From Pseudofrankia coriaricola (lineage in GTDB: Bacteria; Actinomycetota; Actinomycetes; Frankiales; Frankiaceae): a DNA stretch of 64,000 nucleotides. The stretch lies in contig NZ_MBLO01000267.1 in the NCBI RefSeq assembly GCF_001854805.1, positions 37,641-101,640 of the forward strand, in the 5' to 3' direction. A program made the translations under genes and the position numbers. The notes below the pieces were generated by a model. The model was not told the DNA's origin, did not search any database, and worked only from the letters and a program-made list of their open reading frames with translations. This document shows, piece after piece, positions 1 through 64,000 of the stretch (positions are counted from its first letter, which is position 1; each line of letters begins with the position of its first letter).

Positions 1-89
1 CAACCAGCCGGATAGGTATCCCGCAGCTGCGGCGAGCCGACAGCGGTGCCGTCTCCCGGCTGGCTCCGCATGAAGGAGAAGTTACAGCC

Positions 90-1093
90 ATGCCTGTCGA
101 CTCACTGACCATGCGTGCCGTCATCCAGGACGGCTCCGGCGCGCCGGAGCGGGTGCTCCGGCCCGAAGAGATCCCCATGCCGCCGATCGGCCCCGACCAC
201 GTCCTGGTCGGATGCGGGCCACCAGCGTCAACACCCCGGACTGGGCCACCGTCACCGGAGTGCCCTACATCGGCCGCCTGACCTCCGGGCTGCACCGGCC
301 GAAGCGTGCCGTGCGCGGCAGCGATGTCGCTGGCGTGGTGGAGGCCGTGGGCGGACAGGTCAGCGACCTGAAGCCCGGCGATGAAGTGCTCGGGTCCACC
401 TGGTTGGTGGCCGGCGCGTTCGCCCCGTACGTGGCCGTGCCGGCGGCCCAACTCGTCAAGAAGCCCGCCGGGCTCACCTGCACCGACGCCGCGGCATCGG
501 TGATGACCGGGCTCGCCGCCCTGGTCGCCATGCGCGACGTGGCCCAGGTGGGCGCCGGCACGCGCGTCCTGATCAACGGCGCCTCGGGCGGGGTCGGCAC
601 CATGGCGGTCCAGATCGCCAAGCGCCTGGGCGCGGAAGTCAGCGGCATCTGCGGCACTGCCCGCACGATCGAGCTGGTCCGGTCACTCGGAACCGACCAC
701 GTCATCGACTACACGAAGGAGGACTTCACCCAGAGCCGGCAGCGTTTCGACGTCATCCTCGACAACGTGCTGAACCACCCGTCGAAAGCCACCGCGCGGC
801 TGCTGGCGCCAGGCGGCGTGCTCATCCCGAACAGCCTCGGCTACACCGGCGGCCTTTTCGCCGGCCTGCCCAGGATGGCGCGGGCAGTCCTGATGGGCCG
901 GCTTGGCTCCACCACAGTGAAGCTCGTATCCCCAGCCGTGAACCGGGAGAACCTGAATGCGCTCCTAGCGCTCCTCGAATCCGGCTAGGTCAAGGTGGTC
1001 ATCGACCAGACCTACCCGCTCGACCAGGCAGCAGACGCCGTCACCCACATGCTGAAGCGTCACCCCAGCGGCAAGATCGCCATCACCGCATAG
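90..1093 (+). pseudogene. Quinone oxidoreductase-like MDR dehydrogenase, broken
   Basis: A medium-chain dehydrogenase/reductase of the NADPH:quinone oxidoreductase type, broken twice. The ATG at 90 follows AAGGAG and encodes a normal MDR N-terminus (ending IGPDHVLV). The match then jumps frame near 205-215 and continues as RATSVNTPDWATVTG, through the GASGGVGTMAVQIAK nucleotide-binding loop and the VIDYTKEDF segment. An in-frame TAG at 986-988 interrupts it. The same frame reads on as VKVVIDQTYPLDQAADAV to a second stop at 1091-1093, which is the normal family C-terminus. One frameshift plus one nonsense codon make it a likely pseudogene; sequencing error could explain one lesion but hardly both. 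Confidence 0.8.
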
Positions 1094-1191
1094 CGAGCGA
1101 CACCGCGCGCCATCGAACAGGGGCGCGGCCGGCGAGCGGCGTCCAGGTCTCCGCGATGCCGCGGGCTGACCGGACAGCAGGCCGGCCGCCC

Positions 1192-1854
1192 CTACTGCGC
1201 CTCGCTGAGATGGACCATGGCGTCGTACAACTGCTCGTACGTCATCGGCGGCTCGGGGATCGGATGTGCCCGCTCAGCCCGGTAGGCGTCGAGCATGAGG
1301 TAGAGGTAACGCCGCCAGGCGTTGGGCGCCGTGGCGCTGGTGGCCTCGATGATCCTGCCGTTCGACCAGATGAGGTTGACGATGTCGGCCAGGGTGATAT
1401 CGGGGCGAGCCTCGCCGGCTTCTTGGGCCCGGGTGAGCATGTCCACGATCTGCTGGCACATCTCGTCGTGGATGCGCTCGGTCTCGGCGCTGTCGGTGAA
1501 GCGGCGGGAGAGGAAGTCGTTGAAACCCCGGTCTCCCGCCTGCATGCCAAACAGGTGCTCCAGGTAGTAGACGAACCCTTCCCACGGGTCGTTCATCTCC
1601 AGGGCCTTGTTGGCCCCGTCGAGGAACTCCTGAAGCCGGGGCTGGAAGGCGGCCATGAGCAGGTCCAGGCGGGTTGGGAAGTGGCGGTACAGGGTGCCGA
1701 TGGCAACGCCGGCGTCGCGTGCGATCTTCTCCAGGGAGGCATCCACGCCGTGTGCGGCGAATTCGCGCTGCGCCGCGGCGAGGAGCTTGTCTCGGCGCTC
1801 CCGGGCGTCGCGGCGCAGGGGCCTTCGCATCTGCTCAACGTCGCTGCGGCTCAC
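1192..1854 (-). CDS. TetR-family transcriptional repressor
   Basis: A 220-residue TetR-family regulator. The N-terminal helix-turn-helix is clear (residues about 20-65, with IARDAGVAIGTLYRHFPTR). The helical C-terminal ligand domain has no close likeness I can name. It is transcribed away from the MFS efflux gene starting at 2332, and the 480-bp gap holds a strong inverted repeat at 2220-2292. The usual TetR/efflux arrangement suggests it represses the pump and itself in response to an exported compound; this is inferred from context. Start chosen at the first ATG that gives a standard-length N-terminus. Confidence 0.9.
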   Translation of the reverse strand: MSRSDVEQMRRPLRRDARERRDKLLAAAQREFAAHGVDASLEKIARDAGVAIGTLYRHFPTRLDLLMAAFQPRLQEFLDGANKALEMNDPWEGFVYYLEHLFGMQAGDRGFNDFLSRRFTDSAETERIHDEMCQQIVDMLTRAQEAGEARPDITLADIVNLIWSNGRIIEATSATAPNAWRRYLYLMLDAYRAERAHPIPEPPMTYEQLYDAMVHLSEAQ

Positions 1855-2219
1855 TTCGTCAGTTTACCGGCGATACTGAGGGTGGCCTCCCTTTCTGCGC
1901 CGCTCAGGAGCCCGGCAGAGCGCGGTTGACCTCGGGGAGCTCGTCGGCATGGTCGTGCGACGCGGCTGACGGCGCGCGGCAGCACCGTGGCGCCCGTGAC
2001 GATCCCGGGGGCCCTCCCGCGAGCATGACGTTCGTTCGGTGCCCTGGGCACGGTGGCAGGGCTGAGCACAGGCCAGGTGGCTGTCGGGACCCGGGCGGTA
2101 CCCGGCCTGGATGTCGCCGACTTCGCGGGCAGCGTTCGCGACCAGGCGGCGAGGGGCACCTCATCTCCCTTCGTCTCTTTGGTGCCGCCAGATGTCGAGG
2201 CCCGAAACTTCTGCCAACT

Positions 2220-2292
2220 TGAGGCACCCCTCCGGAATAGAGTGAGGTACCCCTCCGCTTATGGAGGCAGCAACGACCGGAGGGGTGCCTCA
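2220..2292. promoter_or_regulatory. Inverted-repeat operator region before MFS gene
   Basis: Perfect 16-bp inverted arms, TGAGGCACCCCTCCGG at 2220-2235 and its complement at 2277-2292, flank a third near-identical half (GAGGTACCCCTCCG, 2244-2257). This lies 40 bp upstream of the efflux gene start and faces a TetR gene. The three half-sites fit a multi-site TetR operator covering the promoter. An mRNA hairpin attenuating the efflux gene is an alternative. Confidence 0.55.
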
Positions 2293-2331
2293 TCTTGGCG
2301 CTCTGACCTGACCGCACGAGGAGCGAAGCAG

Positions 2332-3873
2332 ATGAGCACTATGGAGCCCTCCGGGGCGCAGGCGCCTCAGCCGCCCGCGGAGGCCGTCGGAGCGCACCTG
2401 GCCGCTTCGCCCGATCCCCATGACGAGCGGCGCTGGATGGCTCTGGGTGTCCTCGTCATCGCCCAGATCATGATCCTGCTGGATGCGACCGTCGTGAACG
2501 TTGCCCTGCCCTCGGCGCAGGCCGACCTCGGCTTCTCCGACGCCAGCCGCCAGTGGGTGATCACCGCCTACGTGCTGGCCTTCGGCAGCTTGCTTCCGCT
2601 GGGAGGCCGGCTGGGCGACGCGCTCGGCCGCAAGACCATGTTCATCGTGGGACTGCTGGGGTTCGCGATTGCCTCCGCTGCCGGCGGCGCGGCCCCGAAC
2701 ATCGGCACGCTGATCGCCGCCAGGGCCGTCCAGGGCGGGTTCGCCGCAGTTCTCGCGCCGGCGGCGTTGTCGCTGATCACGGTGATTTTCACCGACCTCA
2801 AGGAGCTGAACAAGGCGTTCGGGATCTTCGGTGCAGTGTCCGGCAGCGCCGGCGCCGTCGGCCTGCTGCTGGGCGGGCTGCTGACCGACTACGTGGACTG
2901 GCGCTGGTGCATGTACGTCAACATCGTCCTCGCGGTCGCCGGGATCATCGGTGGCCTCACGCTGCTGCACAACTCCGCCGAGCCCGACAAGCCCAGGCTT
3001 TCCGTGCCGAGCACGGTCGTCGGCTCGGCGGCGATCTTCGGGTTGGTCTTCGGGTCGGCCAAGGCCCAGGCCGACGGCTGGGGCTCGGCGGTCACACTGA
3101 CCCCGCTCATCGCCGGCGGTCTCCTACTGGCCGGCTTCGTCGTGCTCCAGAAGGTCGCCCGCCACCCGCTCATCCCGCTGCGGGTGGTCGCCGACCGCAA
3201 CCGTGGTGCCGCCTACCTGACGCTCTTCCTGGCGAACGCGGCGGTGTTCGCGCTGTTCCTGTTCCTGACCTATTACTTCCAGGGTGTGCTGGGCTACTCG
3301 CCGATCATGACCGGCGTCGCGTTCCTGCCGATGATGGCGGCGATCGCCGTGGTCGCCACGCTGACCCAGGGCGTGCTGCTGCGGCGCCTGACCATGCGGG
3401 TCATCGTCGCCGCCGGCTTGATCGCCTCCGGTGCCGGTGCTGCACTGCTGACCCAGGCCGGTGCGGGCAGCCCGTACGCGGCCTGGGTGCTGCCCGGGCT
3501 GGTCCTGGTCGGGACCGGCATCGGGTCGGCCGCCGTCGTGGCAGTCGCGGTCGGGCAGCAGGGTGTCGATCCGCGCGACGCGAGTACGGCGGGGGCGCTC
3601 AACAACGTCTCCCAGCAGCTCGGCTCGGCGCTCGGCGTCGCCTTGATCAGCACCTTCGTCGCCACCGCCACCAGCCACTACCTGACCCGCCACGGCAGCA
3701 CTGCCGTCGTCGGCGCAACCGTGCACGGGTTCACCGTCGGCTACTGGTGGGCCGCGGGCGTCTTCTGGGCCGCTGCCGTCCTCTGCAGTGCCCTGATCCG
3801 CGGCGGCACCCGGCTCCATCACGAGGCCGGCCAGCCCGAGCCCCTCGACGAGATCGCCGGCGGACTGATCTGA
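2332..3873 (+). CDS. MFS drug-efflux transporter, DHA2/EmrB-QacA type
   Basis: A 513-residue, 14-helix major facilitator permease of the EmrB/QacA (DHA2) group, expected to export drugs or toxic metabolites by proton antiport. Visible family features are the first-helix segment LLDATVVNVALPS, the loop-2/3 motif GGRLGDALGRK, and the motif-C-like GLLLGGLLTDYVDWRWCMYVN. The reading frame is open upstream to 2053, but the ATG at 2332 is preceded by GAGGAG and the family N-terminus starts shortly after it, so I chose that start. It is followed within 100 bp by an SDR gene, probably co-transcribed, and is likely controlled by the divergent TetR through 2220-2292. Confidence 0.92.
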   Translation: MSTMEPSGAQAPQPPAEAVGAHLAASPDPHDERRWMALGVLVIAQIMILLDATVVNVALPSAQADLGFSDASRQWVITAYVLAFGSLLPLGGRLGDALGRKTMFIVGLLGFAIASAAGGAAPNIGTLIAARAVQGGFAAVLAPAALSLITVIFTDLKELNKAFGIFGAVSGSAGAVGLLLGGLLTDYVDWRWCMYVNIVLAVAGIIGGLTLLHNSAEPDKPRLSVPSTVVGSAAIFGLVFGSAKAQADGWGSAVTLTPLIAGGLLLAGFVVLQKVARHPLIPLRVVADRNRGAAYLTLFLANAAVFALFLFLTYYFQGVLGYSPIMTGVAFLPMMAAIAVVATLTQGVLLRRLTMRVIVAAGLIASGAGAALLTQAGAGSPYAAWVLPGLVLVGTGIGSAAVVAVAVGQQGVDPRDASTAGALNNVSQQLGSALGVALISTFVATATSHYLTRHGSTAVVGATVHGFTVGYWWAAGVFWAAAVLCSALIRGGTRLHHEAGQPEPLDEIAGGLI

Positions 3874-3965
3874 CAGCCCGTGGCGGGCGGCGCCCCGGTG
3901 GCAGGACGGATCGCGGCGCCAACCACCAAAACACGAACCACAACCGACAGAAAGGCCAGTTCACC

Positions 3966-4700
3966 ATGCCCAAGCTCGATGGCAAGGTCGCAGTGATCAC
4001 CGGAGCGACGTCTGGGATGGCGCTAGCAACGGCCAAGCTGTTCGTGGCTGAAGGCGCCCACGTGTTCATCACCGGACGACGCAAAGACAAAGTGGACGAG
4101 GCGGTCACCGCCATCGGCCATAACGTAACGGGCGTGCAGGCGGACTCAGGAAACCTGAACGACCTCGCCCGCTTGGCCGAGACCGTGCGGGAGCATCACG
4201 GACGAGTCGACGTCCTGTTCGCCAGCGCCGGCATCGGCTCGGTATCCGACCCGCTGGGCAGCATCACCCCGGACTCGTTCGACACGCTCGTGGCCGTCAA
4301 CTTCCGGGGCACCGTGTTCACCGTTCAGTACCTGCTGCCGTTGATGAGCGACGGCGCGTCGGTCATCTTGAACGGCACGACCAGCGCGACCAAGGGCATC
4401 CCCGGCGCCGGGGTGTACTCGGCCAGCAAGGCAGCCGTTCGCTCACTCGCGCGCACCTGGGCTGCGGAGCTGAAGGACCGCGGCATCCGGGTAAACGTCA
4501 TCAGTCCCGGCTCGATCGACACCGCGCTCTTCAGCACCGTCACCCCGGAATTCCGGGAGCAGATCACCTCCGCCATCCCCCTAGGACGGCTGGGGACCAG
4601 CGAAGAGATCGCGGCCACCGCGCTGTTCCTCGCCTCTGCGGACACCAGCTTCATCACCGGCGCAAACCTGGTCGTCGATGGCGGGTTCAGTCAAGTCTGA
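3966..4700 (+). CDS. Short-chain dehydrogenase/reductase (SDR)
   Basis: A 244-residue classical SDR, NAD(P)-dependent oxidoreductase. The cofactor loop is TGATSGMALA (residues about 12-21; the usual final G-I-G is changed to G-M-A). The active site YSASK is present (about residues 147-151) with serines just upstream (NGTTSATKG), and the C-terminus shows the typical TGANLVVDGG. The substrate cannot be read from sequence. It follows the efflux gene and precedes an F420-reductase-like gene, so a role in detoxifying or tailoring the exported compound is plausible. Confidence 0.9.
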   Translation: MPKLDGKVAVITGATSGMALATAKLFVAEGAHVFITGRRKDKVDEAVTAIGHNVTGVQADSGNLNDLARLAETVREHHGRVDVLFASAGIGSVSDPLGSITPDSFDTLVAVNFRGTVFTVQYLLPLMSDGASVILNGTTSATKGIPGAGVYSASKAAVRSLARTWAAELKDRGIRVNVISPGSIDTALFSTVTPEFREQITSAIPLGRLGTSEEIAATALFLASADTSFITGANLVVDGGFSQV

Positions 4701-4780
4701 CGCCATCCGGCCGGGCAGCCGGCCCCCGATCCCTTTAAAGCAAAAGTTCATCCCAGACTACAGAAAGTGAGCACCCGTCC

Positions 4781-5401
4781 ATGAGCAGCATCAGTTTCGT
4801 CGGCCTGGGCGGTATGGCCCGCGCCATAGCCGCCCGCGCGGTCGAGGGCGGCAACGCCGTCGAGGTCATCGGCCGCGACCAGGCCAAGGCCAAGGACCTG
4901 GCCGCAGCCCTTGGCGGCGGCGCGACGGCCGGGACTTTCGGCACCGCCCCGGCCGGCGACATCGTCATCCTCGCCGTGCCCTACGCCAGCGCCGAGCAGG
5001 TCCTCGCCCAGTACGGGGACGCGCTGGCCGGCAAGGTCGTCATCGATATCTCGAACACCTTCAACGCCGACGCCACCGCGCTGGTCACCCCTGACGGCAC
5101 TTCCGGCGCGCAGGAGATCGCCAAGGCCGCCCCGGCCAGCGCGCACGTCGTGAAGGCGTTCAACACCGTCTTCGGCCACGTCCTGGCCCAGGGCGGCCCG
5201 CTGGACGTGCTCATTGCCGGCGACGACGCGGACGCCAAGGCGAGCGTGTCGGCGTTCATCGAGAGCCTCGGGCTGCGCCCGCTGGATGCCGGCGACCTGG
5301 CGGCGGCGCACTGGCTGGAGGCGGCGGGCCCGCTGTTGATGGGCCTGGCCAGCCATGGCGCAGGGTTCAACATCAGCCTCGGCGTGAACGTCCCGGGCTG
5401 A
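4781..5401 (+). CDS. NADPH-dependent F420 reductase-like protein
   Basis: A 206-residue Rossmann protein resembling F420H2:NADP oxidoreductase (Fno/NpdG) and related NADP-binding reductases. The N-terminal nucleotide loop FVGLGGMARAIA, the VILAVPYA strand, the DISNTFN segment and VVKAFNTVFG are hallmarks of the group. It would pass hydride between NADPH and deazaflavin F420 or a small substrate. The LLM-type flavin or F420 enzyme 230 bp downstream supports an F420 link, but many members of this family act on other substrates, so the activity is an inference. Confidence 0.8.
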   Translation: MSSISFVGLGGMARAIAARAVEGGNAVEVIGRDQAKAKDLAAALGGGATAGTFGTAPAGDIVILAVPYASAEQVLAQYGDALAGKVVIDISNTFNADATALVTPDGTSGAQEIAKAAPASAHVVKAFNTVFGHVLAQGGPLDVLIAGDDADAKASVSAFIESLGLRPLDAGDLAAAHWLEAAGPLLMGLASHGAGFNISLGVNVPG

Positions 5402-5445
5402 AGCCCCGCTTGCAGTTCCAGCGCCGCGCACTGGCACCCGGCGGC

Positions 5446-5481
5446 CATCCCGGGCAGGCAGGGTTCCGCCTGCCCGGGATG
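5446..5481. terminator. 14-bp hairpin between two genes
   Basis: A perfect 14-bp stem (5446-5459 with 5468-5481, core ATCCCGGGCAGGC) with an 8-nt loop lies just after the reductase stop at 5401 and before the LLM gene. It has no T tract, as is common for actinomycete terminators. It may end the upstream transcript or partly attenuate the downstream gene. Confidence 0.5.
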
Positions 5482-5631
5482 TCGGCGGCCCCTGGGCCAT
5501 CCGACCTGCAGGCAATCGACTCTGACCACCCGGGACTGCCCGCGTCCGGCACCGGCGAAGACGTCATCAAGCAGGTCGGCGACAACATCTCATCGTGGCT
5601 GGCCACACACGAAAGACTGAAGGAGACACCC

Positions 5632-6486
5632 GTGCCTGACTACGGCCATCCTCTGCGTTTCGCAACCTTCATCTCTCCCGCCAACTCCCCGGCGCGCCGT
5701 CCGGTCGAGCTGGCGCAGCGCAGTGAGCGGCTCGGTTTCGACTTCGTCACCTTCCAGGATCATCCCTACCAGTCGAGTTTCCTCGATACCTGGACCCTGC
5801 TGAGCTGGGTGGCAGCGCGGACCGAGCGCATCGGCGTGTCCGCCAACGTGCTGAACCTGCCGCTGCGCCAGCCCCCCGCCGTGCTCGCCCGCGCGGCTGC
5901 CAGCCTCGACCTGCTCTCCGGTGGACGGACGAGCCTCGGGATCGGGGCCGGCTTCTACTGGGACGCCGTGCAGGCGGCCGGCGGACGGCGGCTGACCCCG
6001 CTGCAGGGCGTGGCGGCGCTCGGCGAGGCCATCGACGTGATCCGCGGGATCTGGGACGCCGACGTGCCCGGCACCCTCAATGCCGACGGCGAGTTCTACA
6101 AGGTCCACGGCGCCGAGCGCGGACCCGCGCCCGCACACGAGATCCCGATCTGGCTCGGCGCCCACAAGCCGAGGATGCAGGACCTGGTGGGACGCAAGGC
6201 CGACGGCTGGCTGCCGTCGCTGCCGGTCATGGAGCCCGGCGGCCTGCCCAAGGGAAACGCGATCATCGACGACGCCGCACGGGCCGCGGGCCGCGACCCC
6301 CGCGAGGTCACCCGTCTGCTCAACATCTTCCCGGACCAGCAGACCCCGGAAGCACTGGCCCAGATGACCCTCCAGGACGGCGTCAGCATCTTCATCCTGG
6401 CCAGCGACGACCCGGACGTGCTCGAACGCTTCACCGCCGAATCGATACCCGCCGTACGCGAACACGTCGCCCGGGGACGCAAATAG
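5632..6486 (+). CDS. LLM-class flavin-dependent oxidoreductase
   Basis: A 284-residue luciferase-like (beta/alpha)8 enzyme that uses FMN or F420. Family landmarks are RFATFISPANSP at the N-terminus, FDFVTFQDHPYQ, the SVN-type strand GVSANVLNLPLRQP, RTSLGIGAGF and IPIWLGAHKPRM. The frame is open to 5410, but the GTG at 5632 follows AAGGAG at good spacing and begins exactly where homologous proteins begin; the upstream part overlaps the 5446-5481 hairpin and looks non-coding. The substrate is not predictable. It is the last intact gene of the locus before a stretch of gene debris. Confidence 0.88.
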   Translation: MPDYGHPLRFATFISPANSPARRPVELAQRSERLGFDFVTFQDHPYQSSFLDTWTLLSWVAARTERIGVSANVLNLPLRQPPAVLARAAASLDLLSGGRTSLGIGAGFYWDAVQAAGGRRLTPLQGVAALGEAIDVIRGIWDADVPGTLNADGEFYKVHGAERGPAPAHEIPIWLGAHKPRMQDLVGRKADGWLPSLPVMEPGGLPKGNAIIDDAARAAGRDPREVTRLLNIFPDQQTPEALAQMTLQDGVSIFILASDDPDVLERFTAESIPAVREHVARGRK

Positions 6487-6639
6487 CACGCGTGCCCGCT
6501 TCGGCATCGCTCACGCGCTCGGGCCACCGCATGTACCGGAGTCGCCGTCCTACAGCTAGCGGCCCGCGTTCGCCACCGCGCCGGAGGCCGACCCGAGGTG
6601 CTGCCGATCACATCTCCCTCTTGGCCGCGGCAGTCGCGG

Positions 6640-7452
6640 CGGCTGTGACCGGCCCTGTCGCCCGGCGCGTTGGTGGCAGTGGCAGCGCTCAGCGCCTGAG
6701 CAACAGCCTCGTCGCGTTCATCGCCACTCAGATAGGGGAGCAGCTCGGTCAGCGCCGCGGCCCGGTCGCTCGGCTCCGGAATGGTCTGCGCCGAGGCGAG
6801 CGCGCGGGTCGGCGGCCATAGTTGGGACTCGACGAGCCGGATGAGGAGTGGAGGGTAACGATTCTTGGCGACGCTGGTGACTGATCCAATCAGCAGCGCG
6901 TAGCGGGCTACGCGGACGAAGCGTGCCGCTTCGTCGACCGGGCGGATGTTCGCGTCTTGCCAGGCCGCGCGTACCTGCGCCAGGTAGGTCGCGGTGCCCG
7001 TCAGGTCCTCGTGGGCGCGGTACCAGACGTTCACCGTCCGCCCTCTCGCTCACGTCGCGTTCCATGGTGAGGAGTTGGTCGACGCGCGCGACATCGTCTG
7101 AGGCGAGCAGGTGCGTCTCGCGGGCGACATACCGAGCCGGCAGCAACGGAAGGAGACCCGGCGACGGCACCCGACGCTGTCTGCCGGATCGAGCGCCGAC
7201 GCCGCCGGGAATCCTCGCCGCGACGTCGAGCAAGCGCCGCCGCCCGTCGCCGACAACACCGCGTCCCAGCTCCGAGGACACCTCGGTCCAGAACTCCTCC
7301 GGCGATCGCGCCTGCCAAGACGGGATCCGCCCTGGCCTCCACCCCGCCATCCTCAGCACGACCCGCGCTTCGCCGACATCCCCGAACCGGTCCGCGAGCC
7401 ACTGAACTTCGTTCCAGCTGAGGCCTTCCGCCACCGGCCGCCACCCCCGCAA
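6640..7452 (-). pseudogene. EAD1-like/STAND-type protein remnant
   Basis: Debris of a conflict-system or signalling gene read on the minus strand in at least two frames. The 5' part (about 7452-7200) encodes WLADRFGDVGEARVVL, GWRPGRIPSWQARSP, EEFWTEVSSELGRG and DGRRRLLDVAARI, the pattern of an effector-associated domain (EAD1), normally an N-terminal adaptor of STAND NTPases and proteases. A second frame (about 7030-6640) gives helical-repeat-like sequence, including DRAAALTELLPYLSG and ERDEAVAQALSAA. No NTPase motif survives between them. I infer deletion and frameshift of a larger gene. EAD1 assignment is from pattern memory only. Confidence 0.5.
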
Positions 7453-8064
7453 CGCGCCGCGATCCGCCGGATTGGGCCGGCTGCCCTACGAGATCCATCG
7501 TCGCACCGGAGCGACCAACAATCGGCGCGCCCGCCAGCCTTCGTGACGCACACAGGCGGCAGCCAAGGGCCCATGCCAGATCAAGGTGTTCGGTGCTCAG
7601 AGCCCGAGCTGAACCCGGGACAGCACCAATTAGGGCCGCAGCGGCGGGGCGCCTTCAAAACAGTACGGAGAGTGATTGGCTCGGCAGGTCTGTGTGGGAG
7701 CGCCGGCACTCTACGAACCGGCCGATCATGCCTGGCTACCTGCAGCGATGGAGGTAGCAAGTCCGCCTCATTCCATAGGTCGAACCTATTTGCCCAGGTC
7801 AGACGCTATTTACCCTCCGTGGTGGACCATGTGTACCAGCATCCGAACCGTTTGATCTTGGTTGCTGGCCCTGAAATTACCGTCCGGCCGGTCGCTACCC
7901 GGGCTCTGACCAGGGGTGATGCCGAGTGACTCCCCGACCGGCAACATCGACAAGCGGTTACCGAGATCTTCGCCGTTTGGGTCTGGCCTCCTGGCCGTGG
8001 GAAGGTATGAGCCGATCTGCATCACCCCCGCTCGCGACGGGGCGTGGACGTGCGACCCGGCAAT

Positions 8065-8103
8065 CCGGGTAGCCCGGGGGTGAGGTCCCCCCGGGCTACC
8101 CGG
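8065..8103. terminator. 16-bp hairpin terminator
   Basis: CCGGGTAGCCCGGGGG at 8065-8080 pairs perfectly with 8088-8103 around a 7-nt loop (TGAGGTC). It lies 230 bp downstream of the last gene of the minus-strand sugar operon, so it may terminate that operon, or it may be the surviving terminator of a lost gene. No T tract. Confidence 0.5.
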
Positions 8104-8130
8104 CGCCCCAGAGCGCTCATCTGCGTTGGC

Positions 8131-8259
8131 TGGTATGCCCGGCTGAATGGCCACGCCGGCGCCGCCCGGCGGGCATGGCCCCGAGCAGTGCGCGCGGCCG
8201 AACGCCTTCAGATGCCCTACGAGCTGGCACGCGCCCACCACGAGATGACCCGACGATAG
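8131..8259 (+). pseudogene. TPR-like C-terminal fragment
   Basis: About 40 codons on the plus strand (RLNGHAGAARRAWPRAV, then AERLQMPYELARAHHEMTR) look like the final tetratricopeptide-type repeat of large actinomycete AAA/adenylate-cyclase or LuxR-type regulators. Nothing upstream continues the protein, so this is a 3' fragment at most. The call rests on the pattern A.RLxMPYExARAHxE and is weak. Confidence 0.3.
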
Positions 8260-8330
8260 GCCGCCCGGACACCCGTCATGCGTAGGGCACCGTACTCGCG
8301 ATGGCCGGTGAAGTGACCGGCGGGCGCGCC

Positions 8331-9383
8331 CTACGCGTCGGGGTGCGCCTTGCCGGGCAGCACTTCGGGGTTCGCGCAGTGCAGCAGCGGCTCATCGCCC
8401 AGGTAGCGGGCAACGTCGGCGGCGATGATGTCAGCCGCGTTCGAGGCGGTTTCGCGGCTGGCGCCGGCCAGGTGTGGAGTCATGATCACATTCGGTGTTC
8501 GCCGCAGCCGCGATCCGACGGGTATGGGTTCTTCGGGGAAGACGTCGAACGCGGCGGCGAACAGGTGTCCGGATTCGAGCGCGTCGCAGACGGCGTCGTA
8601 GTCGAGTAGGGATCCCCGGGCGCAGTTGACGAGGACCGATCCTTGTGGCATGGCGGCGATCTGCGGTGCACCGATCATTCCTCGGGTGGTGGGTGTGGCA
8701 CGGGCGTGCAGGGACACCACGTGGGACTGTTCGAGGAGGGCCTCTAGGGAGACGCTTTCCGCCGCACCGACGGGCACATCGGTGAGGTAGGGATCGTGGA
8801 AGACCACTCGGACGCCGAAGCCGGAGAGTATGCCGGCGACTTTGCTGCCGATCGCCCCGTATCCGACGAGTCCCACGACGCTGTCTGCCAGTTCCCGGCC
8901 GACCGACTCGTAGCGGTAGTAGTCGCCGCGCCACGTTCCGGCCATCAGGTCACTGTGGGTTCCAGGGATCCGGCGCAGTCCGGACAGCATCATGGCGACT
9001 GTGTGCTCGGCCGTGGCCTGCGCATTGCGGCCTGGCGCAAAGGTGATTGCGACGCCGTGAAGGGTGGCGGCGTCGAGATTGACGTTGACTGGCCCTCCGC
9101 GGCCCACGCAGAAGAGTCGCAGCTCGGGTGACGCTTGCAGGATTCGCTCGGTGAGGGGCGCCATCTGGGTGACGCAGATCTGCACGCCCCGCAGTGCCTC
9201 GATCATCTGTTCTTCGGTCCCGGACGCCTCGTCGACCTCCGCCACCCGGCCGAACGGCTTGACCGGCCAGGGCAGGCTGATCTCGGAGATGTCGAGGGGA
9301 ACGGGCACTTTCGACACGAGGGCGTCGGCAAGGAGCCGGTTGAGGACGAAGTCGTCACCGGCGGAGAGAACACGGACAGTCAT
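8331..9383 (-). CDS. D-2-hydroxyacid dehydrogenase (SerA-like)
   Basis: A 350-residue NAD-dependent D-2-hydroxyacid dehydrogenase, related to 3-phosphoglycerate dehydrogenase. The substrate-binding half carries FCVGRGGPVNVNLDAA; the NAD-binding fingerprint is GLVGYGAIGSKVA. Catalytic features are the Arg in NCARGSLLDYDAV, the Glu in DVFPEEP and the His in MTPHLAGAS. It is the last gene of the minus-strand sugar operon (two FGGY kinases, then a phosphatase, then this), so it probably oxidises a hydroxyacid made from the phosphorylated sugar or polyol. The precise substrate is unknown. Confidence 0.9.
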   Translation of the reverse strand: MTVRVLSAGDDFVLNRLLADALVSKVPVPLDISEISLPWPVKPFGRVAEVDEASGTEEQMIEALRGVQICVTQMAPLTERILQASPELRLFCVGRGGPVNVNLDAATLHGVAITFAPGRNAQATAEHTVAMMLSGLRRIPGTHSDLMAGTWRGDYYRYESVGRELADSVVGLVGYGAIGSKVAGILSGFGVRVVFHDPYLTDVPVGAAESVSLEALLEQSHVVSLHARATPTTRGMIGAPQIAAMPQGSVLVNCARGSLLDYDAVCDALESGHLFAAAFDVFPEEPIPVGSRLRRTPNVIMTPHLAGASRETASNAADIIAADVARYLGDEPLLHCANPEVLPGKAHPDA

Positions 9384-9431
9384 GTGCTTCCTCGTCTGGC
9401 GTGATCACGATGGGGTGCGGCGGCAAGCGGA

Positions 9432-10097
9432 CTAGCGTCCGGCGATCGGCAGCGGCTCGGCTCTGTCGCCGGCCGGCTGCCGGTAGTCGGCCCGGTCGAT
9501 CGGGGTGTTGAACTCGATGACGGAGAACTGTTCGTCGTGCAGGCGGAGCTCGGTGAGGCTGCAGTTGCGGACGTACGGGAACAAGCGCCGGTACTCCCGT
9601 AGCGGGACCCCCAGGATTTGGCAGAGGGCCAGGCGGATGGCCGTTGTGTGGGCGACGATCAGGATCCGTCCGGTGGGGTGATCGGCGGCGATGTCGGTGA
9701 GGCACTGGGTGAACCGGAGGGCGGCGTGGGCCGGGTCCTCGCCGCCGGGCAGGTGCTGGGCGACCGGGTCGGCCCGGAACGCGTCCAGCGCTTCCGGGAA
9801 CTGCTCGGTCATTTCCGCGGCTGTCAGGCCTTCGCCGTCGCCGAAGTCGAGTTCGCGGAGGCGGGCGTCGAGGCGGAGCTCGGCGCCGGCCTGATCGGCA
9901 CATACCTGAGCTGTGAGCCGGGCTCGGGAGAGGGTGGAAGCCCAGATCGCCGACAGCCGCGCCGTCTGGGCCCAGGCCGCGAGCTGGCGGGCCTGAGCCC
10001 GGCCTCGGTCGGTGAGTGCGACGTCGCTCACCCCGGCGTACCGGTTCTCGCTGTGCCATTCGGTCTCGCCGTGGCGGACCAGGAACAGATCGGTCAT
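9432..10097 (-). CDS. Histidine phosphatase family protein
   Basis: A 221-residue phosphoglycerate-mutase-like histidine phosphatase. The phosphoacceptor motif LVRHGETEW is at the very N-terminus, with the second catalytic His in [12 protein letters not shown] and an acidic [11 protein letters not shown] segment. The ATG at 10097 overlaps the stop of the upstream kinase gene (ATGA), so the two are translationally coupled; the longer open frame to 10145 adds residues not seen in the family. Coupling to a kinase suggests it dephosphorylates a sugar phosphate of the same pathway. Confidence 0.88.
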
Positions 10098-11584
10098 CGT
10101 TTTGTCCTCTCTCGCGCATGCGTCGCGGCCGGCCCGCTCAGCCACCCGCGGCCTTCCAGTTCCGCCAGGAATCGGGCATACGTCTCGTCATATCTGCCTG
10201 CCGCGTCCGCACGCGGCTCGATGATTCGGCTGGTGCGGACCATCTCGAGGGCGACGTCGGCTACGTTTCGCTGGGGTGACGCGGCGAGGACGGCCATGCC
10301 TAGGGCCGGCTCGGCGTTCGTGGGGAGGGTGAGCGGACGGTGCAGTACGTCGGCCCGGAGCTGGTTCCAGTACTCGTTCCTGGTCGCGCCGCCGGTGAGC
10401 ACGATGTCGCCGTCGACCGGCGCGCCGATCAGGTCGAGGTAGTCGAAACATAGTCGTTCGATGAAGGCGACTCCTTGCAGGACTGCCGCGTATCGCTCGG
10501 CGTCGGTCTGTGGGGTTCCGAGGAGGAATGCCTCCGCTTGCGGCGCCACGAAGGGGAATCGTTCGCCGCGCGAGACCAGTGGGTAGGCGAGCACGGCGGC
10601 CGGTTCGTGGTGGGCCGCGCCGTGGTTCAGCTCCGCCAGGTCCCGTCCGGCGTAGTCGCGGGAGATGATGCCGGCGCCGGTGCTGGAGGCTCCGCCGGGG
10701 AGCCATTGCCCGTTCGGTGATTTGTGCGAATAGACGACGGCGAGCGGGTCGCGGACGAGTTCGCGGGTCACCCCCTTCACCACCAGGGTGGTGCCGAGCA
10801 CCGAGTTCCAGCTGCCCACGCGGAGAGCTCCGGCACCGAGCTGGGCGGCGCAGCCGTCGGTGGCTCCGGAGATCACGGCGGTGCCGGCCGGTATTCTGGT
10901 CTGGATCGCGGCTGAGGCGCTGACCGCGCCTATCGTTGTGCCGCTACGGACGAGGTAGGGCATCAGGCGCGCGGGCACACCCAGGGTGTCCAGGACGTCG
11001 AGGGGCCAGGACTCGGTGATGAGCTGCGCGCCGGTTTTCAGCGCGTTGCTGAGATCGGTGGGTACCTGGTGCCCGGTGAGGCGCTGGTTGATGAAGTCGT
11101 TCTGGTGCGCCAGGCGGGCTTCGGGCAGCAGTGCGGCGTATTCACGGATGAGCCAGAGCAGCTTGGGCAGGGCCCACGACGGTTGCATGCGGCGGTATCC
11201 GAGGATCTCCCACACGGCGGCGCCGACGTCGTTGACCCGATTGACCTCGTCCGCTGCCCGGGTGTCGTCATACATCAGGGCCGGGGTCAGCGGGCGGCCG
11301 TCCCGGTCGACCAGCAGAACAGTGCCGGAGGTGGCGTCGACGGCCACGGCCCGTACGGCCTGAGGTGCAACGTCGGCGAGGGCGTGGCGACATGCCGTGC
11401 CCACCGCCTGCCACCATTGCTCCGGATCCTGTTCATGCCGGGGCCCGTCGCGATGGCTGGCCAGGCCGGCGGATCCCGATCCGACAACGGTGCCGTCATC
11501 GAGCACCGCCAGGGCCCGGACGCTCTGTGTGCCGAGATCGATCCCGAGCCACACGTCCCCTATGGGGGTGCGTGGGTAGCTCAT
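10094..11584 (-). CDS. FGGY-family carbohydrate kinase (first of pair)
   Basis: A 496-residue ATP-dependent sugar kinase of the FGGY family (xylulokinase/ribulokinase type). It begins with the phosphate-1 motif [16 protein letters not shown], has the sugar-binding [13 protein letters not shown] region, [14 protein letters not shown], the [12 protein letters not shown] phosphate-2 region and the ADENOSINE-loop [14 protein letters not shown]. Start and stop overlap both neighbours by 4 bp (ATGA). Two different FGGY kinases in a row, with an ABC importer, point to a pathway for an unusual pentose or polyol. The two proteins are only distantly alike, so they probably act on different intermediates. 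Confidence 0.9.
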
Positions 11585-13095
11585 TTCGGGTCCTGCCCCA
11601 CGCGTGCCGCGCGGAGTCGAGGGTCGGCGAGCAGCGGACCGGCGCCGGAAAGCGATCCTCGTAGTGAGAGGAAGTCGCGCAGCATACCGGCGTAGGAGTT
11701 CGCCCGCGACGGGTCCGGCGCGTACGTGGCCTGGTTGCGGACGTACCGCTCGGCGGCGTCCTTGATGCTCGACGTACCCCCGGTCGCGACGAGCCCGACG
11801 AGGAACGCGCCACGGGCACCGACCTCGGTGTCCGTGGATTTGAGCAGGGGCAGACCGGTGACGTCCGCGATGATCTGCAGCCAGCCGCCACTGACGGATC
11901 CGCCTCCACAGACCCGCAGTTCCGAAGGCTTGGCCGCGGATGCGGCAAGGCAGTCGGCGATGACGAGGCTGAGTCCTTCGAGGACGGCTCGCGCGATGTG
12001 CGGTCTGCGGTGTCGCAGGGAAAGCCCGAACAACGTGCCGCGGGCGAGCGGGTCGAGGAACGGAGCCCGTTCACCGGCCGGTGAGAGATAGGGCAGGAAG
12101 ACGAGCCCGTCGGCACCCGGCGGTGTCTGCGTGGCGAGCTGCGTCAGCTGGGCCGGTTGATCGAGTTCCAGGAGGTCGCAGGCCCACTGGATGACCTCGC
12201 CCCCGGCGAGGGTCGGGAATGCCCGTAGATACTGCTGCGGTGCGCCGAAGGCGATGGTGAGCCCGGCTCCGCCGCTTCCCGGGTCGGGTTGCGACGTGAC
12301 GACCTCCGTGCACAGAGTGGTGCCGAGGATGGTGCAGGCTTGCCCGTCACTGACTGCTCCCGCTCCGATGGCAGTCGATGCGACGTCGTAGGGGCACAGC
12401 ACGACGGCGGTCCCGGCGGGAAGTCCCACGGTTTCTGCCGCCTCGGTGCTCAGCGCCGCGACGCGTTGCCCGTCACTGCGCGGCAGCGGTAGGAGTGGTT
12501 CGGCCCACCGCATGTCGTAGAGGTCGAACAACTCGCGCGAATACCGGCGGGTGCGGATGTCCAGGAAGGGTGCGGAGGCATCCGAGTCGTCGACCGTGAT
12601 CTCGCCGGTCAACTGGGCGAAAACCCATCCACCGCAGGTCAGTGCCGTGGCCGAGCGGGCGAGACGGTCGGGCTGGTGCCGACGGAGCCAAGTCAGGATC
12701 GCGTTCGGCAGGCCGGCGAAGGTCATGGATCCGTTGGTCCGGAACGCCTGGTCGAGGATGCCTCGTTCCGCCCAGTCGGTCACGATCGCCGCCGCCCGGC
12801 CGTCGTTCCAGAGGATGGCTGGTCCGGTCGGATGCCCGTCCGCGTCCACGAGCCAGCACCCGTCGCCCTGGGCGGTGATCGCGAGGTAGCCGACCGGACC
12901 GGCGAGCTGTTCCACGACGGTACGCACCGAGGCCGTGACAACGCTCCACACCTCGGTCATGTCCTGTTCGGCCCAGTCCGGTGCAGGATGGTGGACCGTC
13001 GTGGGCCGCCGCACGATCACGATTTCCGCACCGTCGTCGTCGTAGCCCACCACCTTGATCAAGGTGGTGCCGACATCGACCGAAATCGCGGTCAT
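11581..13095 (-). CDS. FGGY-family carbohydrate kinase (second of pair)
   Basis: A 504-residue FGGY kinase, distinct from its downstream neighbour. Landmarks are AISVDVGTTLIKVVGYD at the N-terminus, AITAQGDGCWLVD for the substrate site, CPYDVASTAIGAGAV, TILGTTLCTEVV and the adenosine motif RVCGGGSVSGGW. The general type resembles L-xylulose/3-keto-L-gulonate kinases; that sub-assignment is tentative. A good GGAGG site precedes the ATG at 13095. The IS30 element ends 56 bp upstream, so this gene and those behind it are now separated from the transporter genes and may be expressed less, or from an outward IS promoter. Confidence 0.9.
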   Translation of the reverse strand: MTAISVDVGTTLIKVVGYDDDGAEIVIVRRPTTVHHPAPDWAEQDMTEVWSVVTASVRTVVEQLAGPVGYLAITAQGDGCWLVDADGHPTGPAILWNDGRAAAIVTDWAERGILDQAFRTNGSMTFAGLPNAILTWLRRHQPDRLARSATALTCGGWVFAQLTGEITVDDSDASAPFLDIRTRRYSRELFDLYDMRWAEPLLPLPRSDGQRVAALSTEAAETVGLPAGTAVVLCPYDVASTAIGAGAVSDGQACTILGTTLCTEVVTSQPDPGSGGAGLTIAFGAPQQYLRAFPTLAGGEVIQWACDLLELDQPAQLTQLATQTPPGADGLVFLPYLSPAGERAPFLDPLARGTLFGLSLRHRRPHIARAVLEGLSLVIADCLAASAAKPSELRVCGGGSVSGGWLQIIADVTGLPLLKSTDTEVGARGAFLVGLVATGGTSSIKDAAERYVRNQATYAPDPSRANSYAGMLRDFLSLRGSLSGAGPLLADPRLRAARVGQDPK

Positions 13096-13151
13096 GGGCG
13101 TGCCTCCGTGGTATTGGCTCCCCGAGCCGGCGTTTCGGTATGGAGGAACTC

Positions 13152-14234
13152 GGCGGATTCAAACAGTCGTAGCGACGCCCCGATAGGATGATCGTGACGG
13201 CGTCGAGGGCTGGATGGTGGATGGGTCTGCGGGAGCGGTTGACGGTGGAGGATCGCGAGGTCATCTCGCGGGAGTTGAGTCAGGAGCGTTCGGCTCGGTA
13301 TATCGCGGCTGTGCTCGGCCGTCATCATTCGACGATCTCCCGGGAGATTGAGCGTAACGGCGGTGCCGCGGCGTATTGGGTGGTGGATGCGCAGGCGCGG
13401 TGTGACCTGATGTGCGCCCGCCCGAAGGAGCGGAAACTCGTCGCGTCGAAGGGGCTGCATGACGCGGTGAACGCGGGCCTGGTCGAGAGATGGTCTCCGG
13501 AGCAGATCAGCGAGAGACTGCGCAAGGACTTCCCCGACGATGAGAGCATGCGCGTGTCGCACGAGACGATCTACGAGTGCCTGTACCTGCAGGCCCGCGG
13601 CGAGTTGCGGTCCGAGCTGAAGATCGCGCTGCGCAAGGGCCGGACCAGGCGGGTCAACCGGTCGCGCGGCGCCCTGACCAGAGGCGGGATCGTTGACATG
13701 GTCAACATCAGCGAGCGGCCGAAGGAGGCCGACGACCGTGCCGTCCCCGGATTCTGGGAGGGTGACCTGATCATCGGGAAGGGGAACGGGTCGCAGATCG
13801 CGACGCTGGTCGAGCGCACGACCCGGTTCGTGATGCTCGTGCGTATCCCGTACGACCGCAACGCCGAGAAGGTCGCCTACCTGTTGGCGAGGAAGATGGA
13901 GACGCTGCCCGAGTTCATGCGTAACTCTGTTACGTGGGACCAGGGCAAGGAGATGGCCCGGCACGCCGACTTCACCGTCCGCACGGGCATGCCGGTGTAT
14001 TTCTGCGACCCACATTCACCGTGGCAGTGCGGCTCGAATGAGAACACCAGCGGCCTGCTACGCCAGTACTTCCCGAAGAGCACTGACCTGTCCTTGCACA
14101 CCCAGGAAGAGCTCGATATGGTGGCCGAGCAGCTGAATGGGCAGCCGCGGCAGACGCTCGGATGGGCGAAGCCGATCGAGGCCTTCGCCGAATTGCTGGA
14201 AAGTCATGCGTCGCCATGACTACTTGATTCCGCC
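13152..14234 (+). mobile_element. IS30-family insertion sequence, intact
   Basis: A complete insertion sequence of about 1083 bp. The ends are imperfect inverted repeats: the left GGCGGATTC...GCGACGC (13152-13178) matches the complement of the right end (14208-14234) at 22 of 27 positions. Both ends are flanked by CTC (13149-13151 and 14235-14237), a 3-bp target duplication as usual for IS30. One transposase gene fills the element. It landed 5 bp after the permease stop codon and upstream of the kinase genes, splitting a sugar operon. The intact open frame and clear duplication suggest recent insertion. Confidence 0.9.
13188..14219 (+). CDS. IS30-family transposase
   Basis: A 343-residue DDE transposase. 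The N-terminal helix-turn-helix region contains DREVISRELSQERSARYIA and GRHHSTISREIERNGG. The catalytic domain shows the first Asp in FWEGDLIIGKGNGS, the second in TWDQGKEMARH, and the Glu in SNENTSGLLRQYFPK, which is the IS30 signature. Length is normal for the family and no lesion is visible, so it is probably active. The ATG at 13188 lies just inside the left inverted repeat. Confidence 0.95.
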   Translation: MIVTASRAGWWMGLRERLTVEDREVISRELSQERSARYIAAVLGRHHSTISREIERNGGAAAYWVVDAQARCDLMCARPKERKLVASKGLHDAVNAGLVERWSPEQISERLRKDFPDDESMRVSHETIYECLYLQARGELRSELKIALRKGRTRRVNRSRGALTRGGIVDMVNISERPKEADDRAVPGFWEGDLIIGKGNGSQIATLVERTTRFVMLVRIPYDRNAEKVAYLLARKMETLPEFMRNSVTWDQGKEMARHADFTVRTGMPVYFCDPHSPWQCGSNENTSGLLRQYFPKSTDLSLHTQEELDMVAEQLNGQPRQTLGWAKPIEAFAELLESHASP

Positions 14235-14239
14235 CTCGT

Positions 14240-15508
14240 TCATGCTCGTCCCGACGACTTCCTCGATCGGCGGGCGACCGAGTCGAGGGTGACGGCGAGT
14301 AAGAGCACCACGCCGGTGACGATGAACCGGTATGAGGAGTCCAGGTTGAGCAGGGTGAGCCCGCTTGAGATCGACTGGATCACCAGGATTCCCAGCAGTG
14401 CGGCGAAGGCGGTGCCCCGGCCGCCGAAGAGGCTGGTGCCGCCGATGACCGCTGCGGCGATCGCGTTGAGGTTGACGTCACCGGCGCCGCTGCTCTGGTT
14501 GGCGGCCGCGAGCCGGGCCGCGGCGAGAACACCTCCGATGGCGGCGAGTGAGCTGCACAGCATGAAGACCGACGTGTAGACGAGCCTGACGTTGATGCCG
14601 GCCCGTCGGGCGGCTTCCGCGTTGCCGCCGACGGCGTAGACCGACTTGCCCCACTTGGTCCGTGACAACGCGTAGTGCAGCATCAGAACCAGAGCCACGA
14701 AGAGCACGAACATCCACCCGACGCCGCGGGCCCGGTTGAGATACCAGGCGGCGAAGCCGAGCCCGGCCAGCAGCGCCGCGCTGCGCGCCAGGAGCAGACT
14801 CACGGATCGGCTCGACAGGCCGGCCGACCGGCGTTTCCGGGCGTGGGCGTAGCCGCTGGCGAACAGGGCACAAGCTGCCGCTGCCACCAGGACGTAGGTC
14901 AGCCAGGCGGGGAGGAAGGCAAGCTGGGCGAACCGCACGAGCGCCGAGTCGAATGGCAGGTTGACCGAGCCGGCCGCGCCGAGGACCTTCAGTTGTAGGC
15001 CGAGGAACGCCAGCAGGCCGGCCAGCGTGATGACGAAGCTGGGCACGCCGAACCGGTTGAACATCTGCGCGTAGACCCAGCCGACGATCCCTCCGACGGC
15101 GACTGCGGCGACGATCGCGACGAGGACGGGCAATCCCCGGTTGACGAAGAGGATCGCGACGGCCGACGACGCGAGGCCGCTGACCGAGCCGACGGACAGG
15201 TCGATCTCCCCGACCAGCAGGACGCAGACGATGCCCAGGGCGATGACCCCGACGGGCACGCACTCGATCAGCAGGTTCACCAGGTTCGTGCTGGACAGGA
15301 AGATCGGGTTGAGGACCTGCAGCACGACCGCGATCACGAACAGACCGGCGACGACGGGCAACAGCCCGAGGTCGCCACCACGGACCCGGTCGAGCAGCAG
15401 GCTCAGGAAGCCGCCGGGGCCGGACGGACGGCGGAGCCGCTCGTCCTGCAGATCGCTCGCGGGTGTCCCGGTCGGCGGGGCGGCCGGCGGGGTATGAACG
15501 TCGGTCAC
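14240..15508 (-). CDS. Sugar ABC transporter permease (RbsC-like)
   Basis: A 422-residue inner-membrane permease of the ribose/xylose (CUT2) type, with about ten hydrophobic segments. The family region GEIDLSVGSVSGLASSAVA follows the second to third helices, and the C-terminal part has the typical AIAAAVIGGTSLFGGRGT segment (EAA-like loop). The hydrophilic N-terminus of about 40 residues is slightly long. It starts with GTG overlapping the ATPase stop (GTGA). The IS30 insertion begins 5 bp after its stop codon. Confidence 0.92.
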   Translation of the reverse strand: MTDVHTPPAAPPTGTPASDLQDERLRRPSGPGGFLSLLLDRVRGGDLGLLPVVAGLFVIAVVLQVLNPIFLSSTNLVNLLIECVPVGVIALGIVCVLLVGEIDLSVGSVSGLASSAVAILFVNRGLPVLVAIVAAVAVGGIVGWVYAQMFNRFGVPSFVITLAGLLAFLGLQLKVLGAAGSVNLPFDSALVRFAQLAFLPAWLTYVLVAAAACALFASGYAHARKRRSAGLSSRSVSLLLARSAALLAGLGFAAWYLNRARGVGWMFVLFVALVLMLHYALSRTKWGKSVYAVGGNAEAARRAGINVRLVYTSVFMLCSSLAAIGGVLAAARLAAANQSSGAGDVNLNAIAAAVIGGTSLFGGRGTAFAALLGILVIQSISSGLTLLNLDSSYRFIVTGVVLLLAVTLDSVARRSRKSSGRA

Positions 15509-16341
15509 GGCTGTGCCGCCTTCCCGGTCGAGGAACTCGTCGAGGGTGCGGTTCGAGTCGCCCGCCGGGCGACGACATTGTCGTGGGCGCCGGTGATAGC
15601 TGCGATGAGGTCTTCGGCCGAGACGGTGGCCGCGTCGAAGAAGCCGTTGTTACGGCCGAGCCGGAGCACCGCGACCCGGTCCGCCACGGCCTTCACATCC
15701 GCCATGTTGTGACTGATCATGATGACGCCGTGGCCCTGCTCGCGGAGCCGCTCGACGAGATTGAGCACCTCGGTGGTCTGCGCGACGCCGAGCGCCGCCG
15801 TCGGCTCGTCGAGCACGATGACCTTGGGGTCGCCAAGCAGGGAGCGGGCGATGGCGACGGTCTGCCGCTGACCCCCGGACAGCGAAGCCACCGGGATCCG
15901 GACGGTCGGGATCTTGGCCGACAGCTGGCGCAGCAGTTCCCAGGAGCGGACCTCCATGGCGACGTCGTCGAGACGCAGAGCGCGCAGTTCCTGGCCGAGG
16001 AACAGGTTCTCGATGACGTTGAGGTTCTCGCACAGGGCGAGATCCTGGAAAACCGTCGCGATGCCGAGCTGGTGTGCGGCGGCCGGTGAGGCGATGCTCA
16101 CCTGCCGGGACTCGAAGGTGATGGTGCCGCCATCCGGTGCGTGGACCCCGGACAAGATCTTGACAAGGGTGGACTTTCCGGCACCGTTGTCGCCGACGAC
16201 GGCGACGACTTCACCAGCCGAGACATCGAGGTCCACGCCGGTCAGTGCGGCAACAGCGCCGAAGCTCTTGGTGATGCCACGTAGGGACAGCACCGCCTCC
16301 CGGGCGGTGGCAGCTGGTGCCCGGGTCGGCGACGACGCCAT
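15505..16341 (-). CDS. Sugar ABC transporter ATP-binding protein
   Basis: A 278-residue single-domain ATPase. Walker A is GDNGAGKST (about residues 50-58), the ABC signature is LSGGQRQ, Walker B is KVIVLDEPTAALG and the switch His is in MISHNM. Unlike RbsA/XylG, which have two ATPase halves, only one is present, so the active importer would use a homodimer (FrcA-like). The open frame continues far upstream, but the ATG at 16341, preceded by GGAGG, gives the normal N-terminus. Confidence 0.93.
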   Translation of the reverse strand: MASSPTRAPAATAREAVLSLRGITKSFGAVAALTGVDLDVSAGEVVAVVGDNGAGKSTLVKILSGVHAPDGGTITFESRQVSIASPAAAHQLGIATVFQDLALCENLNVIENLFLGQELRALRLDDVAMEVRSWELLRQLSAKIPTVRIPVASLSGGQRQTVAIARSLLGDPKVIVLDEPTAALGVAQTTEVLNLVERLREQGHGVIMISHNMADVKAVADRVAVLRLGRNNGFFDAATVSAEDLIAAITGAHDNVVARRATRTAPSTSSSTGKAAQP

Positions 16342-16418
16342 GTGAGCCTCCGAACATTCGCGATGGAACGAGGGTTGCCTCTGGTCCCCACCCGGTCGGC
16401 CGGGGACCAGAGGCCGCG

Positions 16419-17507
16419 TCACTTGATGGCGAGCTTGTCGCAGGCCGCCTGGTACTCCGCGGTGCAGACGTCGGTGACCTTGAACGGAGCATCCACGCCG
16501 AACAGCGCCTCCTTGACGTTGTCCTTGGTGACGACAGTCGGGGTGAAGAGCTCGGACGGGGTGTCGAAGAGGGTCGCCTTCGCCGCCGGCGGCTGGCCTT
16601 GGACGAATTTGTAGGCGATGTCGGCGGCTGCTTCCGCGACGATCTTGATGGGTTTCGAGATGGTGTTGAACTGGTCGCCGGAGATCACTCGCTGCACGGC
16701 AGCCAACTCGGCGTCGTTGCCGGTCACCGGCGGCACCGGCACGCCGGCGGACTTGAAGGCGGCGATCGCGCCTCCGCCCGTACCGTCGTTGGCCGCGACC
16801 ACGCCGGCGATCTGGCCGGGGAACTTGGTGATCTGTCCGCTCACCCATTCCTGCGCCTTGGGCGGCTGCCAGCCCGGGGTGTCGAACTCGGCGAGCAGGT
16901 CGAAGCCGCTGGAGTCGACGGCGCTGTGCACGCCCTTCTTGATCAGGCCGGCCGCCGCATCGGTCGGCGAGCCGTTGACCTGCAAGATGCCACCGGTCGC
17001 GTTGGTCTGCTTGAGGTGGTCGATCAAGGACTGGGCGATCAAAGACCCGATCTTCTCGTTGTCGAAGGAGACGTAGTAGTCGGCCTTGGCCTGCGGGATC
17101 GGCCGGTCGTAGGCGATGATCGGCACGTTCTGGGCTTTCGCGCTCTGCACGATGGTCGCCGCCGCCGCGGAGTCGACGGGGTCGATGACGATCGCCTTGA
17201 CGCCCTGCGCGAGGACCGAGTTGGCCTGCTGTTGCTGCTTCGCGGCGTCCGCGTTGGCGTTCTGGTAGAGCACCTCGCACCCGGCGCACAGCGCCTTGAT
17301 CTTCGCCTTGAACAACGGAGCGTCGAACAACTCGTAGCGGGTCGACGCGATGTCGGGCATCAAAAACGCGATCTTCGCGGTGGTGGCATCGCCGGCGGCA
17401 TCCGAACCGGCGTCTGTCTTGTCTGTCGACGCGCAGGCGCCGCCGAAGGTCAGGGCCAGCACGGCTATCGCGGCGATCGCGTATGCCCGCGGGGGTAACT
17501 TTCTCAT
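16419..17507 (-). CDS. Sugar ABC transporter substrate-binding lipoprotein
   Basis: A 362-residue periplasmic-binding protein of the RbsB/XylF type, exported as a lipoprotein: basic MRKLPPRAYA, a hydrophobic stretch and a loose lipobox ending in FGGAC (Cys25). Fold landmarks are KIAFLMPDIASTRYEL, VKAIVIDPVDSAAAATI, VPIIAYDRPIPQAKADYYVSFDN and AGVVAANDGTGGGAI. The IAYDRP signature is typical of xylose/rhizopine-type binding proteins. First gene of the sugar operon, divergent from a DeoR regulator. ATG at 17507 follows GAGGAG. Confidence 0.93.
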   Translation of the reverse strand: MRKLPPRAYAIAAIAVLALTFGGACASTDKTDAGSDAAGDATTAKIAFLMPDIASTRYELFDAPLFKAKIKALCAGCEVLYQNANADAAKQQQQANSVLAQGVKAIVIDPVDSAAAATIVQSAKAQNVPIIAYDRPIPQAKADYYVSFDNEKIGSLIAQSLIDHLKQTNATGGILQVNGSPTDAAAGLIKKGVHSAVDSSGFDLLAEFDTPGWQPPKAQEWVSGQITKFPGQIAGVVAANDGTGGGAIAAFKSAGVPVPPVTGNDAELAAVQRVISGDQFNTISKPIKIVAEAAADIAYKFVQGQPPAAKATLFDTPSELFTPTVVTKDNVKEALFGVDAPFKVTDVCTAEYQAACDKLAIK

Positions 17508-17603
17508 GCGTTCTCCTCGTGGCGGTGGAGGCCGGGCGGCTGAGTTGAGACGAGAGACCCGGGGTTCGGACTGCAACATCACCGTGCGACCGATGTGCGG
17601 AAG

Positions 17604-17654
17604 CTAACATCATCTGGCCCGCTAGTGTCAAGATGTCTGTGAAGATAACGTTAG
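17604..17654. promoter_or_regulatory. Inverted repeat in divergent promoter region
   Basis: CTAACATCATCT (17604-17615) and AGATAACGTTAG (17643-17654) are inverted copies matching at 10 of 12 positions, and TAACGTTA (17646-17653) is itself palindromic. The site lies between the binding-protein gene and the DeoR gene, a likely place for the DeoR operator controlling both. Confidence 0.4.
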
Positions 17655-17830
17655 ATCGGGGTGTCCGGAGGGCTTCCCGCCGTCGCACCGAGGGCGGGGA
17701 CGCCACTGACCACCACGCCAACTGGACGGGCGATCATCGGCCCGACAGGATGGGATCACCCGGGCGGCCACCTCACGGCGGTTGCCACAGCACCGATGAG
17801 CGCGTTGTGAACGCGGCGAAAGGGGGCCCC

Positions 17831-18664
17831 GTGCCAGGCGACGAGCCGAACACCACCACGGCCGAGGCCGGCCAGGCGGCGCCCCGTGAACGCCGTGAGC
17901 AGATCCGTCAGGCAGTGGTGGACGAGGGATTCGTCCGCATCGAGGACCTCGCCGCGGCGCACAGCGTCAGCATGATGACCATCCACCGGGATCTGGATGT
18001 CCTACAGAGCGAGGGCTGGCTGCGCAAGGTCCGCGGCGGCGCCACGGCGCGCCCCTCGACCATGTACCACGGCGATGTCCGGCACCGCATGCAAGCCATG
18101 GCAGAGGCCAAGAACATCCTGGCCCAAGCCGCGCTCACCATGGTGCAGGCCGGCCAGGCGATCATGATTGACGAGAGCACGACCGGCCTGGCGGTCGCCG
18201 AGATGCTGCCGGGGCGCGGGCAGCTGACCGTGCTCACCAACTTCCTGGCCATCATCAAACGGCTCGCCGGCGAACCGGACATCGACCTGATCGGCCTCGG
18301 CGGTCTCTACTACCCCGCGTACGACGCCTTCCTCGGCATGCGCACCAGCGAGGCGATCAGCGCGTTACGCGCCGACATCCTGTTCATGTCCACCACCGCC
18401 GTCACCAACGGGCACTGCTACCACCAGTCCCAGGAAACCGTTGCGGTCAAACACGCCCTGATGGCCTCGGCCAACCAGAAAGTCCTCCTCATCGACCACA
18501 CCAAATTCGCCAAGAGCGGCCTCTACCGACTCGCCCCACTGACCGATTTCGACCTGGTGATCATCGACCCGTTCACCGAGCCGGAAACGGTTGCCACCAT
18601 GCGCGCGCAAGGGGTCCCGCTGCTGATCGCCGGCGAACAGAACAGCACCGATCCGGATCGTTGA
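17831..18664 (+). CDS. DeoR/GlpR-family sugar-operon repressor
   Basis: A 277-residue DeoR-family regulator. The N-terminal winged helix has RREQIRQAVVDEGFVRIEDLA followed by the VSMMTIHRDLDVLQ recognition helix and LRKVRGGA. The sugar-phosphate-binding domain includes MIDESTTG, VLTNFLAIIKRL and LLIDHTKFAKSGLYRL, all standard for the family. The frame is open to 17633, but GTG at 17831 follows AAAGGGGG and gives the usual length. Divergent from the sugar ABC operon, so it probably represses it until a phosphorylated intermediate (made by one of the FGGY kinases) appears. Confidence 0.9.
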   Translation: MPGDEPNTTTAEAGQAAPRERREQIRQAVVDEGFVRIEDLAAAHSVSMMTIHRDLDVLQSEGWLRKVRGGATARPSTMYHGDVRHRMQAMAEAKNILAQAALTMVQAGQAIMIDESTTGLAVAEMLPGRGQLTVLTNFLAIIKRLAGEPDIDLIGLGGLYYPAYDAFLGMRTSEAISALRADILFMSTTAVTNGHCYHQSQETVAVKHALMASANQKVLLIDHTKFAKSGLYRLAPLTDFDLVIIDPFTEPETVATMRAQGVPLLIAGEQNSTDPDR

Positions 18665-18774
18665 CCTCTGCACAGGAGGGTCCCTGGGCGCAGATCGTGG
18701 TCGGTCAGCAACCCGCTCTGGCGCGCCTCCCGCAGCGACTGATGGTGGTGCCCCGCGGTTTGTCGCGTTTCACT

Positions 18775-18828
18775 GCCGTGCTATGGCAGGGAAGACGCCG
18801 TCTGGCGTCTTCCCTGCCATAGCACGGC
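18775..18828. terminator. 25-bp perfect hairpin, bidirectional terminator
   Basis: Bases 18775-18799 and 18804-18828 are perfectly complementary over 25 bp around the 4-nt loop GTCT; the top of the stem is GGGAAGACGCC. It lies between convergent genes (DeoR ending 18664, hydrolase ending 18846), so it should stop transcription from both sides. The length and perfection are unusual. Confidence 0.75.
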
Positions 18829-18845
18829 CGGAGCCTCACTGGCTG

Positions 18846-19703
18846 TCAGTTGCCGAACAATTGCAGGGCACTGAGCCAGATCGCCCACGGGTTCACACGC
18901 TCGGGGTAGCGCTGCTTCATCGCGTGGAAGAAATCGACGGGGTTCGTGGACTGCTCGATGACGACAGCGCCGGCGTCGAGATAGCGCCGTGTCTCGTCGA
19001 TGTCCGATGCGGGATCTCCGCGTTGCGTATCCTTGTGACTGGCCACCACGAACCGTGGCTCCAGGGCGGCGAGCTTGTCGAGCGCCCGATGCCACGCGTC
19101 CAGGCCGCCGTCGCGGCCCTCTCCGAGGTACTGGTGCACGTTGTTGTAGACGACATCACCGGCGACGACCAGGTCCAGTGAGGGCACGTGCAGCACGCTG
19201 GTGTCGTCGGTGTCGGAGTGGCCGACCTCGTGCGCGACGAGTTCGTGCCCGTCGAGGAGCAGCCCGCCGGCCGGGAACACGGAACCCTGGACAGTCACCG
19301 GAGGCTCGGGAAGCGCGTCGCCGAAGATGCTCCTGAGCATGTCGGGAAACACTCCACCAGGTGTCTCGCCGGCGATGCGGGCAAGCACCGCGTCGCTCGC
19401 GACAACCGTCACGTCCGGGAATCGGCGGAGCAGGTAGCTCGTCGTCGCGAAGTGGTCGAAGTGAGCGTGGGTGAGATAAATGTAGCGCAGCGCCACATCG
19501 TGGCTTTCCACCCATTTGATGAGCGTGTCGGCCTGCTCGCGGGTGAGCGGCGGGTCGGTCAGCAGCGCCTCGCTCTTCCCGTAGATGAGCGCGTGGGACA
19601 GCGATGACCAGAGCGACGGCCCGTCGTCCGGCCGTGGTGGAGTCGCAACCGGCACCATGTCCGAGACGAAGACCTCATAGCGAAGATCGGTTGTGCTGCT
19701 CAT
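18846..19703 (-). CDS. MBL-fold metallo-hydrolase
   Basis: A 285-residue metallo-beta-lactamase-fold hydrolase. The metal motif THAHFDH is at about residues 88-94, the second ligand His in EVGHSDTDDTS, the bridging Asp in LVVAGDVVYNNVH and the last His in VASHKD. It would hydrolyse an ester or thioester-type bond with two zinc or iron ions; the substrate is unknown. The ATG at 19703 overlaps the stop of a small frame upstream (ATGA), suggesting translational coupling. Its 3' end abuts the strong hairpin at 18775-18828. Confidence 0.88.
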   Translation of the reverse strand: MSSTTDLRYEVFVSDMVPVATPPRPDDGPSLWSSLSHALIYGKSEALLTDPPLTREQADTLIKWVESHDVALRYIYLTHAHFDHFATTSYLLRRFPDVTVVASDAVLARIAGETPGGVFPDMLRSIFGDALPEPPVTVQGSVFPAGGLLLDGHELVAHEVGHSDTDDTSVLHVPSLDLVVAGDVVYNNVHQYLGEGRDGGLDAWHRALDKLAALEPRFVVASHKDTQRGDPASDIDETRRYLDAGAVVIEQSTNPVDFFHAMKQRYPERVNPWAIWLSALQLFGN

Positions 19704-19882
19704 CGGGTTTCCGCCCGTCCGCCGGCCGCCGCGAGGTTCTCCCACCGCGGGACATGCTTGCCGTACTCGCTGCTGGCGAAATGCATCGCGGCACAGGCCT
19801 CGACCACGCCGCTCGCTGCGGATGCGGGCGCATTGCCCGTCCGCCGTAGGCCGGCGTTCCCGCTGTTCGGATAGCTGATCAC
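19700..19882 (-). CDS. Small ORF coupled to MBL hydrolase, unknown
   Basis: A 60-residue frame starting at GTG (19882), with GAAGGG about 8 nt upstream and its stop overlapping the hydrolase ATG by 4 bp. The C-terminal half (AAMHFASSEYGKH, then VPRWENLAAAGG) looks protein-like but I do not recognise a family. It may be a leader or small protein, or the 3' end of a truncated enzyme gene. The coding case rests on ribosome site, coupling and position only. Confidence 0.3.
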   Translation of the reverse strand: MISYPNSGNAGLRRTGNAPASAASGVVEACAAMHFASSEYGKHVPRWENLAAAGGRAETR

Positions 19883-19907
19883 AGTCGATCCCTTCAGTCG
19901 TCATGAA

Positions 19908-20349
19908 GTTCCGGTGTCTGTCGCCGGAACCCTGAGCACGTCGTCGTCAGAACATGGTGTTGCCGTTGGCGGAACTCTCCGGCACCTCCTGCACGGCGTC
20001 CCAGTGCTCGACGATCCTTCCGTCCCGCACCCGGAAGAGGTCCACGACGGCCTGGCCACGCGTGCCCGGCGTGTCGACGTAGTTGCTGTGAACGGCCACC
20101 AAGTCACCCTCGGCGACGATCCGCTTCGGGATGATCTGCAGCTGCGGGAACTGTGTGAAGTAGGCGCCCAGCCCGGTCTTCACACCTGCCACGCCGTCGG
20201 GGATGTTCGGATTGTGCTGGTCATACTCGGGGCCCACGTACGCGTCGATGGCGGACAGGTCCTTCGTCACCAGGAGCCGGTCGACGAACGCGGTGACCAG
20301 CTTCTTGTTGTACGCGGTGAGCCACGCCGGACCCGGCGCCTCGGTCCGC
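19908..20349. repeat. 442-bp perfect direct repeat, copy 1
   Basis: Identical base for base to 29458-29899, 9550 bp away and in the same orientation. It covers the last part of the terminator hairpin and the C-terminal SnoaL domain of the gene at 19947-20906. At its left edge only the inner half of the hairpin arm (GTTCCGG) is kept, so the duplication break fell inside the terminator. Confidence 0.95.
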
Positions 20350-20906
20350 GGCCGACTGACCGTGGAGAACATGTCGTTGCCGTTGGCCGTGGTCGCCGGC
20401 ACCGCCTGCAGCACATCCCAGTGCTCGGCGATCTTCCCACCCTGGAAACGGAAGATGTCGAACGCGGCAACCCCGCGGGTGCCAGGGGCCAGGACGATGT
20501 TGGAGTGCACGAGCACCAGGTCGCCCTCGGAGATGACCCGCTTGATGTCGTACGCGAGGTCCGGGTACTGCTGGCGCTGGATGGCACCGAAGTACTTGAG
20601 AGCCTCGGAGCCGTCGGGGGCCAGCGGGTTGTGCTGGATGTAGTCCGGCCGTACGAAACGGTCGACGACGGATGTGTCGCCCCGCTCGAAGACACCCTTG
20701 AGAAGCTGGACGGCGACCGCCTTCTGGTAGCCGAGCCGGGCGCTCCCGCCGTATCGGACGCCGAGGGCCTCCGCCGCTCGATCGTGGCCGGGAGCTTTGG
20801 GGTGGGCGGCGGAAGCAGCGGCGGGCACGGCAGCGGCACCGGCGAGAGCGACGCCCATGAGTGCGGCGGCGAAGGTACGGCGGCGGGCGGATGCGGTGGT
20901 GTTCAC
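19947..20906 (-). CDS. Secreted protein with two SnoaL-like domains
   Basis: A 319-residue protein with two tandem SnoaL/NTF2-like domains (about residues 45-175 and 190-319). Each contains the paired pattern Y-x-QHNP and GKIAEHWD or GRIVEHWD. The N-terminus (NTTASARRRTFAAAL, then MGVALAGAAAVPAAASA) is an export signal with an arginine cluster, possibly Tat. The frame is open far upstream, but the GTG at 20906 after GGAGAAGAG begins exactly at the signal peptide. The same double domain is fused behind an oxidoreductase in the copies at 21563 and 27397. SnoaL-like domains often bind or isomerise small hydrophobic or polyketide-like compounds; the activity here is unknown. Confidence 0.85.
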   Translation of the reverse strand: MNTTASARRRTFAAALMGVALAGAAAVPAAASAAHPKAPGHDRAAEALGVRYGGSARLGYQKAVAVQLLKGVFERGDTSVVDRFVRPDYIQHNPLAPDGSEALKYFGAIQRQQYPDLAYDIKRVISEGDLVLVHSNIVLAPGTRGVAAFDIFRFQGGKIAEHWDVLQAVPATTANGNDMFSTVSRPRTEAPGPAWLTAYNKKLVTAFVDRLLVTKDLSAIDAYVGPEYDQHNPNIPDGVAGVKTGLGAYFTQFPQLQIIPKRIVAEGDLVAVHSNYVDTPGTRGQAVVDLFRVRDGRIVEHWDAVQEVPESSANGNTMF

Positions 20907-21012
20907 GGGGCTCTTCTCCGGACTCGGGGATCGAAGGTGTGCTGATCGGTGGGCCGCCTGGTGACGGTGTTCGTCATGTGTCGAGCGTGGCTGCCGCCGC
21001 CGCGCACCACAA

Positions 21013-21026
21013 TGGCACGAATGCCA
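21013..21026. promoter_or_regulatory. Palindrome TGGCA-N4-TGCCA, copy A
   Basis: TGGCACGAATGCCA, a perfect 5-bp inverted repeat with a 4-bp spacer, between the SnoaL gene and the start of a truncated glxA-like gene. The same palindrome stands at the equivalent place in the two other copies of the module (23340, 29185). Candidate operator for the GlxA-type regulator. Confidence 0.6.
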
Positions 21027-21046
21027 ACTTTCGACGGGATCACGCC

Positions 21047-21148
21047 ATGGCGCACCTTCACCGAGTCGTCGTTCTGGCCATCGGCCGGGTGCACCCCTTC
21101 GAACCGGGCATCCCCAGCCGGGTCTTCGGAGCCGCGGACGGCCGCTAA
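21047..21148 (+). pseudogene. GlxA-type regulator, 5' remnant
   Basis: ATG at 21047 opens 33 codons (MAHLHRVVVLAIGRVHP, then RVFGAADGR) that match the start of the intact GlxA regulator at 23374 before a TAA stop. Everything after the DJ-1/PfpI first strand is missing. On the other strand nearby, the codons MTNTVT at 20977 are all that is left of the oxidoreductase start seen in the sister copies. Both ends show that this is a decayed third copy of the module. Confidence 0.75.
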
Positions 21149-21562
21149 ATGATGAACCGGCGCACCGCCACGGCCGGGGAATGGCCTCCGCCCCACAGCA
21201 CGCGCCCGCCCACGCCGCAAGGAGCCCTTCATCACCATGAACGAAGTGACGGGTGAACTCAGCGCCGCCTGACCAGGTAGTGAGAGGGCTGCGGGGTGGC
21301 GGGATGCCACGAGCAGCGCGCCCTGGACGGAGAAGACGGCCGCCAGGGTTCGCGACACCGTGACGGGGCGAAGCACCCGGAGCGGGCCCTACCGGCTCGC
21401 TGCAGCGCACGCAGCGTCTGCAGCGGGCTGGGATACCGGTCGGGTGCACGACACGGGCGTGTTGATGGAAGGTCACTGTGGGCGGGAAGAGTCGAGGACC
21501 TGCTTCACCCGTATGGCCGGCTCAAGGTGCCGTACACGATTCGCGGCGGCCCCCGGCCAGCG
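21149..21562. other. No recognisable gene
   Basis: About 410 bp between the truncated glxA copy and the end of the next SnoaL-containing gene. I found no frame with a family I recognise and no clear hairpin. It probably holds decayed sequence left by the module duplication. Confidence 0.4.
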
Positions 21563-23304
21563 TCAGAACATCGTGTTGTCGTTGGCGGCGCTCTCCGGCA
21601 TGCCCTGCGAGGCGTCCCAGTGCTCGACGATCTTGCCGTCCCGTACCCGGAAGAGGTCGAGGGCCGCCCGGCCGCGCTCGCCCGGCGTGTCGATGTAGTG
21701 GCTGTGCACGGCGACCAGATCCCCCTCGGCGATGACCCGCTTCGGGACCACGCTCAGCTGCGGGAACTGCTCGAAGTACGCGCCCAGCCCGGCCTTCAGA
21801 CCGGCCACGCCGTCGGGGATGGTCGGGCTGTGTTCGTGGTACTCGGCGCCGACGTACGTGTCGATCGCGGCCAGGTCCTTGCGGACCAGGAGCTCGTCGA
21901 GGAACGCGGTGACCAGCTTCTTGTGGTAAGCGGTGAACCACCGCTGACCCGACGCCTCGGTCCGCGGCCGGCTGAGGGTGGCGAACATGTCATTGCCGTT
22001 CGCGGTGGTCGCGGGTACCTCCTGCAGGATGTCCCAGTGCTCGGCGATCTTCCCGTCCTGGAAACGGAAGATGTCGAATACGGCCATACCCGGGGTGCCC
22101 GGCACGAGGACGCTGCGCGAGTGCAGCAGCACCAGGTCGCCGTCGGAGATGGCCCGTCGGGGGGTGAAGGTGGCGGCCGGGAACTGCTGGCGCATGGTGG
22201 AGCTGAAGAACTTGAGGGCGTCGGGGCCGTCGGGCGCCAGGGGGTTGTGCTGGATGTAGTCGGGCCGCACAAGTCGGTCGACGATGGCCGTGTCGCCGCG
22301 CTCGAACACGTCCTGCAGGGCCTGGCCGGCGATCTGCGCCTTTCCGCCCTCCCGTACGGTCAGCACGATCTTGCCGGTGGTGCGGCCGGTCTCGCCGAGG
22401 GCGTGCGCCTTGGCCGCCTCGGCGAGGGGGAAGGTGGCCTCGATATGGGCGCGCAGCGCACCGGTCTCGGCGAGAGCGGCGATGGCCTGCATGCCGGCCT
22501 GGTCGGCCTCGACGATCAACGACTCGTAGCGGATACCCCGCTCCGCGATCGCCGCCAACTCGGCGGCGTCGACGGGCACCGGCAGGATCGAGACCAGGGT
22601 GCCACCCGGACGCAGCACGGCCAGCGAGCGGGCGCGGGCGGCAGCGTCACGCGAGATCGAGTCGAGGACCACGTCGATGTCGCTGACGGCCTCGGCGAAG
22701 TCGACGCTGTGATAGTCGATCACCTCGTCCACACCCAGCGACCGCAGGAAGTCGCGTTTGGCGGCGCTGGCGGTGCCGATCACGTACGCGCCGCGGGACT
22801 TGGCGATCTGCACGGCGAGGTGACCCACGCCGCCGGCCGCCGCGTGGATCAGCACCCGCTGCCCGGTACGGACGCCGGCGGTGTCGACCAAAGCCTGGTA
22901 CGCGGTGAGCGCGGCCAGCGGCAAAGCCCCGACCTGGACGTGGTCGATACCGGCGGGCTTGTGCGCGAACACGCGGGCGGGTGCGGTCACATACTCGGCG
23001 TGCGCACCGACCCCGCCCGGGTAGGGCAGCATCCCGAAGACCTCGTCACCGGGCTTGAACAGGGTGACCCCCATGCCGACCGCCTCGACAACGCCGGACA
23101 CGTGCCAGCCCAGCACGAGCGGCATCCGGGCGATGGTCAGCACCTGGGCGCGGTTCCACCAGTCGGGTTGACCCCGGCCGCGTGGACGGCGACGAGGATC
23201 TCACTCATCCCCGGCACCGGTTTGGGAACGTGGACCTCCTGCAGCACTTCGGGGGTTCCGTAGGTGTCCTGGCTGATGGCCCGCATGGTCTCGGTGTTCG
23301 TCAT
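21563..23304 (-). pseudogene. Oxidoreductase-SnoaL-SnoaL fusion, frameshifted (copy B)
   Basis: Same architecture as the intact copy at 27397-29148: a quinone-oxidoreductase-type MDR domain (AAGGVGHLAVQIAKSRG, VIDYHSVDFAEAV), then two SnoaL domains. The start codon at 23304 (MTNTETMRAI) reads through HAAGVNPT and then loses frame near 23163-23168; the rest continues one frame over (LTIARMPLVLGWHVSG). Compared with copy C, 4 bases are missing where copy C has TCGGTCGG, so loss of one repeat unit by slippage explains it. The downstream part could still be translated from the ATG at 23143, lacking the first MDR strands. Confidence 0.8.
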
Positions 23305-23339
23305 GCGTCCAGCCTGATCGCCGCCACCGTCCCCTACAA

Positions 23340-23353
23340 TGGCATGATTGCCA
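23340..23353. promoter_or_regulatory. Palindrome TGGCA-N4-TGCCA, copy B
   Basis: TGGCATGATTGCCA between the fusion gene (start 23304, minus) and the glxA-like gene (start 23374, plus). At 35 bp from one start and 20 bp from the other it could repress or activate both. Conserved in three module copies. Confidence 0.6.
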
Positions 23354-23373
23354 CCTTTCGACGGGATCCCGCC

Positions 23374-24324
23374 ATGGCCAACGCGCACCGAGTCGTCGTC
23401 CTCGCCACCCACGGGGTGTACCCCTTCGACCTGGGCATCCCGCAACGGGTCTTCGGCGCCGCCGACGGCCGCTACGAGGTCCTGACCTGCACCACCGACG
23501 GCCGCCCGGTCCGCACCAACGCCGACTTCTCGATCACCGTCGAACACGGCCCGGAGGCCTTGCGCACCGCCGACACCGTCATCATCCCGCCCTTCGGCAC
23601 CACCGACTTCAACCGTCAGACACCGGCCGACGTGGCCCAGGCCCTCGCGTACGTGTCCCCCGGCACGCGGATCGTGTCGATCTGCACCGGCGCCTTCGTG
23701 CTCGCCGCCGCGGGACTACTCGACGGACGGCGAGCCACCACACACTGGATTGCCACGGACGTCTTCCGTGACTGGTACCCGCAGGTGGAACTCGACCCGA
23801 ACGTGCTGTTCGTCGACGAGGGCGACGTGCTCACCTCGGCCGGCGCCGCCTCCGGCATCGATGTCTGCCTGCATCTGGTGCGCAAGGACCATGGCAGCGA
23901 GGTCGCCAACCACGTGGCCCGCATGTGCGTCGTCCCGCCGTGGCGCGACGGCGGGCAGGCGCAGTACATCGAGCGTCCGGTCCCCGACGCCGCGGCGAAC
24001 GGAACGTCCGCCGCCCGGCACTGGGCGCTGCAGCACCTGCACCTGCCGCTGACCCTGAGCGACCTCGCCGAGCACTCCCACATGAGCCTGCGCACCTTCG
24101 CCCGCCGCTTCAACGAGGAAGTCGGCATGAGCCCCGGACGCTGGCTCATCCAGCAACGCATCGACCGGGCACGGCACCTCCTGGAATCCACCGATCTCGC
24201 GGTCGACGACATCGCCGGACGCGTCGGCTTCACCGGCGGCACCTCGCTACGCGAACACCTGCACGCCGCCATCGGCGTCTCACCACTGGCCTACCGGCGC
24301 ACCTTCCGAGGTGCCCTGGTATAG
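23374..24324 (+). CDS. GlxA-family AraC-type regulator
   Basis: A 316-residue regulator with an N-terminal DJ-1/PfpI-like domain (HRVVVLATHGVYPFDLGIPQ at the start; ICTGAFVLAAAGLLDGRRAT around the nucleophile-elbow Cys) and a C-terminal AraC double helix-turn-helix (SDLAEHSHMSLRTFARRF and VDDIAGRVGFTGGTSLREH). It is intact. Start at 23374 is preferred because homologues begin at this point; an ATG at 23344 is also in frame but would overlap the palindrome. Divergent from the fusion gene and close to TGGCA-N4-TGCCA, it probably controls that gene, and could also act on the copies at 21013 and 29185. Confidence 0.9.
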   Translation: MANAHRVVVLATHGVYPFDLGIPQRVFGAADGRYEVLTCTTDGRPVRTNADFSITVEHGPEALRTADTVIIPPFGTTDFNRQTPADVAQALAYVSPGTRIVSICTGAFVLAAAGLLDGRRATTHWIATDVFRDWYPQVELDPNVLFVDEGDVLTSAGAASGIDVCLHLVRKDHGSEVANHVARMCVVPPWRDGGQAQYIERPVPDAAANGTSAARHWALQHLHLPLTLSDLAEHSHMSLRTFARRFNEEVGMSPGRWLIQQRIDRARHLLESTDLAVDDIAGRVGFTGGTSLREHLHAAIGVSPLAYRRTFRGALV

Positions 24325-24720
24325 CACCGGCGACCGAACGGTCTGGTGCCCTACGCCGGCCTTCGGCGCCGACAGCGTGAGGACGCTCTGGGTGGCCCTG
24401 ATCGAGGACCCCGTCAGCGAGTTGGCGATCGGCCAGGGCGCGGGACAGTTGCAACGTCGCGACCAGAAGGGCGTAGCGCTGAGCGTCTGCACGCACGCCG
24501 ACCGCGGATCGTGAGGTGCCACCCGGGCGGCGACGTCGTCGATGAGAGCCAGCACGCCGTCGGTGTACGCGCGCCTGGTCGGGTCCGCGCAGCAGGCGAT
24601 CCCATCGAACAGGGTCGGTGGGTCTGCGGCGAAACGGCACCTGGAGCCGCACACCAACGTGCCCGCGGGCAGATTCTCGTGCACAACTCCCTTCCGCTCC
24701 TCGGCGAATGTTGTCGCCGA
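24305..24720 (-). pseudogene. TetR-family regulator remnant
   Basis: Minus-strand sequence in two frames matches the C-terminal half of the TetR gene that follows at 24885. One frame gives AYTDGVLALIDDVAARVAP and HDPRSAC, the other LLVATLQLSRALADRQLADG; compare AYTDGARAIVDEIAVRLAP and TLQLSRALSDQSFADE in the intact gene. No DNA-binding domain remains. A frameshifted and truncated paralogue in the opposite direction. Confidence 0.7.
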
Positions 24721-24811
24721 CCCGAACCGATCAGCGACGGACGACGTGGCAGCCCGACAGCAGAATGCTGCTGGGGTTGATCTCCTTGTGCGCCACGCCG
24801 CGCCCACCATT

Positions 24812-24827
24812 ATATTACGTACATCAT
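24812..24827. promoter_or_regulatory. AT-rich promoter/operator of tetR
   Basis: A short AT-rich island (ATATTACGTACATCAT) in otherwise GC-rich DNA, 57 bp before the TetR start. It contains the palindrome TACGTA. It probably combines the promoter -10 region and an autoregulatory operator. Related sequences with ATTACG are at 25738 and 35462. Confidence 0.35.
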
Positions 24828-24884
24828 GCCATCGGCGTATGCTGGATACGGGCATGGCTGTGAAGAGTAGATGGAGGAGTCCCG

Positions 24885-25457
24885 GTGGCGCGTTACGACA
24901 AGGAGCACAAGCAGGCGACGCGGCAGCGGATCCTCGACACGGCCGGCCATCGGTTCAAGACCGACGGCATCGACGGCTCCGGCGTGGCCACGTTGATGGC
25001 GGACGCGGGGTTGACCAACGGCGCGTTTTACGCCCATTTCTCGTCCAAGGACGACCTGGTCGCCAACGTCGTGGCCGACCAGTTGGGTACCCAGGTCGAG
25101 GGGTTCGGCGCACTGGCGCCCGGCCGGGCGGGGCTGGAGGAGTTTCTGCGTGAGTACCTGTCGCCGCAGCATCGCGACAACCCCGGCGCCGGATGCCCCT
25201 CCGCGGCCCTGCTCGACGAGATCGGGCGCTGCCCGGCCGCGACCAAGGACGCCTACACCGACGGTGCGCGGGCCATCGTGGACGAGATCGCCGTCCGCCT
25301 GGCTCCCGAGGATCCGCAGTCCGCGCGCGGGAAAGCGCTCGGGCTGTACACAATGGCGGTGGGGACGCTGCAGCTGTCCCGGGCCTTGTCCGACCAGAGC
25401 TTCGCCGACGAGGTCCTCGAGCACGGCATCGAGAACGCCCTCGTATTCCTTCGCTGA
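24885..25457 (+). CDS. TetR-family transcriptional regulator
   Basis: A 190-residue TetR regulator. The DNA-binding domain is typical (RQRILDTAGHRFKTDG, then LMADAGLTNGAFYAHFSSKDDLV at about residues 35-57). The C-terminal domain resembles AcrR/YcdC-type regulators (GCPSAALLDEIGRCPA, TLQLSRALSDQSFADEVL). GTG start at 24885 after GGAGGAG. It faces the remnant of an alpha/beta-hydrolase gene, so its original target may have been that gene; the intact hydrolase lies at 33981. Confidence 0.92.
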   Translation: MARYDKEHKQATRQRILDTAGHRFKTDGIDGSGVATLMADAGLTNGAFYAHFSSKDDLVANVVADQLGTQVEGFGALAPGRAGLEEFLREYLSPQHRDNPGAGCPSAALLDEIGRCPAATKDAYTDGARAIVDEIAVRLAPEDPQSARGKALGLYTMAVGTLQLSRALSDQSFADEVLEHGIENALVFLR

Positions 25458-25522
25458 GCAGCACCTGAGGCGTTCCACGGCACGGCCCCCTCGACCGCGA
25501 CGGGGCCGATTCCCTTGCGGTG

Positions 25523-25715
25523 CTACCGCTGGAGGAATGCGAGGGCCTTGGCGACGAACTGCCCGTGAAACTGGAAGATGCCACTGTGCCGGCGTCGGGG
25601 TACATCACCAGGTCGCTGGCCGGCAGGCACCGGGCCAAGTCGACCGAGTTCGTCGTCGGCACCATCCGGTCGCTCTCGCCGCTGGCGCGAGCACGGGCTG
25701 GTGGATGACGGAGAG
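25523..25715 (-). pseudogene. Alpha/beta hydrolase, 3' remnant
   Basis: The last 60 or so codons of a hydrolase related to the intact gene at 33981-34850, split over two frames: one gives DRMVPTTNSVDLARCLPAS and LVMYPDAG, the other SGIFQFHGQFVAKALAFLQR. Same stop position and nearly the same wording as the intact protein. The similarity ends abruptly near 25715, where unrelated AT-rich sequence begins. Confidence 0.8.
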
Positions 25716-25963
25716 GTCCTTCGAAGGAACATTAGATTATGATCGTAACTGCCATGGTCGCCGCCGCGCAGGGGTACGGCGGCGAGTTCGAGGATCGCTT
25801 CGTGTTCGCGATCCTGCGCTCCGCCACCTTCGAGGTCGAGCGCGACGAGAGCGGCGTCGTACCACGGAGGCGCTATCACGATGGCAGTCTCGCGCGCCGT
25901 GCGGTCAGGCATCCGCCCACCGCGCCGCACACTCCCCCAGCTCATCGCCTCGACGTCCGTCCG

Positions 25964-26430
25964 TCAGCCGTCGGCCGGCCCCGACTGACTGCCGGTGATG
26001 TTCCATCCGTGGACAGCGAAGTTCCGGCTCGTTGCGTACAACTCAACGCCGAGCCGCGTGTACGGGTAGGTGTTATCGGGAAGCGCCCCCATCGGGAACC
26101 ATGCGATGCGGGAACACTTGTGCGGTTCGGCGTTGACCGGCTCGCCATCCCAGCGCTGCGGCAGAAAGAACAAGCCCAGTCTTCCCTCCCCGTGCTCGTT
26201 CCGGAAATGCACCGTCGAAACGAGGGTGAGCGACGCCGGGTCCAGGCGAAGGCCGACCTCCTCGCGGGCCTCACGGCACAGCGCGGCAGCGGCATCCTCC
26301 CCAGCTTCGAGTTTGCCGAAGGGAGGTTGAACCAGCCGTCGGCGACTATCTGGACCTGACGGGGCACTGTCAGACACGCCCGCCACGCGCGACTCCGCGC
26401 CCCTTCTGCTCCGTAGCTAACAGTACGTTG
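25964..26430 (-). pseudogene. Nudix hydrolase, frameshifted
   Basis: The frame ending at 25964 holds a complete Nudix box, GKLEAGEDAAAALCREAREE followed by VGL, plus the usual C-terminal half (VSTVHFRNEHGEGRLGLFF). The expected segment just before it, CLTVPRQVQIVADGWFNLP, lies in a neighbouring frame and joins the box at a CCC run near 26325, where one base seems lost. Nudix enzymes hydrolyse nucleoside-diphosphate-linked compounds. A shortened protein could start at the GTG at 26386 but would lack the first strands. Confidence 0.65.
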
Positions 26431-26456
26431 CTGACCACTGTTCACGACGGGGAGCG

Positions 26457-27358
26457 ATGGGAGACCGGTGGGTGCGGGTTCGGCGAGTGGTCGGGTGCGG
26501 TGCCCGGCGGGAGACATACACGGTCGTCGGCGATGACGGCCACGTGGTCGAGCCGGTGGATGACTTCCTGGCGATGTGCACGGACCGGGAGTACTCCCCG
26601 AACACGATCCGGGCCCGCGCGCACGATCTGGTGCTGTGGCTGCGGTTTCTGGCGGCTGTCCACGTCGAGCTGTCGGCCGTGTCCGCGGAGCACGTTGACC
26701 AGTTCGCCGGCTGGCTGCGGCGGCCGGTCGACGCGGGCAGACTGGTGGCCGCAGATTCGGTGTTCCCGGTCCGGGAGGCGACGACGGTCAACCGGGCGCT
26801 CGACAGCGTTTATATGTTCTACGAGTTTCTGGCCCGGCGCGGCGTCAAGGTCGCCGCCCAGCTGGTAGTGGTGCGCCGCCGGGTCGGCGGTGAGGATCGC
26901 AGCTTCCTGGCTGGTATCGCTCCGGGCACCTCGGCGGTTCGCCCGACGAAACTGAAGACGGTCAAACGTCGTCCGGCAACGTTGACCGACGGACAGGTGC
27001 AGGCTGTTCTGGACGGCTGCGTGCGGCTGCGGGACCGGTTCCTGATGGCGCTGATGTTCGAGACCGGCTGTCGGATCGGGCAGGCGCTGGTGCTGCGCCA
27101 CGAGGACATCGACACCGATCGGCGGTCGATAGTCCTGCTGCCGCGGGAGGACAACGTGAACCGGGCGCGGGGGAAGAACCGCGAGTCCAAGGAGATCCCG
27201 GTCCGCCGTTCCCTGTGCGATCTCTACGTGGACTATCTGTTCGCCGAGTACGGGGAGTTGGAGTCGGACTATGTGTTCGCGAACCTGTGGGGACGGGCCG
27301 GTCGGGGCGCCGATGTGTACTGAGGAACTGGAGGTGAAGATCAGTTGCAGGCGCTGAC
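26457..27358 (+). pseudogene. Tyrosine recombinase/integrase, truncated
   Basis: A phage- or plasmid-type tyrosine recombinase. The core-binding domain is present (NTIRARAHDLVLWLRFL, TVNRALDSVYMFYEFLARRG) and the catalytic domain begins with the first Arg in FETGCRIGQALVLRHED. The open frame stops at 27323. The expected continuation GAPMCTEELEVKIS is found one frame over from about 27300, so a frameshift is likely. The HxxR and Tyr catalytic boxes are absent; the sequence runs instead into the terminator at 27359. It cannot be active. It marks an old integration event beside the duplicated module. Confidence 0.8.
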
Positions 27359-27390
27359 CAGGGGTCGTAGCGCAACCGCTACGACCCCTG
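27359..27390. terminator. 14-bp hairpin terminator
   Basis: CAGGGGTCGTAGCG (27359-27372) pairs perfectly with 27377-27390 around the loop CAAC. It lies 6 bp beyond the stop of the fusion gene at 27397 and should terminate that minus-strand transcript. Confidence 0.7.
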
Positions 27391-27396
27391 AGGCCG

Positions 27397-29148
27397 TCAG
27401 AACATCGTGTTGTCGTTGGCGGCGGTCTCCGGCACGTCCTGCACGGCATCCCAGTGCTCGACGATCTTTCCGTCCCTGACCCGGAAGAGGTCGATGACCG
27501 CCCGGCCGCGCTCGCCCGGGGTCTCGACGTAGTGGCTGTGGACGGCCACCAGGTCACCCTCGGCGATGATCCGCTTCGGGGTGATCGTCAGCTGCGGGAG
27601 CTGCTCGAAGTACGCACCCGCTCCGGCCTTCACGCCAGCCACGCCGTCGGGGAAGTTCGGGCTGTGCTGGTGGTATTCGGGGCCCACGTAGGTGTCGATG
27701 GCGGCCAGGTCCTTGCCGACCAGGAGCTGGTCGACGAACGCGGTGACCAGCTTCTTGTTGTAGGCGGTGAACCACCGCTCCCCTGGCACCTCGACCTGCG
27801 GCCGGGAGAGGGTGGAGAACATGTCGTTGCCGTTGGCCGTGGTCGCCGGCACCTCCTGGAGGATGTCCCAGTGCTCGGCAATCTTCCCTTCCTGGAAGCG
27901 GAAGATGTCGAAGACGGCCATCCCGGGGGTACCGGGGACCAGGACGCCACTGGAGTGCAGGAGCACCAGGTCGCCCTCCGACAGGACCCGCAGGACGTCG
28001 AACGTGGCGTCCGGGAACTGCGCTCGCATGCCGGCGCCGAACGCCTTCATGGCCTCGGGGCCGTCAGGGGCCAGCGGGTTGTGCTGGATGTAGTCCGGCC
28101 GCACGTGGCGCTCGACGACGGCCGTGTCGCCCCCGTCGAACACGGTCCTGAGGACTTGGGCGGCGATCTGCGTCTTCACCGTCCCCTCCACGGTCAGCAC
28201 GATCTTGCCGGTGGTGCGGCCGGTCTCGCCCAGGGCGTGGGCCCTGGCGGCCTCGGCGAGCGGGAAGGTGGCCTCGACGTGCGCGCGCAGGGCGCCGGCT
28301 TCGACCAGGTCGGCGATGGCTTGCATGCCGACGCGGTCGGCCTCGACGAGGAGGATCTCGAAGCGGATGCCCCGCTCGGCGATGTCCGCCAGCTCGTCGG
28401 GGCCGACGGGCACCGGAAGGATCGAGACGAGGGTGCCTCCCGGGCGCAGCACCGCGAGGGAGCGGGCGCGGGCGGCGCCGTCCAGCGAGACCGAGTCGAG
28501 GACCACGTCGACGTCCTTGACGGCCTCGGCGATGTCGACCGTGTGGTAATCGATGGTCTCGTCCACTCCCAGGGAACGCAGGAAGCCGTGCTTGGCGGCA
28601 CTGGCGGTGCCGATGACGTACGCGCCACGGGACTTGGCGATCTGGACGGCAAGATGGCCGACGCCGCCGGCCGCCGCGTGGATGAGGACCCGCTGCCCGG
28701 GCTGGACATCGGCGGTGTCGACGAGCGCCTGGTAGGCGGTCAGGGCCGCGAGCGGCAGGGCGCCGGCCTGGACGTGGTCGATACCGGCGGGCTTGTGGAC
28801 GAAGGCGCGGGCGGGGGCGGTCACGTACTCGGCGTGGGAGCCGACCCCGTGGGGGTAGGGCAGCATGCCGAAGACCTCGTCACCCGGCTTGAACAGGGTG
28901 ACGCCGCTGCCGACGGCCGCGACGACTCCGGAGACGTCCCAACCAAGAACGAGGGGCAGGCGGTCGACGGTCATGGCCTGGGCGCGGTTCCACCAGTCGG
29001 TCGGATTGACGCCGGCCGCACGGACGGCGATCAGGATCTCACTCACCCCGGGCTCGGGCCGGGGCAGTTCGACCTCCTTGAGCACCTCGGGGGAACCGTG
29101 GACGTCCTGTCGGATGGCGCGCATCGTGGCGGTACTGGGATTCGTCAT
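27397..29148 (-). CDS. Quinone oxidoreductase fused to two SnoaL domains (copy C)
   Basis: A 583-residue fusion. Residues about 1-325 are a zinc-free NADPH:quinone-oxidoreductase-type MDR domain: PLVLGWDVSGVVAAVG, KPGDEVFGMLPYP, the nucleotide loop IHAAAGGVGHLAVQIAKSRG and the ITDYH-like TIDYHTVDIAEAV. Residues about 330-450 and 460-583 are two SnoaL/NTF2-like domains, each with QHNP or QHSP and a GKI(A/V)EHWD motif. The ATG at 29148 (MTNPSTATMRAI) matches the other copies. The fusion suggests that the reduced enone or quinone product is handed to a cyclase- or isomerase-like pocket, but no substrate is visible. Preceded by the TGGCA-N4-TGCCA palindrome and followed by a strong terminator. 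Confidence 0.88.
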   Translation of the reverse strand: MTNPSTATMRAIRQDVHGSPEVLKEVELPRPEPGVSEILIAVRAAGVNPTDWWNRAQAMTVDRLPLVLGWDVSGVVAAVGSGVTLFKPGDEVFGMLPYPHGVGSHAEYVTAPARAFVHKPAGIDHVQAGALPLAALTAYQALVDTADVQPGQRVLIHAAAGGVGHLAVQIAKSRGAYVIGTASAAKHGFLRSLGVDETIDYHTVDIAEAVKDVDVVLDSVSLDGAARARSLAVLRPGGTLVSILPVPVGPDELADIAERGIRFEILLVEADRVGMQAIADLVEAGALRAHVEATFPLAEAARAHALGETGRTTGKIVLTVEGTVKTQIAAQVLRTVFDGGDTAVVERHVRPDYIQHNPLAPDGPEAMKAFGAGMRAQFPDATFDVLRVLSEGDLVLLHSSGVLVPGTPGMAVFDIFRFQEGKIAEHWDILQEVPATTANGNDMFSTLSRPQVEVPGERWFTAYNKKLVTAFVDQLLVGKDLAAIDTYVGPEYHQHSPNFPDGVAGVKAGAGAYFEQLPQLTITPKRIIAEGDLVAVHSHYVETPGERGRAVIDLFRVRDGKIVEHWDAVQDVPETAANDNTMF

Positions 29149-29184
29149 GCGTCCACCGTCGCTGTCCGCGACCCCCAAGCACCA

Positions 29185-29198
29185 TGGCATGAATGCCA
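29185..29198. promoter_or_regulatory. Palindrome TGGCA-N4-TGCCA, copy C
   Basis: TGGCATGAATGCCA, 36 bp upstream of the fusion gene. Next to it the sequence TTTTCAACGGGATTCTGCCA still resembles the stretch before the intact glxA start, but the reading frame that followed is gone. The operator has survived the loss of its neighbouring regulator. Confidence 0.6.
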
Positions 29199-29448
29199 AT
29201 TTTCAACGGGATTCTGCCACTACGTAAGTCGTCGATTCGGTGTCGGCCACACCCAGGCTCGCCGCGTTCGGCAACTGCCGGTCTACTTCACCGGGCGATG
29301 CCTTTCATGGCGTGATGCAGAACCGGTGGGGCCGGCACTCCGAGCCCGACCGGTCGACCCCCGCCTTGCCCGGCCACGTCCTGACCTTCGGTCGCACCTG
29401 ATCATTTGAACCATCGGCCTTCTGGAGGGAGCCGACGCGTGAAAAGCA

Positions 29449-29489
29449 GTGCTCAGGGTTCCGGTGTCTGTCGCCGGAACCCTGAGCAC
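29449..29489. terminator. Hairpin terminator, complete copy
   Basis: A perfect 16-bp stem: GTGCTCAGGGTTCCGG (29449-29464) pairs with 29474-29489 over a 9-nt loop. Directly downstream of the SnoaL fragment. The equivalent place after the gene at 19947 keeps only 7 bp of the left arm, so this copy shows the original terminator. Confidence 0.7.
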
Positions 29490-29899
29490 GTCGTCGTCAG
29501 AACATGGTGTTGCCGTTGGCGGAACTCTCCGGCACCTCCTGCACGGCGTCCCAGTGCTCGACGATCCTTCCGTCCCGCACCCGGAAGAGGTCCACGACGG
29601 CCTGGCCACGCGTGCCCGGCGTGTCGACGTAGTTGCTGTGAACGGCCACCAAGTCACCCTCGGCGACGATCCGCTTCGGGATGATCTGCAGCTGCGGGAA
29701 CTGTGTGAAGTAGGCGCCCAGCCCGGTCTTCACACCTGCCACGCCGTCGGGGATGTTCGGATTGTGCTGGTCATACTCGGGGCCCACGTACGCGTCGATG
29801 GCGGACAGGTCCTTCGTCACCAGGAGCCGGTCGACGAACGCGGTGACCAGCTTCTTGTTGTACGCGGTGAGCCACGCCGGACCCGGCGCCTCGGTCCGC
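29458..29899. repeat. 442-bp perfect direct repeat, copy 2
   Basis: Identical to 19908-20349. It holds the terminator loop and the C-terminal SnoaL domain. Identity ends sharply at 29899/20349, after which the two flanks are unrelated. Confidence 0.95.
29497..29899 (-). pseudogene. SnoaL-domain fragment
   Basis: The last 133 codons of the secreted SnoaL protein, identical to 19947-20349 (from TEAPGPAWLTAYNKK to ESSANGNTMF). The frame is open upstream into unrelated sequence up to 30105, but no signal peptide or first domain is present, so it is a fragment without its own start. Confidence 0.85.
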
Positions 29900-30109
29900 A
29901 CCGCAGAGATCGGCCGCTCGTGCTCCTGCCAATGCAGCACATCCTCAGCCCGAGCCCGATGCAGCAGATCCTGCCCCCGCGCCATCCGATCCGCCCGACG
30001 CGGCCCCTTCGTCGCCCCGCGCGCCTCGGCGGCAACCTGCCAGTACTGGCTGCCATCCCCTTCCGCACCAGCGGCTTTCGGCCGACTCCGGAACCGGCGG
30101 TGCACCGTC

Positions 30110-30256
30110 CGAATCGACCAGCTGCATGCTGAGGCCTACCGAGACGACCCGCGCAACGCAGGTTCTGTCGCGCCTGGTTCAGTGATCACCACATTCGGAG
30201 ACCTTGTCGCGGCTGGGCTCGATCCCTCGCTGGTGGCTCACGGCGCGCCCGTCTGA
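30110..30256 (+). pseudogene. Unrecognised 3' gene fragment
   Basis: The frame ending at TGA 30254-30256 reads VRIDQLHAEAYRDDPRNAG, then GSVITTFGDLVAAGLDPSLV. It has the composition of a real protein and its stop codon sits in the left arm of a strong terminator, both signs of a genuine gene end. I do not know the family. Upstream (29900-30110) there is no continuing sequence that I recognise in any frame. Confidence 0.3.
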
Positions 30257-30284
30257 CGCCTCGCCCCTCGCGGGGCCGGACATC
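30245..30284. terminator. Bidirectional hairpin terminator
   Basis: GCGCCCGTCTGA (30245-30256) pairs perfectly with 30273-30284; an inner GCCCC/GGGGC stem strengthens it. On the plus strand it is followed by CTTTCC. It separates a plus-strand gene fragment from the superoxide dismutase gene ending at 30308. Confidence 0.6.
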
Positions 30285-30307
30285 AGACGGGCGCCTTTCC
30301 GTGCATG

Positions 30308-30909
30308 TCAGGCGGGCTTGGCCGCGGTGTAGCGGGTGGCCACGTCGGCCCAGTTGACGATGTCCCACAGGGCGGTGACGTAGTCGGCCTTGACGTTCTT
30401 GTACTGTAGGTACCAGGCCTGCTCCCAGGCGTCGAAGACGAGCAGCGCGGTGTTGCCGATGCCGACGTTGCTCTGGTGGTCGTAGACCTGCTCGACGAGG
30501 AGACGGCCGGAGAGCTGGTCGTAGGCGAGCACGCCCCAGCCGGACCCCTGGACCGTGGTGGTTGCCGCGGTGAGCTGCGCCTTGAAGCCGTCGAAGGACC
30601 CGAAAGACGCGTCGATGGCGTCGGCGAGCGCGCCGTCGGGCTTGTCGCCGCCGTCTGGGACAGGTTCTGCGTGTAGATCGAGTGCAGGATGTGTCCGGAG
30701 ACGTTGAACGCCAAGGTCTTCTCCAGCCCGACGATCGCGGCGAAGTCGCCCTTCTCCCGTGCTTCGGTGAGCTTGTCCAGGGTGGTGTTGGCTCCGGCGA
30801 CGTAGGTCGCGTGGTGCTTGTCGTGGTGCAGTTCCAGGATCTCCCCCGAGATCGCCGGTTCCAGGTCGGCGTAGTCGTAGGGAAGATCCGGCAGGTTGTA
30901 GATCGCCAC
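30308..30909 (-). pseudogene. Fe/Mn superoxide dismutase, frameshifted
   Basis: A manganese/iron superoxide dismutase in two frames. From GTG 30909 the first frame gives [15 protein letters not shown], the ligand segment LELHHDKHH (His28) and [12 protein letters not shown] (His76). Near 30660 one base appears missing; the next frame gives [16 protein letters not shown] and then [19 protein letters not shown] to the end [13 protein letters not shown]. The usual D-x-W-E-H metal motif reads [14 protein letters not shown] here, so the last metal-ligand His is replaced by Gln. The frameshift and the lost ligand both argue that it no longer works. Confidence 0.8.
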
Positions 30910-30970
30910 GATGCGGCCTCGCGGTCTGCCGTTTCGACGAGCTCCAGAAGGGCGGCCAACAGGCTCTAGG

Positions 30971-31678
30971 CTAGGACGCAAGGAACGGCGCGTACCGACT
31001 GTCGAACGCCAGGTGGAGCTGGGATCGCACAGCGCGAGCGAGGTCATCTGCCAGCACTTCGTCGGCCCCGCTCTCCAGACCGTCGAGCACCTGGGAGACG
31101 ACGTCTCGAGGGGAGGCCTTCGGGGCGTCGACGCCTGAAGTCATGTCAGTGTCGACGTAACCCATGTGCACGCCGAGCACCTGTACACCGCGTGGGCGAA
31201 GCTCCAGACGCATTGCCTCGGTTGCGCTCCACAGCGCGGCCTTCGAGGCGCTGTAGCTCTGTCCGACGGCGAGCCACGCCAGCACCGACGCCACGTTCAC
31301 TACCGCGCCGGACCTCTCGACCACACCGTCGATGAACGCAGAGGTCACCGCCAGCGGCCCCAGGAAGTTGACCTCCAGCTCTCGCCGCAGTTTGGTGGTA
31401 TCAGGCTCGAGAACTGAGGTGGGCGTGCTGATTCCTGCGTTGTTGACCACGATGCTCACGTCCGATGCCACACCGGCGGCCCGACGGATCGACTCGGGAT
31501 CAGTGACGTCAAGTTGTAGCGCCACGACTCGCGGGTCACGGCTGTCTATCGATCTCGGGTCTCGCGCCCCCGCGAATATCTTCGCGACTCCACGCTCGGT
31601 CAGCTGGGCGACGAACTCACGTCCCAGGCCGCGGTTGGCTCCGGTGACGAGAACAACCCGGTCGTCAAGTCTGGTCAC
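30971..31678 (-). CDS. Short-chain dehydrogenase/reductase
   Basis: A 235-residue SDR. Cofactor loop [16 protein letters not shown] (about residues 11-26), [15 protein letters not shown], the catalytic Ser in [10 protein letters not shown] and YSASKAAL. The C-terminal region ([13 protein letters not shown]) is typical of small carbonyl-reductase-like SDRs. Substrate unknown. It lies alone between a broken superoxide dismutase and transposon debris, with no partner gene. Confidence 0.88.
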
Positions 31679-31879
31679 GCATTTCTCCTTACACAGCTAG
31701 TGCTCCGGTTGTCGCGGATGCGACAGACCACGAAACGGGAAATCCTTCTTGGGCAGGCGGCAGGCCCGGGACCGGAAGCGTTGGCAGAGATCGACTAGCG
31801 TCCTGAATCTCAATTTCCGGGTTCATCATAGAATATCAAGCTGTTCGTCGGGGAGCGTTCCTGCGCCTCTTGGAAATGG

Positions 31880-32026
31880 CGGACGCCTCGGTGCATGCCG
31901 GCTACGACCTGCGCCTGGTCCTGGACAACTGGGCCACCCACAGGGCCGAGCCGATGAAGAGCTGGCTGCTGCGCTCCTGCGTCCACCCGGCCTCACCTCC
32001 CGGATGAACCTCGTGCAACGCTGAAC
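31880..32026 (+). pseudogene. IS630-type transposase remnant
   Basis: YDLRLVLDNWATHRAEPMKSW resembles the second catalytic Asp region of IS630/Tc1 transposases (LHLVxDNYxTHKTPxVxxWL), and a neighbouring frame ends with MNLVQR, like the MNLVERWF that follows in the family. Only about 50 codons are left, with frame breaks. Confidence 0.6.
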
Positions 32027-32129
32027 TGGTCAGTCCTGACACTCGCGGTTCCCCGCACACCAACCCAGAAAGGGCTTGGCGTGCGGGGTGGTTTGAGGAC
32101 TGCTGGCCGGCTGGGGAACCTGATGTTAC

Positions 32130-32420
32130 CGCGTTGACACGAGGGATCGTCAGGCACCGGATTGCGGCGAGGAAGCAGAGCCCGCCGGCCGTGATCCAAG
32201 CCACCAAGTAGTCGCCATGCACCTGCCGGACCCAGTCAGCGTACGACGCGGCGACGCCTGCGCCAACCATGTGGCTCGCAAAAACCCATCCGAACACAAC
32301 GCCCGACCGTTCGAGGCCGAAATGAACGCGACACAGCGCGACCGTCGGTGGCACGGTCGCCACCCAGTCCAGTCCGTAACAGACCACGAAGACGATGAGC
32401 GACGGATGCAGCCACATCAG
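32130..32420 (-). pseudogene. MFS transporter, C-terminal remnant
   Basis: FVVCYGLDWVATVPPTVALC, RVHFGLERSGVVFGWVFA, SHMVGAGVAASYADWVRQ and AWITAGGLCFLAAIRCLTI form the last helices of a major facilitator permease. The first two thirds are missing upstream and the frame runs into unrelated sequence downstream. Confidence 0.65.
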
Positions 32421-32676
32421 CGTCTGATCGGCGTCGCTTCGTGTGGGCGCCGAGTTTGGGTTTGCACGGCATCAGGCGAACCTCCTCTTTCGCCACGTCT
32501 TTAGCTCGACGCAGTCGGGCGCGGGGGGAGCCAGCCTCGTCTACGGCGGTGTGTTGTTCCGTGCCCAGCCGGCGTTCTCCGAGGATCCGCAGTGGCGCAC
32601 GCTTGGCCGGTGGGATCAGGTGCTTGAGCCCCACTACGCAACTGCCGGCGCGCAGCCGAGGCAGGGCCGACGTCGG

Positions 32677-33681
32677 TCACGCGTTGGTCCTGTGGGTGAC
32701 GACGATCTTTCCACTGGCTCGGCCTTGCTCAACGTAGGCCATGGCGTCCAGCGTCTGATCGAAGGCGAACGTCCGATCAAGGACGGGGCGGAGCGTTCCG
32801 CCGTCGTACAGGGGCGCCAGCTTCGCGAGCTGAGCTCCGTCGGCGCGCATAAAGAAGAACGAGTAATGCACGCCGAGCTTCTTGGCCTGCTTGGCGATCT
32901 TGCGGCTCATGATTGCCATAACCGGTTTGAGGAGGGGCTGGCCGATCTGCGAAGCGAAGCCGGGATCGGGCGGCCCCACCACGCTGATTGCGAGTCCGCC
33001 GCGCTTGAGTACGGTCAGCGACTTCTCCAGGTTGGTACCGCCGAGCGAATCCAGTACGACGTCGTAGCCGGCGAGAATCTCGGCGAAGTCCTGCTTGGTG
33101 TAGTCGATGACCTCGTCGGCACCGAGGTCGCGAACCTTTTCGATGTCCTTGGTGTGGGCGGTTGTCGCCACATACGCACCGAGGTGTTTGGCGACCTGGA
33201 CAACCGTCGATCCCAAGCCTCCTCCGCCGGCGTGGATGAGAACCTTGTGCCCCGGCTCCATCCCGGCGAGGTCGACCAGGGCCTGCCATGCCGCGAGGGC
33301 AACCAGCGGAACTGCGGCGGCCTCCTCGAATGACAGTGCTGTGGGCTTCAAGGCCACGTCGCCTTCGTCGATCGCGATGAACTCCGCGAACGTGCCGATG
33401 CGCAGGTCGCGCGGTCGGGCGTAGACCTCGTCGCCGACCTTGAACTCGCGGACGGAGGCACCTGTTTCCGTCACGACTCCCGCGACATCGTGGCCGAGCG
33501 CGAAGGGTGTCTTGTACTTCAGGAGCTGCTTGAACTCGCCGTCACGGACCATCTTGTCGAGCGGGTTAACGCTGGCCGCGACGACCTGGACGAGCACGTC
33601 GTGGTCACCCGCGGTCGGTCTCGCTACGTCCACGGCTCTGAGGCCGCCTTTGCCGTAGGACTCGACGACGAACGCCTTCAT
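32677..33681 (-). CDS. NADP-dependent MDR oxidoreductase (quinone reductase-like)
   Basis: A 334-residue medium-chain reductase without zinc ligands. N-terminal MKAFVVESYGKGGLRAVD, PFALGHDVAGVVTETG, the nucleotide loop IHAGGGGLGSTVVQVAKHLG, DLGADEVIDYTKQDF and the C-terminal YVEQGRASGKIVV, typical of zinc-free enone/quinone reductases. The open frame extends to 34200, but the ATG at 33681 follows AAGGAAGG. The upstream extension is the remnant of an acyl-CoA ligase. Together with the hydrolase at 33981 it may form a small detoxification pair. Confidence 0.9.
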   Translation of the reverse strand: MKAFVVESYGKGGLRAVDVARPTAGDHDVLVQVVAASVNPLDKMVRDGEFKQLLKYKTPFALGHDVAGVVTETGASVREFKVGDEVYARPRDLRIGTFAEFIAIDEGDVALKPTALSFEEAAAVPLVALAAWQALVDLAGMEPGHKVLIHAGGGGLGSTVVQVAKHLGAYVATTAHTKDIEKVRDLGADEVIDYTKQDFAEILAGYDVVLDSLGGTNLEKSLTVLKRGGLAISVVGPPDPGFASQIGQPLLKPVMAIMSRKIAKQAKKLGVHYSFFFMRADGAQLAKLAPLYDGGTLRPVLDRTFAFDQTLDAMAYVEQGRASGKIVVTHRTNA

Positions 33682-33689
33682 CTCAACCT

Positions 33690-33915
33690 TCCTTGGGGGT
33701 GGCGCACTGTTGGTGGGGAGTGCGCGGAGTGTGGACTTGGCCACCTTGCCGACGGCGTTGCGTGGGAGCGACTCCATCACGTGGATCGCAATGGTCGCTT
33801 GTAGCCGCCGAGGCTGCGCGCGCAGTGCTGGAGCAAGGCGTCTGGGTCGACGGTCTGGCCAAGGCCGGGCTGGACGATCCGGTGCCCACAGGTTGCGGCG
33901 GGCGCACGGTCCGGC
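33690..33915 (-). pseudogene. Acyl-CoA synthetase, C-terminal remnant
   Basis: The end of an AMP-forming ligase in two frames: one reads GQTVDPDALLQHCARSLGGYKRP, kept here as GQTVDPDALLQ and GGYKRP, the other HVMESLPRNAVGKVAKSTLR. These are the lysine-motif (A10) region and preceding strands of acyl-CoA ligases. The rest of the gene is absent. The fragment sits between the hydrolase and reductase genes, both intact. Confidence 0.75.
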
Positions 33916-33980
33916 GGGCGGCACCGCCAGAATCTTGGCCAGCATCGCCGTAGCGGCGGGCGGGAAACCACCTCCCTCGA

Positions 33981-34850
33981 CTACCGCTGGAGGAATTCGA
34001 GGGCCTTTTCGACGAACTGCCCGTGGAACTGGAAGATGCCGCCGTGGCCGGCGTCGGGGTAGATCACCAGCTCGCTGTCTGGTAGGCGGCGAGCCAGGTC
34101 GGCCGAGTTCTTCGTCGGCACCATCCTGTCGCTCTCGCCGTTCGCGACGAGCACGGGCTGGTGAATGACGGAGAGGTCGGACGGCTGCTCCAGTCCCCAC
34201 CGGTGGATGGCCTTGAGCTGCGCGCCGTAGGACCTGAGGGAGATTGCCTTGTCCCGGTTCTCGGTGCGTTCCTTCAGGCGGGCCAGGAACTCCTTGCCTG
34301 CCCGACGCCCGTCGGGAGTCCTGGTGAAGAAAAGGAACTGCTTCGGGTCCTGCAACGTGAGCAGTCCCCGGACGGTGTCCAGATGCGACAGTCTGGTGAC
34401 GTTCTTGATGCCCTCGCCGCCGGCGGGCCCCGTGCCCGCAATGATCATCTTGCGGACGAGCTGCGGCTCGTCCCGAGCGATAACCTGGGCGATCATACCG
34501 CCCATGGAGAAGCCGAGCAGGTCGACCTTGTCCAGACCCAGCGCCCGGATGAACATGACGGCATCCTCGGCCATCGCCTGGATGGTGTTCGGCGTCGAGC
34601 CGGTGGACGCGCCGACGCCCCGGTTGTCGAACGTGATGACCCGGTGTCTCGTGGCGATGCCGTCGACGACCCGAGGGTCCCAGTTGTCGAGGACCGCGGC
34701 CAGGTGGGTCAGAAAGACCACCGGGACGCCGGTCTCCGGGCCGAGCTCGCGGTAGGCGAAACCCACGCCACCGGCGGAGACGGTCCGGGTCTGCGCGTTC
34801 TTGAACGACGTCACCACGTCGTACCGCACCCTTTGTCCATTATTATTCAT
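33981..34850 (-). CDS. Alpha/beta hydrolase
   Basis: A 289-residue alpha/beta hydrolase. Oxyanion region FLTHLAAVLDNWDP, nucleophile elbow GFSMGGMIAQ (Ser about residue 113), acid NGESDRMVP and catalytic His in YPDAGHGGIFQF. The pattern is that of small esterases/epoxide-hydrolase relatives such as non-haem peroxidase-like hydrolases; the substrate is unknown. The ATG at 34850 lies a good distance after AAAAGGG; the ATG at 34856 is an alternative. Remnants of two related genes lie at 25523 and 34905. Confidence 0.9.
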   Translation of the reverse strand: MNNNGQRVRYDVVTSFKNAQTRTVSAGGVGFAYRELGPETGVPVVFLTHLAAVLDNWDPRVVDGIATRHRVITFDNRGVGASTGSTPNTIQAMAEDAVMFIRALGLDKVDLLGFSMGGMIAQVIARDEPQLVRKMIIAGTGPAGGEGIKNVTRLSHLDTVRGLLTLQDPKQFLFFTRTPDGRRAGKEFLARLKERTENRDKAISLRSYGAQLKAIHRWGLEQPSDLSVIHQPVLVANGESDRMVPTKNSADLARRLPDSELVIYPDAGHGGIFQFHGQFVEKALEFLQR

Positions 34851-34904
34851 GAGCATGTCCCTTTTGTCATGTTCTGCGAACGTGGGGCGCCACACCCACT
34901 CGCC

Positions 34905-35120
34905 GCCCCAGGAGAGAACGGAAAAACCTCCGCGGGGAAGAGGTCGACCTGGGCGACGAACTCGTCAATGTGCTGGAACAGGAGGCATGGCCAGCGTCGC
35001 GGTAGGCGGCGAATGTGGAGTCGGGGACCTGCTCGACCGCCCTGTAGGAGGCGACGGCGGGGATCACCACGTCGTGGATCCCGTTGGCATACGGGACCGG
35101 CTGGCTGATCGCCCGCAACT
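34905..35120 (-). pseudogene. Second alpha/beta hydrolase remnant
   Basis: Immediately upstream of the intact hydrolase, two minus-strand frames read AISQPVPYANGIHDVVIP and VPDSTFAAYRDAGHA, then CLLFQHIDEFVAQVDLFPAE. This is the acid-to-histidine end of a related hydrolase (compare YPDAGHGGIFQFHGQF). Frameshifted after the His, N-terminal part missing. Confidence 0.65.
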
Positions 35121-35125
35121 CGCAC

Positions 35126-35944
35126 CTGAGCCGGTCCCAGTCGACGGCCAGAAGGCGGGCGACAGCGGCGAGCCGGCCGTGCGCAGGTCGACCCGCGTCA
35201 GGAACGGTGCGATCGCGTTCATGGACGCCCTCGGCCGGTGGGTAAGCCTCAGGACACCCACCGAGGAGTTCGCCGGCACGTGAAGACCGCCGACACGCAC
35301 CGCGACAGCGCGGTTCACAAGCGTGTCAGCAGTGTAGATCGCCATAGTTCCCTTCCCATGTCTCCCAGACCGCGGCGGCAGTCCGCGGCTCGACGGCCGC
35401 AGGCCGAGAGGCCCGGGTTCCCGCGGCCCAACCCACGACCATCCCGTGCGGACGATTGAAGTATGATCGTAATCATATCACTGATCGCAAGTGTCGGGCC
35501 GACCGAGATGAGGTGACCCGGCCGACACGAAGGCCGTCAGCGTCGAGCGCTACCGCGAGGACGTGTGAGCATCCGGGACTCAGCTTCGAGGACTGCCATA
35601 GGCCACCACTTTGCCGCGCAGAGCGACGACGCTGTCACCCAGCGAGTGGCGTCCACGCCGCGCCCCAGCACGTGCCAGTTTTGTCCAATGATGCGAACTT
35701 CCAGGGTCGTCGCCGCTGCGGCCGCCCCTGCGTGGGCTCGATCCCAGTGTGCCGGCATTTGCAAGGATTGGCCCTCCGCTGCCTCGCTTTTGTAGCCGCT
35801 CACACTCGGTCAATAGCGGAAGTGGAACGGAGCCGAAATTGGAACAGAGCCGTCACGGAACAGTCCCCTGATCCGGGACGGAATAGGCCCGGCGGCCCCC
35901 GCCTGGCCTGGATGCCGTCCGGTGGCACCACCAGTCTTCCGCTG
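35126..35944. other. 820-bp stretch without a recognisable gene
   Basis: A short minus-strand frame from 35345 (MAIYTADTLVNRAVAV) has a fine ribosome site (GGGAAGGG) but its protein is not recognised; it may be the start of the broken hydrolase. An AT-rich palindromic stretch ATGATCGTAATCAT at 35463-35476 looks like a promoter/operator. From 35480 to 35944 I see nothing that I can support. Confidence 0.35.
35463..35476. promoter_or_regulatory. AT-rich palindromic operator candidate
   Basis: ATGATCGTAATCAT has 5-bp inverted arms around CGTA. The 11-mer TATGATCGTAA here (35462-35472) also occurs at 25738-25748, next to the hydrolase remnant facing the TetR gene. A shared TetR-type operator is possible. 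Confidence 0.35.
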
Positions 35945-38900
35945 CTATTGCGGTGTGGAGGGTAGCTGTGCTGCTTCCACCCGGTTACGTCCGTGGTTTT
36001 TGGCTTGGTAGAGCTGGCTGTCGGCGAGGTCGATGAGGGTCGCCTGGCTGGTGGTGAGGGTGGGGGTGGTGGCTGCGACGCCGATGCTGATGGTGACGTA
36101 GGTGTCCAGGGGGTGTGGTTCGGCGAGGTTCGTGACGGCGGCGCGGAGGTTCTGGGTGAGTGTGGTGGCGGTGTCGAGGTTGGTGTGTGGCATGACGATG
36201 AGGAATTCTTCGCCGCCGTAGCGGGTGGCTGTGTCGGTGGGGCGGATGTTGTCGGCGAGGCAGGTGGCGACGTGTTGGAGGCAGTGGTCGCCGGAGGTGT
36301 GTCCGTAGTGGTCGTTGTAGGGCTTGAAGTGGTCGATGTCGATCATGGCGAGGGCGAGGGGTGTGGCTTGGCCTCGGGCCTGGTGCCATGCGGTGTCGAG
36401 GATCTCGTCGAGGCGCCGTCGGTTGGCGAGTCCGGTGAGGGGGTCGATGGTGGAGAGTTGTTCGAGCCTCTGGTTGGCGGCGGCGAGTTGCCGGGTTCGT
36501 TCGGCGACCTTGCGTTCGAGTGAGGTGTAGACGAGGACGTTGTCGAGGGAGACCGCGAGCTGTCCGGCGACGAGCGTGACCGCCTCGAGGCGTTCGGTGG
36601 TGAACGCGTTGCGGATCATCTGGTTTTCCAGCAGCAGCATGGCCCGTAGGTCGCCACGGATGGTGATGGGTACGGCCAGCAGTGAGCATCGGTCCTGGTC
36701 GAGGAAGTAGGGGTCGGCGCGGAACCGGTCGTCGCGGGTGGCGTCGGGGCTATTGAGGGGTTCGCGGGTGCGTTCGGCGTAGCGGATGACCGAGGACGGC
36801 ACGAGGCGGTGGTGGCTGGCCTGCCGGAGCGAGATCGTGGCGCCGTTGCTGCTGGGCAGGGACCAGCTGTGGTCGTGCGGGTCGTGGAGCAGGAGGTGGA
36901 CGGTGGTGGCGCCGGTCATGGTGGACAGGGTGTCCACGAGTCTTCTTCGTAGGCCCTCGATGCCGGTCTCGGAGCTGAGTGCCTGGGAGGCGGTGACGAT
37001 GCCGCCGAGGTCGAGGGTGCCGGTGGTGACCGTGGCGCGGTAGGCGGCGGGCTGCTCCGGCAGCGGGCTGGCCGGCTGCGTGTCGGTGGGTTCGGCGTGG
37101 ACGGCCGGGCGGGCCCAGTCGAGCTGGCTGACTTTGGCGGTCGCGCCCCAGGCGAGGTAGTGATCGCGGGCGGCGGCGAGCAGAAGGTGGCCGGTTTCCT
37201 GGATGCCGTGGGCGAGGTAGAACCGGGCGGCCCGTTCCAGGATCAGTGCGCGGTGCCAGGGGCGTGCCCTGGTGGCGGCTTCTCGCTGTGCCAGGTCGAA
37301 GGTGTGTATTGCTTCGTGGAACGCGCCGGTGGCCCAGGCACGTTCCGCTTCCGCCAGGCGTAGGAGGTGCAGGAAGTTGGCCGGTGCGTCCGCGGTGCGC
37401 GCGGCCAGCCACTCGATGGACTCGTCGAGTTCGGCGAGGTGGGCGTCGCGCTGGGCCAGGTCAGCCGTGCGAACCTGCTCCGCCAGCGCCAGGGCCCGCA
37501 GCAGACGCGCCTGGGCTACCTGGTAGGTCGCCTCGATGCTCGGCAGCCACGGCATCAGCGCTTCGGCGTGCCGGACCAGATCAGCCGGATGATCGAGGAT
37601 GGCCGCGGCCAGTGCTCGGGTCAGGTGCAGGTTGGCGATCGCGGCCTGGTTGGCGGTCAGCGAACTCACCTGGGCCGCCTCGTCGGCCGCCGAGTAACAG
37701 GCCGCTCCGCGCAGCACTCGTACCAGCTGCCGCCACATCCGGAACGACTCTTCCGTGTAGAGGTTGCCGGTGCGCGTGGCGAACGCCATCGCCTCGTCGA
37801 CCTCGGCGGCAAAGGCGTCGAGCGACGGTGCGCAGTCCAGCAGGTTCCATCCCAGCAGGGCGTGGGTCCAACACGCGTACTGCAGGTCACCGGCCTCGAT
37901 CAGATCCTCCAGCGTGCGATACGCGGCGGACACGTTCTCCTCGAGCGGATCGAACCAGTGGCCGGTACTGAGCAGGTACAGGTACCGCACTCGGTGCAGG
38001 GCAGCGCCGTAGCCGCGTGCCTGACAGACAGCGAGGATCCGGCGGAGGATGCGGTACCCGGTGCGGTAGTCGTGGCCGCGGGCGATGGTCACAAACGTGG
38101 CGAGGCCCGCAGGGCCGGCCAGGGTGGGATCCGGGCCGTATCGTGCCCACAGCTGAAGCGCCGTCGCGGTAAGCCAGGCCATCATCGCCCGGTCGGCGAA
38201 GTACGCCGCAGGCATGAGCCCGTCGACAACCTTGATAGCGCCGAGTCGCGAGCGGTCGGTGATGTCCGGTCGTCCCAGGTCGTCGGAATCACTGGTCTGG
38301 TCGATCCACCGGTAGAGCATGTCGAGCCTGCGGGCGATATCCGCTTCCAGGTGGTCGCGGTCCGGGACGGCGAGGCCGAGTTGTCGCAGCTCGCGAAGAC
38401 CGAGCCGCATCGCCTCGCCGGCGCAGCCACGGTTGGTGAGGCTGCGCAGCTGCACCACGGTGGCAGCCGCGCGTTGCGAGGCGTGGGTACACAGCTCGCT
38501 GATGGTCTGGTAGACCTCGTCCCCTTCGTCGAGACGGCCAAGGCTGTACAGGGCGGCGTGCCAGTCAATGTGGACGGCGATCAGCTGGTCGGTGTCGACC
38601 GGGTCGATGAGCGTCACCGCCGCGGCCAGGAACCTCTCGACCAGCGGATAGTTGCTCAGGAGCTTCGCCTCGTCGGCGGCACGCCGGAAGAGTCGGACCA
38701 TGAGCCGCCGCTCCGCCGGAACGTGCACGGCGTCCACCACGGACAGGTACTGCTGCGCCGCCACCGCGAAGAACGCAGGTCGGCTGGCCAGACGACGGGC
38801 CACTCGCAACCGCACGTCGCGCTGTTCCTGCGAGCTGACACGACGCAGGACGGACTCCTGCGCCCGATCGTGGTGAAACCGGATGGTCGCCCGGCCGTCG

Positions 38901-40924
38901 GACTCCAGCACCAGCAGGCCGTCAGCGAACGCGGGGGCAAGCCGCCGCTCGACCTCGTTCTCCGCAAGCCCCGCCGCGGCCGCCAGAACGTCCAGCTCAA
39001 CACGACCAGCCAGACATGCCATCGTCGTCAGAACATCCGTCGTATCCGGCGGCACCTGGGCCACCCGGGCGGCCAGCAGATCGGACATGTCCACGCGGTC
39101 CAGCCGGGCACGCAGCGTGTCCCGGTCCCACCGCCAGCGACCGTCTCGGACCGTCAGCGCGTCCTCGTGACGCAGCATGGTGAGCAGCTCGACCGTGTCA
39201 TACGGATTACCTCCGGTGGAAGGCGCGATCAGCCGTGCCAGCTCCGTGGCGAGCCGTGGGGGCAGGCGCAGCAGGTCGGCCATCATGGCGGCCTGGCCTG
39301 CCGGCGCCAGGTTGCCCAACCGCAGGTGGCGTGGCCCGGTCGGGCGGCGATGCCAGCGGGCGAGCATCGGCGTCAGCGGATGAGCGGCGTCCACCTCGCT
39401 CTCCCGGTAGGCCCCGACCAGCAGCAGTCCCTCGACCTGTTCCTCGCCGTCGAAGATCAGGTCGAGGACGCCCAGCGGTGTCCGACCCGCCCACTGCAGG
39501 TCGTCGACGAAGAACACCACCGGCCGCTTCCGGCAGGCGACCGCGCGTAGGACCGCGGCCGCGGCGTGTTGGGTCCGCACCTGAGCGGTCAGCGGGTCCC
39601 CCGGCTCCGGGGGAACCTTCAACAGGGTGGCCATCTCCGGCGCGACCGCGGCAAGCAGCCCGGAGTTCGCGCCCAAGGCCCCCAGCATCTGGTCACGCAC
39701 CTCGGCCAGGTCGTCCTCCGGCTCGGCCAGTAGCAGCCGGCTCAGCGCCCGCAGCGCCTGCCGAACTCCGTCGTACTCCTGGTCGCGGCGATACTGGTCG
39801 AATTTGCCGGCCACGAACCAGCCGTCACTGCTGGCCACGATCGGCCGCAACTCGTTGACCAGCCACGTCTTGCCGACCCCTGGCGCTCCGCTGACCAGGA
39901 TCCCCCGGCGCTGGCCCGCCATTGCCTCGACGAACACGGCGCCCAGCTCGCCGATCTCCTCGTCCCGCCCGGACAGCCGGGACGGCGCCAAAGCCCGCGA
40001 CGGAAGATCGTGGTCACCCGGATGCGTCACCACGCCGCCACGACGCACGACGGCAAGATCACTCAATAGTCCGTCCGCGCTCTGGTAGCGATCATCTGGC
40101 TCCTTCGCCAACAGGTGCGTGATGATCGCCGACAACCCTGTGGGCACCGCCGGGTTCAGCACCGATGGTGCCACCGGCACCCGCGCGAGATGATCATGAA
40201 TGACCTTCAACGGGTCGCCGGCGCCGAACGGCGGCGCGCCGGTCGCGAGCTCGTAGAGCGTCGCCCCGAGCGCGTACAGGTCAGCTCGCTGATCCACCGG
40301 GCGACCGGTCCGGCCGGTCTGCTCAGGTGCCAGGTACGGAATCGTCCCGACAACCTCGCTGGGATGAACGAACTCCGGCTGAACTTCCACAAACGTTGTC
40401 GCGACCGCGAAATCAGCCAGAAACGCCGTTCTTCGATCCTCACCCACCAGTATGTTCGCGGGGCTGATATCCCGATGCATCACGCCACGGCGGTGCATTT
40501 CCGCCACAGTGCGCGCCAACGACACGGCCAAGTCCAGCAGCTCGCCCGGACAGCAGGGAGTGCGCCACTCGGACAGCGCCGTGCCACCCACGTCGACCAG
40601 CAGGATAGAACCCGGACAGGGCTGCGCGCCGGCCGCCAACCCCACAATCCCCTTGATACCGGACAGCCCTTCCAGGATCTCAACCTCATGGTGCAACCGC
40701 CGCTGCGCACCTGACCCGAGCGGCTCCTTACGGATCACAGTCCGAGCCGGGAACACCAGACGGCTCACCCGGGTCCGCTCGCTCTCATGGAGCAGCTCCA
40801 CCCGCAACACCGCCGGCGGATCCCGGCTCGGTCCCGTGCGCTGCGATCCCACGTGCCTGCCCCCCACGGCGCCACAGACAACTCGCGCGGTCAGTGTGCC
40901 CTGATCGCAGCGACGCAAGCACAC
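35945..40924 (-). CDS. Kinase-like/AAA ATPase/GAF/GGDEF signalling protein
   Basis: A 1659-residue multidomain protein. Residues about 50-290: Ser/Thr kinase-like domain with Lys66, HRDISPANIL (150-159), LADFAVAT in place of DFG (Asp171 kept) and IPYLAPEQTGR; the glycine loop is poor, so it may be weak or inactive. Residues 315-600: AAA-type ATPase, Walker A GAPGVGKT (346-353) and Walker B FFVDDLQWA. About 600-1300: helical TPR-like region. About 1310-1460: GAF domain. About 1495-1655: diguanylate cyclase with intact GGEEF (1570-1574). Related large proteins usually end in a histidine kinase; here c-di-GMP synthesis is the output. GTG 40924 is the longest start; a GTG near 40801 fits the kinase domain better. 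Confidence 0.88.
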   Translation of the reverse strand: MCLRRCDQGTLTARVVCGAVGGRHVGSQRTGPSRDPPAVLRVELLHESERTRVSRLVFPARTVIRKEPLGSGAQRRLHHEVEILEGLSGIKGIVGLAAGAQPCPGSILLVDVGGTALSEWRTPCCPGELLDLAVSLARTVAEMHRRGVMHRDISPANILVGEDRRTAFLADFAVATTFVEVQPEFVHPSEVVGTIPYLAPEQTGRTGRPVDQRADLYALGATLYELATGAPPFGAGDPLKVIHDHLARVPVAPSVLNPAVPTGLSAIITHLLAKEPDDRYQSADGLLSDLAVVRRGGVVTHPGDHDLPSRALAPSRLSGRDEEIGELGAVFVEAMAGQRRGILVSGAPGVGKTWLVNELRPIVASSDGWFVAGKFDQYRRDQEYDGVRQALRALSRLLLAEPEDDLAEVRDQMLGALGANSGLLAAVAPEMATLLKVPPEPGDPLTAQVRTQHAAAAVLRAVACRKRPVVFFVDDLQWAGRTPLGVLDLIFDGEEQVEGLLLVGAYRESEVDAAHPLTPMLARWHRRPTGPRHLRLGNLAPAGQAAMMADLLRLPPRLATELARLIAPSTGGNPYDTVELLTMLRHEDALTVRDGRWRWDRDTLRARLDRVDMSDLLAARVAQVPPDTTDVLTTMACLAGRVELDVLAAAAGLAENEVERRLAPAFADGLLVLESDGRATIRFHHDRAQESVLRRVSSQEQRDVRLRVARRLASRPAFFAVAAQQYLSVVDAVHVPAERRLMVRLFRRAADEAKLLSNYPLVERFLAAAVTLIDPVDTDQLIAVHIDWHAALYSLGRLDEGDEVYQTISELCTHASQRAAATVVQLRSLTNRGCAGEAMRLGLRELRQLGLAVPDRDHLEADIARRLDMLYRWIDQTSDSDDLGRPDITDRSRLGAIKVVDGLMPAAYFADRAMMAWLTATALQLWARYGPDPTLAGPAGLATFVTIARGHDYRTGYRILRRILAVCQARGYGAALHRVRYLYLLSTGHWFDPLEENVSAAYRTLEDLIEAGDLQYACWTHALLGWNLLDCAPSLDAFAAEVDEAMAFATRTGNLYTEESFRMWRQLVRVLRGAACYSAADEAAQVSSLTANQAAIANLHLTRALAAAILDHPADLVRHAEALMPWLPSIEATYQVAQARLLRALALAEQVRTADLAQRDAHLAELDESIEWLAARTADAPANFLHLLRLAEAERAWATGAFHEAIHTFDLAQREAATRARPWHRALILERAARFYLAHGIQETGHLLLAAARDHYLAWGATAKVSQLDWARPAVHAEPTDTQPASPLPEQPAAYRATVTTGTLDLGGIVTASQALSSETGIEGLRRRLVDTLSTMTGATTVHLLLHDPHDHSWSLPSSNGATISLRQASHHRLVPSSVIRYAERTREPLNSPDATRDDRFRADPYFLDQDRCSLLAVPITIRGDLRAMLLLENQMIRNAFTTERLEAVTLVAGQLAVSLDNVLVYTSLERKVAERTRQLAAANQRLEQLSTIDPLTGLANRRRLDEILDTAWHQARGQATPLALAMIDIDHFKPYNDHYGHTSGDHCLQHVATCLADNIRPTDTATRYGGEEFLIVMPHTNLDTATTLTQNLRAAVTNLAEPHPLDTYVTISIGVAATTPTLTTSQATLIDLADSQLYQAKNHGRNRVEAAQLPSTPQ

Positions 40925-40979
40925 GTGGCCACGGCCTACCGCGCGCTACCCGTTGGGGGCCGCAACAAAACTTGGAGTA

Positions 40980-41113
40980 ACGATCGGCGGGCTTGGCTGG
41001 ATGCGACAGGCCGCAGCGAACATCGCCCGATCCGCCCAGGTTAACCGTCGTCGAACGACCTGGCGACGCAGAACAGCCAGCTCGTGGCGCAACAGAGGGA
41101 CCGCTAGGGCCCG
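40980..41113 (-). pseudogene. Transposase/integrase N-terminal remnant
   Basis: VPLLRHELAVLRRQVVRRR and LTWADRAMFAAACRI resemble the LRHQLAVLRRQV...WADRAVLAAL start of rve-type transposases found in many actinomycetes. No catalytic domain follows; the frame stops at 40946. About 45 codons of debris. Confidence 0.6.
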
Positions 41114-41227
41114 CATCAGCGCTTCGCGCGGGTCATCCCTGACACGTCCCGGAACGACGCGCGTCCATGCCGACCGGGCCACCCACCGGCAGCCCACCCA
41201 GATCAACTGATCACAAAACTACGGCTG

Positions 41228-41299
41228 CCGTACTAGAGAGGTACGGGCTGGCGTGGATTCTTGGCTCACCCGCTCGTGCCTCCGGCTGAGCGGGTGAGC
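41228..41299. terminator. Terminator hairpins after LacI gene
   Basis: GCTCACCCGCTC (41264-41275) pairs perfectly with 41288-41299 over 12 bp, 2 bp beyond the LacI stop. A second smaller hairpin, CCGTAC with GTACGG, lies at 41228-41246. No T tract. Confidence 0.6.
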
Positions 41300-41301
41300 G
41301 G

Positions 41302-42315
41302 TCAGGTGGTTTCGCGGTGTACGAGTTCGGCGGCGTTCTCGGGCGCCTGCCATCGCTGCAGCGGATGGCCCTCAACTTCGTGGAGGGCGAAGTAGGCGAA
41401 CCCACGGCCGAGGGCGGTGGTGTCGAACCCGATGGTCGACAAGGCAGGGGCGAACGTCGCCGCGATGAGGCTGTCGTCGTGGCCGATCACCGCGAGATCC
41501 GCAGGCACCCGCATTCCCGCCCGCAGTGCGGCACCGACCACGGTCGCGGCGACGTCGTCGTTGAACGCCACGACGCCGGTGACCCCGGCGGCGTGCCAGT
41601 CACGCACGACGCGCTCGGCGGATCCATCACGGTAGTTGATGAGTCGAAGATCCGGCGGCGGCAGTCCGAGCGAATCCGCGTGGTCGCAGGCGGCACGGTG
41701 GCGTGCCTCGACGAGAGAGTATGGTCTCGGTTCCTCGAGCGCGGCGTATACCAGCTTCGTGAACCCGCGCTCGTGCAGGTGCGCCACCTGCAGCTCGGGT
41801 CCGGTACGGACGGCCATCCTGAGTTCGGTGTTGTCCCAGCGGGCAGGGTCGGGATAGATCCGCCGGATCCCGCAGCCGCGCATCGAGACGAAGTCGTCGT
41901 CGCTGAACGGGACGAGCCCGAAGACGATGTCCGGGTTCAATGACTCCCACAGCGGGCGGGTCGCCCCGTTGGGACGGCGGGCGTAGGTGACCAGCGAGTA
42001 GCCGGACTCGTCCAGCACGCGGGACGCCTCGTCGAGCCAGTTCCGGAGGAGGAACTCCAACGGCCAGTCCGGCAGGACGAGCAGGATGATCCTGCTGCGG
42101 CCACTGACGAGTGCCTGGGCCGCGCTGTTCGGCCGATACGCCAAACGCGACGCCGCCTCCAGCACACGCGCACGGGTGCTCTCCGAGATCGTCTGCCCAC
42201 GGGTGTTATTGAGGACGAAGCCCACCGTGGCGGGCGACACCCCCGCCGCCCGCGCGACGTCGGCGGCCGTAACACGCCGTCCCGCCGCAGCGGCCATCGT
42301 CTCGACCTTCGACAC
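41302..42315 (-). CDS. LacI-family transcriptional regulator
   Basis: A 337-residue LacI-family repressor. The DNA-binding headpiece VTAADVARAAGVSPATVGFVLN and the hinge YRPNSAAQALVSGRS are clear (residues 15-70). The C-terminal half is a periplasmic-binding-like sensor domain (VVAFNDDVAATVVGAALRAG, IGHDDSLIA). Start 42315 or the nearby ATG at 42297 are both possible. It is divergent from the SnoaL-like gene at 42698. A palindrome CGCTAGCG at 42344-42351 just upstream may be its operator. The ligand is unknown. Confidence 0.92.
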   Translation of the reverse strand: MSKVETMAAAAGRRVTAADVARAAGVSPATVGFVLNNTRGQTISESTRARVLEAASRLAYRPNSAAQALVSGRSRIILLVLPDWPLEFLLRNWLDEASRVLDESGYSLVTYARRPNGATRPLWESLNPDIVFGLVPFSDDDFVSMRGCGIRRIYPDPARWDNTELRMAVRTGPELQVAHLHERGFTKLVYAALEEPRPYSLVEARHRAACDHADSLGLPPPDLRLINYRDGSAERVVRDWHAAGVTGVVAFNDDVAATVVGAALRAGMRVPADLAVIGHDDSLIAATFAPALSTIGFDTTALGRGFAYFALHEVEGHPLQRWQAPENAAELVHRETT

Positions 42316-42413
42316 GCTCAGCAGCGTATCGCCAACTTGCTCGCGCTAGCGACCCCTGCCGACGAATTCACATGGTCTGGAACGGAAATGAACGTAACTG
42401 CGGGCGCGCCAGC

Positions 42414-42487
42414 CTGACCCGAGCGGCCCTTGGCCGCTGGGACGTGAGTTCCGGCGGCTGTTGGCCGCTGGGGCGTGCGCGGGTCAG
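42414..42487 (+). other. Candidate three-way-junction RNA or DNA element
   Basis: CTGACCCG (42414-42421) closes perfectly with CGGGTCAG (42480-42487). Inside are two hairpins: AGCGGCC/GGCCGCT (42422-42428 with 42432-42438, 3-nt loop) and CCGGCGGC/GCCGCTGG (42451-42458 with 42464-42471, one G-T pair, 5-nt loop). It lies in the 380-bp gap upstream of the SnoaL-like gene. It could be a 5'-leader RNA structure; in GC-rich DNA chance pairing is a serious alternative. Confidence 0.3.
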
Positions 42488-42697
42488 CGAGCGTGACGTG
42501 TCAGCCGGCGGGCCGCCCCGAAGGGCCAGGAGGACTCAGAGGAGGAGCGCGGCTCGGTTCCTCGTCGGCGAGCGCCCTCTCGACACGCCCACCAGGCCGG
42601 CCCTCCACCGCGACCAGCCATTCTGCGACGTCCCACGCGGCGCGCCCACTCACACCCGAGACACCCCAACTCCGAACCCGGATGACAAGGGAGCAGC

Positions 42698-43255
42698 ATG
42701 AGTACCGACAGCGAGCTCGAGGAACTGCGTCGCGAGATCCGCTATGTGAAGGACCGGATCGAGATCCTCGACTGCGTCAACAAGCAGTCCCGCGGCCACG
42801 ACCGGCACGACGCCGAGCTGATGACGAGCGTCTACGCCTGCGACGGGATCGACGAGCACGGCCCGGACGTGATCCCCGGCCCCGAATACGCCGCATGGGC
42901 CAACGGACGGCACTCGACGGTGTTCGCCGACCACCTGCACAACATCACGACCCACACCTGCGACATCGACGGCGACGAGGCGCACGCAGAAAGCTACGTC
43001 ATCGGCACGATGGTGGGCCGCGACGGCAAGACCCTCGCCTTCATGGGCGGCCGCTACCTGGACCGGCTCGAACGACGCGACGGCACGTGGAAGATCACCC
43101 TGCGGCGCTGCACGATCGAATGGTCCTTCACCACCGACGCCTCCTTCCTGAACTCCGGCGCCTTCAAGGGCTTCCTGAAGGGAACCTGGGACACCAGCGA
43201 CCTGTCCTACGCGCGGCCCCTGAAGCTGGACACCGAACCCGTGACCCGCTGGTGA
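42698..43255 (+). CDS. SnoaL-like/NTF2-fold protein
   Basis: A 185-residue cytoplasmic NTF2-like protein of the SnoaL_4/ring-hydroxylating-dioxygenase-small-subunit-like group: LRREIRYVKDRIEILDCVN, SRGHDRHDAELMTSVYACD, HSTVFADHLHNITTHTCDI, GGRYLDRLERRDGTWKI. The conserved R-x-xDRHD-x-L and H-x-xxN features recall dehydratase/isomerase relatives such as scytalone-dehydratase-like enzymes. It probably acts on an aromatic or steroid-like compound; no direct evidence. Not closely related to the double SnoaL domains at 19947 and 27397. GGAGCAGC precedes the ATG. Confidence 0.82.
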   Translation: MSTDSELEELRREIRYVKDRIEILDCVNKQSRGHDRHDAELMTSVYACDGIDEHGPDVIPGPEYAAWANGRHSTVFADHLHNITTHTCDIDGDEAHAESYVIGTMVGRDGKTLAFMGGRYLDRLERRDGTWKITLRRCTIEWSFTTDASFLNSGAFKGFLKGTWDTSDLSYARPLKLDTEPVTRW

Positions 43256-43388
43256 CCCCCAGCAGCCGGCGAAGCCTTACCGACACCCCTGCGGAGCCGG
43301 GCAAGCCGGCAGGCAGGTGTTCGCACTCCGTCCGGCCCGCCGTCTCGCCTGCAGCTCGCTGGACCTTGTCCTCACGGCCGGCGACCGA

Positions 43389-43420
43389 GACGCTCAGGCC
43401 GCGGACGCGGCCTGAGCGTC
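43389..43420. terminator. 14-bp hairpin terminator
   Basis: GACGCTCAGGCCGC (43389-43402) pairs perfectly with 43407-43420 over the loop GGAC, about 130 bp downstream of the SnoaL-like gene. Confidence 0.65.
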
Positions 43421-43521
43421 AGGCGAACGCAGCGGCGACCCGAGCGACGTAGGAAATGGTTGGCCGGGTGACGCCGAACTTGTCGGCGATGTGGGGGCCT
43501 GTGGACTCGGCGCCACCCGTG
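43419..43521 (-). pseudogene. Helix-turn-helix tail of a recombinase
   Basis: Minus-strand codons read GPHIADKFGVTRPTISYVAR and end at a TGA (43419-43421). This is like the C-terminal helix-turn-helix of serine recombinases/invertases (IAxxFGVSRPTVSR). No catalytic domain is nearby. The stop overlaps the terminator. Confidence 0.45.
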
Positions 43522-43576
43522 CCAGTTTCATCGCGCATCCTGCGCTAGCTGCGAGGCAGGCTCATCCCGCAGCCCG

Positions 43577-44920
43577 TCAGCCCGCGATCGGCGTGTTGCC
43601 GAGGACCTTGTACTTAGCCGGCTGGCCCTTGCTGTCCAGGGTCGTTGACAGGCCGCCGAGGACGCAGACAGCGGGCTCCGCCGGGATGGCCTTGCCGTTG
43701 CAGCGGTATTTGATCCCGCCGCCGCCCGGCAGCTCCGTCTCCTTCATCGCCTTGATCGTCGAGGTAATGGTCGCGGGAGTGATGTCGCCCGTGATGCCCT
43801 GCGTCCCCGCCTGGAAGCCGGACATGATCATGAACATGATCATGCTGTCCTGGAAGCTGAGGTCGATGCCCTTGCCGTAGGTCTCGGCGACCTTGGTGTA
43901 AAGCTCCATCGACGGGCTGTCCGGGCCGACCGGCGCCGTGGCGCTTATGACCATACCCTTGAGCGTGCTGCCGGGGACCGCCTTACGGGTGGCGTCGGTG
44001 ATGCACTGGGAGATGGCGCTGATGGTGCCGGTGAAGCCGACGGCCTTGAGGCCGTTCATGGCGCTGATGCAGAACGAGTCGTTCCCGATGATGAAAACCT
44101 GGTCGGAGCCGTTACCGGCGATCTGCTGCATCTGGGGTGTCATGTCAGCGGTACCCGGAGCGATCCGGAGGAGCTCGTAGCCGATGCCGGCCTTCTGGAA
44201 CAGGGGCGGCGCGACCTCCTGGGCGGAGTGGAGCGCGGCGGGCACGTCGATGACGATGGCGGTGACCTTCTTGTTACCCTCGTCCTTGGCGACCTGAATC
44301 GGCATGTCAATCACGGAGAAGGTCGGGCTGGCCAGCGAGAAGGTCGTCGGGCTGCCGAGCACCTCGGGATGGTCCGAGCCGTAGAGCATGACGGGGATAT
44401 GCGCGTCGTTCAGTGGCTTCCAAGCGCTCTCGATGACGGCGGACGTGCCGATGAGGGCGGCGGCGACGCCGTCACCGACCAGCTCGTTGCCGCAGTCCGT
44501 GGCCTTGGACGGATCACCCAGGGTCTCGCAGATCGTCAACTCGATAGGGTGGCCGCCGATGCCGGACTTGTGCTCGTTGAGCCACTTGGCCGTGGCTTCG
44601 GCCACTCTATTGTCGTTTCGATGGTCCGCGATCGGACTGGCCCCATCCGTGATCACACCGATCTTGACCGGGGCGCCGGTGGCCTTGGCGATCGGGCCGA
44701 GTAGGTCCTCGGACCCCGCGGAGCCGCTGGCCGCGGGGGTGGAGCCACCCTGGTCGTCGGAGCCGCCGCCACATGCTGAGACGAAGGCCAGACTCGTAGC
44801 CAAAAGGGCGACGCCAACGAGCTGTAACCCGGCCGGGCGGGTGCGCGGCTGCGAGGCTGCACCGGTTCCTGGCGATGGGACAGATGCCCGCTGGGGGGCC
44901 GGTCTCCAGATGTTTAACAT
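43577..44920 (-). CDS. ABC substrate-binding lipoprotein, amino-acid/amide type
   Basis: A 447-residue type 1 periplasmic-binding protein of the branched-chain amino-acid/amide/urea group (Peripla_BP_6). The export signal ends at the lipobox FVSACGGGS. Mature landmarks are VKIGVITDGASPIADHR, AEATAKWLNEHKSGIGGHPIELTICET and a GNDSFCISAMNGLKAVG segment. No permease or ATPase genes are adjacent, so it is an orphan binding protein or works with a transporter elsewhere. Similar orphan proteins occur in aromatic and steroid catabolic clusters of actinomycetes. Confidence 0.88.
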   Translation of the reverse strand: MLNIWRPAPQRASVPSPGTGAASQPRTRPAGLQLVGVALLATSLAFVSACGGGSDDQGGSTPAASGSAGSEDLLGPIAKATGAPVKIGVITDGASPIADHRNDNRVAEATAKWLNEHKSGIGGHPIELTICETLGDPSKATDCGNELVGDGVAAALIGTSAVIESAWKPLNDAHIPVMLYGSDHPEVLGSPTTFSLASPTFSVIDMPIQVAKDEGNKKVTAIVIDVPAALHSAQEVAPPLFQKAGIGYELLRIAPGTADMTPQMQQIAGNGSDQVFIIGNDSFCISAMNGLKAVGFTGTISAISQCITDATRKAVPGSTLKGMVISATAPVGPDSPSMELYTKVAETYGKGIDLSFQDSMIMFMIMSGFQAGTQGITGDITPATITSTIKAMKETELPGGGGIKYRCNGKAIPAEPAVCVLGGLSTTLDSKGQPAKYKVLGNTPIAG

Positions 44921-45391
44921 GCTTCCACCTTGTCGCCGGATGTTGGAGATTACGAAGGAACGCCGAACCGCTTACGACGAGTGGCCGACGGCTTGTGTGA
45001 GGAAAACAATTTCAAGATTCGGAGCGGAATCCAGGCCACGGGTCGCGCCATCGCCGAACGCGCTGCGGGCTCGAGCGTCGGCAATGGCTCAGCACATCGG
45101 ACATGCCGCGCACCCCATCAAGAAATGATCATCCAGTCAAGCGGCAACGTGCGTCACCGCCGAGGGGAAGGCTTAAAAGTGCGCCTTGACAGCGCTGGGG
45201 TGCCGTGATTGTCGGTGAAGACGCCTCGAACTGGCGCGCGCACTCTGAGCTCCGGCTAAGCCGACTACCGCGCCGAGGTCCGAGACTCCGCGAGCTGCCA
45301 GGTCGCTTGCGCCACAAGGTTCAGGATCGGCGTCAGTGGGCGGAATCAAGTGGTCAAGGCGACGCCTTTCATGGTTCGAGTACGACCCGGC
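44921..45391. other. 470 bp without a recognisable gene
   Basis: Between two minus-strand genes. Short frames here have no family likeness or good ribosome site. Presumably holds the promoter of the binding-protein gene at 44920 and the trailer of the dehydrogenase, which ends at 45392; I see no clear motif. Confidence 0.35.
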
Positions 45392-46477
45392 TCAAGCCGA
45401 AGGATGCCAAGTCTCGCCCTTGTGGAAGAGGCCGCGCGGCCGGCCGAGGGGCAGGTCAAGGTGGGTCCGAATGCCGGGCGGCGCGGCCACGACGTCGTGG
45501 ATCAGGTTGACGACCGACATGCCCGTCCAGATCCGGCCCGGGTAGCCGGGGTCGCCGGTCGCGCTGGGTTCCAGATGCTCGAGGGTGATCCGCGTGGACG
45601 GCTCGCCGACGAAATCGACGATGTAGCGGTTCGTGCCGTCACAGATGTCGGGCGTGAGGTCGTCGGCCATCTTCCAGTTCGACAGGAAGACGAGGGCGGG
45701 ATGGCCGTCGACGATCGCCTCCCACCGCCGGCGCATCCCGGCCACCGTCCCGGCCTTGATCTCCCCTGCCGCGACGGTGAGATCCCGGTCGCTCACGGCC
45801 ATGACCAGTTCGTGGGTGTACCTCTCGACCTGGAGGCCCAGTGCGGCCGCGAGCAGGGCCATGGACTCCTGGTAGGGCGCGTCGATCTCCCCCATGACCG
45901 CCTGGGCGTGCCCGCGGGCCTCGTCGGGCTCAAGCCCGAATCCGAACAGACCGAAGATCATGGCAGCGCCGGGATGGTCGCTGAAGTCGCACACCTCGGT
46001 CACGACCAGCTGGTCGATCCGGCTCATCAGCCGGGAGCTGACGAGCGGGAAGATGTCGCCGATGAAGCCCGGGTGGATGCCGCCGCCATGCAGCGTGGTT
46101 CCCCCGGCCTCGCAGGCGGTCCGCAGCCGGATGGTCCGTTCGTCGTCCGGCTGCGGGAAGGTCAGGCCCACCGCGGTCACGACGTTCTTCCCCGACCGCA
46201 GCAGCGACTCCAGGTCGTCGACGTCGACCGCCAGCGGCAGATAGTTCACGCAGTCGGCCTCCAGCGCGAGAATCGCCGCTTTGTCTGTCGTGGCGGCGAC
46301 GCCGATCGGGCCGATCCCGGCGAGGACGCCGGCATCGACGCCGTCCTTGTCGGCGGAGGTCGTGTACACGCCCTTCAGCTCGAACATCTGGTTCGAGGCG
46401 AAGTGACGAATCGAGATCTGGCCGATCTTCCCGGTCGCCCACTGGATGACGCGAACGGGGTGGGACGAAGTGGTCAT
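45392..46477 (-). CDS. DapB-like NAD(P)-dependent dehydrogenase
   Basis: A 361-residue protein of the dihydrodipicolinate-reductase-like/2,4-diaminopentanoate-dehydrogenase-like group common in actinomycetes. It opens with the Rossmann segment VRVIQWATGKIGQISIRHF and continues with VVTAVGLTFPQ, LHGGGIHPGFIGDIFPL and SVVNLIHDVVAAPPGI. It would reduce or oxidise an imine or carbonyl using NAD(P)H. Homologues often lie beside P450 and LLM genes in steroid/terpenoid regions, as here. Substrate unknown. Confidence 0.82.
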   Translation of the reverse strand: MTTSSHPVRVIQWATGKIGQISIRHFASNQMFELKGVYTTSADKDGVDAGVLAGIGPIGVAATTDKAAILALEADCVNYLPLAVDVDDLESLLRSGKNVVTAVGLTFPQPDDERTIRLRTACEAGGTTLHGGGIHPGFIGDIFPLVSSRLMSRIDQLVVTEVCDFSDHPGAAMIFGLFGFGLEPDEARGHAQAVMGEIDAPYQESMALLAAALGLQVERYTHELVMAVSDRDLTVAAGEIKAGTVAGMRRRWEAIVDGHPALVFLSNWKMADDLTPDICDGTNRYIVDFVGEPSTRITLEHLEPSATGDPGYPGRIWTGMSVVNLIHDVVAAPPGIRTHLDLPLGRPRGLFHKGETWHPSA

Positions 46478-46599
46478 CAGTTATCTCCGATCATCGCGGA
46501 CACGGCGGCCGACGCAGCGGCCAACGAACGGGCGGGAAGGCCCTGGGCGGCGGCCACTTCGTTTCCTTCGGGCCAAGCCGAGAAATTCTGCACCCTCCG

Positions 46600-46703
46600 G
46601 CCTTGGCCAGGGCCAACACGCGCTTGTCCTTGATCCGTTTTCTTATCCGGTCCATCAACGCGGTGTGATCGATCTCGTCGAAACACGCGTGGGTGTCCGC
46701 GTT
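46600..46703 (-). pseudogene. Group II intron reverse-transcriptase remnant
   Basis: About 34 codons, NADTHACFDEIDHTALMDRI and RKRIKDKRVLALAKA, match the D-I-K-x-C-F-D-x-I-D-H region of group II intron reverse transcriptases. The rest of the protein and the intron ends are missing. Confidence 0.7.
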
Positions 46704-46749
46704 CCTGCGCCGGATTGGCTGGCGCGTGGCGCGCGTGTGGGAGGCCGCG

Positions 46750-46944
46750 CTAGGCGCCCGTGAGGAGGATGGCCTGTCGTGGGCAGGCCGCGGCGGCCGC
46801 ACGGATGTCGGGTGCCAAATCGTCGTCGGGGTTGTCGTCGAGCACCGTCAGGTGGTCGTCGGGGCTCAGTTCGAAGACGGTGGGTGCGATGCTAACGCAA
46901 AGGGCGTTCTGTTCGCATCTGACTTGGTTGACAGTCACGTTCAT
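46750..46944 (-). CDS. [3Fe-4S] ferredoxin, P450 redox partner
   Basis: A 64-residue ferredoxin. Cys10, Cys16 and Cys54-Pro form the C-x5-C...CP set of the small [3Fe-4S] or [4Fe-4S] ferredoxins that feed actinomycete P450s, with APTVFEL following the second Cys. Its ATG overlaps the stop of the LLM gene (ATGA). It is the last gene of the operon that begins with the P450 at 52363, so it most likely carries electrons to that enzyme. Confidence 0.9.
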   Translation of the reverse strand: MNVTVNQVRCEQNALCVSIAPTVFELSPDDHLTVLDDNPDDDLAPDIRAAAAACPRQAILLTGA

Positions 46945-47939
46945 CGCGTGCTCCGCTGCTTCGCCAGTTCGCTGGTGGTGGCGTGCGGGTTTGGGTCGGT
47001 GGGGTCAAGGAGTTCGCGGAGCAGGGCGACGGTACGGCGGGCTGACGCGGCTCTGGCTGCTGGTGTGTCGCCAATTCCGAAGACAGCGGCCCAGATGTCG
47101 GTGGCGCCGGCGTCGAGGAGGGACTGGAGTTGGTGGCGTACAGATGTCTCGGTGCCGACGATGGCGGCGTCGGCCGGGTCGTTGGCACCGCCGATGGCGA
47201 GGATGCGCTGGTAGTTCGGCATTCCGCCGTAGGTGGCTGCGTGGGCGGCGGCGGCCGCGCGGGCTTCGGTGAGGTCGTCGTGGAGGGCGACGGGGAGGCC
47301 GGCGACGACGCGTGGCGCGGGCCGTCCGGCGGCGGTCGCGGCGGCGCGGACCCGAGGGGCGACGTGTGTCTCGATCGCGCGGGCGGGTGCCATCCACAAC
47401 ACGGTGCCGTCCGCGTGTTCACCGGCAACGCGTAGCAGCCGCGGGGCCATCGCCGCGAGCAGGACCGGGACAGGGTGCGATAGCGGGACCATCCTGCCGG
47501 CGGAGCGGGTGGACCAGTCCTCGCCCTTGAAGTCGACGTCGTGTCCGCGGAGCAGGCTGGTGAGAATGGTCAGGTATTCCTCGGTGCTGCGCCCGGGATG
47601 GTCGTAGGACATCCTGTACACGTCGCGGATGAGGGCTTCGTGAGAGGGCCCGATGCCGAGGGTGAACCCAGGTCGACCCATGGCGGCGGCGACGGACGCG
47701 GCGCGGTTGGCCTGCAGGAGCGGGTGGCAGGGGTAGGTCTGCAGGACGGCGGTGCCGAGTTCGATCCTGGTGGTCTCGCGTCCGGCCAGCGCCATCGCGA
47801 CGAGGGGGTCGCCGGTGACGACGCTGGCGTACCACAGCGAGGTGAAGCCGTCGGCTTCGGCGCGACGCGCCTGCTCGATGATCTTGTCGGGCGTGGATGC
47901 GCCCCCGGTGAGGCCGATGCGCACGGTAAGCACCTCCAT
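46941..47939 (-). CDS. LLM-class flavin/F420-dependent oxidoreductase
   Basis: A 332-residue luciferase-like monooxygenase, close to F420-dependent enzymes of the MSMEG-type group: RIGLTGGASTPDKIIEQARR, AEADGFTSLWYASVVTGDP, RIELGTAVLQTYPCHP, GRPGFTLGIGPSHE and PVPVLLAAMAPRLLRVAGEHADGT, here kept in parts. Co-transcribed with the ferredoxin and upstream dioxygenase. Likely takes part in oxidation or ring-opening of the pathway substrate. ATG 47939 chosen; the in-frame GTG five codons on is also possible. Confidence 0.88.
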   Translation of the reverse strand: MEVLTVRIGLTGGASTPDKIIEQARRAEADGFTSLWYASVVTGDPLVAMALAGRETTRIELGTAVLQTYPCHPLLQANRAASVAAAMGRPGFTLGIGPSHEALIRDVYRMSYDHPGRSTEEYLTILTSLLRGHDVDFKGEDWSTRSAGRMVPLSHPVPVLLAAMAPRLLRVAGEHADGTVLWMAPARAIETHVAPRVRAAATAAGRPAPRVVAGLPVALHDDLTEARAAAAAHAATYGGMPNYQRILAIGGANDPADAAIVGTETSVRHQLQSLLDAGATDIWAAVFGIGDTPAARAASARRTVALLRELLDPTDPNPHATTSELAKQRSTR

Positions 47940-47945
47940 GTGTGC

Positions 47946-47988
47946 CGGGTGAAGCTGTCGGGTGAAGCTGTCTGCCGGGTGAGGCTGT
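47946..47988. repeat. Three 13-bp tandem repeats
   Basis: CGGGTGAAGCTGT at 47946-47958 and 47959-47971, then CGGGTGAGGCTGT at 47976-47988 after CTGC. They fill part of the 110-bp gap between the dioxygenase and LLM genes. Confidence 0.7.
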
Positions 47989-48049
47989 CTGCGGGCTGGT
48001 GGCAGCCGCGGGCTATGGGATGGACGGCTCGGGAGCCGTGTCGCCTGGG

Positions 48050-48883
48050 TCAGGCGATGGCTTCGATGCCTGCCAGGGTGGTGCGGTGCATGAGCCGGGG
48101 TGCGGTCGGCTGGTAGGGCAGGGCTCGGTGGAGCATGCCCGTGTTGTCCCAGATGACCAGGTCGCCTCGGCGCCAGTCATGACGCAGCACGAAGCGCTCG
48201 TGGGTCGACCAGGCGAGGAGTTTGTTGAGCAGAGCGCGGCTTTCGTGCGCGGGGAGCCCGACGACGTGATCTGTTGTGGCTCCGATGAGCAGTGACTTGC
48301 GTCCGCTGCGACGTGTCCAGATCAAGGGGTGCTCGCGGGACGGTACCCGGTTCCAGACAGCGCGTTCCTTGTCGGAGGGATGGGGGTGGGCCAGGAGCTG
48401 GGAGGCGGCGAAGCTGTGCACGACGCGCAGCGTCGCCAGATGTTCCTTCTCCTCGTCGGGTAGTGCGTCGTAGGCGGCGTAGGTGTTGGCGAACTCGGTC
48501 TCACCGCCCTCGTCGGCGACCTGCCGGGCGGTGAGAAGGCTGGCCTTCTGTGGCACGTCGTCGTTGACTCCGTCGATGTGCCAGAAGAACGTGCTGCGCC
48601 GGTAGTTCGCCAGGTCGCTCTTGGCCGGGTCGAGGCTGATCGGGGAGATTTCGGGGTAGGAGGCCAGCCCACCCATGGGGGCGACGACGACGTCGCCGAG
48701 CAGGCGGCTGAAGGCGACAAGGTCGTCGTCGCTGATGTTCGCGTCGCGGTAGACGAGGACTCCGTAGGTGTCCAGCGCGGCGAGGCTGTCCGCGGCGACC
48801 TGCCGGTCGACGAGCTGGTGGCCGGACAGTCCGACGACCTCGGCACCGACCGCGGGTGAGACCGGGGTGACGGCGATGCTCAT
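48050..48883 (-). CDS. TauD/TfdA-family Fe(II)/2-oxoglutarate dioxygenase
   Basis: A 277-residue non-haem iron dioxygenase. The iron site is HID (His102, Asp104, in TFFWHIDGV) with the distal His252 in TGMLHRALPY, and the 2-oxoglutarate Arg is in LMHRTTLAG (Arg267). It would hydroxylate its substrate with O2 and 2-oxoglutarate, releasing succinate. ATG 48883 overlaps the stop of the CMD-like gene (ATGA). In this operon it may act on a carboxylated or sulfonated intermediate; the specific substrate is unknown. Confidence 0.9.
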   Translation of the reverse strand: MSIAVTPVSPAVGAEVVGLSGHQLVDRQVAADSLAALDTYGVLVYRDANISDDDLVAFSRLLGDVVVAPMGGLASYPEISPISLDPAKSDLANYRRSTFFWHIDGVNDDVPQKASLLTARQVADEGGETEFANTYAAYDALPDEEKEHLATLRVVHSFAASQLLAHPHPSDKERAVWNRVPSREHPLIWTRRSGRKSLLIGATTDHVVGLPAHESRALLNKLLAWSTHERFVLRHDWRRGDLVIWDNTGMLHRALPYQPTAPRLMHRTTLAGIEAIA

Positions 48884-49482
48884 GGATTCCTCTCGGTGGC
48901 GGGGGCGGCGTGCAGGTGGTGGAGCTCGTCGTCGAGGTCGAGGTCGAGAGAGCGCATCATCCAGGCGATCGTTTCGTAGGCACCGACAGTGAAGATCACG
49001 TCGAGGAGCTGCTGGCTGTCGAGTGCGTCGGCGAGTACCGCCCAGGTCGGGCCGCTGATCGCGCCGTCGGCGATCAGCTCGTCGGCCGCGCGCAGCAGCG
49101 CCGCCTCCAGCGGTGTCCAGAAGGGCGCGTCCGGTCCCCACGCGATCCGGCCGATCTCCTCGTCGGTCAGCCCGGCGTCGCGGCCCATGTAGACGTGCTG
49201 GGCCCATTCGTAGGGGCACTGGCGCAGTGTCGAGACTCGCAGGACCAGCAGCTCTCGCTGTCGTTCGGACAGCGTGGTCGCCATGATGATGTGGCCGTTG
49301 AAGGTGAAGAACGCCTGGGCGAGCGCCGGGTGATGCGCGAGCGCCCCGAGCGTGTTCATCGACTTTGGTCGGTTCTCGAGGACCGGACGGGCGTGCCGTG
49401 GCTCGGGTGGATCCATCGCCGCCAGCGCCTGACGCATGCGCGCCGGCCACTGTTTGATCGCGAGCGGTTCGATGCGTGCCAC
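48880..49482 (-). CDS. Carboxymuconolactone decarboxylase-family protein
   Basis: A 200-residue AhpD-like/carboxymuconolactone decarboxylase-like protein. The family motif appears as RQCPYEWAQHVYMGRDAGL (Cys and His of the active site), preceded by LSERQRELLVLRVSTL. Members are peroxidase-like or decarboxylases acting in aromatic ring breakdown. The GTG at 49482 gives a standard-length protein directly behind the SDR stop (1-bp gap); the longer frame to 49758 overlaps that gene and was rejected. Confidence 0.87.
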   Translation of the reverse strand: MARIEPLAIKQWPARMRQALAAMDPPEPRHARPVLENRPKSMNTLGALAHHPALAQAFFTFNGHIIMATTLSERQRELLVLRVSTLRQCPYEWAQHVYMGRDAGLTDEEIGRIAWGPDAPFWTPLEAALLRAADELIADGAISGPTWAVLADALDSQQLLDVIFTVGAYETIAWMMRSLDLDLDDELHHLHAAPATERNP

Positions 49483-49483
49483 G

Positions 49484-50275
49484 TCAGGTTGTCCTTCCGC
49501 CGTTGACTGCGATGACCTGCCCGGTGATGTAGCCGGCTTCCTCGCGCACCAGGTAGGCACATGCCGCGGCGATGTCCTCGGGCAAGCCGACCCGCCGGAC
49601 GGGTGTCGTCGACTCGTGCTGACCGACGCCCTTGCCGAGAAAGCCACGGGTTTCGGACCTGCGCAGCATGGGAGTGTCGACAAAGCCAGGCGGGATGGTA
49701 TTGACCGTGATTCCCTCGGGTCCGAGTTCGAGAGCCAGGGCCTTGGTGAACCCGACAACGCCCGCCTTGGCCGCCGAGTAGTGGGTCATCAGCGGGTTTC
49801 CGGTCTGGGCGCTGGATGAGGAGATGGTGACGATCCGGCCCCATTTCTGCTCGACCATGTCGGGAACGACGGCCTGGCAGCAGTGGAAGGTGCCGGTGAG
49901 GTTGACCGCCAGGATGCGGTCCCACGTGCTGGGCGTGATGGTGAGAAACCGGTCGAACCCGTCGAGTCCGGCGCTGGTGACCAGAATCGTCGGCCGGCCC
50001 AGTCGCCGGCGGACCTGTTCCACCGCGTCGTCGACCGAGGCGCGCTCAGCGATGTCGGCCGTCAGCCCGAGGGCGTGTCCGCCCTCTGCGGCAATGCTGT
50101 CCGCCGCGGCCCTGGCCGCGGAGGCGTCACGGTCGAGGACAGCGACCGCGGCGCCCTCGGCCGCCAGTCTTCGGGCGATGGCGAGCCCGATCCCGGAACC
50201 ACCACCGGTCACGATCGCGGTACGCGACTGCGACCAGGCGGGCCGCGGCGTGGACGGCGGCAGCGGCCGGCTCAC
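49484..50275 (-). CDS. SDR-family oxidoreductase (first of tandem pair)
   Basis: A 263-residue classical SDR. Cofactor loop VTGGGSGIGLAIARRLA, DRDA for NAD preference, VTSAGLDG, the catalytic Ser in TISSSSAQTG and YSAAKAG, and C-terminal GQVIAVNGG. Its GTG overlaps the stop of the next SDR (GTGA). The two adjacent SDRs share long stretches (NLTGTFHC, WGRIVTISSSSAQ, ALALEL or ALAIEL), so they arose by tandem duplication. Confidence 0.92.
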   Translation of the reverse strand: MSRPLPPSTPRPAWSQSRTAIVTGGGSGIGLAIARRLAAEGAAVAVLDRDASAARAAADSIAAEGGHALGLTADIAERASVDDAVEQVRRRLGRPTILVTSAGLDGFDRFLTITPSTWDRILAVNLTGTFHCCQAVVPDMVEQKWGRIVTISSSSAQTGNPLMTHYSAAKAGVVGFTKALALELGPEGITVNTIPPGFVDTPMLRRSETRGFLGKGVGQHESTTPVRRVGLPEDIAAACAYLVREEAGYITGQVIAVNGGRTT

Positions 50276-51018
50276 AGGTACCAGCCGCCATTCACGCCGA
50301 TCTGCTGGCCGGTGATGAAGCCCGCGTCCTGCGAGCAGAGGAACTCACACGCCGCCGCGATGTCGGCCGGGACACCAGCGCGGCGCACCGGCGTCACCGC
50401 GGCGATCGCGTCCACACCCGGGAAGTAGCCGGCTGCCTGCGCGGCGTGGGCCATGGGGGTGTCGATGATCGACGGCGGGATCGTGTTCACGGTGATCCCG
50501 TGCGGGGCCAGCTCGATCGCCAGTGCCTTGGTCAGCGCGATGACGCCGCCCTTGGAGGCGACATAGTGCGCGCGGTTCGCGGCGCCGGACTGTGCGCTCG
50601 ACGACGAGATCGTCACGATCCGTCCCCATCCGGCGGCCAGCATGTCGGGCACCACCGATTGCAGGCAGTGAAAGGTGCCCGTCAGGTTGATCGCCAGGAT
50701 GCGTTCCCACGTCTGCGCCGTGATGTCCGTGAACGCGCCGTCTGCCTCGGCCCCAGCGCTGGTTACGGCTATCGCGATCGGCCCGAACGTCTGGCGGACC
50801 GTATCCATCGCCGCGTCGACCGCGGCTCGGTCCCGGACATCGACCTCCAGGCCCACTGCCTGGCCGCCCTTCGTCTTCAGGCCGTCGGCGGCCTTCCGGG
50901 CGGCGTCACCTTGAATGTCCAGCAGGGCAACCCGGTCTCCACGAGCGGCAAGACGCTCGCTGATCCCCAGTCCGATCCCCGATGCGCCGCCGGTCACCAC
51001 AACCACACGACTCGCCAC
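50272..51018 (-). CDS. SDR-family oxidoreductase (second of tandem pair)
   Basis: A 248-residue classical SDR: VTGGASGIGLGISERLA, LDIQGD (NAD-type acidic residue), VTSAGAEADG, TISSSSAQSGAAN with YVASKGG (Tyr and Lys conserved), TGQQIGVNGG. Close paralogue of the gene directly downstream. It follows the P450 by 70 bp. The pair probably oxidises the alcohol made by the P450 or two successive hydroxy intermediates. Confidence 0.92.
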   Translation of the reverse strand: MASRVVVVTGGASGIGLGISERLAARGDRVALLDIQGDAARKAADGLKTKGGQAVGLEVDVRDRAAVDAAMDTVRQTFGPIAIAVTSAGAEADGAFTDITAQTWERILAINLTGTFHCLQSVVPDMLAAGWGRIVTISSSSAQSGAANRAHYVASKGGVIALTKALAIELAPHGITVNTIPPSIIDTPMAHAAQAAGYFPGVDAIAAVTPVRRAGVPADIAAACEFLCSQDAGFITGQQIGVNGGWYL

Positions 51019-51088
51019 GATCTGTCACACACCTTTCCGGAGAAGTTTCACGACAGGTCCACGCCTGGCGGGCACGCACGCCTTGGCG

Positions 51089-52363
51089 TTAGCCGATCGG
51101 TGTGAAGGACAGACGGAGCTTGGTCAGGCCTCGCAGGATGAATGTCGGCTCGTACTCGTAGTGACGGGCACCGGCCGGCCCGTGAGCGGACTCCGAAATC
51201 CGGATGTCGGTCATCCGATCAAGAAAACGTTCGATACTGACCCTCGCCTCGGCTCGGGCGAGCGGACCACCCGGGCAGGAGTGTGCGCCACGTCCGAACG
51301 CGATGTGCTCACGCACGTTGCTCCGGTCGAGGCGGAACCGATCAGGTTCGTCGAACTTGCGGGGATCACGGTTGGCGGCCCCGGGGTGCATCATCACCGT
51401 CGTTCCCGCTGGGATCTCCACGCCCCCGACCCTCGTCGTCACCCGGGTCAGGCGAAAGTCGCTCTTCGTCGGACTTTCCAGGCGAAGCGTCTCCTCCACG
51501 AAGTCCGCGATCCGGCGCCGGTCGCCCCGCAGCAGATCCTGGTACTCCGGATTCTCGGCGAGAATCCGCATCGCGGACGCGATCAGCCGCGCGGTCGTGT
51601 CCCCACCCGCCGCGAACAGAAACGTCGAGAGACGCACGACCACGTCGAGTTCCGGCGTGGATCCGTCCGGGTAGGTCGCGAACGCCAGTTCGGACAGCAC
51701 GTCCGAGCGGGGCTCCCGGCGGCGCTCCTGGATGTACTCGGTGAAACGCTGGTGCAGGAACTCCAACGGATCGTGCGACGTGACCTGGGCGGGCATGCCC
51801 ACATCCGGTGCCGGCTTCAGCGCGCCCAACTGCCTGCGGAAGTCTTCGCGGTCCCGCTCAGGAACGCCTAGAAGATCCGCGACGACCATCAGCGAGAACG
51901 AGTTGGCGTAGTGCGCGCCGACCTCGAACTCGCCGTCGTCGATGAACTCGTCGATCTGACGGTCCGCCAGCCGCCACATCGCCTCCTCGTTGTCCCTGAG
52001 GCGGTTGGGAGTCAGCAGCCTGCGCAACAACGCCCGCTGCATGGTGTGAGAATCTCCGTCAAGATTCACCAGGAAGTCGCTCATCGGCAGCTGGTCGCGG
52101 TACTGCTCGATGAGCGCGCCGATGTCATCGCCTTCGGGCTGCACCGGAAGCCCTGGGAACGGTCCGCTCACCGCATTGCACGAGGAGAACGCCTCGCCGT
52201 CGCGGTACACCTCGACGGCCTCCGCGTAGCCGGTCACAGAGACCACGCCGGGCTGTGCCACCGGATGCACCGGGCACCGGCCACGCAGCTCATCGAAATA
52301 TGGATAGGGATCGTTCACCAATGTCGACTCGGTGAAGAAGTTCACCGACTCCACGTCCACCAT
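51089..52363 (-). CDS. Cytochrome P450
   Basis: A 424-residue bacterial class I P450. The haem loop is FGRGAHSCPGGPLARAE (Cys363), the I-helix oxygen-activation site is AAGGDTTARL, and the K-helix ExxR is EETLRLES. The N-terminus is soluble type, without membrane anchor. First gene of a minus-strand operon of seven genes ending in a ferredoxin at 46750, its likely electron donor. Divergent from a TetR regulator at 52698. The substrate is unknown; the gene set (P450, SDRs, dioxygenase, LLM) points to an alicyclic, terpenoid or aromatic compound. Confidence 0.93.
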   Translation of the reverse strand: MVDVESVNFFTESTLVNDPYPYFDELRGRCPVHPVAQPGVVSVTGYAEAVEVYRDGEAFSSCNAVSGPFPGLPVQPEGDDIGALIEQYRDQLPMSDFLVNLDGDSHTMQRALLRRLLTPNRLRDNEEAMWRLADRQIDEFIDDGEFEVGAHYANSFSLMVVADLLGVPERDREDFRRQLGALKPAPDVGMPAQVTSHDPLEFLHQRFTEYIQERRREPRSDVLSELAFATYPDGSTPELDVVVRLSTFLFAAGGDTTARLIASAMRILAENPEYQDLLRGDRRRIADFVEETLRLESPTKSDFRLTRVTTRVGGVEIPAGTTVMMHPGAANRDPRKFDEPDRFRLDRSNVREHIAFGRGAHSCPGGPLARAEARVSIERFLDRMTDIRISESAHGPAGARHYEYEPTFILRGLTKLRLSFTPIG

Positions 52364-52431
52364 CGCGTGACTCCGCTCACCTTGACGTCGTGACAGAGCG
52401 TCACCAACCAGCTAGATCGTGCTGGTCGGGC

Positions 52432-52448
52432 GTCCAATCATGCTGGAC
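52432..52448. promoter_or_regulatory. Inverted repeat in P450/tetR promoter gap
   Basis: GTCCA-N7-TGGAC (52432-52448) lies 70 bp from the P450 start. Nearby ATGCT...AGCAT and CTAGA...TCTAG pairs overlap the same area (52410-52462). Probable operator of the divergent TetR regulator. Confidence 0.4.
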
Positions 52449-52697
52449 GCTTGTCTAGCATCCATCCTCGCGGAGGGTCAACCCGATCGACACCGCGCTC
52501 GGCCAGTCCGTCAAGGCCGTGGATCCACCACCGGGTCTGCGGCCTCGGCGGGATACCCTGCTGGTGGCCCGCGGCAACCGTCGATCGACGCCCTGACCCA
52601 CCACGGGGCCTCCGACAGTCGCCGATATCCTCACCGGCCGGGCGCGGCGGTCCTCACGACGTCCGCGCGGCCGCTCACCCGTCGATACGCTGTGCCG

Positions 52698-53399
52698 ATG
52701 ACGACCTCTCCGGCTCGGCCGACTGCGGAGGTGTCGGACACGGACACGCCCAAGCCCGACGTCCCGAAGTCCTCGCCCACCGGCGCCAGGCCCGGCGGCT
52801 CCCTCTCCCCCCGACGCAGGGGTGCGACGGACTCGAAGACGCGGGCCGCCCTTGTCGAGGCGACCGCTCAACTGATGCTCGACGATGGACACGCCGCGGT
52901 AACCGCACGACGGGTCGCCGCGAAGGTCGGCGTCAACCCCGGCCTCGTCCACTACTACTTCCAGAACATGGACGACCTCTTCCTGGCCGTATTCCGGCAA
53001 GGAGCCGAGGCCAACCTGCGCCGGCAGAAGCGGGCCCTCTCCTCACGCCATCCACTGAGATCCATGTGGAAGATAAACTCGGATCCTCGCGGCGTGAAGC
53101 TCCTGATGCAGTTCATCGTTCTCGCTCAAGATCGGAAAACGATCAGGCTTGAAATCGCCGCCTATGCGGAAAAATTCCGGGAGGTAGAGAAGCAGGCTAT
53201 TGCCCGGGTCCAGAAAGAAAGAGGTTCCGGTCTTGGGTCGATCTCGCCCGCCGCGGTCAGCGTGCTCATCGATGGTCTCGCCCGCATCATCGCCATGGAG
53301 CGAGCGCTGGGAGTGGCGACAGGCCATGCCGAGTTGACCGAGATTGTCGACGACTACCTCCGTCGCTTCGACCCTCTGGAGGCGGAAGAAGATCCGTGA
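52698..53399 (+). CDS. TetR-family regulator of the P450 operon
   Basis: A 233-residue TetR regulator with a long, Pro/Ser-rich N-terminal tail (about 45 residues) before the DNA-binding domain (RAALVEATAQLMLDDGHAAV, RRVAAKVGVNPGLVHYYFQNMDDL). The ATG at 52698 is the likely start; the frame is open to 52419 but without family sequence. Divergent from the P450 gene, which it probably controls. Its last 46 bp overlap the 3' end of the convergent FAD/Fe-S gene. Confidence 0.88.
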   Translation: MTTSPARPTAEVSDTDTPKPDVPKSSPTGARPGGSLSPRRRGATDSKTRAALVEATAQLMLDDGHAAVTARRVAAKVGVNPGLVHYYFQNMDDLFLAVFRQGAEANLRRQKRALSSRHPLRSMWKINSDPRGVKLLMQFIVLAQDRKTIRLEIAAYAEKFREVEKQAIARVQKERGSGLGSISPAAVSVLIDGLARIIAMERALGVATGHAELTEIVDDYLRRFDPLEAEEDP

Positions 53400-56221
53400 C
53401 CCGAGGTCACCTGGTCCAGGAGCTCGAGCAGGTGGCGGTAGGTCTTGCCGGTCGCCCGGGTCATCCCGATCTCACATGTCCGGTTCACCGAGGCGTGGGC
53501 GGCCTGGCCGCCCGTCCGGACGGCCGCGGCTTCCTGGCGGGTCGCGGCGGCGGTGAGTTCCGGATGCAGCAGGCCTCGGTCGCCGGCGAAGGCGCAGCAC
53601 TGCCAGTCCGCCGGCACGATGACCTCGTCCGCTACCGCCTCGGCCACGCGGGCGAGTGCGTCGTCGAGTCCGAGGCGGGTCGACGAGCAGGTCGGGTGCA
53701 GCGCGAGAGAGGACAGGCGACGGCCGGCGGGAAGTCGCGGGAGGAGGTGGTCCGCCACGAAGCTCACCGCGTCGACCACGCGGATCGTCGGGTTGCCCGC
53801 CACCAGGCGTTCGAAGCCCTCGCTGCAGGAAGCCGCGTCGCTGATCACCGGCAGCCGGCCGTCCTCGGTCGCGACCAGGAGCTCCCGCTCCACGCGCCGC
53901 CGCATCACCGCGTAGCCTTCGGGCAGTCCTTTGGAGGACCACGGCGTCCCGCAGCAGAGGTTGCCGATGTCGGCAGGCACCCGGAGCCGGATACCTGCCC
54001 GCTGGGCGAGGCGGCGCACCGATTCCATCACCCCGGTCCCGCCGTCCGCGCCGGCGAAGAGCGTGTTGAGGCATGACGGCACGTACACCGCGTCCGCGTC
54101 GGCGACCTCCACCGGCCGGCGGGTCGTCCCGCCTCCCGGCAGGTCCCGGCCCCACTGTGGGACGACGTCGGGGTCGCCGATCGCGCGGGCGATCCGAGTG
54201 GCCCGCTCCACGAGCCCGGCGGGTGCGGTCGCGGCGGCGTCGAGTGCCGCGTCCGCGGTGCGGATCACGCCGCCCCAGTGGCTCGCCGCGGCCTTCCAGC
54301 CCGCCCGCGCCACCCGGCCGTGACGTTCCACTCGAAGCCGTTTGGTCAGGTCGCCGGTATTGATGAGCACTGGGCATGCGGTCGCGCACATGCCGTCGAC
54401 GGCGCAGGTGTCGACGGCGTCGTAGTCGTATTCCGCCGCGAGCGTGCGAGCCAGGGCGTGGTCGCCCGCCGCCTCGGCCGCCGCCTGCTCCCGACGTAAG
54501 GCGATGCGCTGGCGCGGGGTGGTGGTGAGGTCCCGGCTGGGGCAGACCGGCTCGCAGTATCCACACTCCACGCAGCGGTCGACCTCGGCCTCGACCGCTT
54601 CGGCCACCTTGAGGTCTTGCAGGTGTGCCCGCGGGTCGTCGGTGAGCAGTACGCCGGGATTGAGGGTGTTACCCGGGTCGCACAGCCGCTTCACCTCGCG
54701 CATGACCGCGAACAGCTCGTCGCCGTACTGCCGCCTGACGAACGGGGCCATCACCCTTCCCGTGCCGTGCTCGGACTTCAGAGTGCCGTCGAGGCCGAGG
54801 ACGGCCTCGACCATGTCCTCGGTGAACTCGGCGTAGCGCCGCGGGTCGCTGGCGGGGCCGAAGCGCTCGTTGAGCATGAAGTGCAGGTTGCCGTCCTTGG
54901 CGTGGCCGAAGATGACGCTGCGCTCGTAGCCGTGCCGGGCGAACAGCTCGCGCAGGTCGTCGCCGAGTTCCGCGAGCGCGTGGACGGGGACCGCGACGTC
55001 TTCGAGCAGGGCGGTCGTGCCGCTGGGTCGGGCGCCGGCGACGGCGGCGTAGAGGCCCTTGCGGATCTGCCACAGGGCGGCTCGGGCGCGTCCGTGCCGG
55101 CTCAGCCGGGCGGGTAGGGCGAGGTCGAGACCGGCGAAGATGCGCTGCGCCTCGTGTTCGCGGCCGGCCAGCCGCTCGGTATCGGTCTCCTGCCACTCCA
55201 CGAGCAGCGCGGCGTGATGGTCGACCGACAAGGTGCGCAGGGTGTCGTCGGCCCGCGGGTCCGTCTGCGCCACGCGAAGCGACTCGTCGTCGAGGAGTTC
55301 CACCACCGCCGGTTCGGCCGCGACGAGGTGTGGCATCGCCGCCATGGCGGCCCGCAGGGTGGGGAAAACGGCCAGACCGGTAGCCGCGGCCGGGTGCACG
55401 GGCACCGTACGGAAGACGACCTCCGCGACGAATCCGAGGGTCCCCTCGCTGCCGATGACGAGGTGGGCGAGCAGCTGCGCCGGTGTGTCGTGGTCGAGGA
55501 AGCTGTTGAGGCCGTATCCCATCGTGTTCTTCAGCGCGAACTGCGCCGTGATCCGGCGCACCGATTCCGCGTCGCCCCGCACTCGGTCGCGCAGTCGCTC
55601 CAGGCCTTCGGCTAGCTCTGGCTGCAGTGTCCGCAGTCGCGTGTCCGCGTCGGGGGCGGCAGTGTCGACGACCGTCCCGCTGGGGAGGATCACCGTCATC
55701 GACTCGAGCGTCTCGTAGGTGTTGGCGCGCGTGCCGCACGTCATCCCGCTGGAGTTGTTGGCGACGACGCCACCGATCGTGCAGGCGGATTCGCTCGCCG
55801 GGTCCGGGCCGAGTTTGCGGCCGTACGGTGCGAGCCGGGCGTTGACCTGCCGTAGCACCGCGCCGGGCTGCGCTCGTACCCGAGCCCCCTCGTCGAGGAC
55901 CTCGATCGTCCGGAAGTGCCGGCGGGTGTCGACGAGCAGGTGCTCGCTGACGCCCTGGCCACTCAGGCTCGTCCCGCCGGAGCGGAAGGTCAGCGGCATC
56001 GCGTGCGCGGCGCTCACCCGCATCAGCGCGGCGACCTGCTCGGCGCTCTCGGGGACCAGAACCGCTCGCGGGGTCAGGAGATAATGGGACGCGTCGTGGG
56101 CGGCGCCGAGCCGGTCGGTTGCCCTGGTCCTGGCGATGCCCGGTGCCACGGCCTCCAGCGCGGCCAGAACCGCGGGGGGTGCGGGAGCCAGCCGCGTCGG
56201 TGGGGAAGCTGGGATGCCCAT
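53354..56221 (-). CDS. FAD-binding/Fe-S lactate or glycolate dehydrogenase
   Basis: A 955-residue fusion of a GlcD/Dld-like FAD oxidase and a GlcF/GlpC-like iron-sulfur subunit. The FAD domain holds FRSGGTSLSGQG (79-90) and TIGGVVANNSSGM (148-160). HAKDGNLHFML (440-450) and SEHGTGR (483-489) are typical of D-lactate/D-2-hydroxyacid dehydrogenases. Two [4Fe-4S] motifs follow: C550-VECGYCEPVC-PS and CAVDGMCATACPV, then CCG-type cysteine motifs (NLCCGTPWSSKG, CCAFAGDRG). It would pass electrons from D-lactate, glycolate or a similar acid to the respiratory chain. Placed with a diketo-acid hydrolase, it likely oxidises the hydroxyacid product of that pathway. Confidence 0.9.
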   Translation of the reverse strand: MGIPASPPTRLAPAPPAVLAALEAVAPGIARTRATDRLGAAHDASHYLLTPRAVLVPESAEQVAALMRVSAAHAMPLTFRSGGTSLSGQGVSEHLLVDTRRHFRTIEVLDEGARVRAQPGAVLRQVNARLAPYGRKLGPDPASESACTIGGVVANNSSGMTCGTRANTYETLESMTVILPSGTVVDTAAPDADTRLRTLQPELAEGLERLRDRVRGDAESVRRITAQFALKNTMGYGLNSFLDHDTPAQLLAHLVIGSEGTLGFVAEVVFRTVPVHPAAATGLAVFPTLRAAMAAMPHLVAAEPAVVELLDDESLRVAQTDPRADDTLRTLSVDHHAALLVEWQETDTERLAGREHEAQRIFAGLDLALPARLSRHGRARAALWQIRKGLYAAVAGARPSGTTALLEDVAVPVHALAELGDDLRELFARHGYERSVIFGHAKDGNLHFMLNERFGPASDPRRYAEFTEDMVEAVLGLDGTLKSEHGTGRVMAPFVRRQYGDELFAVMREVKRLCDPGNTLNPGVLLTDDPRAHLQDLKVAEAVEAEVDRCVECGYCEPVCPSRDLTTTPRQRIALRREQAAAEAAGDHALARTLAAEYDYDAVDTCAVDGMCATACPVLINTGDLTKRLRVERHGRVARAGWKAAASHWGGVIRTADAALDAAATAPAGLVERATRIARAIGDPDVVPQWGRDLPGGGTTRRPVEVADADAVYVPSCLNTLFAGADGGTGVMESVRRLAQRAGIRLRVPADIGNLCCGTPWSSKGLPEGYAVMRRRVERELLVATEDGRLPVISDAASCSEGFERLVAGNPTIRVVDAVSFVADHLLPRLPAGRRLSSLALHPTCSSTRLGLDDALARVAEAVADEVIVPADWQCCAFAGDRGLLHPELTAAATRQEAAAVRTGGQAAHASVNRTCEIGMTRATGKTYRHLLELLDQVTSGHGSSSASRGSKRRR

Positions 56222-56263
56222 GTCATTCCGCTTCTATTGAGGCAGTCTGCCGGTGAGGTCGGC

Positions 56264-57277
56264 CTACCGGCGTGGATCGACGTGGATTTTCGGGCCGGGG
56301 CCGGAGCCGGGCGGCCGGGTACCGGCGAGGACATCGACGATCTCGTCGAGGCCGACGGTGGCCGCGACGAGCGGCCGGGGGTCGACCGACCCGTCGGCGT
56401 AGGCGGCGATCGTGCCGACCAGACCGGCCGAGCCGCCGAGCACACCGACGGCGGTGACGTCGCCGAGGGCGAGGTCGCGGGTGTCGATCAGGCTGGGGCT
56501 GCCGGCGAGTCCGATGTAGACGACGCGCCTGCCGGGCTCGACGAGGTCGAGGGCGAACCCGGGGAGCGCGGGGTCGTTGGACGCGTCGACGACGGCGTCC
56601 CACGGAAGCGACGGGAGTGTGGCCCGGGTCCACGTACCCTCGGACCCCAGGTCACGAGCCAGCCCCAGTCTGGCCTCCTCACGGTCCAGCAGGTGGGGCT
56701 CGGCACCCGTCGCGCGCGCGAAGAGGGCGACGAGCAGGCCGATGGTGCCAGCGCCGAGGATCAGCACCCGGTCCCCCGGCCGGAGATCCGCGCCGCGCAC
56801 CGAACGCAGGGCGTTGCCGCCGGGCTCCACGAACGCCCCCAGGACCGGATCCATCGAGTCGGGGAGGGCATGCAGGGAAGTGACCGGCACGGCGAGCTGT
56901 TCGGCGAGGGCACCCGGGAAACCCCCGGATACGCCGATCTCGACCCGGTCCGCGCACACGTGGTGCCGGCCTCCGCGGCACCGATGGCATCGGCCGCAGC
57001 CGAGCATCGTGTCGCCGGTGACCCGCCGGCCCAGCCATCCCGAGTCGACGCCCTCGCCGACCGCGGCGACGACGCCGCACCACTCGTGCCCTGGTCGCAG
57101 CGGGTACCACGCCTTCCCCGTCCGCAGGTAGCTCATGTCCCCGGTGAACAGCTCCACGTCCGTGCCGCAGATTCCGACCCGTTCGACGTCGACCACCACC
57201 TGGCCGGCCGCCGGGGCAGGTGGATCGACCTCCTGGACCTCGGCCTTTGCCGGACCCGTGATGACCAGCGCGCGCAC
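56264..57277 (-). CDS. Zinc-dependent sugar/polyol dehydrogenase (MDR)
   Basis: A 337-residue zinc MDR enzyme of the sorbitol/threonine/glucose-dehydrogenase type. Catalytic zinc residues are in GICGTDVELF and RPGHEWCGVV; the structural zinc cysteines are in LGCGRCHRCRGGRHHVC; Glu follows in AFVEPGGNALR; cofactor loop LILGAGTIGLLVALF. It should oxidise a sugar or sugar alcohol with NAD(P). It is 9 bp from the FAH-family gene and belongs to the same operon as the lactonase, so it is the best candidate for the first step (sugar to lactone). Confidence 0.9.
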   Translation of the reverse strand: MRALVITGPAKAEVQEVDPPAPAAGQVVVDVERVGICGTDVELFTGDMSYLRTGKAWYPLRPGHEWCGVVAAVGEGVDSGWLGRRVTGDTMLGCGRCHRCRGGRHHVCADRVEIGVSGGFPGALAEQLAVPVTSLHALPDSMDPVLGAFVEPGGNALRSVRGADLRPGDRVLILGAGTIGLLVALFARATGAEPHLLDREEARLGLARDLGSEGTWTRATLPSLPWDAVVDASNDPALPGFALDLVEPGRRVVYIGLAGSPSLIDTRDLALGDVTAVGVLGGSAGLVGTIAAYADGSVDPRPLVAATVGLDEIVDVLAGTRPPGSGPGPKIHVDPRR

Positions 57278-57286
57278 GAGACCTGG

Positions 57287-58138
57287 CTACCGCGGGCCGA
57301 GGACGTGTTGGCGCTGCCTGCCGAGGCCGTCGATGCCCAGCTCCATCACGTCCCCGGGCCGCAGCCAGATCGGCGGGGTGAATCCCATGCCGACGCCGGG
57401 CGGGGTGCCAGTGTTGATCAGATCGCCGGGCTCCAAGACCATGAACTGGCTGAGGTGGTGCACGATGAAGAACGGGTCGAAAATCATGGTCTTCGTCGAG
57501 CCGGTCTGTCGCCGCTCGCCGTTGACGTCGAGCCACATCCCGAGGTCGACCACGTCGGCGATCTCGTCCGGCGTGACGAGCCAGGGGCCGGCCGGGTTGA
57601 ACGTCTCGGCGGACTTGCCCTTGGCCCACTGGCCGCCGCGCTCGAACTGGAAGGCGCGTTCGCTCACGTCGTTGACGACCAGGTAGCCGGCGATGGCGTC
57701 AGCCGCGTCCGCGACGCGGTCCAGGTAGCGGGTCCGCTTCCCGATCACGATCCCGAGTTCGACTTCCCAGTCCGGTTTGGTGGCCCCTCGCGGGATACGG
57801 ACGTCGTCGTTCGGGCCGATCAGGGTGTTGGGCGACTTGGTGAACAGGATCGGTTCGGTCGGGATCGCCTGCCCGGTCTCGGCGGCGTGGTCGCTGTAGT
57901 TCAGCCCGATGCAGAGGATCTGATGGGGACGCGCGATCGGGGCGCCGATGCGCTCGCCGGCGAAGGCCGAGAGCACGCCGGCGGCTACCCGTGCGGCCAC
58001 CGCGTCGGCCAGCAGGGCGGTGCCGCCGGCGGCGAAGAAGGTCTCGTCGAAGTCGGAGGTGAGGTCGGAAACGTCGACATAGTGCGCATCGTCGACGCGT
58101 ACTACGGGCTTCTCGGCGCCGGGGGCACCGATACGCAT
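57287..58138 (-). CDS. FAH-family hydrolase (2,4-diketo-3-deoxy acid type)
   Basis: A 283-residue fumarylacetoacetate-hydrolase-family protein. Landmarks are ILCIGLNYSDHAAETG, PTEPILFTKSPNTLIGPND, DWEVELGIVIGK (metal-binding Glu/Asp), GYLVVNDVSERAFQFERG, KSAETFNPAGPWLVT and TGTPPGVGMG. In this fold metal-bound acids cleave C-C bonds of diketo acids. In sugar-acid clusters such members split 2,4-diketo-3-deoxy sugar acids into pyruvate and lactate or glycolate. The ATG at 58138 is the family start; the longer frame overlaps the lactonase gene. Confidence 0.88.
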   Translation of the reverse strand: MRIGAPGAEKPVVRVDDAHYVDVSDLTSDFDETFFAAGGTALLADAVAARVAAGVLSAFAGERIGAPIARPHQILCIGLNYSDHAAETGQAIPTEPILFTKSPNTLIGPNDDVRIPRGATKPDWEVELGIVIGKRTRYLDRVADAADAIAGYLVVNDVSERAFQFERGGQWAKGKSAETFNPAGPWLVTPDEIADVVDLGMWLDVNGERRQTGSTKTMIFDPFFIVHHLSQFMVLEPGDLINTGTPPGVGMGFTPPIWLRPGDVMELGIDGLGRQRQHVLGPR

Positions 58139-58170
58139 GAGGTACAACAACGTCTCCGATCGGGCGAAGG

Positions 58171-59079
58171 TCAGGAAGAAGCGGCGGGAACGGCCGGCGG
58201 AACCCAGTAGGGCAGGGCGAGGCCGCGGGCGCCGACGCGGGCGGTGAACAGGCGCCCTGAATCGGGGTGCTCGGCCAGGTCCTCGCGGGTCAGGTCCTGC
58301 CTGGCGGTGGTGATCACGAGCAGGTCGAGGTCCGGCCCGGCGAATGCCACGCTGGAGGTGTGGGGAGCCGCGACCTCGACCGTGGCAAGAACCCGTCCCG
58401 CCGGGGTCCGGCACTCGACCCGGCCGCGCCCCCAGACCGCGATCCAGAGGTTGCCGGACGCGTCGACGCACATGCCGTCGGGCGAGCCGTCGGCGACGGT
58501 GAAGCTCTCCTGGCGGCGACCCACCGCGCCGGTGGCCGGGTCGTAATCACGCACCCACACGGTCCCCGGATCGGTGTCGATGCTGTAGAAGCGGTCGCCG
58601 CCGGGGCTCCACGCAAGCCCGTTCGAGAGGTACAGGTCCCGGTCGAGGACGACGCACCGGTCGTCGTCGAGGCGCACCAGGACCTCCCCGCCCCGCCGTG
58701 CGTCCTGGGCGAGGCTCCCGACGAGGAACCTGCCGGCGGGATCGACCGCCCCGTCATTGAGCCTGCTCCCCACACCGGCGGGCAGGACCCGGGCGAGCTC
58801 GGTCCGCTCACCCGTGACATCCAGCCTGGTGACGACCGCGCGCTCGGCGACCACGAGATCGCCGGCCGCCGCCACGGCGACGGCACCCACCGTCTCGTCG
58901 AACGTGTGCCGGCCGGTGACCTCGACCGTGCCGGCGGCAGGATCGAGCCGGCCCGCCAGCACCGTGCCCGCGACGATGTCGACCCAGAGCAGGCGTTCTC
59001 GTGCCGCGTCCCACACCGGGCCCTCGCCGAGCTGGTACGTCTCGGCCGACGCGGGCAGCGCGACGTGGCGGTGCGTCAC
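58171..59079 (-). CDS. SMP-30/gluconolactonase family lactonase
   Basis: A 302-residue six-bladed propeller lactonase. Divalent-metal residues: Glu19 in LGEGPVWD, Asn in GSRLNDGAVD, Asn in YLSNGLAWSPGG and Asp in GSPDGMCVDASGNLW. It hydrolyses sugar lactones to the open acid, the second step after sugar dehydrogenase. The GTG start overlaps the stop of the IclR gene (GTGA). FAH gene follows 32 bp downstream, all in one operon. Confidence 0.9.
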   Translation of the reverse strand: MTHRHVALPASAETYQLGEGPVWDAARERLLWVDIVAGTVLAGRLDPAAGTVEVTGRHTFDETVGAVAVAAAGDLVVAERAVVTRLDVTGERTELARVLPAGVGSRLNDGAVDPAGRFLVGSLAQDARRGGEVLVRLDDDRCVVLDRDLYLSNGLAWSPGGDRFYSIDTDPGTVWVRDYDPATGAVGRRQESFTVADGSPDGMCVDASGNLWIAVWGRGRVECRTPAGRVLATVEVAAPHTSSVAFAGPDLDLLVITTARQDLTREDLAEHPDSGRLFTARVGARGLALPYWVPPAVPAASS

Positions 59080-59888
59080 GGGAGGTCCGGTCCGGCGATC
59101 ACCGCACGGATGGCCGGCAGATCGTCGACGAGGGTCTTCAGCGGCGTGCGGTAGGCAAGGCCGCTGACGCTGACGGCACCGCTCGGCTTCGTCGGCGAGG
59201 TCAGGTAAGCCAGCACAGCCAGGCAGTTGACCCCCGGCTCGTTCTCGCGGTCGTCGACGCTGTATCCCTGCTCGCGAATGCGGACGAACTCAGCGTGCAG
59301 GTCCGCCGCCGTCGTCAGGCTACGCTCGGTGGGCTTCTCCAGCTGCCGGTTCCCGATCCAGGCACGGACCGCGTTCTCGTCGCGCAAGGAGTCGGCGAGC
59401 AGCGCCTTGCCCACCGCGGTGCAATGGGCGGGGTTACGCCCCCCGACGACGGACGTCAGCCGTACCGCCCCGGCCGGTGGGTCGAGCTTCGAGCGGTAGA
59501 CGACCGAAGTGCCGTCCAGCACCGCATAGTGGACCGTCTCCCCATAGCGGTCGCAGAGTGCCTGCAGGACGGGGAGGACGCGAACGTGGTCGGGGCGGGC
59601 CTCGTGGTGGGCGAAGGCCATCCGCAGGAACTCGTCGCCCAGGACGTAGCGGCCGCGCCCGTCCTGCGAGGCGAACCCGGCCCGCCGAAGTGCGGCCAGC
59701 GCGCGGTGCGCGGTCGACTTGGGACTCGCGATCGCACGCGCCATGTCGTCGAGCCCGATGCCGTCGGGGTGCCGAGCAAGTTCGGCCAGGACGGCCAGGA
59801 CGCGATCGGAACCGACGAGCCTCGCCTCTGCGGTCGCTTCGGGATTGCCCTCGGGCGCCGCCGCGAGGCTAGTGATCGTCTCAGCCAC
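59076..59888 (-). CDS. IclR-family regulator of the sugar-acid operon
   Basis: A 270-residue IclR regulator. Winged helix: DRVLAVLAELARHPDGIG, LDDMARAIASPKSTAHRALAA; effector domain: VHYAVLDGTSVVYRSKLD, NPAHCTAVGKALLA, and REQGYSVDDRENEPGVNCLAV. GTG 59888 gives the standard length. It heads the minus-strand operon and is divergent from the dehydratase gene, so it probably governs both sides through GTTCC/GGAAC sites in the 138-bp gap. The effector is probably a pathway acid such as a 2-keto-3-deoxy sugar acid. Confidence 0.9.
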   Translation of the reverse strand: MAETITSLAAAPEGNPEATAEARLVGSDRVLAVLAELARHPDGIGLDDMARAIASPKSTAHRALAALRRAGFASQDGRGRYVLGDEFLRMAFAHHEARPDHVRVLPVLQALCDRYGETVHYAVLDGTSVVYRSKLDPPAGAVRLTSVVGGRNPAHCTAVGKALLADSLRDENAVRAWIGNRQLEKPTERSLTTAADLHAEFVRIREQGYSVDDRENEPGVNCLAVLAYLTSPTKPSGAVSVSGLAYRTPLKTLVDDLPAIRAVIAGPDLP

Positions 59889-59909
59889 ATTCCGGAGTTT
59901 AGACCTATG

Positions 59910-60016
59910 TTCCGGGAAACGGAAGTAAGCGACCCACAGCCCTTCCCGGGCGGCCCGCCAGCGGCTACCGTCGAGGCCAGTTCCAAGAGATAGATCGAGG
60001 TTCCGTATGATGGAAC
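59910..60016. promoter_or_regulatory. Two TTCC/GGAA palindromes in iclR-dehydratase gap
   Basis: TTCCGGGAA at 59910-59918 and GTTCC-N7-GGAAC at 60000-60016 are near-symmetric sites in the divergent promoter region, near the start of each gene. The pattern suits IclR operators. The second site lies directly before the dehydratase start at 60027. Confidence 0.45.
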
Positions 60017-60026
60017 GAGACGATCG

Positions 60027-61742
60027 ATGGTGACGCGCCGCAGCGCACAGTGGTACGCGGGCACGGGCCGCAACTCCTACATCCACCGCGCCTGGATGCG
60101 GCGCGGGCTGCCGAGCCACGCCTTCGACGGCCGGCCGCACATCGCGATCGCCAACACCGCTTCCGACCTGACCCCCTGCAACGCCCATCTCGGAGAGGTG
60201 GCGCGCAGTGTCTCCGACGGGATCTACGAGGCCGGCGGCATCCCGCTCGAACTCCCTGTCGTCTCGCTCGGCGAGACACAGGTCCGCCCCACGGCGATGC
60301 TGTGGCGCAACATGGCGGCGATGGCCACCGAGGAGATGCTCCGGGCCAATCCGATCGACGGAGTCGTCCTGCTGGGCGGCTGCGACAAGACCATCCCCGC
60401 GCTCCTGATGGCCGCGGCCTCGGTGGACCTCCCGGCGGTGGTCGTCCCCGGCGGCCCGATGCTGACCGGGACGTTCCGCGGCGCGCCGCTCGGCTGCGGA
60501 ACGGACGTCTGGAAGCTCAGCGAGGAGGTCCGTGCCGGAACCACGACCCAGGCCGAGTTCCTGCGCTCGGAATCATCGATGATCCGCAGCAAGGGCCACT
60601 GCAACACCATGGGCACCGCCTCGACGATGGGACTGCTCGCCGAGGTCCTCGGCATGACGCTGCCCAGCGTGGCTGGAACGCCCGCCCCCGACAGCCGGCT
60701 ACTCGAGGCCGCCCACCGGACCGGCGCGCTCGCGGTCGAGATGGCCGACGCGCAGCGGCGCCCGAGCGGCATCCTCAGCCGAGGCTCGTTCCTCAACGCC
60801 ATCGTCGCCCTCGCCGCGCTCGGCGGCTCTACCAACGCGGTCGTGCACCTGCTCGCGATCGCCGGCCGGCTAGGGGTCGATCTCACCCAGGACGACTTCG
60901 ACCGCACCGGATCCGGCGTCCCGCTCCTGGTGGACCTGCTTCCCGCCGGCCGCTTCCTGATGGACGACCTCTACCGGGCCGGCGGGCTACACGCCGTGCT
61001 GAACGAGATCCGCGATCTGCTCGACCCCGACGCCTTGACCGTCACCGGACGCCCGCTGGTGGAGCACCTCAGCGACGCCCGGATCCACGACCACGACGTC
61101 ATTCGCAGCAGGGCGGCGCCGCTGCGGGAAAACGCCGGCATCGCCGTGCTGCACGGCAACCTCGCTCCCGACGGTGCCATCATCAAGCCCGCCGCCGCCT
61201 CGCGGCACCTGCTCCGCCACCGCGGCCCCGCGGTCGTCTTCGACTCGATCGAGGACCTGCACTCCCGCCTGGACGACCCCGACCTCGACGTGACCCCCGA
61301 CTCCGTGCTCGTCCTGCGCGGGTGCGGACCCAAGGGGTATCCCGGCATGCCAGAGGTGGCGAACCTGCCGCTGCCCGCCAAGCTGCTGGCCCGAGGGGTG
61401 CGGGACATGGTCCGCATCTGCGACGGCCGGATGAGCGGCACCGCCTACGGCACGGTCGTACTCCACGTGGCGCCCGAGGCCGCAGCGGGCGGGCCGCTTT
61501 CTCTGATACGGACCGGCGACATGATCATCCTCGACGTCGAGACCCGCCGGCTCGACATAGACGTCCCGGCCGAGGAACTCGCCGCGCGCGAACCCGCGCC
61601 AGCGGCCGTCCGCGCCTACGCCTGCCCCCGGCGAGGTTGGGAACGCCTCTATGTCGACACCGTCCGCCAGGCCGACACCGGCGCCGATCTCGACTTCCTC
61701 GTCGGATCCAGCGGCGACCAGGTCTCCCGCGAGTCCCACTGA
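60027..61742 (+). CDS. IlvD/Edd-family sugar-acid dehydratase
   Basis: A 571-residue iron-sulfur dehydratase. Cluster cysteines: Cys51 (LTPCNAHL), Cys119 (LLGGCDKTIPA) and Cys192 (GHCNTMGTAS). Other marks are GGSTNAVVHLLAIAGRLG, ILRGCGPKG-like VLRGCGPKGYPGMPE and CDGRMSGTAYGTVVLHVAPE. The GTAYG and MPE variants and its place in a sugar operon point to pentonate/L-arabonate-type dehydratases rather than valine-pathway IlvD. It would convert an aldonate to its 2-keto-3-deoxy acid. Followed 42 bp later by an SDR that fits the next step. The ribosome site is weak; an in-frame GTG directly after the ATG is possible. Confidence 0.9.
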   Translation: MVTRRSAQWYAGTGRNSYIHRAWMRRGLPSHAFDGRPHIAIANTASDLTPCNAHLGEVARSVSDGIYEAGGIPLELPVVSLGETQVRPTAMLWRNMAAMATEEMLRANPIDGVVLLGGCDKTIPALLMAAASVDLPAVVVPGGPMLTGTFRGAPLGCGTDVWKLSEEVRAGTTTQAEFLRSESSMIRSKGHCNTMGTASTMGLLAEVLGMTLPSVAGTPAPDSRLLEAAHRTGALAVEMADAQRRPSGILSRGSFLNAIVALAALGGSTNAVVHLLAIAGRLGVDLTQDDFDRTGSGVPLLVDLLPAGRFLMDDLYRAGGLHAVLNEIRDLLDPDALTVTGRPLVEHLSDARIHDHDVIRSRAAPLRENAGIAVLHGNLAPDGAIIKPAAASRHLLRHRGPAVVFDSIEDLHSRLDDPDLDVTPDSVLVLRGCGPKGYPGMPEVANLPLPAKLLARGVRDMVRICDGRMSGTAYGTVVLHVAPEAAAGGPLSLIRTGDMIILDVETRRLDIDVPAEELAAREPAPAAVRAYACPRRGWERLYVDTVRQADTGADLDFLVGSSGDQVSRESH

Positions 61743-61784
61743 CCCTCGACCTCTCCGGTCGTCCTCGTCCTCCTGGGAGCAGCC

Positions 61785-62468
61785 ATGACCCGGACCCGCA
61801 CTGCCGTCATCACGGGCGGTGTCAGCGGCCTCGGCAAAGCCACGGCGGCCCGCCTCGAAGCCGACGGCGTCACCGTCATCACCCTCGACATCGCTGGCGG
61901 CGCCGACCTCACGGTGGACGTCACTGACGCCGCCGCCGTACGCGCCGCCGCCGAACAGGTCGGCCCGATCGACATCCTCGTCAACTCCGCCGGGATCGTC
62001 GGGCCGACCGCCCCGCTCTGGGAGATCCCGCTCGACGGCTGGGAACAGACGTTCGCCGTCAACGTCCGCGGCACCTTCAACACCTGCCAGGCCTTCGTGC
62101 CCGGCATGCGCGAGCGCGGCTGGGGACGGGTCGTGAACTTCGCCAGCATGGCCGGTAAGGACGGCAACCCGAACATGTCCCCCTACTCCGCATCGAAGGC
62201 CGCGGTCATCGCCCTGACCAAGTCCCTCGGCAAGGAACTCGCGACCACGGGCGTGCTCGCCAACGTCATCACTCCGGCCGTCATCGAGACGCCGATGAAC
62301 GCCACCACTGGGCCCGAGGCCCTGGCCCACATCACCAGCCTCATCCCGATGGGGCGCCTCGGCCAGGCCGGCGAGGTCGCCGAGCTCGTCGCCTGGCTCG
62401 CCTCGGACAAGGTCAGCTTCTCCACCGGCGCCGTCTACGACATCAGCGGCGGAAGAGCGACCTACTGA
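61785..62468 (+). CDS. SDR, probable 2-keto-3-deoxy-acid 4-dehydrogenase
   Basis: A 227-residue SDR: VITGGVSGLGKATAARLEAD, LTVDVTDAAAV, NSAGIVGPT, FASMAGKDGNPNMSPYSASK (Ser, Tyr, Lys active site), and STGAVYDISGG. GGGAGCAGCC precedes the ATG. Known diketo-hydrolase pathways use an SDR to oxidise the 4-hydroxyl of 2-keto-3-deoxy sugar acids, giving the 2,4-diketo acid for the FAH-family enzyme at 57287. That role is inferred from the neighbourhood. Confidence 0.88.
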   Translation: MTRTRTAVITGGVSGLGKATAARLEADGVTVITLDIAGGADLTVDVTDAAAVRAAAEQVGPIDILVNSAGIVGPTAPLWEIPLDGWEQTFAVNVRGTFNTCQAFVPGMRERGWGRVVNFASMAGKDGNPNMSPYSASKAAVIALTKSLGKELATTGVLANVITPAVIETPMNATTGPEALAHITSLIPMGRLGQAGEVAELVAWLASDKVSFSTGAVYDISGGRATY

Positions 62469-62502
62469 TGCACAGAGCCGGCGATCAGACACTCTCCATC
62501 AT

Positions 62503-63720
62503 TCAGCCAGTGCTGCCGTCGGCGCAGACGCGTTCTCGGGCCGTCTGGAAGGCCGCACCATTGGGGGTGACCTGGACGAAGGCGTAGCACGAGAGCGGTT
62601 TGCCCGTGTAGTCGCGTAAGTCGATGGGTGCGATGAGACCACCCGCGTCGTAGGCGGAGACGCCGCGCAGGGTCTTGATGAGGTCCTCACGGGTGGGGCA
62701 GGGTCCCGCCAAGTCGAGTCCGCGTAGGAACAGGTCGGCGCTGATGTAGGTGAACATCGCGATCTGCTGGTCGGTGTTCCTGGATTCCGGCGCGTAGCGG
62801 CTCATCGCGTCCTGGTAGCGCCTGATCGCCGGACCATCCGCTTCGAACGGGCGGAACAACACCGGTATCGACACGCCGGCGAGCGCCGGACCGATGGAGG
62901 TCAACAGGCTGTGGTCGTAGCCGGTGAGCGCGACGCTGACCGCGAGGTGGACGCCCGCCGTGCGCGTCGCCTGCACGATCTTGGCGAAGTCGTCCAGCGC
63001 GGTGATGCCCAGCAGAGCGTCGGCGCCGAAATTCACGATCTTGCTGGCCACCTGCTCAGGGCTCCCGCTGCCGGCCACATAGGAGAACACCTGGACCGCG
63101 CTCGCTCCGGCCGCCTCCAGGCCCCGCGCGTATGCCGCCGTGGTGTCGGAGGTCACCGCCGACTCGTCCCCGGTGACGATGGCGACCCTAGTCCCGCGAG
63201 CGGCCCGGATGTAGTGGCCGACGACCTCGGGCGCGGCCGAGTAGGCGAAGGAGAACATGTTCTCGCGCCCGGCCCAGGACGGCTCGATGGCGACCCCGGC
63301 GACCGGCACTCCCTGCTTCGTCAGGAAGTCCATCGAGTCGCCGAGCGCGGCACTGGCGGTCACCAGGCCGAAGACGTGCTGGTCCTGGACGAGTTCCTCG
63401 GTCGCGGTCTCGGCGACCGTCGCGGAGCCCTCGTCATCTCGCCACTGGTAGGCGATCCGGCGGCCGTGCACACCGCCCTCGTCGTTCGCGAGGCCGATCC
63501 TGGCGTCAAGGCCGGCCCGGGCCGAGGACAGCGCCGAGCTGGACGAACCCGAGGCGGGATAGACGAACCCGAGCGTCACCCGGTCTGGGGTGACTCCGGG
63601 CGAGTCACAGGCCGCGCCCGCTCCGCTCCCCGCGCTCGATGAGGAGCACCCGGTCGCCGCGGCAACGACGAGGATCGTGATGGCCATCCCGAAAGGCGCC
63701 CGTGGCGTGGATAAATGCAT
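62503..63720 (-). CDS. ABC substrate-binding lipoprotein, amino-acid/amide type
   Basis: A 405-residue type 1 periplasmic-binding lipoprotein. The signal peptide ends at the lipobox AAATGCSSSS. Mature domain: RVTLGFVYPASGSSSSAL, LANDEGGVHGRRIAYQWRD, LGITALDDFAKIVQATRTAG, a SADLFLRGLDLAG segment. ATG 63720 has AGGGG at the best distance; 63726 is also possible. No permease or ATPase is adjacent. It converges with the sugar-acid genes and is preceded by a glycosidase, so it may bind a released aglycone or other small molecule. Confidence 0.87.
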   Translation of the reverse strand: MHLSTPRAPFGMAITILVVAAATGCSSSSAGSGAGAACDSPGVTPDRVTLGFVYPASGSSSSALSSARAGLDARIGLANDEGGVHGRRIAYQWRDDEGSATVAETATEELVQDQHVFGLVTASAALGDSMDFLTKQGVPVAGVAIEPSWAGRENMFSFAYSAAPEVVGHYIRAARGTRVAIVTGDESAVTSDTTAAYARGLEAAGASAVQVFSYVAGSGSPEQVASKIVNFGADALLGITALDDFAKIVQATRTAGVHLAVSVALTGYDHSLLTSIGPALAGVSIPVLFRPFEADGPAIRRYQDAMSRYAPESRNTDQQIAMFTYISADLFLRGLDLAGPCPTREDLIKTLRGVSAYDAGGLIAPIDLRDYTGKPLSCYAFVQVTPNGAAFQTARERVCADGSTG

Positions 63721-63841
63721 ATACATCCCCTGTATTGGTTTAGTCGTGTTCGGCGTCTTCAAGAACCCGGCGGCGTCCGGCCGGCGGCCGCACCCGCGCG
63801 TCCGCCCTGGCTGTCGCATCCGGCCCGATGGTGTCCTTCGC

Positions 63842-64000
63842 CTAGGGCAGGCGACCCGCGCGGGCGATCTCACCGAGCCGGCGGGCGGAGGGCTTCACCG
63901 TGCGGGCGAAGGTGGTTCGGTCGACGGCGATCAGCCCGAACGTCATGGCGAAGCCGGACGTCCACTCGAAGTTGTCGAGTAGCGACCAGTGGAGGTAGCC
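63842..64000 (-). CDS. GH1 beta-glucosidase, 3' end (runs off window)
   Basis: The last 52 codons of a glycoside hydrolase family 1 enzyme, running off the right edge: [36 protein letters not shown], ending RAGRLP. The WSLLDNFEW sugar-binding strand and the FGL-x-x-VD-x-x-T-x-x-R-x-x-KPSA tail are diagnostic. It hydrolyses beta-glucosides or beta-fucosides in the cytoplasm or periphery. Its neighbourhood to a sugar-oxidation operon suggests it supplies the sugar. Confidence 0.88.

Follow-up and report, generated by a model that had tools for sequence, protein, structure and literature searches.

Organization of the locus

The window (the whole stretch of 64,000 nucleotides analyzed here) carries three modules, A, B and C, with a common arrangement around one conserved sequence element (Table 1). 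The sequence-only reading that preceded this analysis had described them as a SnoaL-type gene on the minus strand divergent from the start of a GlxA-type regulator gene on the plus strand. This layout stands, with the amendment that copies B and C encode the SnoaL pair as a fusion with an oxidoreductase (MDR). The states that it assigned to the regulator genes are borne out: glxA is intact at B, is reduced to 33 codons at A, and no glxA frame was found on the plus strand of copy C, where similarity to relatives fades at the element and a short trace beyond it resembles the spacer of relatives with split elements. Its picture of three decaying copies is only partly right, since decay affects glxA at A and C and the reading frame of the target at B, but the reading frames of both the A and the C target are open. 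The only intact glxA adjoins a broken target, and the open targets lack a glxA of their own. At copy A, the overlap between the stop of the MDR relic and the start of the SnoaL gene would make coupled translation possible.

Table 1. Genes, relics and candidate operators of the three modules, in window coordinates
Feature	Position	Strand	Basis
Copy A target: tandem SnoaL protein, 319 aa, twin-arginine-like start	19947..20906, GTG at 20906	-	Pfam SnoaL_2 + SnoaL
Copy A MDR start relic, 24 codons; stop overlaps GTG of SnoaL gene	20903..20977	-	
Candidate operator A, 36 bp; half-sites TGGCA, TGCCA, CGCCA	21012..21047	+	Profile E 2.2e-11 and alignment
Copy A glxA remnant: 33 codons, then stop	21047..21148	+	
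Copy B target: MDR-SnoaL-SnoaL, frame broken near MDR codon 50	21563..23304; pieces 23304-23161 and 23164-21563	-	
Candidate operator B, 36 bp; half-sites TGGCA, TGCCA, CGCCA	23339..23374	+	Profile E 5.4e-12 and alignment
Copy B glxA, sole intact copy: DJ-1/PfpI domain and AraC-type HTH, 316 aa	23374..24324	+	Pfam; closest solved relative AdpA 3w6v
TetR-type regulator gene, 3' of glxA	24885-25457		
Copy C target: intact MDR-SnoaL-SnoaL, 583 aa	27397..29148	-	Pfam
Candidate operator C, 36 bp; half-sites TGGCA, TGCCA, TGCCA	29184..29219	+	Profile E 1.9e-8 and alignment
Piece D: 442 bp identical to 3' end of copy A (19908-20349)	29458..29899	-	

A 36-bp element with three half-sites

The palindrome TGGCA-N4-TGCCA, as had been noticed in the letters, is exact at 21013, 23340 and 29185; these three occurrences compare with a mean of 0.08 expected in the window (100 shuffles, none of which reached three). 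Alignment of ortholog loci revealed that it is the left part of a longer element with the consensus ATGGCATGATTGCCATCTTTCGACGGGATCGTGCCA, which contains the TGGCA half-site three times, once in forward and twice in reverse orientation, with the reverse pair 21 bp apart. Read on the minus strand, this pair forms a direct repeat oriented toward the MDR or SnoaL gene. Among the 33 tallied rows, 28 have a third half-site that leads into the T of an ATG, and the remaining five (L036, L044, L045, L050 and L057) keep the half-site but lack that ATG. In the window copies the half-site bases are retained at 15/15 positions in C and at 14/15 in both A and B.

A profile built from 24 distinct elements, with the window copies excluded, recovered three strong matches in the 11.2-Mb genome to which the window belongs, all of them within the window, and the next best match had an E-value of 0.63. 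The exact palindrome, by comparison, is found at seven places in the whole genome versus 29 for the same pattern read backwards, so the bare 14-mer is not diagnostic; it was also rejected as a marker given that four of its seven places lack such an element. The predicted functional unit is the 36-bp element with its three half-sites and not the palindrome alone, which the sequence-only reading had taken for the operator. In the open-licence part of PubMed Central, with subscription journals mostly outside its reach, this operator is described in no paper that we found; in the same collection the letters TGGCATGATTGCCA matched no paper, and no listed title concerned a GlxA-family or AraC-PfpI regulator paired with a (quinone) oxidoreductase or a SnoaL fusion.

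Conservation and phyletic spread

The search for regulator loci recovered 38, of which 35 (L031-L065) are orthologs or close relatives and three (L066-L068), being only weak matches, were excluded. Examination of orthologous loci, which had been proposed as a check on the palindrome, upheld its conservation: 27 of the 35 loci have it in exact form no more than 130 bp upstream of their glxA match, and the longer element, as traced by alignment, lies upstream of glxA in 34 of them, usually shared with a divergent MDR gene. The sole locus without the element comes from Kribbella (L064), with MDR and glxA truncated at their junction, and the weakest elements are those of L034 and L063. The SnoaL pair is present in just five of the 35 loci. 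The genomes of 25 of these loci were scanned with the profile and all matched except that of Kribbella (24/25). Across the class, 24 of 393 genomes matched, a count that takes in G000 and one of the seven other genomes of the window's own genus. Matches were further obtained in 111 of 295 genomes of Streptomyces (the genus of G076), the other 184 of which had no profile match. Of 124 distinct element contexts, 88 are flanked by MDR and glxA on opposite sides, 14 by MDR only, 16 by glxA only and six by neither. Target-side elements without an adjoining glxA are seen before MDR genes in other genomes.

Beyond the orthologs, we considered a set of 28 more distant GlxA homologues (L003-L030; 48-64% identity at the highest sampled, falling to 45%). 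The pattern TGGC-N27-GCCA, which preserves the outer half-sites at equal spacing, occurs within 160 bp upstream of 21 of them, against about 0.15 expected from shuffles. Many of these distant elements have TGGCC/GGCCA instead of TGGCA/TGCCA; complementarity between the fifth base and its partner holds in 18 of the 21, and the middle half-site is the more variable part. In 13 of the 28 loci, a divergent MDR relative (30-64% identity) lies on the opposite strand. Two of them, L010 and L013, stem from other genomes of the window's own genus, which hence has its own TGGCC-type pair; the three window copies, by contrast, carry the TGGCA type that occurs in other families. In another genome of this genus (G001) a related element precedes a GlxA of 48% identity, and the gene divergent from it encodes, to judge by its letters, an isochorismatase-type enzyme, which would imply that the element family is wider than the MDR target. 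G066 (L095/L101) has an element remnant with an altered first half-site beside a decayed glxA and without MDR, indicating that remains of the element can outlive its function. Viewed across these genomes, the element is best described as a real, deeply conserved candidate operator of a known kind of regulator.

Geometry of shared and split elements

The distance from the end of the element to the MDR start codon is 35-37 nt in 88 of 90 upstream sequences; these 90 are the ones, among 122 distinct sequences, in which an MDR-like start was recognized. If transcription begins at the start codon or close to it, this spacing would place the proximal half-site beside the -35 region. No clear -10 and -35 boxes were seen in the target upstream sequences, so it is the spacing that suggests a leaderless target start. 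Leaderless mRNAs are common in mycobacteria, according to PMC3898074.

Some genomes have a doubled or split element, with differences between the two sides. The palindrome is kept in none of ten glxA-only elements (L085, L091, L097, L117, L156, L163, L166, L168, L170 and L172) versus 10 of 14 target-only elements (Fisher p 0.0006; 9 of 13, p 0.0016, when window copy C is left out), a contrast that serves as a pointer, as the rows are related by descent and were grouped only once they had been inspected. Half-site 3, in comparison, is kept in 10/10 glxA-only and 13/14 target-only elements. The other six of the 16 glxA-only rows were excluded either for their distant regulators (L092, L108, L128 and L131) or for a SnoaL target on the opposite side (L094 and window copy A); over all 16 rows the palindrome is kept in four. 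These patterns suggest that the palindrome may be needed by the target promoter, and that the regulator's own promoter may need mainly the right half.

Origin and state of the copies

The SnoaL tree pairs copy A with the SnoaL copy beside the glxA of S. diastatochromogenes (L035; support 99/98) and places B with Nonomuraea, Kribbella and G051 (98/97); C groups with A, the L035 copy and L164/L178 at 85/87, which is under the mark for firm support. In the MDR tree, a quick tree with SH-aLRT support only, B falls with Nonomuraea, Actinoplanes and G051 (98), and C with rows from Streptomyces and Nocardioides (98). The copies thus belong to different lineages of other genera, indicating that old lineages were brought together, and a recent duplication in place, one of the options entertained by the sequence-only reading, is rejected. 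The only fresh copy in the window is piece D. A similar mix is seen in L035, where the gene beside glxA encodes a SnoaL pair with a signal-like start but a broken frame, and an MDR-SnoaL-SnoaL gene with its own element lies 2.3 kb away.

Comparison with relatives gave dN/dS values of 0.20 for glxA of copy B, 0.31 for the SnoaL gene of A, 0.14 and 0.38 for the MDR and SnoaL parts of the B target, and 0.31 and 0.56 for those of the C target. In light of the values for B, the frame break in its target appears young, or may be an assembly error.

The GlxA protein

The protein encoded from 23374 combines a DJ-1/PfpI-like N-terminal domain with an AraC-type double HTH, and its Pfam scores are all above cut-off (PF01965, 64.8 bits; PF12833, 74.6 bits; PF00165, 55.1 bits). 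Its nearest solved structure is the DNA-binding domain of AdpA (3w6v, E 8.7e-27). GlxA keeps the RTFxRRF stretch (RTFARRF, against RTFDRRF in 3w6v), in which, by our placement, the DNA-reading Arg-262 and Arg-266 of AdpA would fall (numbering as in PMC8994273). The AdpA box is given as TGGCSNGWWY in the literature, and the half-site TGGCATGATT of the window clade departs from it by one mismatch (A for S), with TGGCC frequent in the distant relatives. The DJ-1 domain around its cysteine resembles isonitrile hydratase, from which one might guess at a reactive small molecule as the signal.

Proposed mechanism and alternatives

From the element, its conservation and spacing, the lineages of the copies and the state of their genes, we infer a mechanism that we regard as probable: GlxA would bind the 36-bp operator, activate the target genes, limit its own synthesis and act in trans on copies A and C. 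Being an AraC-family protein with an AdpA-like DNA-binding domain, GlxA is the most likely binder of the element. On the target side, the geometry would be that of a class II activator of a leaderless or nearly leaderless mRNA. On the glxA side, the element coincides in part with the start codon and the presumed site of transcription initiation, and bound GlxA would therefore limit its own synthesis. The three modules, of different ancestry, would have come together in this genome; two of them then lost glxA, presumably as a single regulator acting in trans suffices for all three, and their target promoters retained the operator. With the intact glxA at B only, any regulation of A and C by it has to be in trans, which fits the earlier suggestion of a single regulator for several separated targets.

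Activation is our first choice, and its main rival is a mechanism with the same operator and regulator in which GlxA acts as a repressor of the two divergent genes until a ligand, or oxidation of its DJ-1 domain, releases it. The element lies between both starts and close to each, and a repressor bound there would block either promoter. Nevertheless, the nearly invariant target spacing and the loss of the palindrome from glxA-only but not from most target-only elements fit the position of an activator better; both are compatible with repression, which we judge less likely. A still less probable alternative, indeed an improbable one, is that the element is read by another protein, either AdpA itself or the neighboring TetR-type regulator. 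AdpA could bind too, as the half-sites are AdpA boxes with one mismatch, but the element occurs only three times in this genome as against the hundreds of targets of AdpA. The TetR gene follows glxA both here and in Nonomuraea; it was rejected as the reader, given that a relative is present in four of the 35 ortholog loci (L031, L032, L033 and L064) and the element in 34. The association of the element with glxA homologues down to about 45-64% identity argues against either protein.

It is also conceivable, though we think it rather doubtful, that the sites at A and C are defunct relics of decayed modules and have ceased to be regulated. The loss of glxA at both, the broken genes and the 442-bp repeat nearby, and the G066 remnant beside a decayed glxA are all compatible with this. 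On the other hand, the open targets of A and C have dN/dS values below 1 and the broken target is that of B, the half-site bases are as well kept in A as in B and fully kept in C, and comparable target-side elements stand before MDR genes in genomes where no glxA adjoins them.

As a tentative extension, the module might move between genera as a unit of target, operator and regulator. Arriving copies could then fall under the resident GlxA, with spare regulators being lost and operators staying, so that a local self-regulated switch would turn into a small trans-acting regulon; target sites would keep the palindrome and the regulator's own site only the right half. If so, a self-contained regulator-target pair can become a multi-site regulon when related modules stack and spare regulators drop out. 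The shared and split operators offer a natural series for reading the role of each half-site, and the locus provides a precise candidate operator and target, undescribed in the literature found, for a common clade of AdpA-like regulators.

Relationship to known systems

The sequence-only reading knew of no named system with this make-up, but by its genes the locus is of a known and widespread kind, a divergent pair of an AdpA/GlxA-type AraC-family regulator and MDR. AdpA of Streptomyces has the same domain order as GlxA, DJ-1/PfpI followed by AraC HTH, as described in PMC8994273, and the part of GlxA matched to it is the AraC domain. AdpA is a global regulator of hundreds of genes, whereas the window GlxA appears tied to its own divergent target, with three fixed sites here and mostly one elsewhere. 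SAV742 of S. avermitilis is another AraC-family regulator from Streptomyces with negative autoregulation, but its inverted repeats GCCGA/TCGGC with free spacing are unlike the present element, and on the motif given in PMC5107987 it was rejected as the same system. The best full-length named model for the window GlxA is FtrA (NCBIfam NF006902), whose score of 324 bits is below the curated cut-off of 425 bits, and identity with FtrA was therefore rejected. In the araC/araBAD system, regulator and target are likewise divergent and the direct repeats araI1-I2 precede the target 21 bp apart. The window element appears to share this design, with a divergent pair and 21-bp direct repeats before the target, but differs in a third half-site that forms the palindrome and in the sensor domain of its regulator.

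Features surrounding the modules

The 3' end of copy A, one of three modules in which a target gene lies beside the 36-bp candidate GlxA operator, is present as a 442-bp stretch in two copies of 100% identity separated by 9.5 kb, its terminator-like hairpin included, and this duplication reflects either recent copying or an assembly effect. A recombinase of the phage-integrase type (Pfam PF00589 and PF02899) immediately precedes the C module and may have a bearing on how the modules were brought together. Between convergent genes there is a perfect inverted repeat with arms of 25 nt and a loop of 4 nt, which looks like a terminator. A further reading frame has a first half that appears, from its letters, to be Mn/Fe superoxide dismutase-like, after which it is out of frame.

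Positions of the surrounding features in the window
Feature	Positions	Strand
Inverted repeat	18775-18828	
442-bp repeat, in copy A	19908-20349	-
442-bp repeat, second copy	29458-29899	-
TetR-type fragments	24395-24612	-
TetR gene, frame open	24885-25457	+
Recombinase	26457-27323	
Reading frame	30283-31047	

Near the intact glxA, TetR-type fragments adjoin an open TetR gene on the opposite strand; a TetR relative (87% identity) occurs immediately 3' of glxA in the Nonomuraea locus L031. A similar element is also found beside more distant GlxA genes (L180, in genome G001 of the window's own genus, and L189, in G381), where the divergent genes to its left encode other small enzymes, by sequence probably isochorismatase-like and HD-domain-like. 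Thus, this operator type may mark a wider set of regulators.
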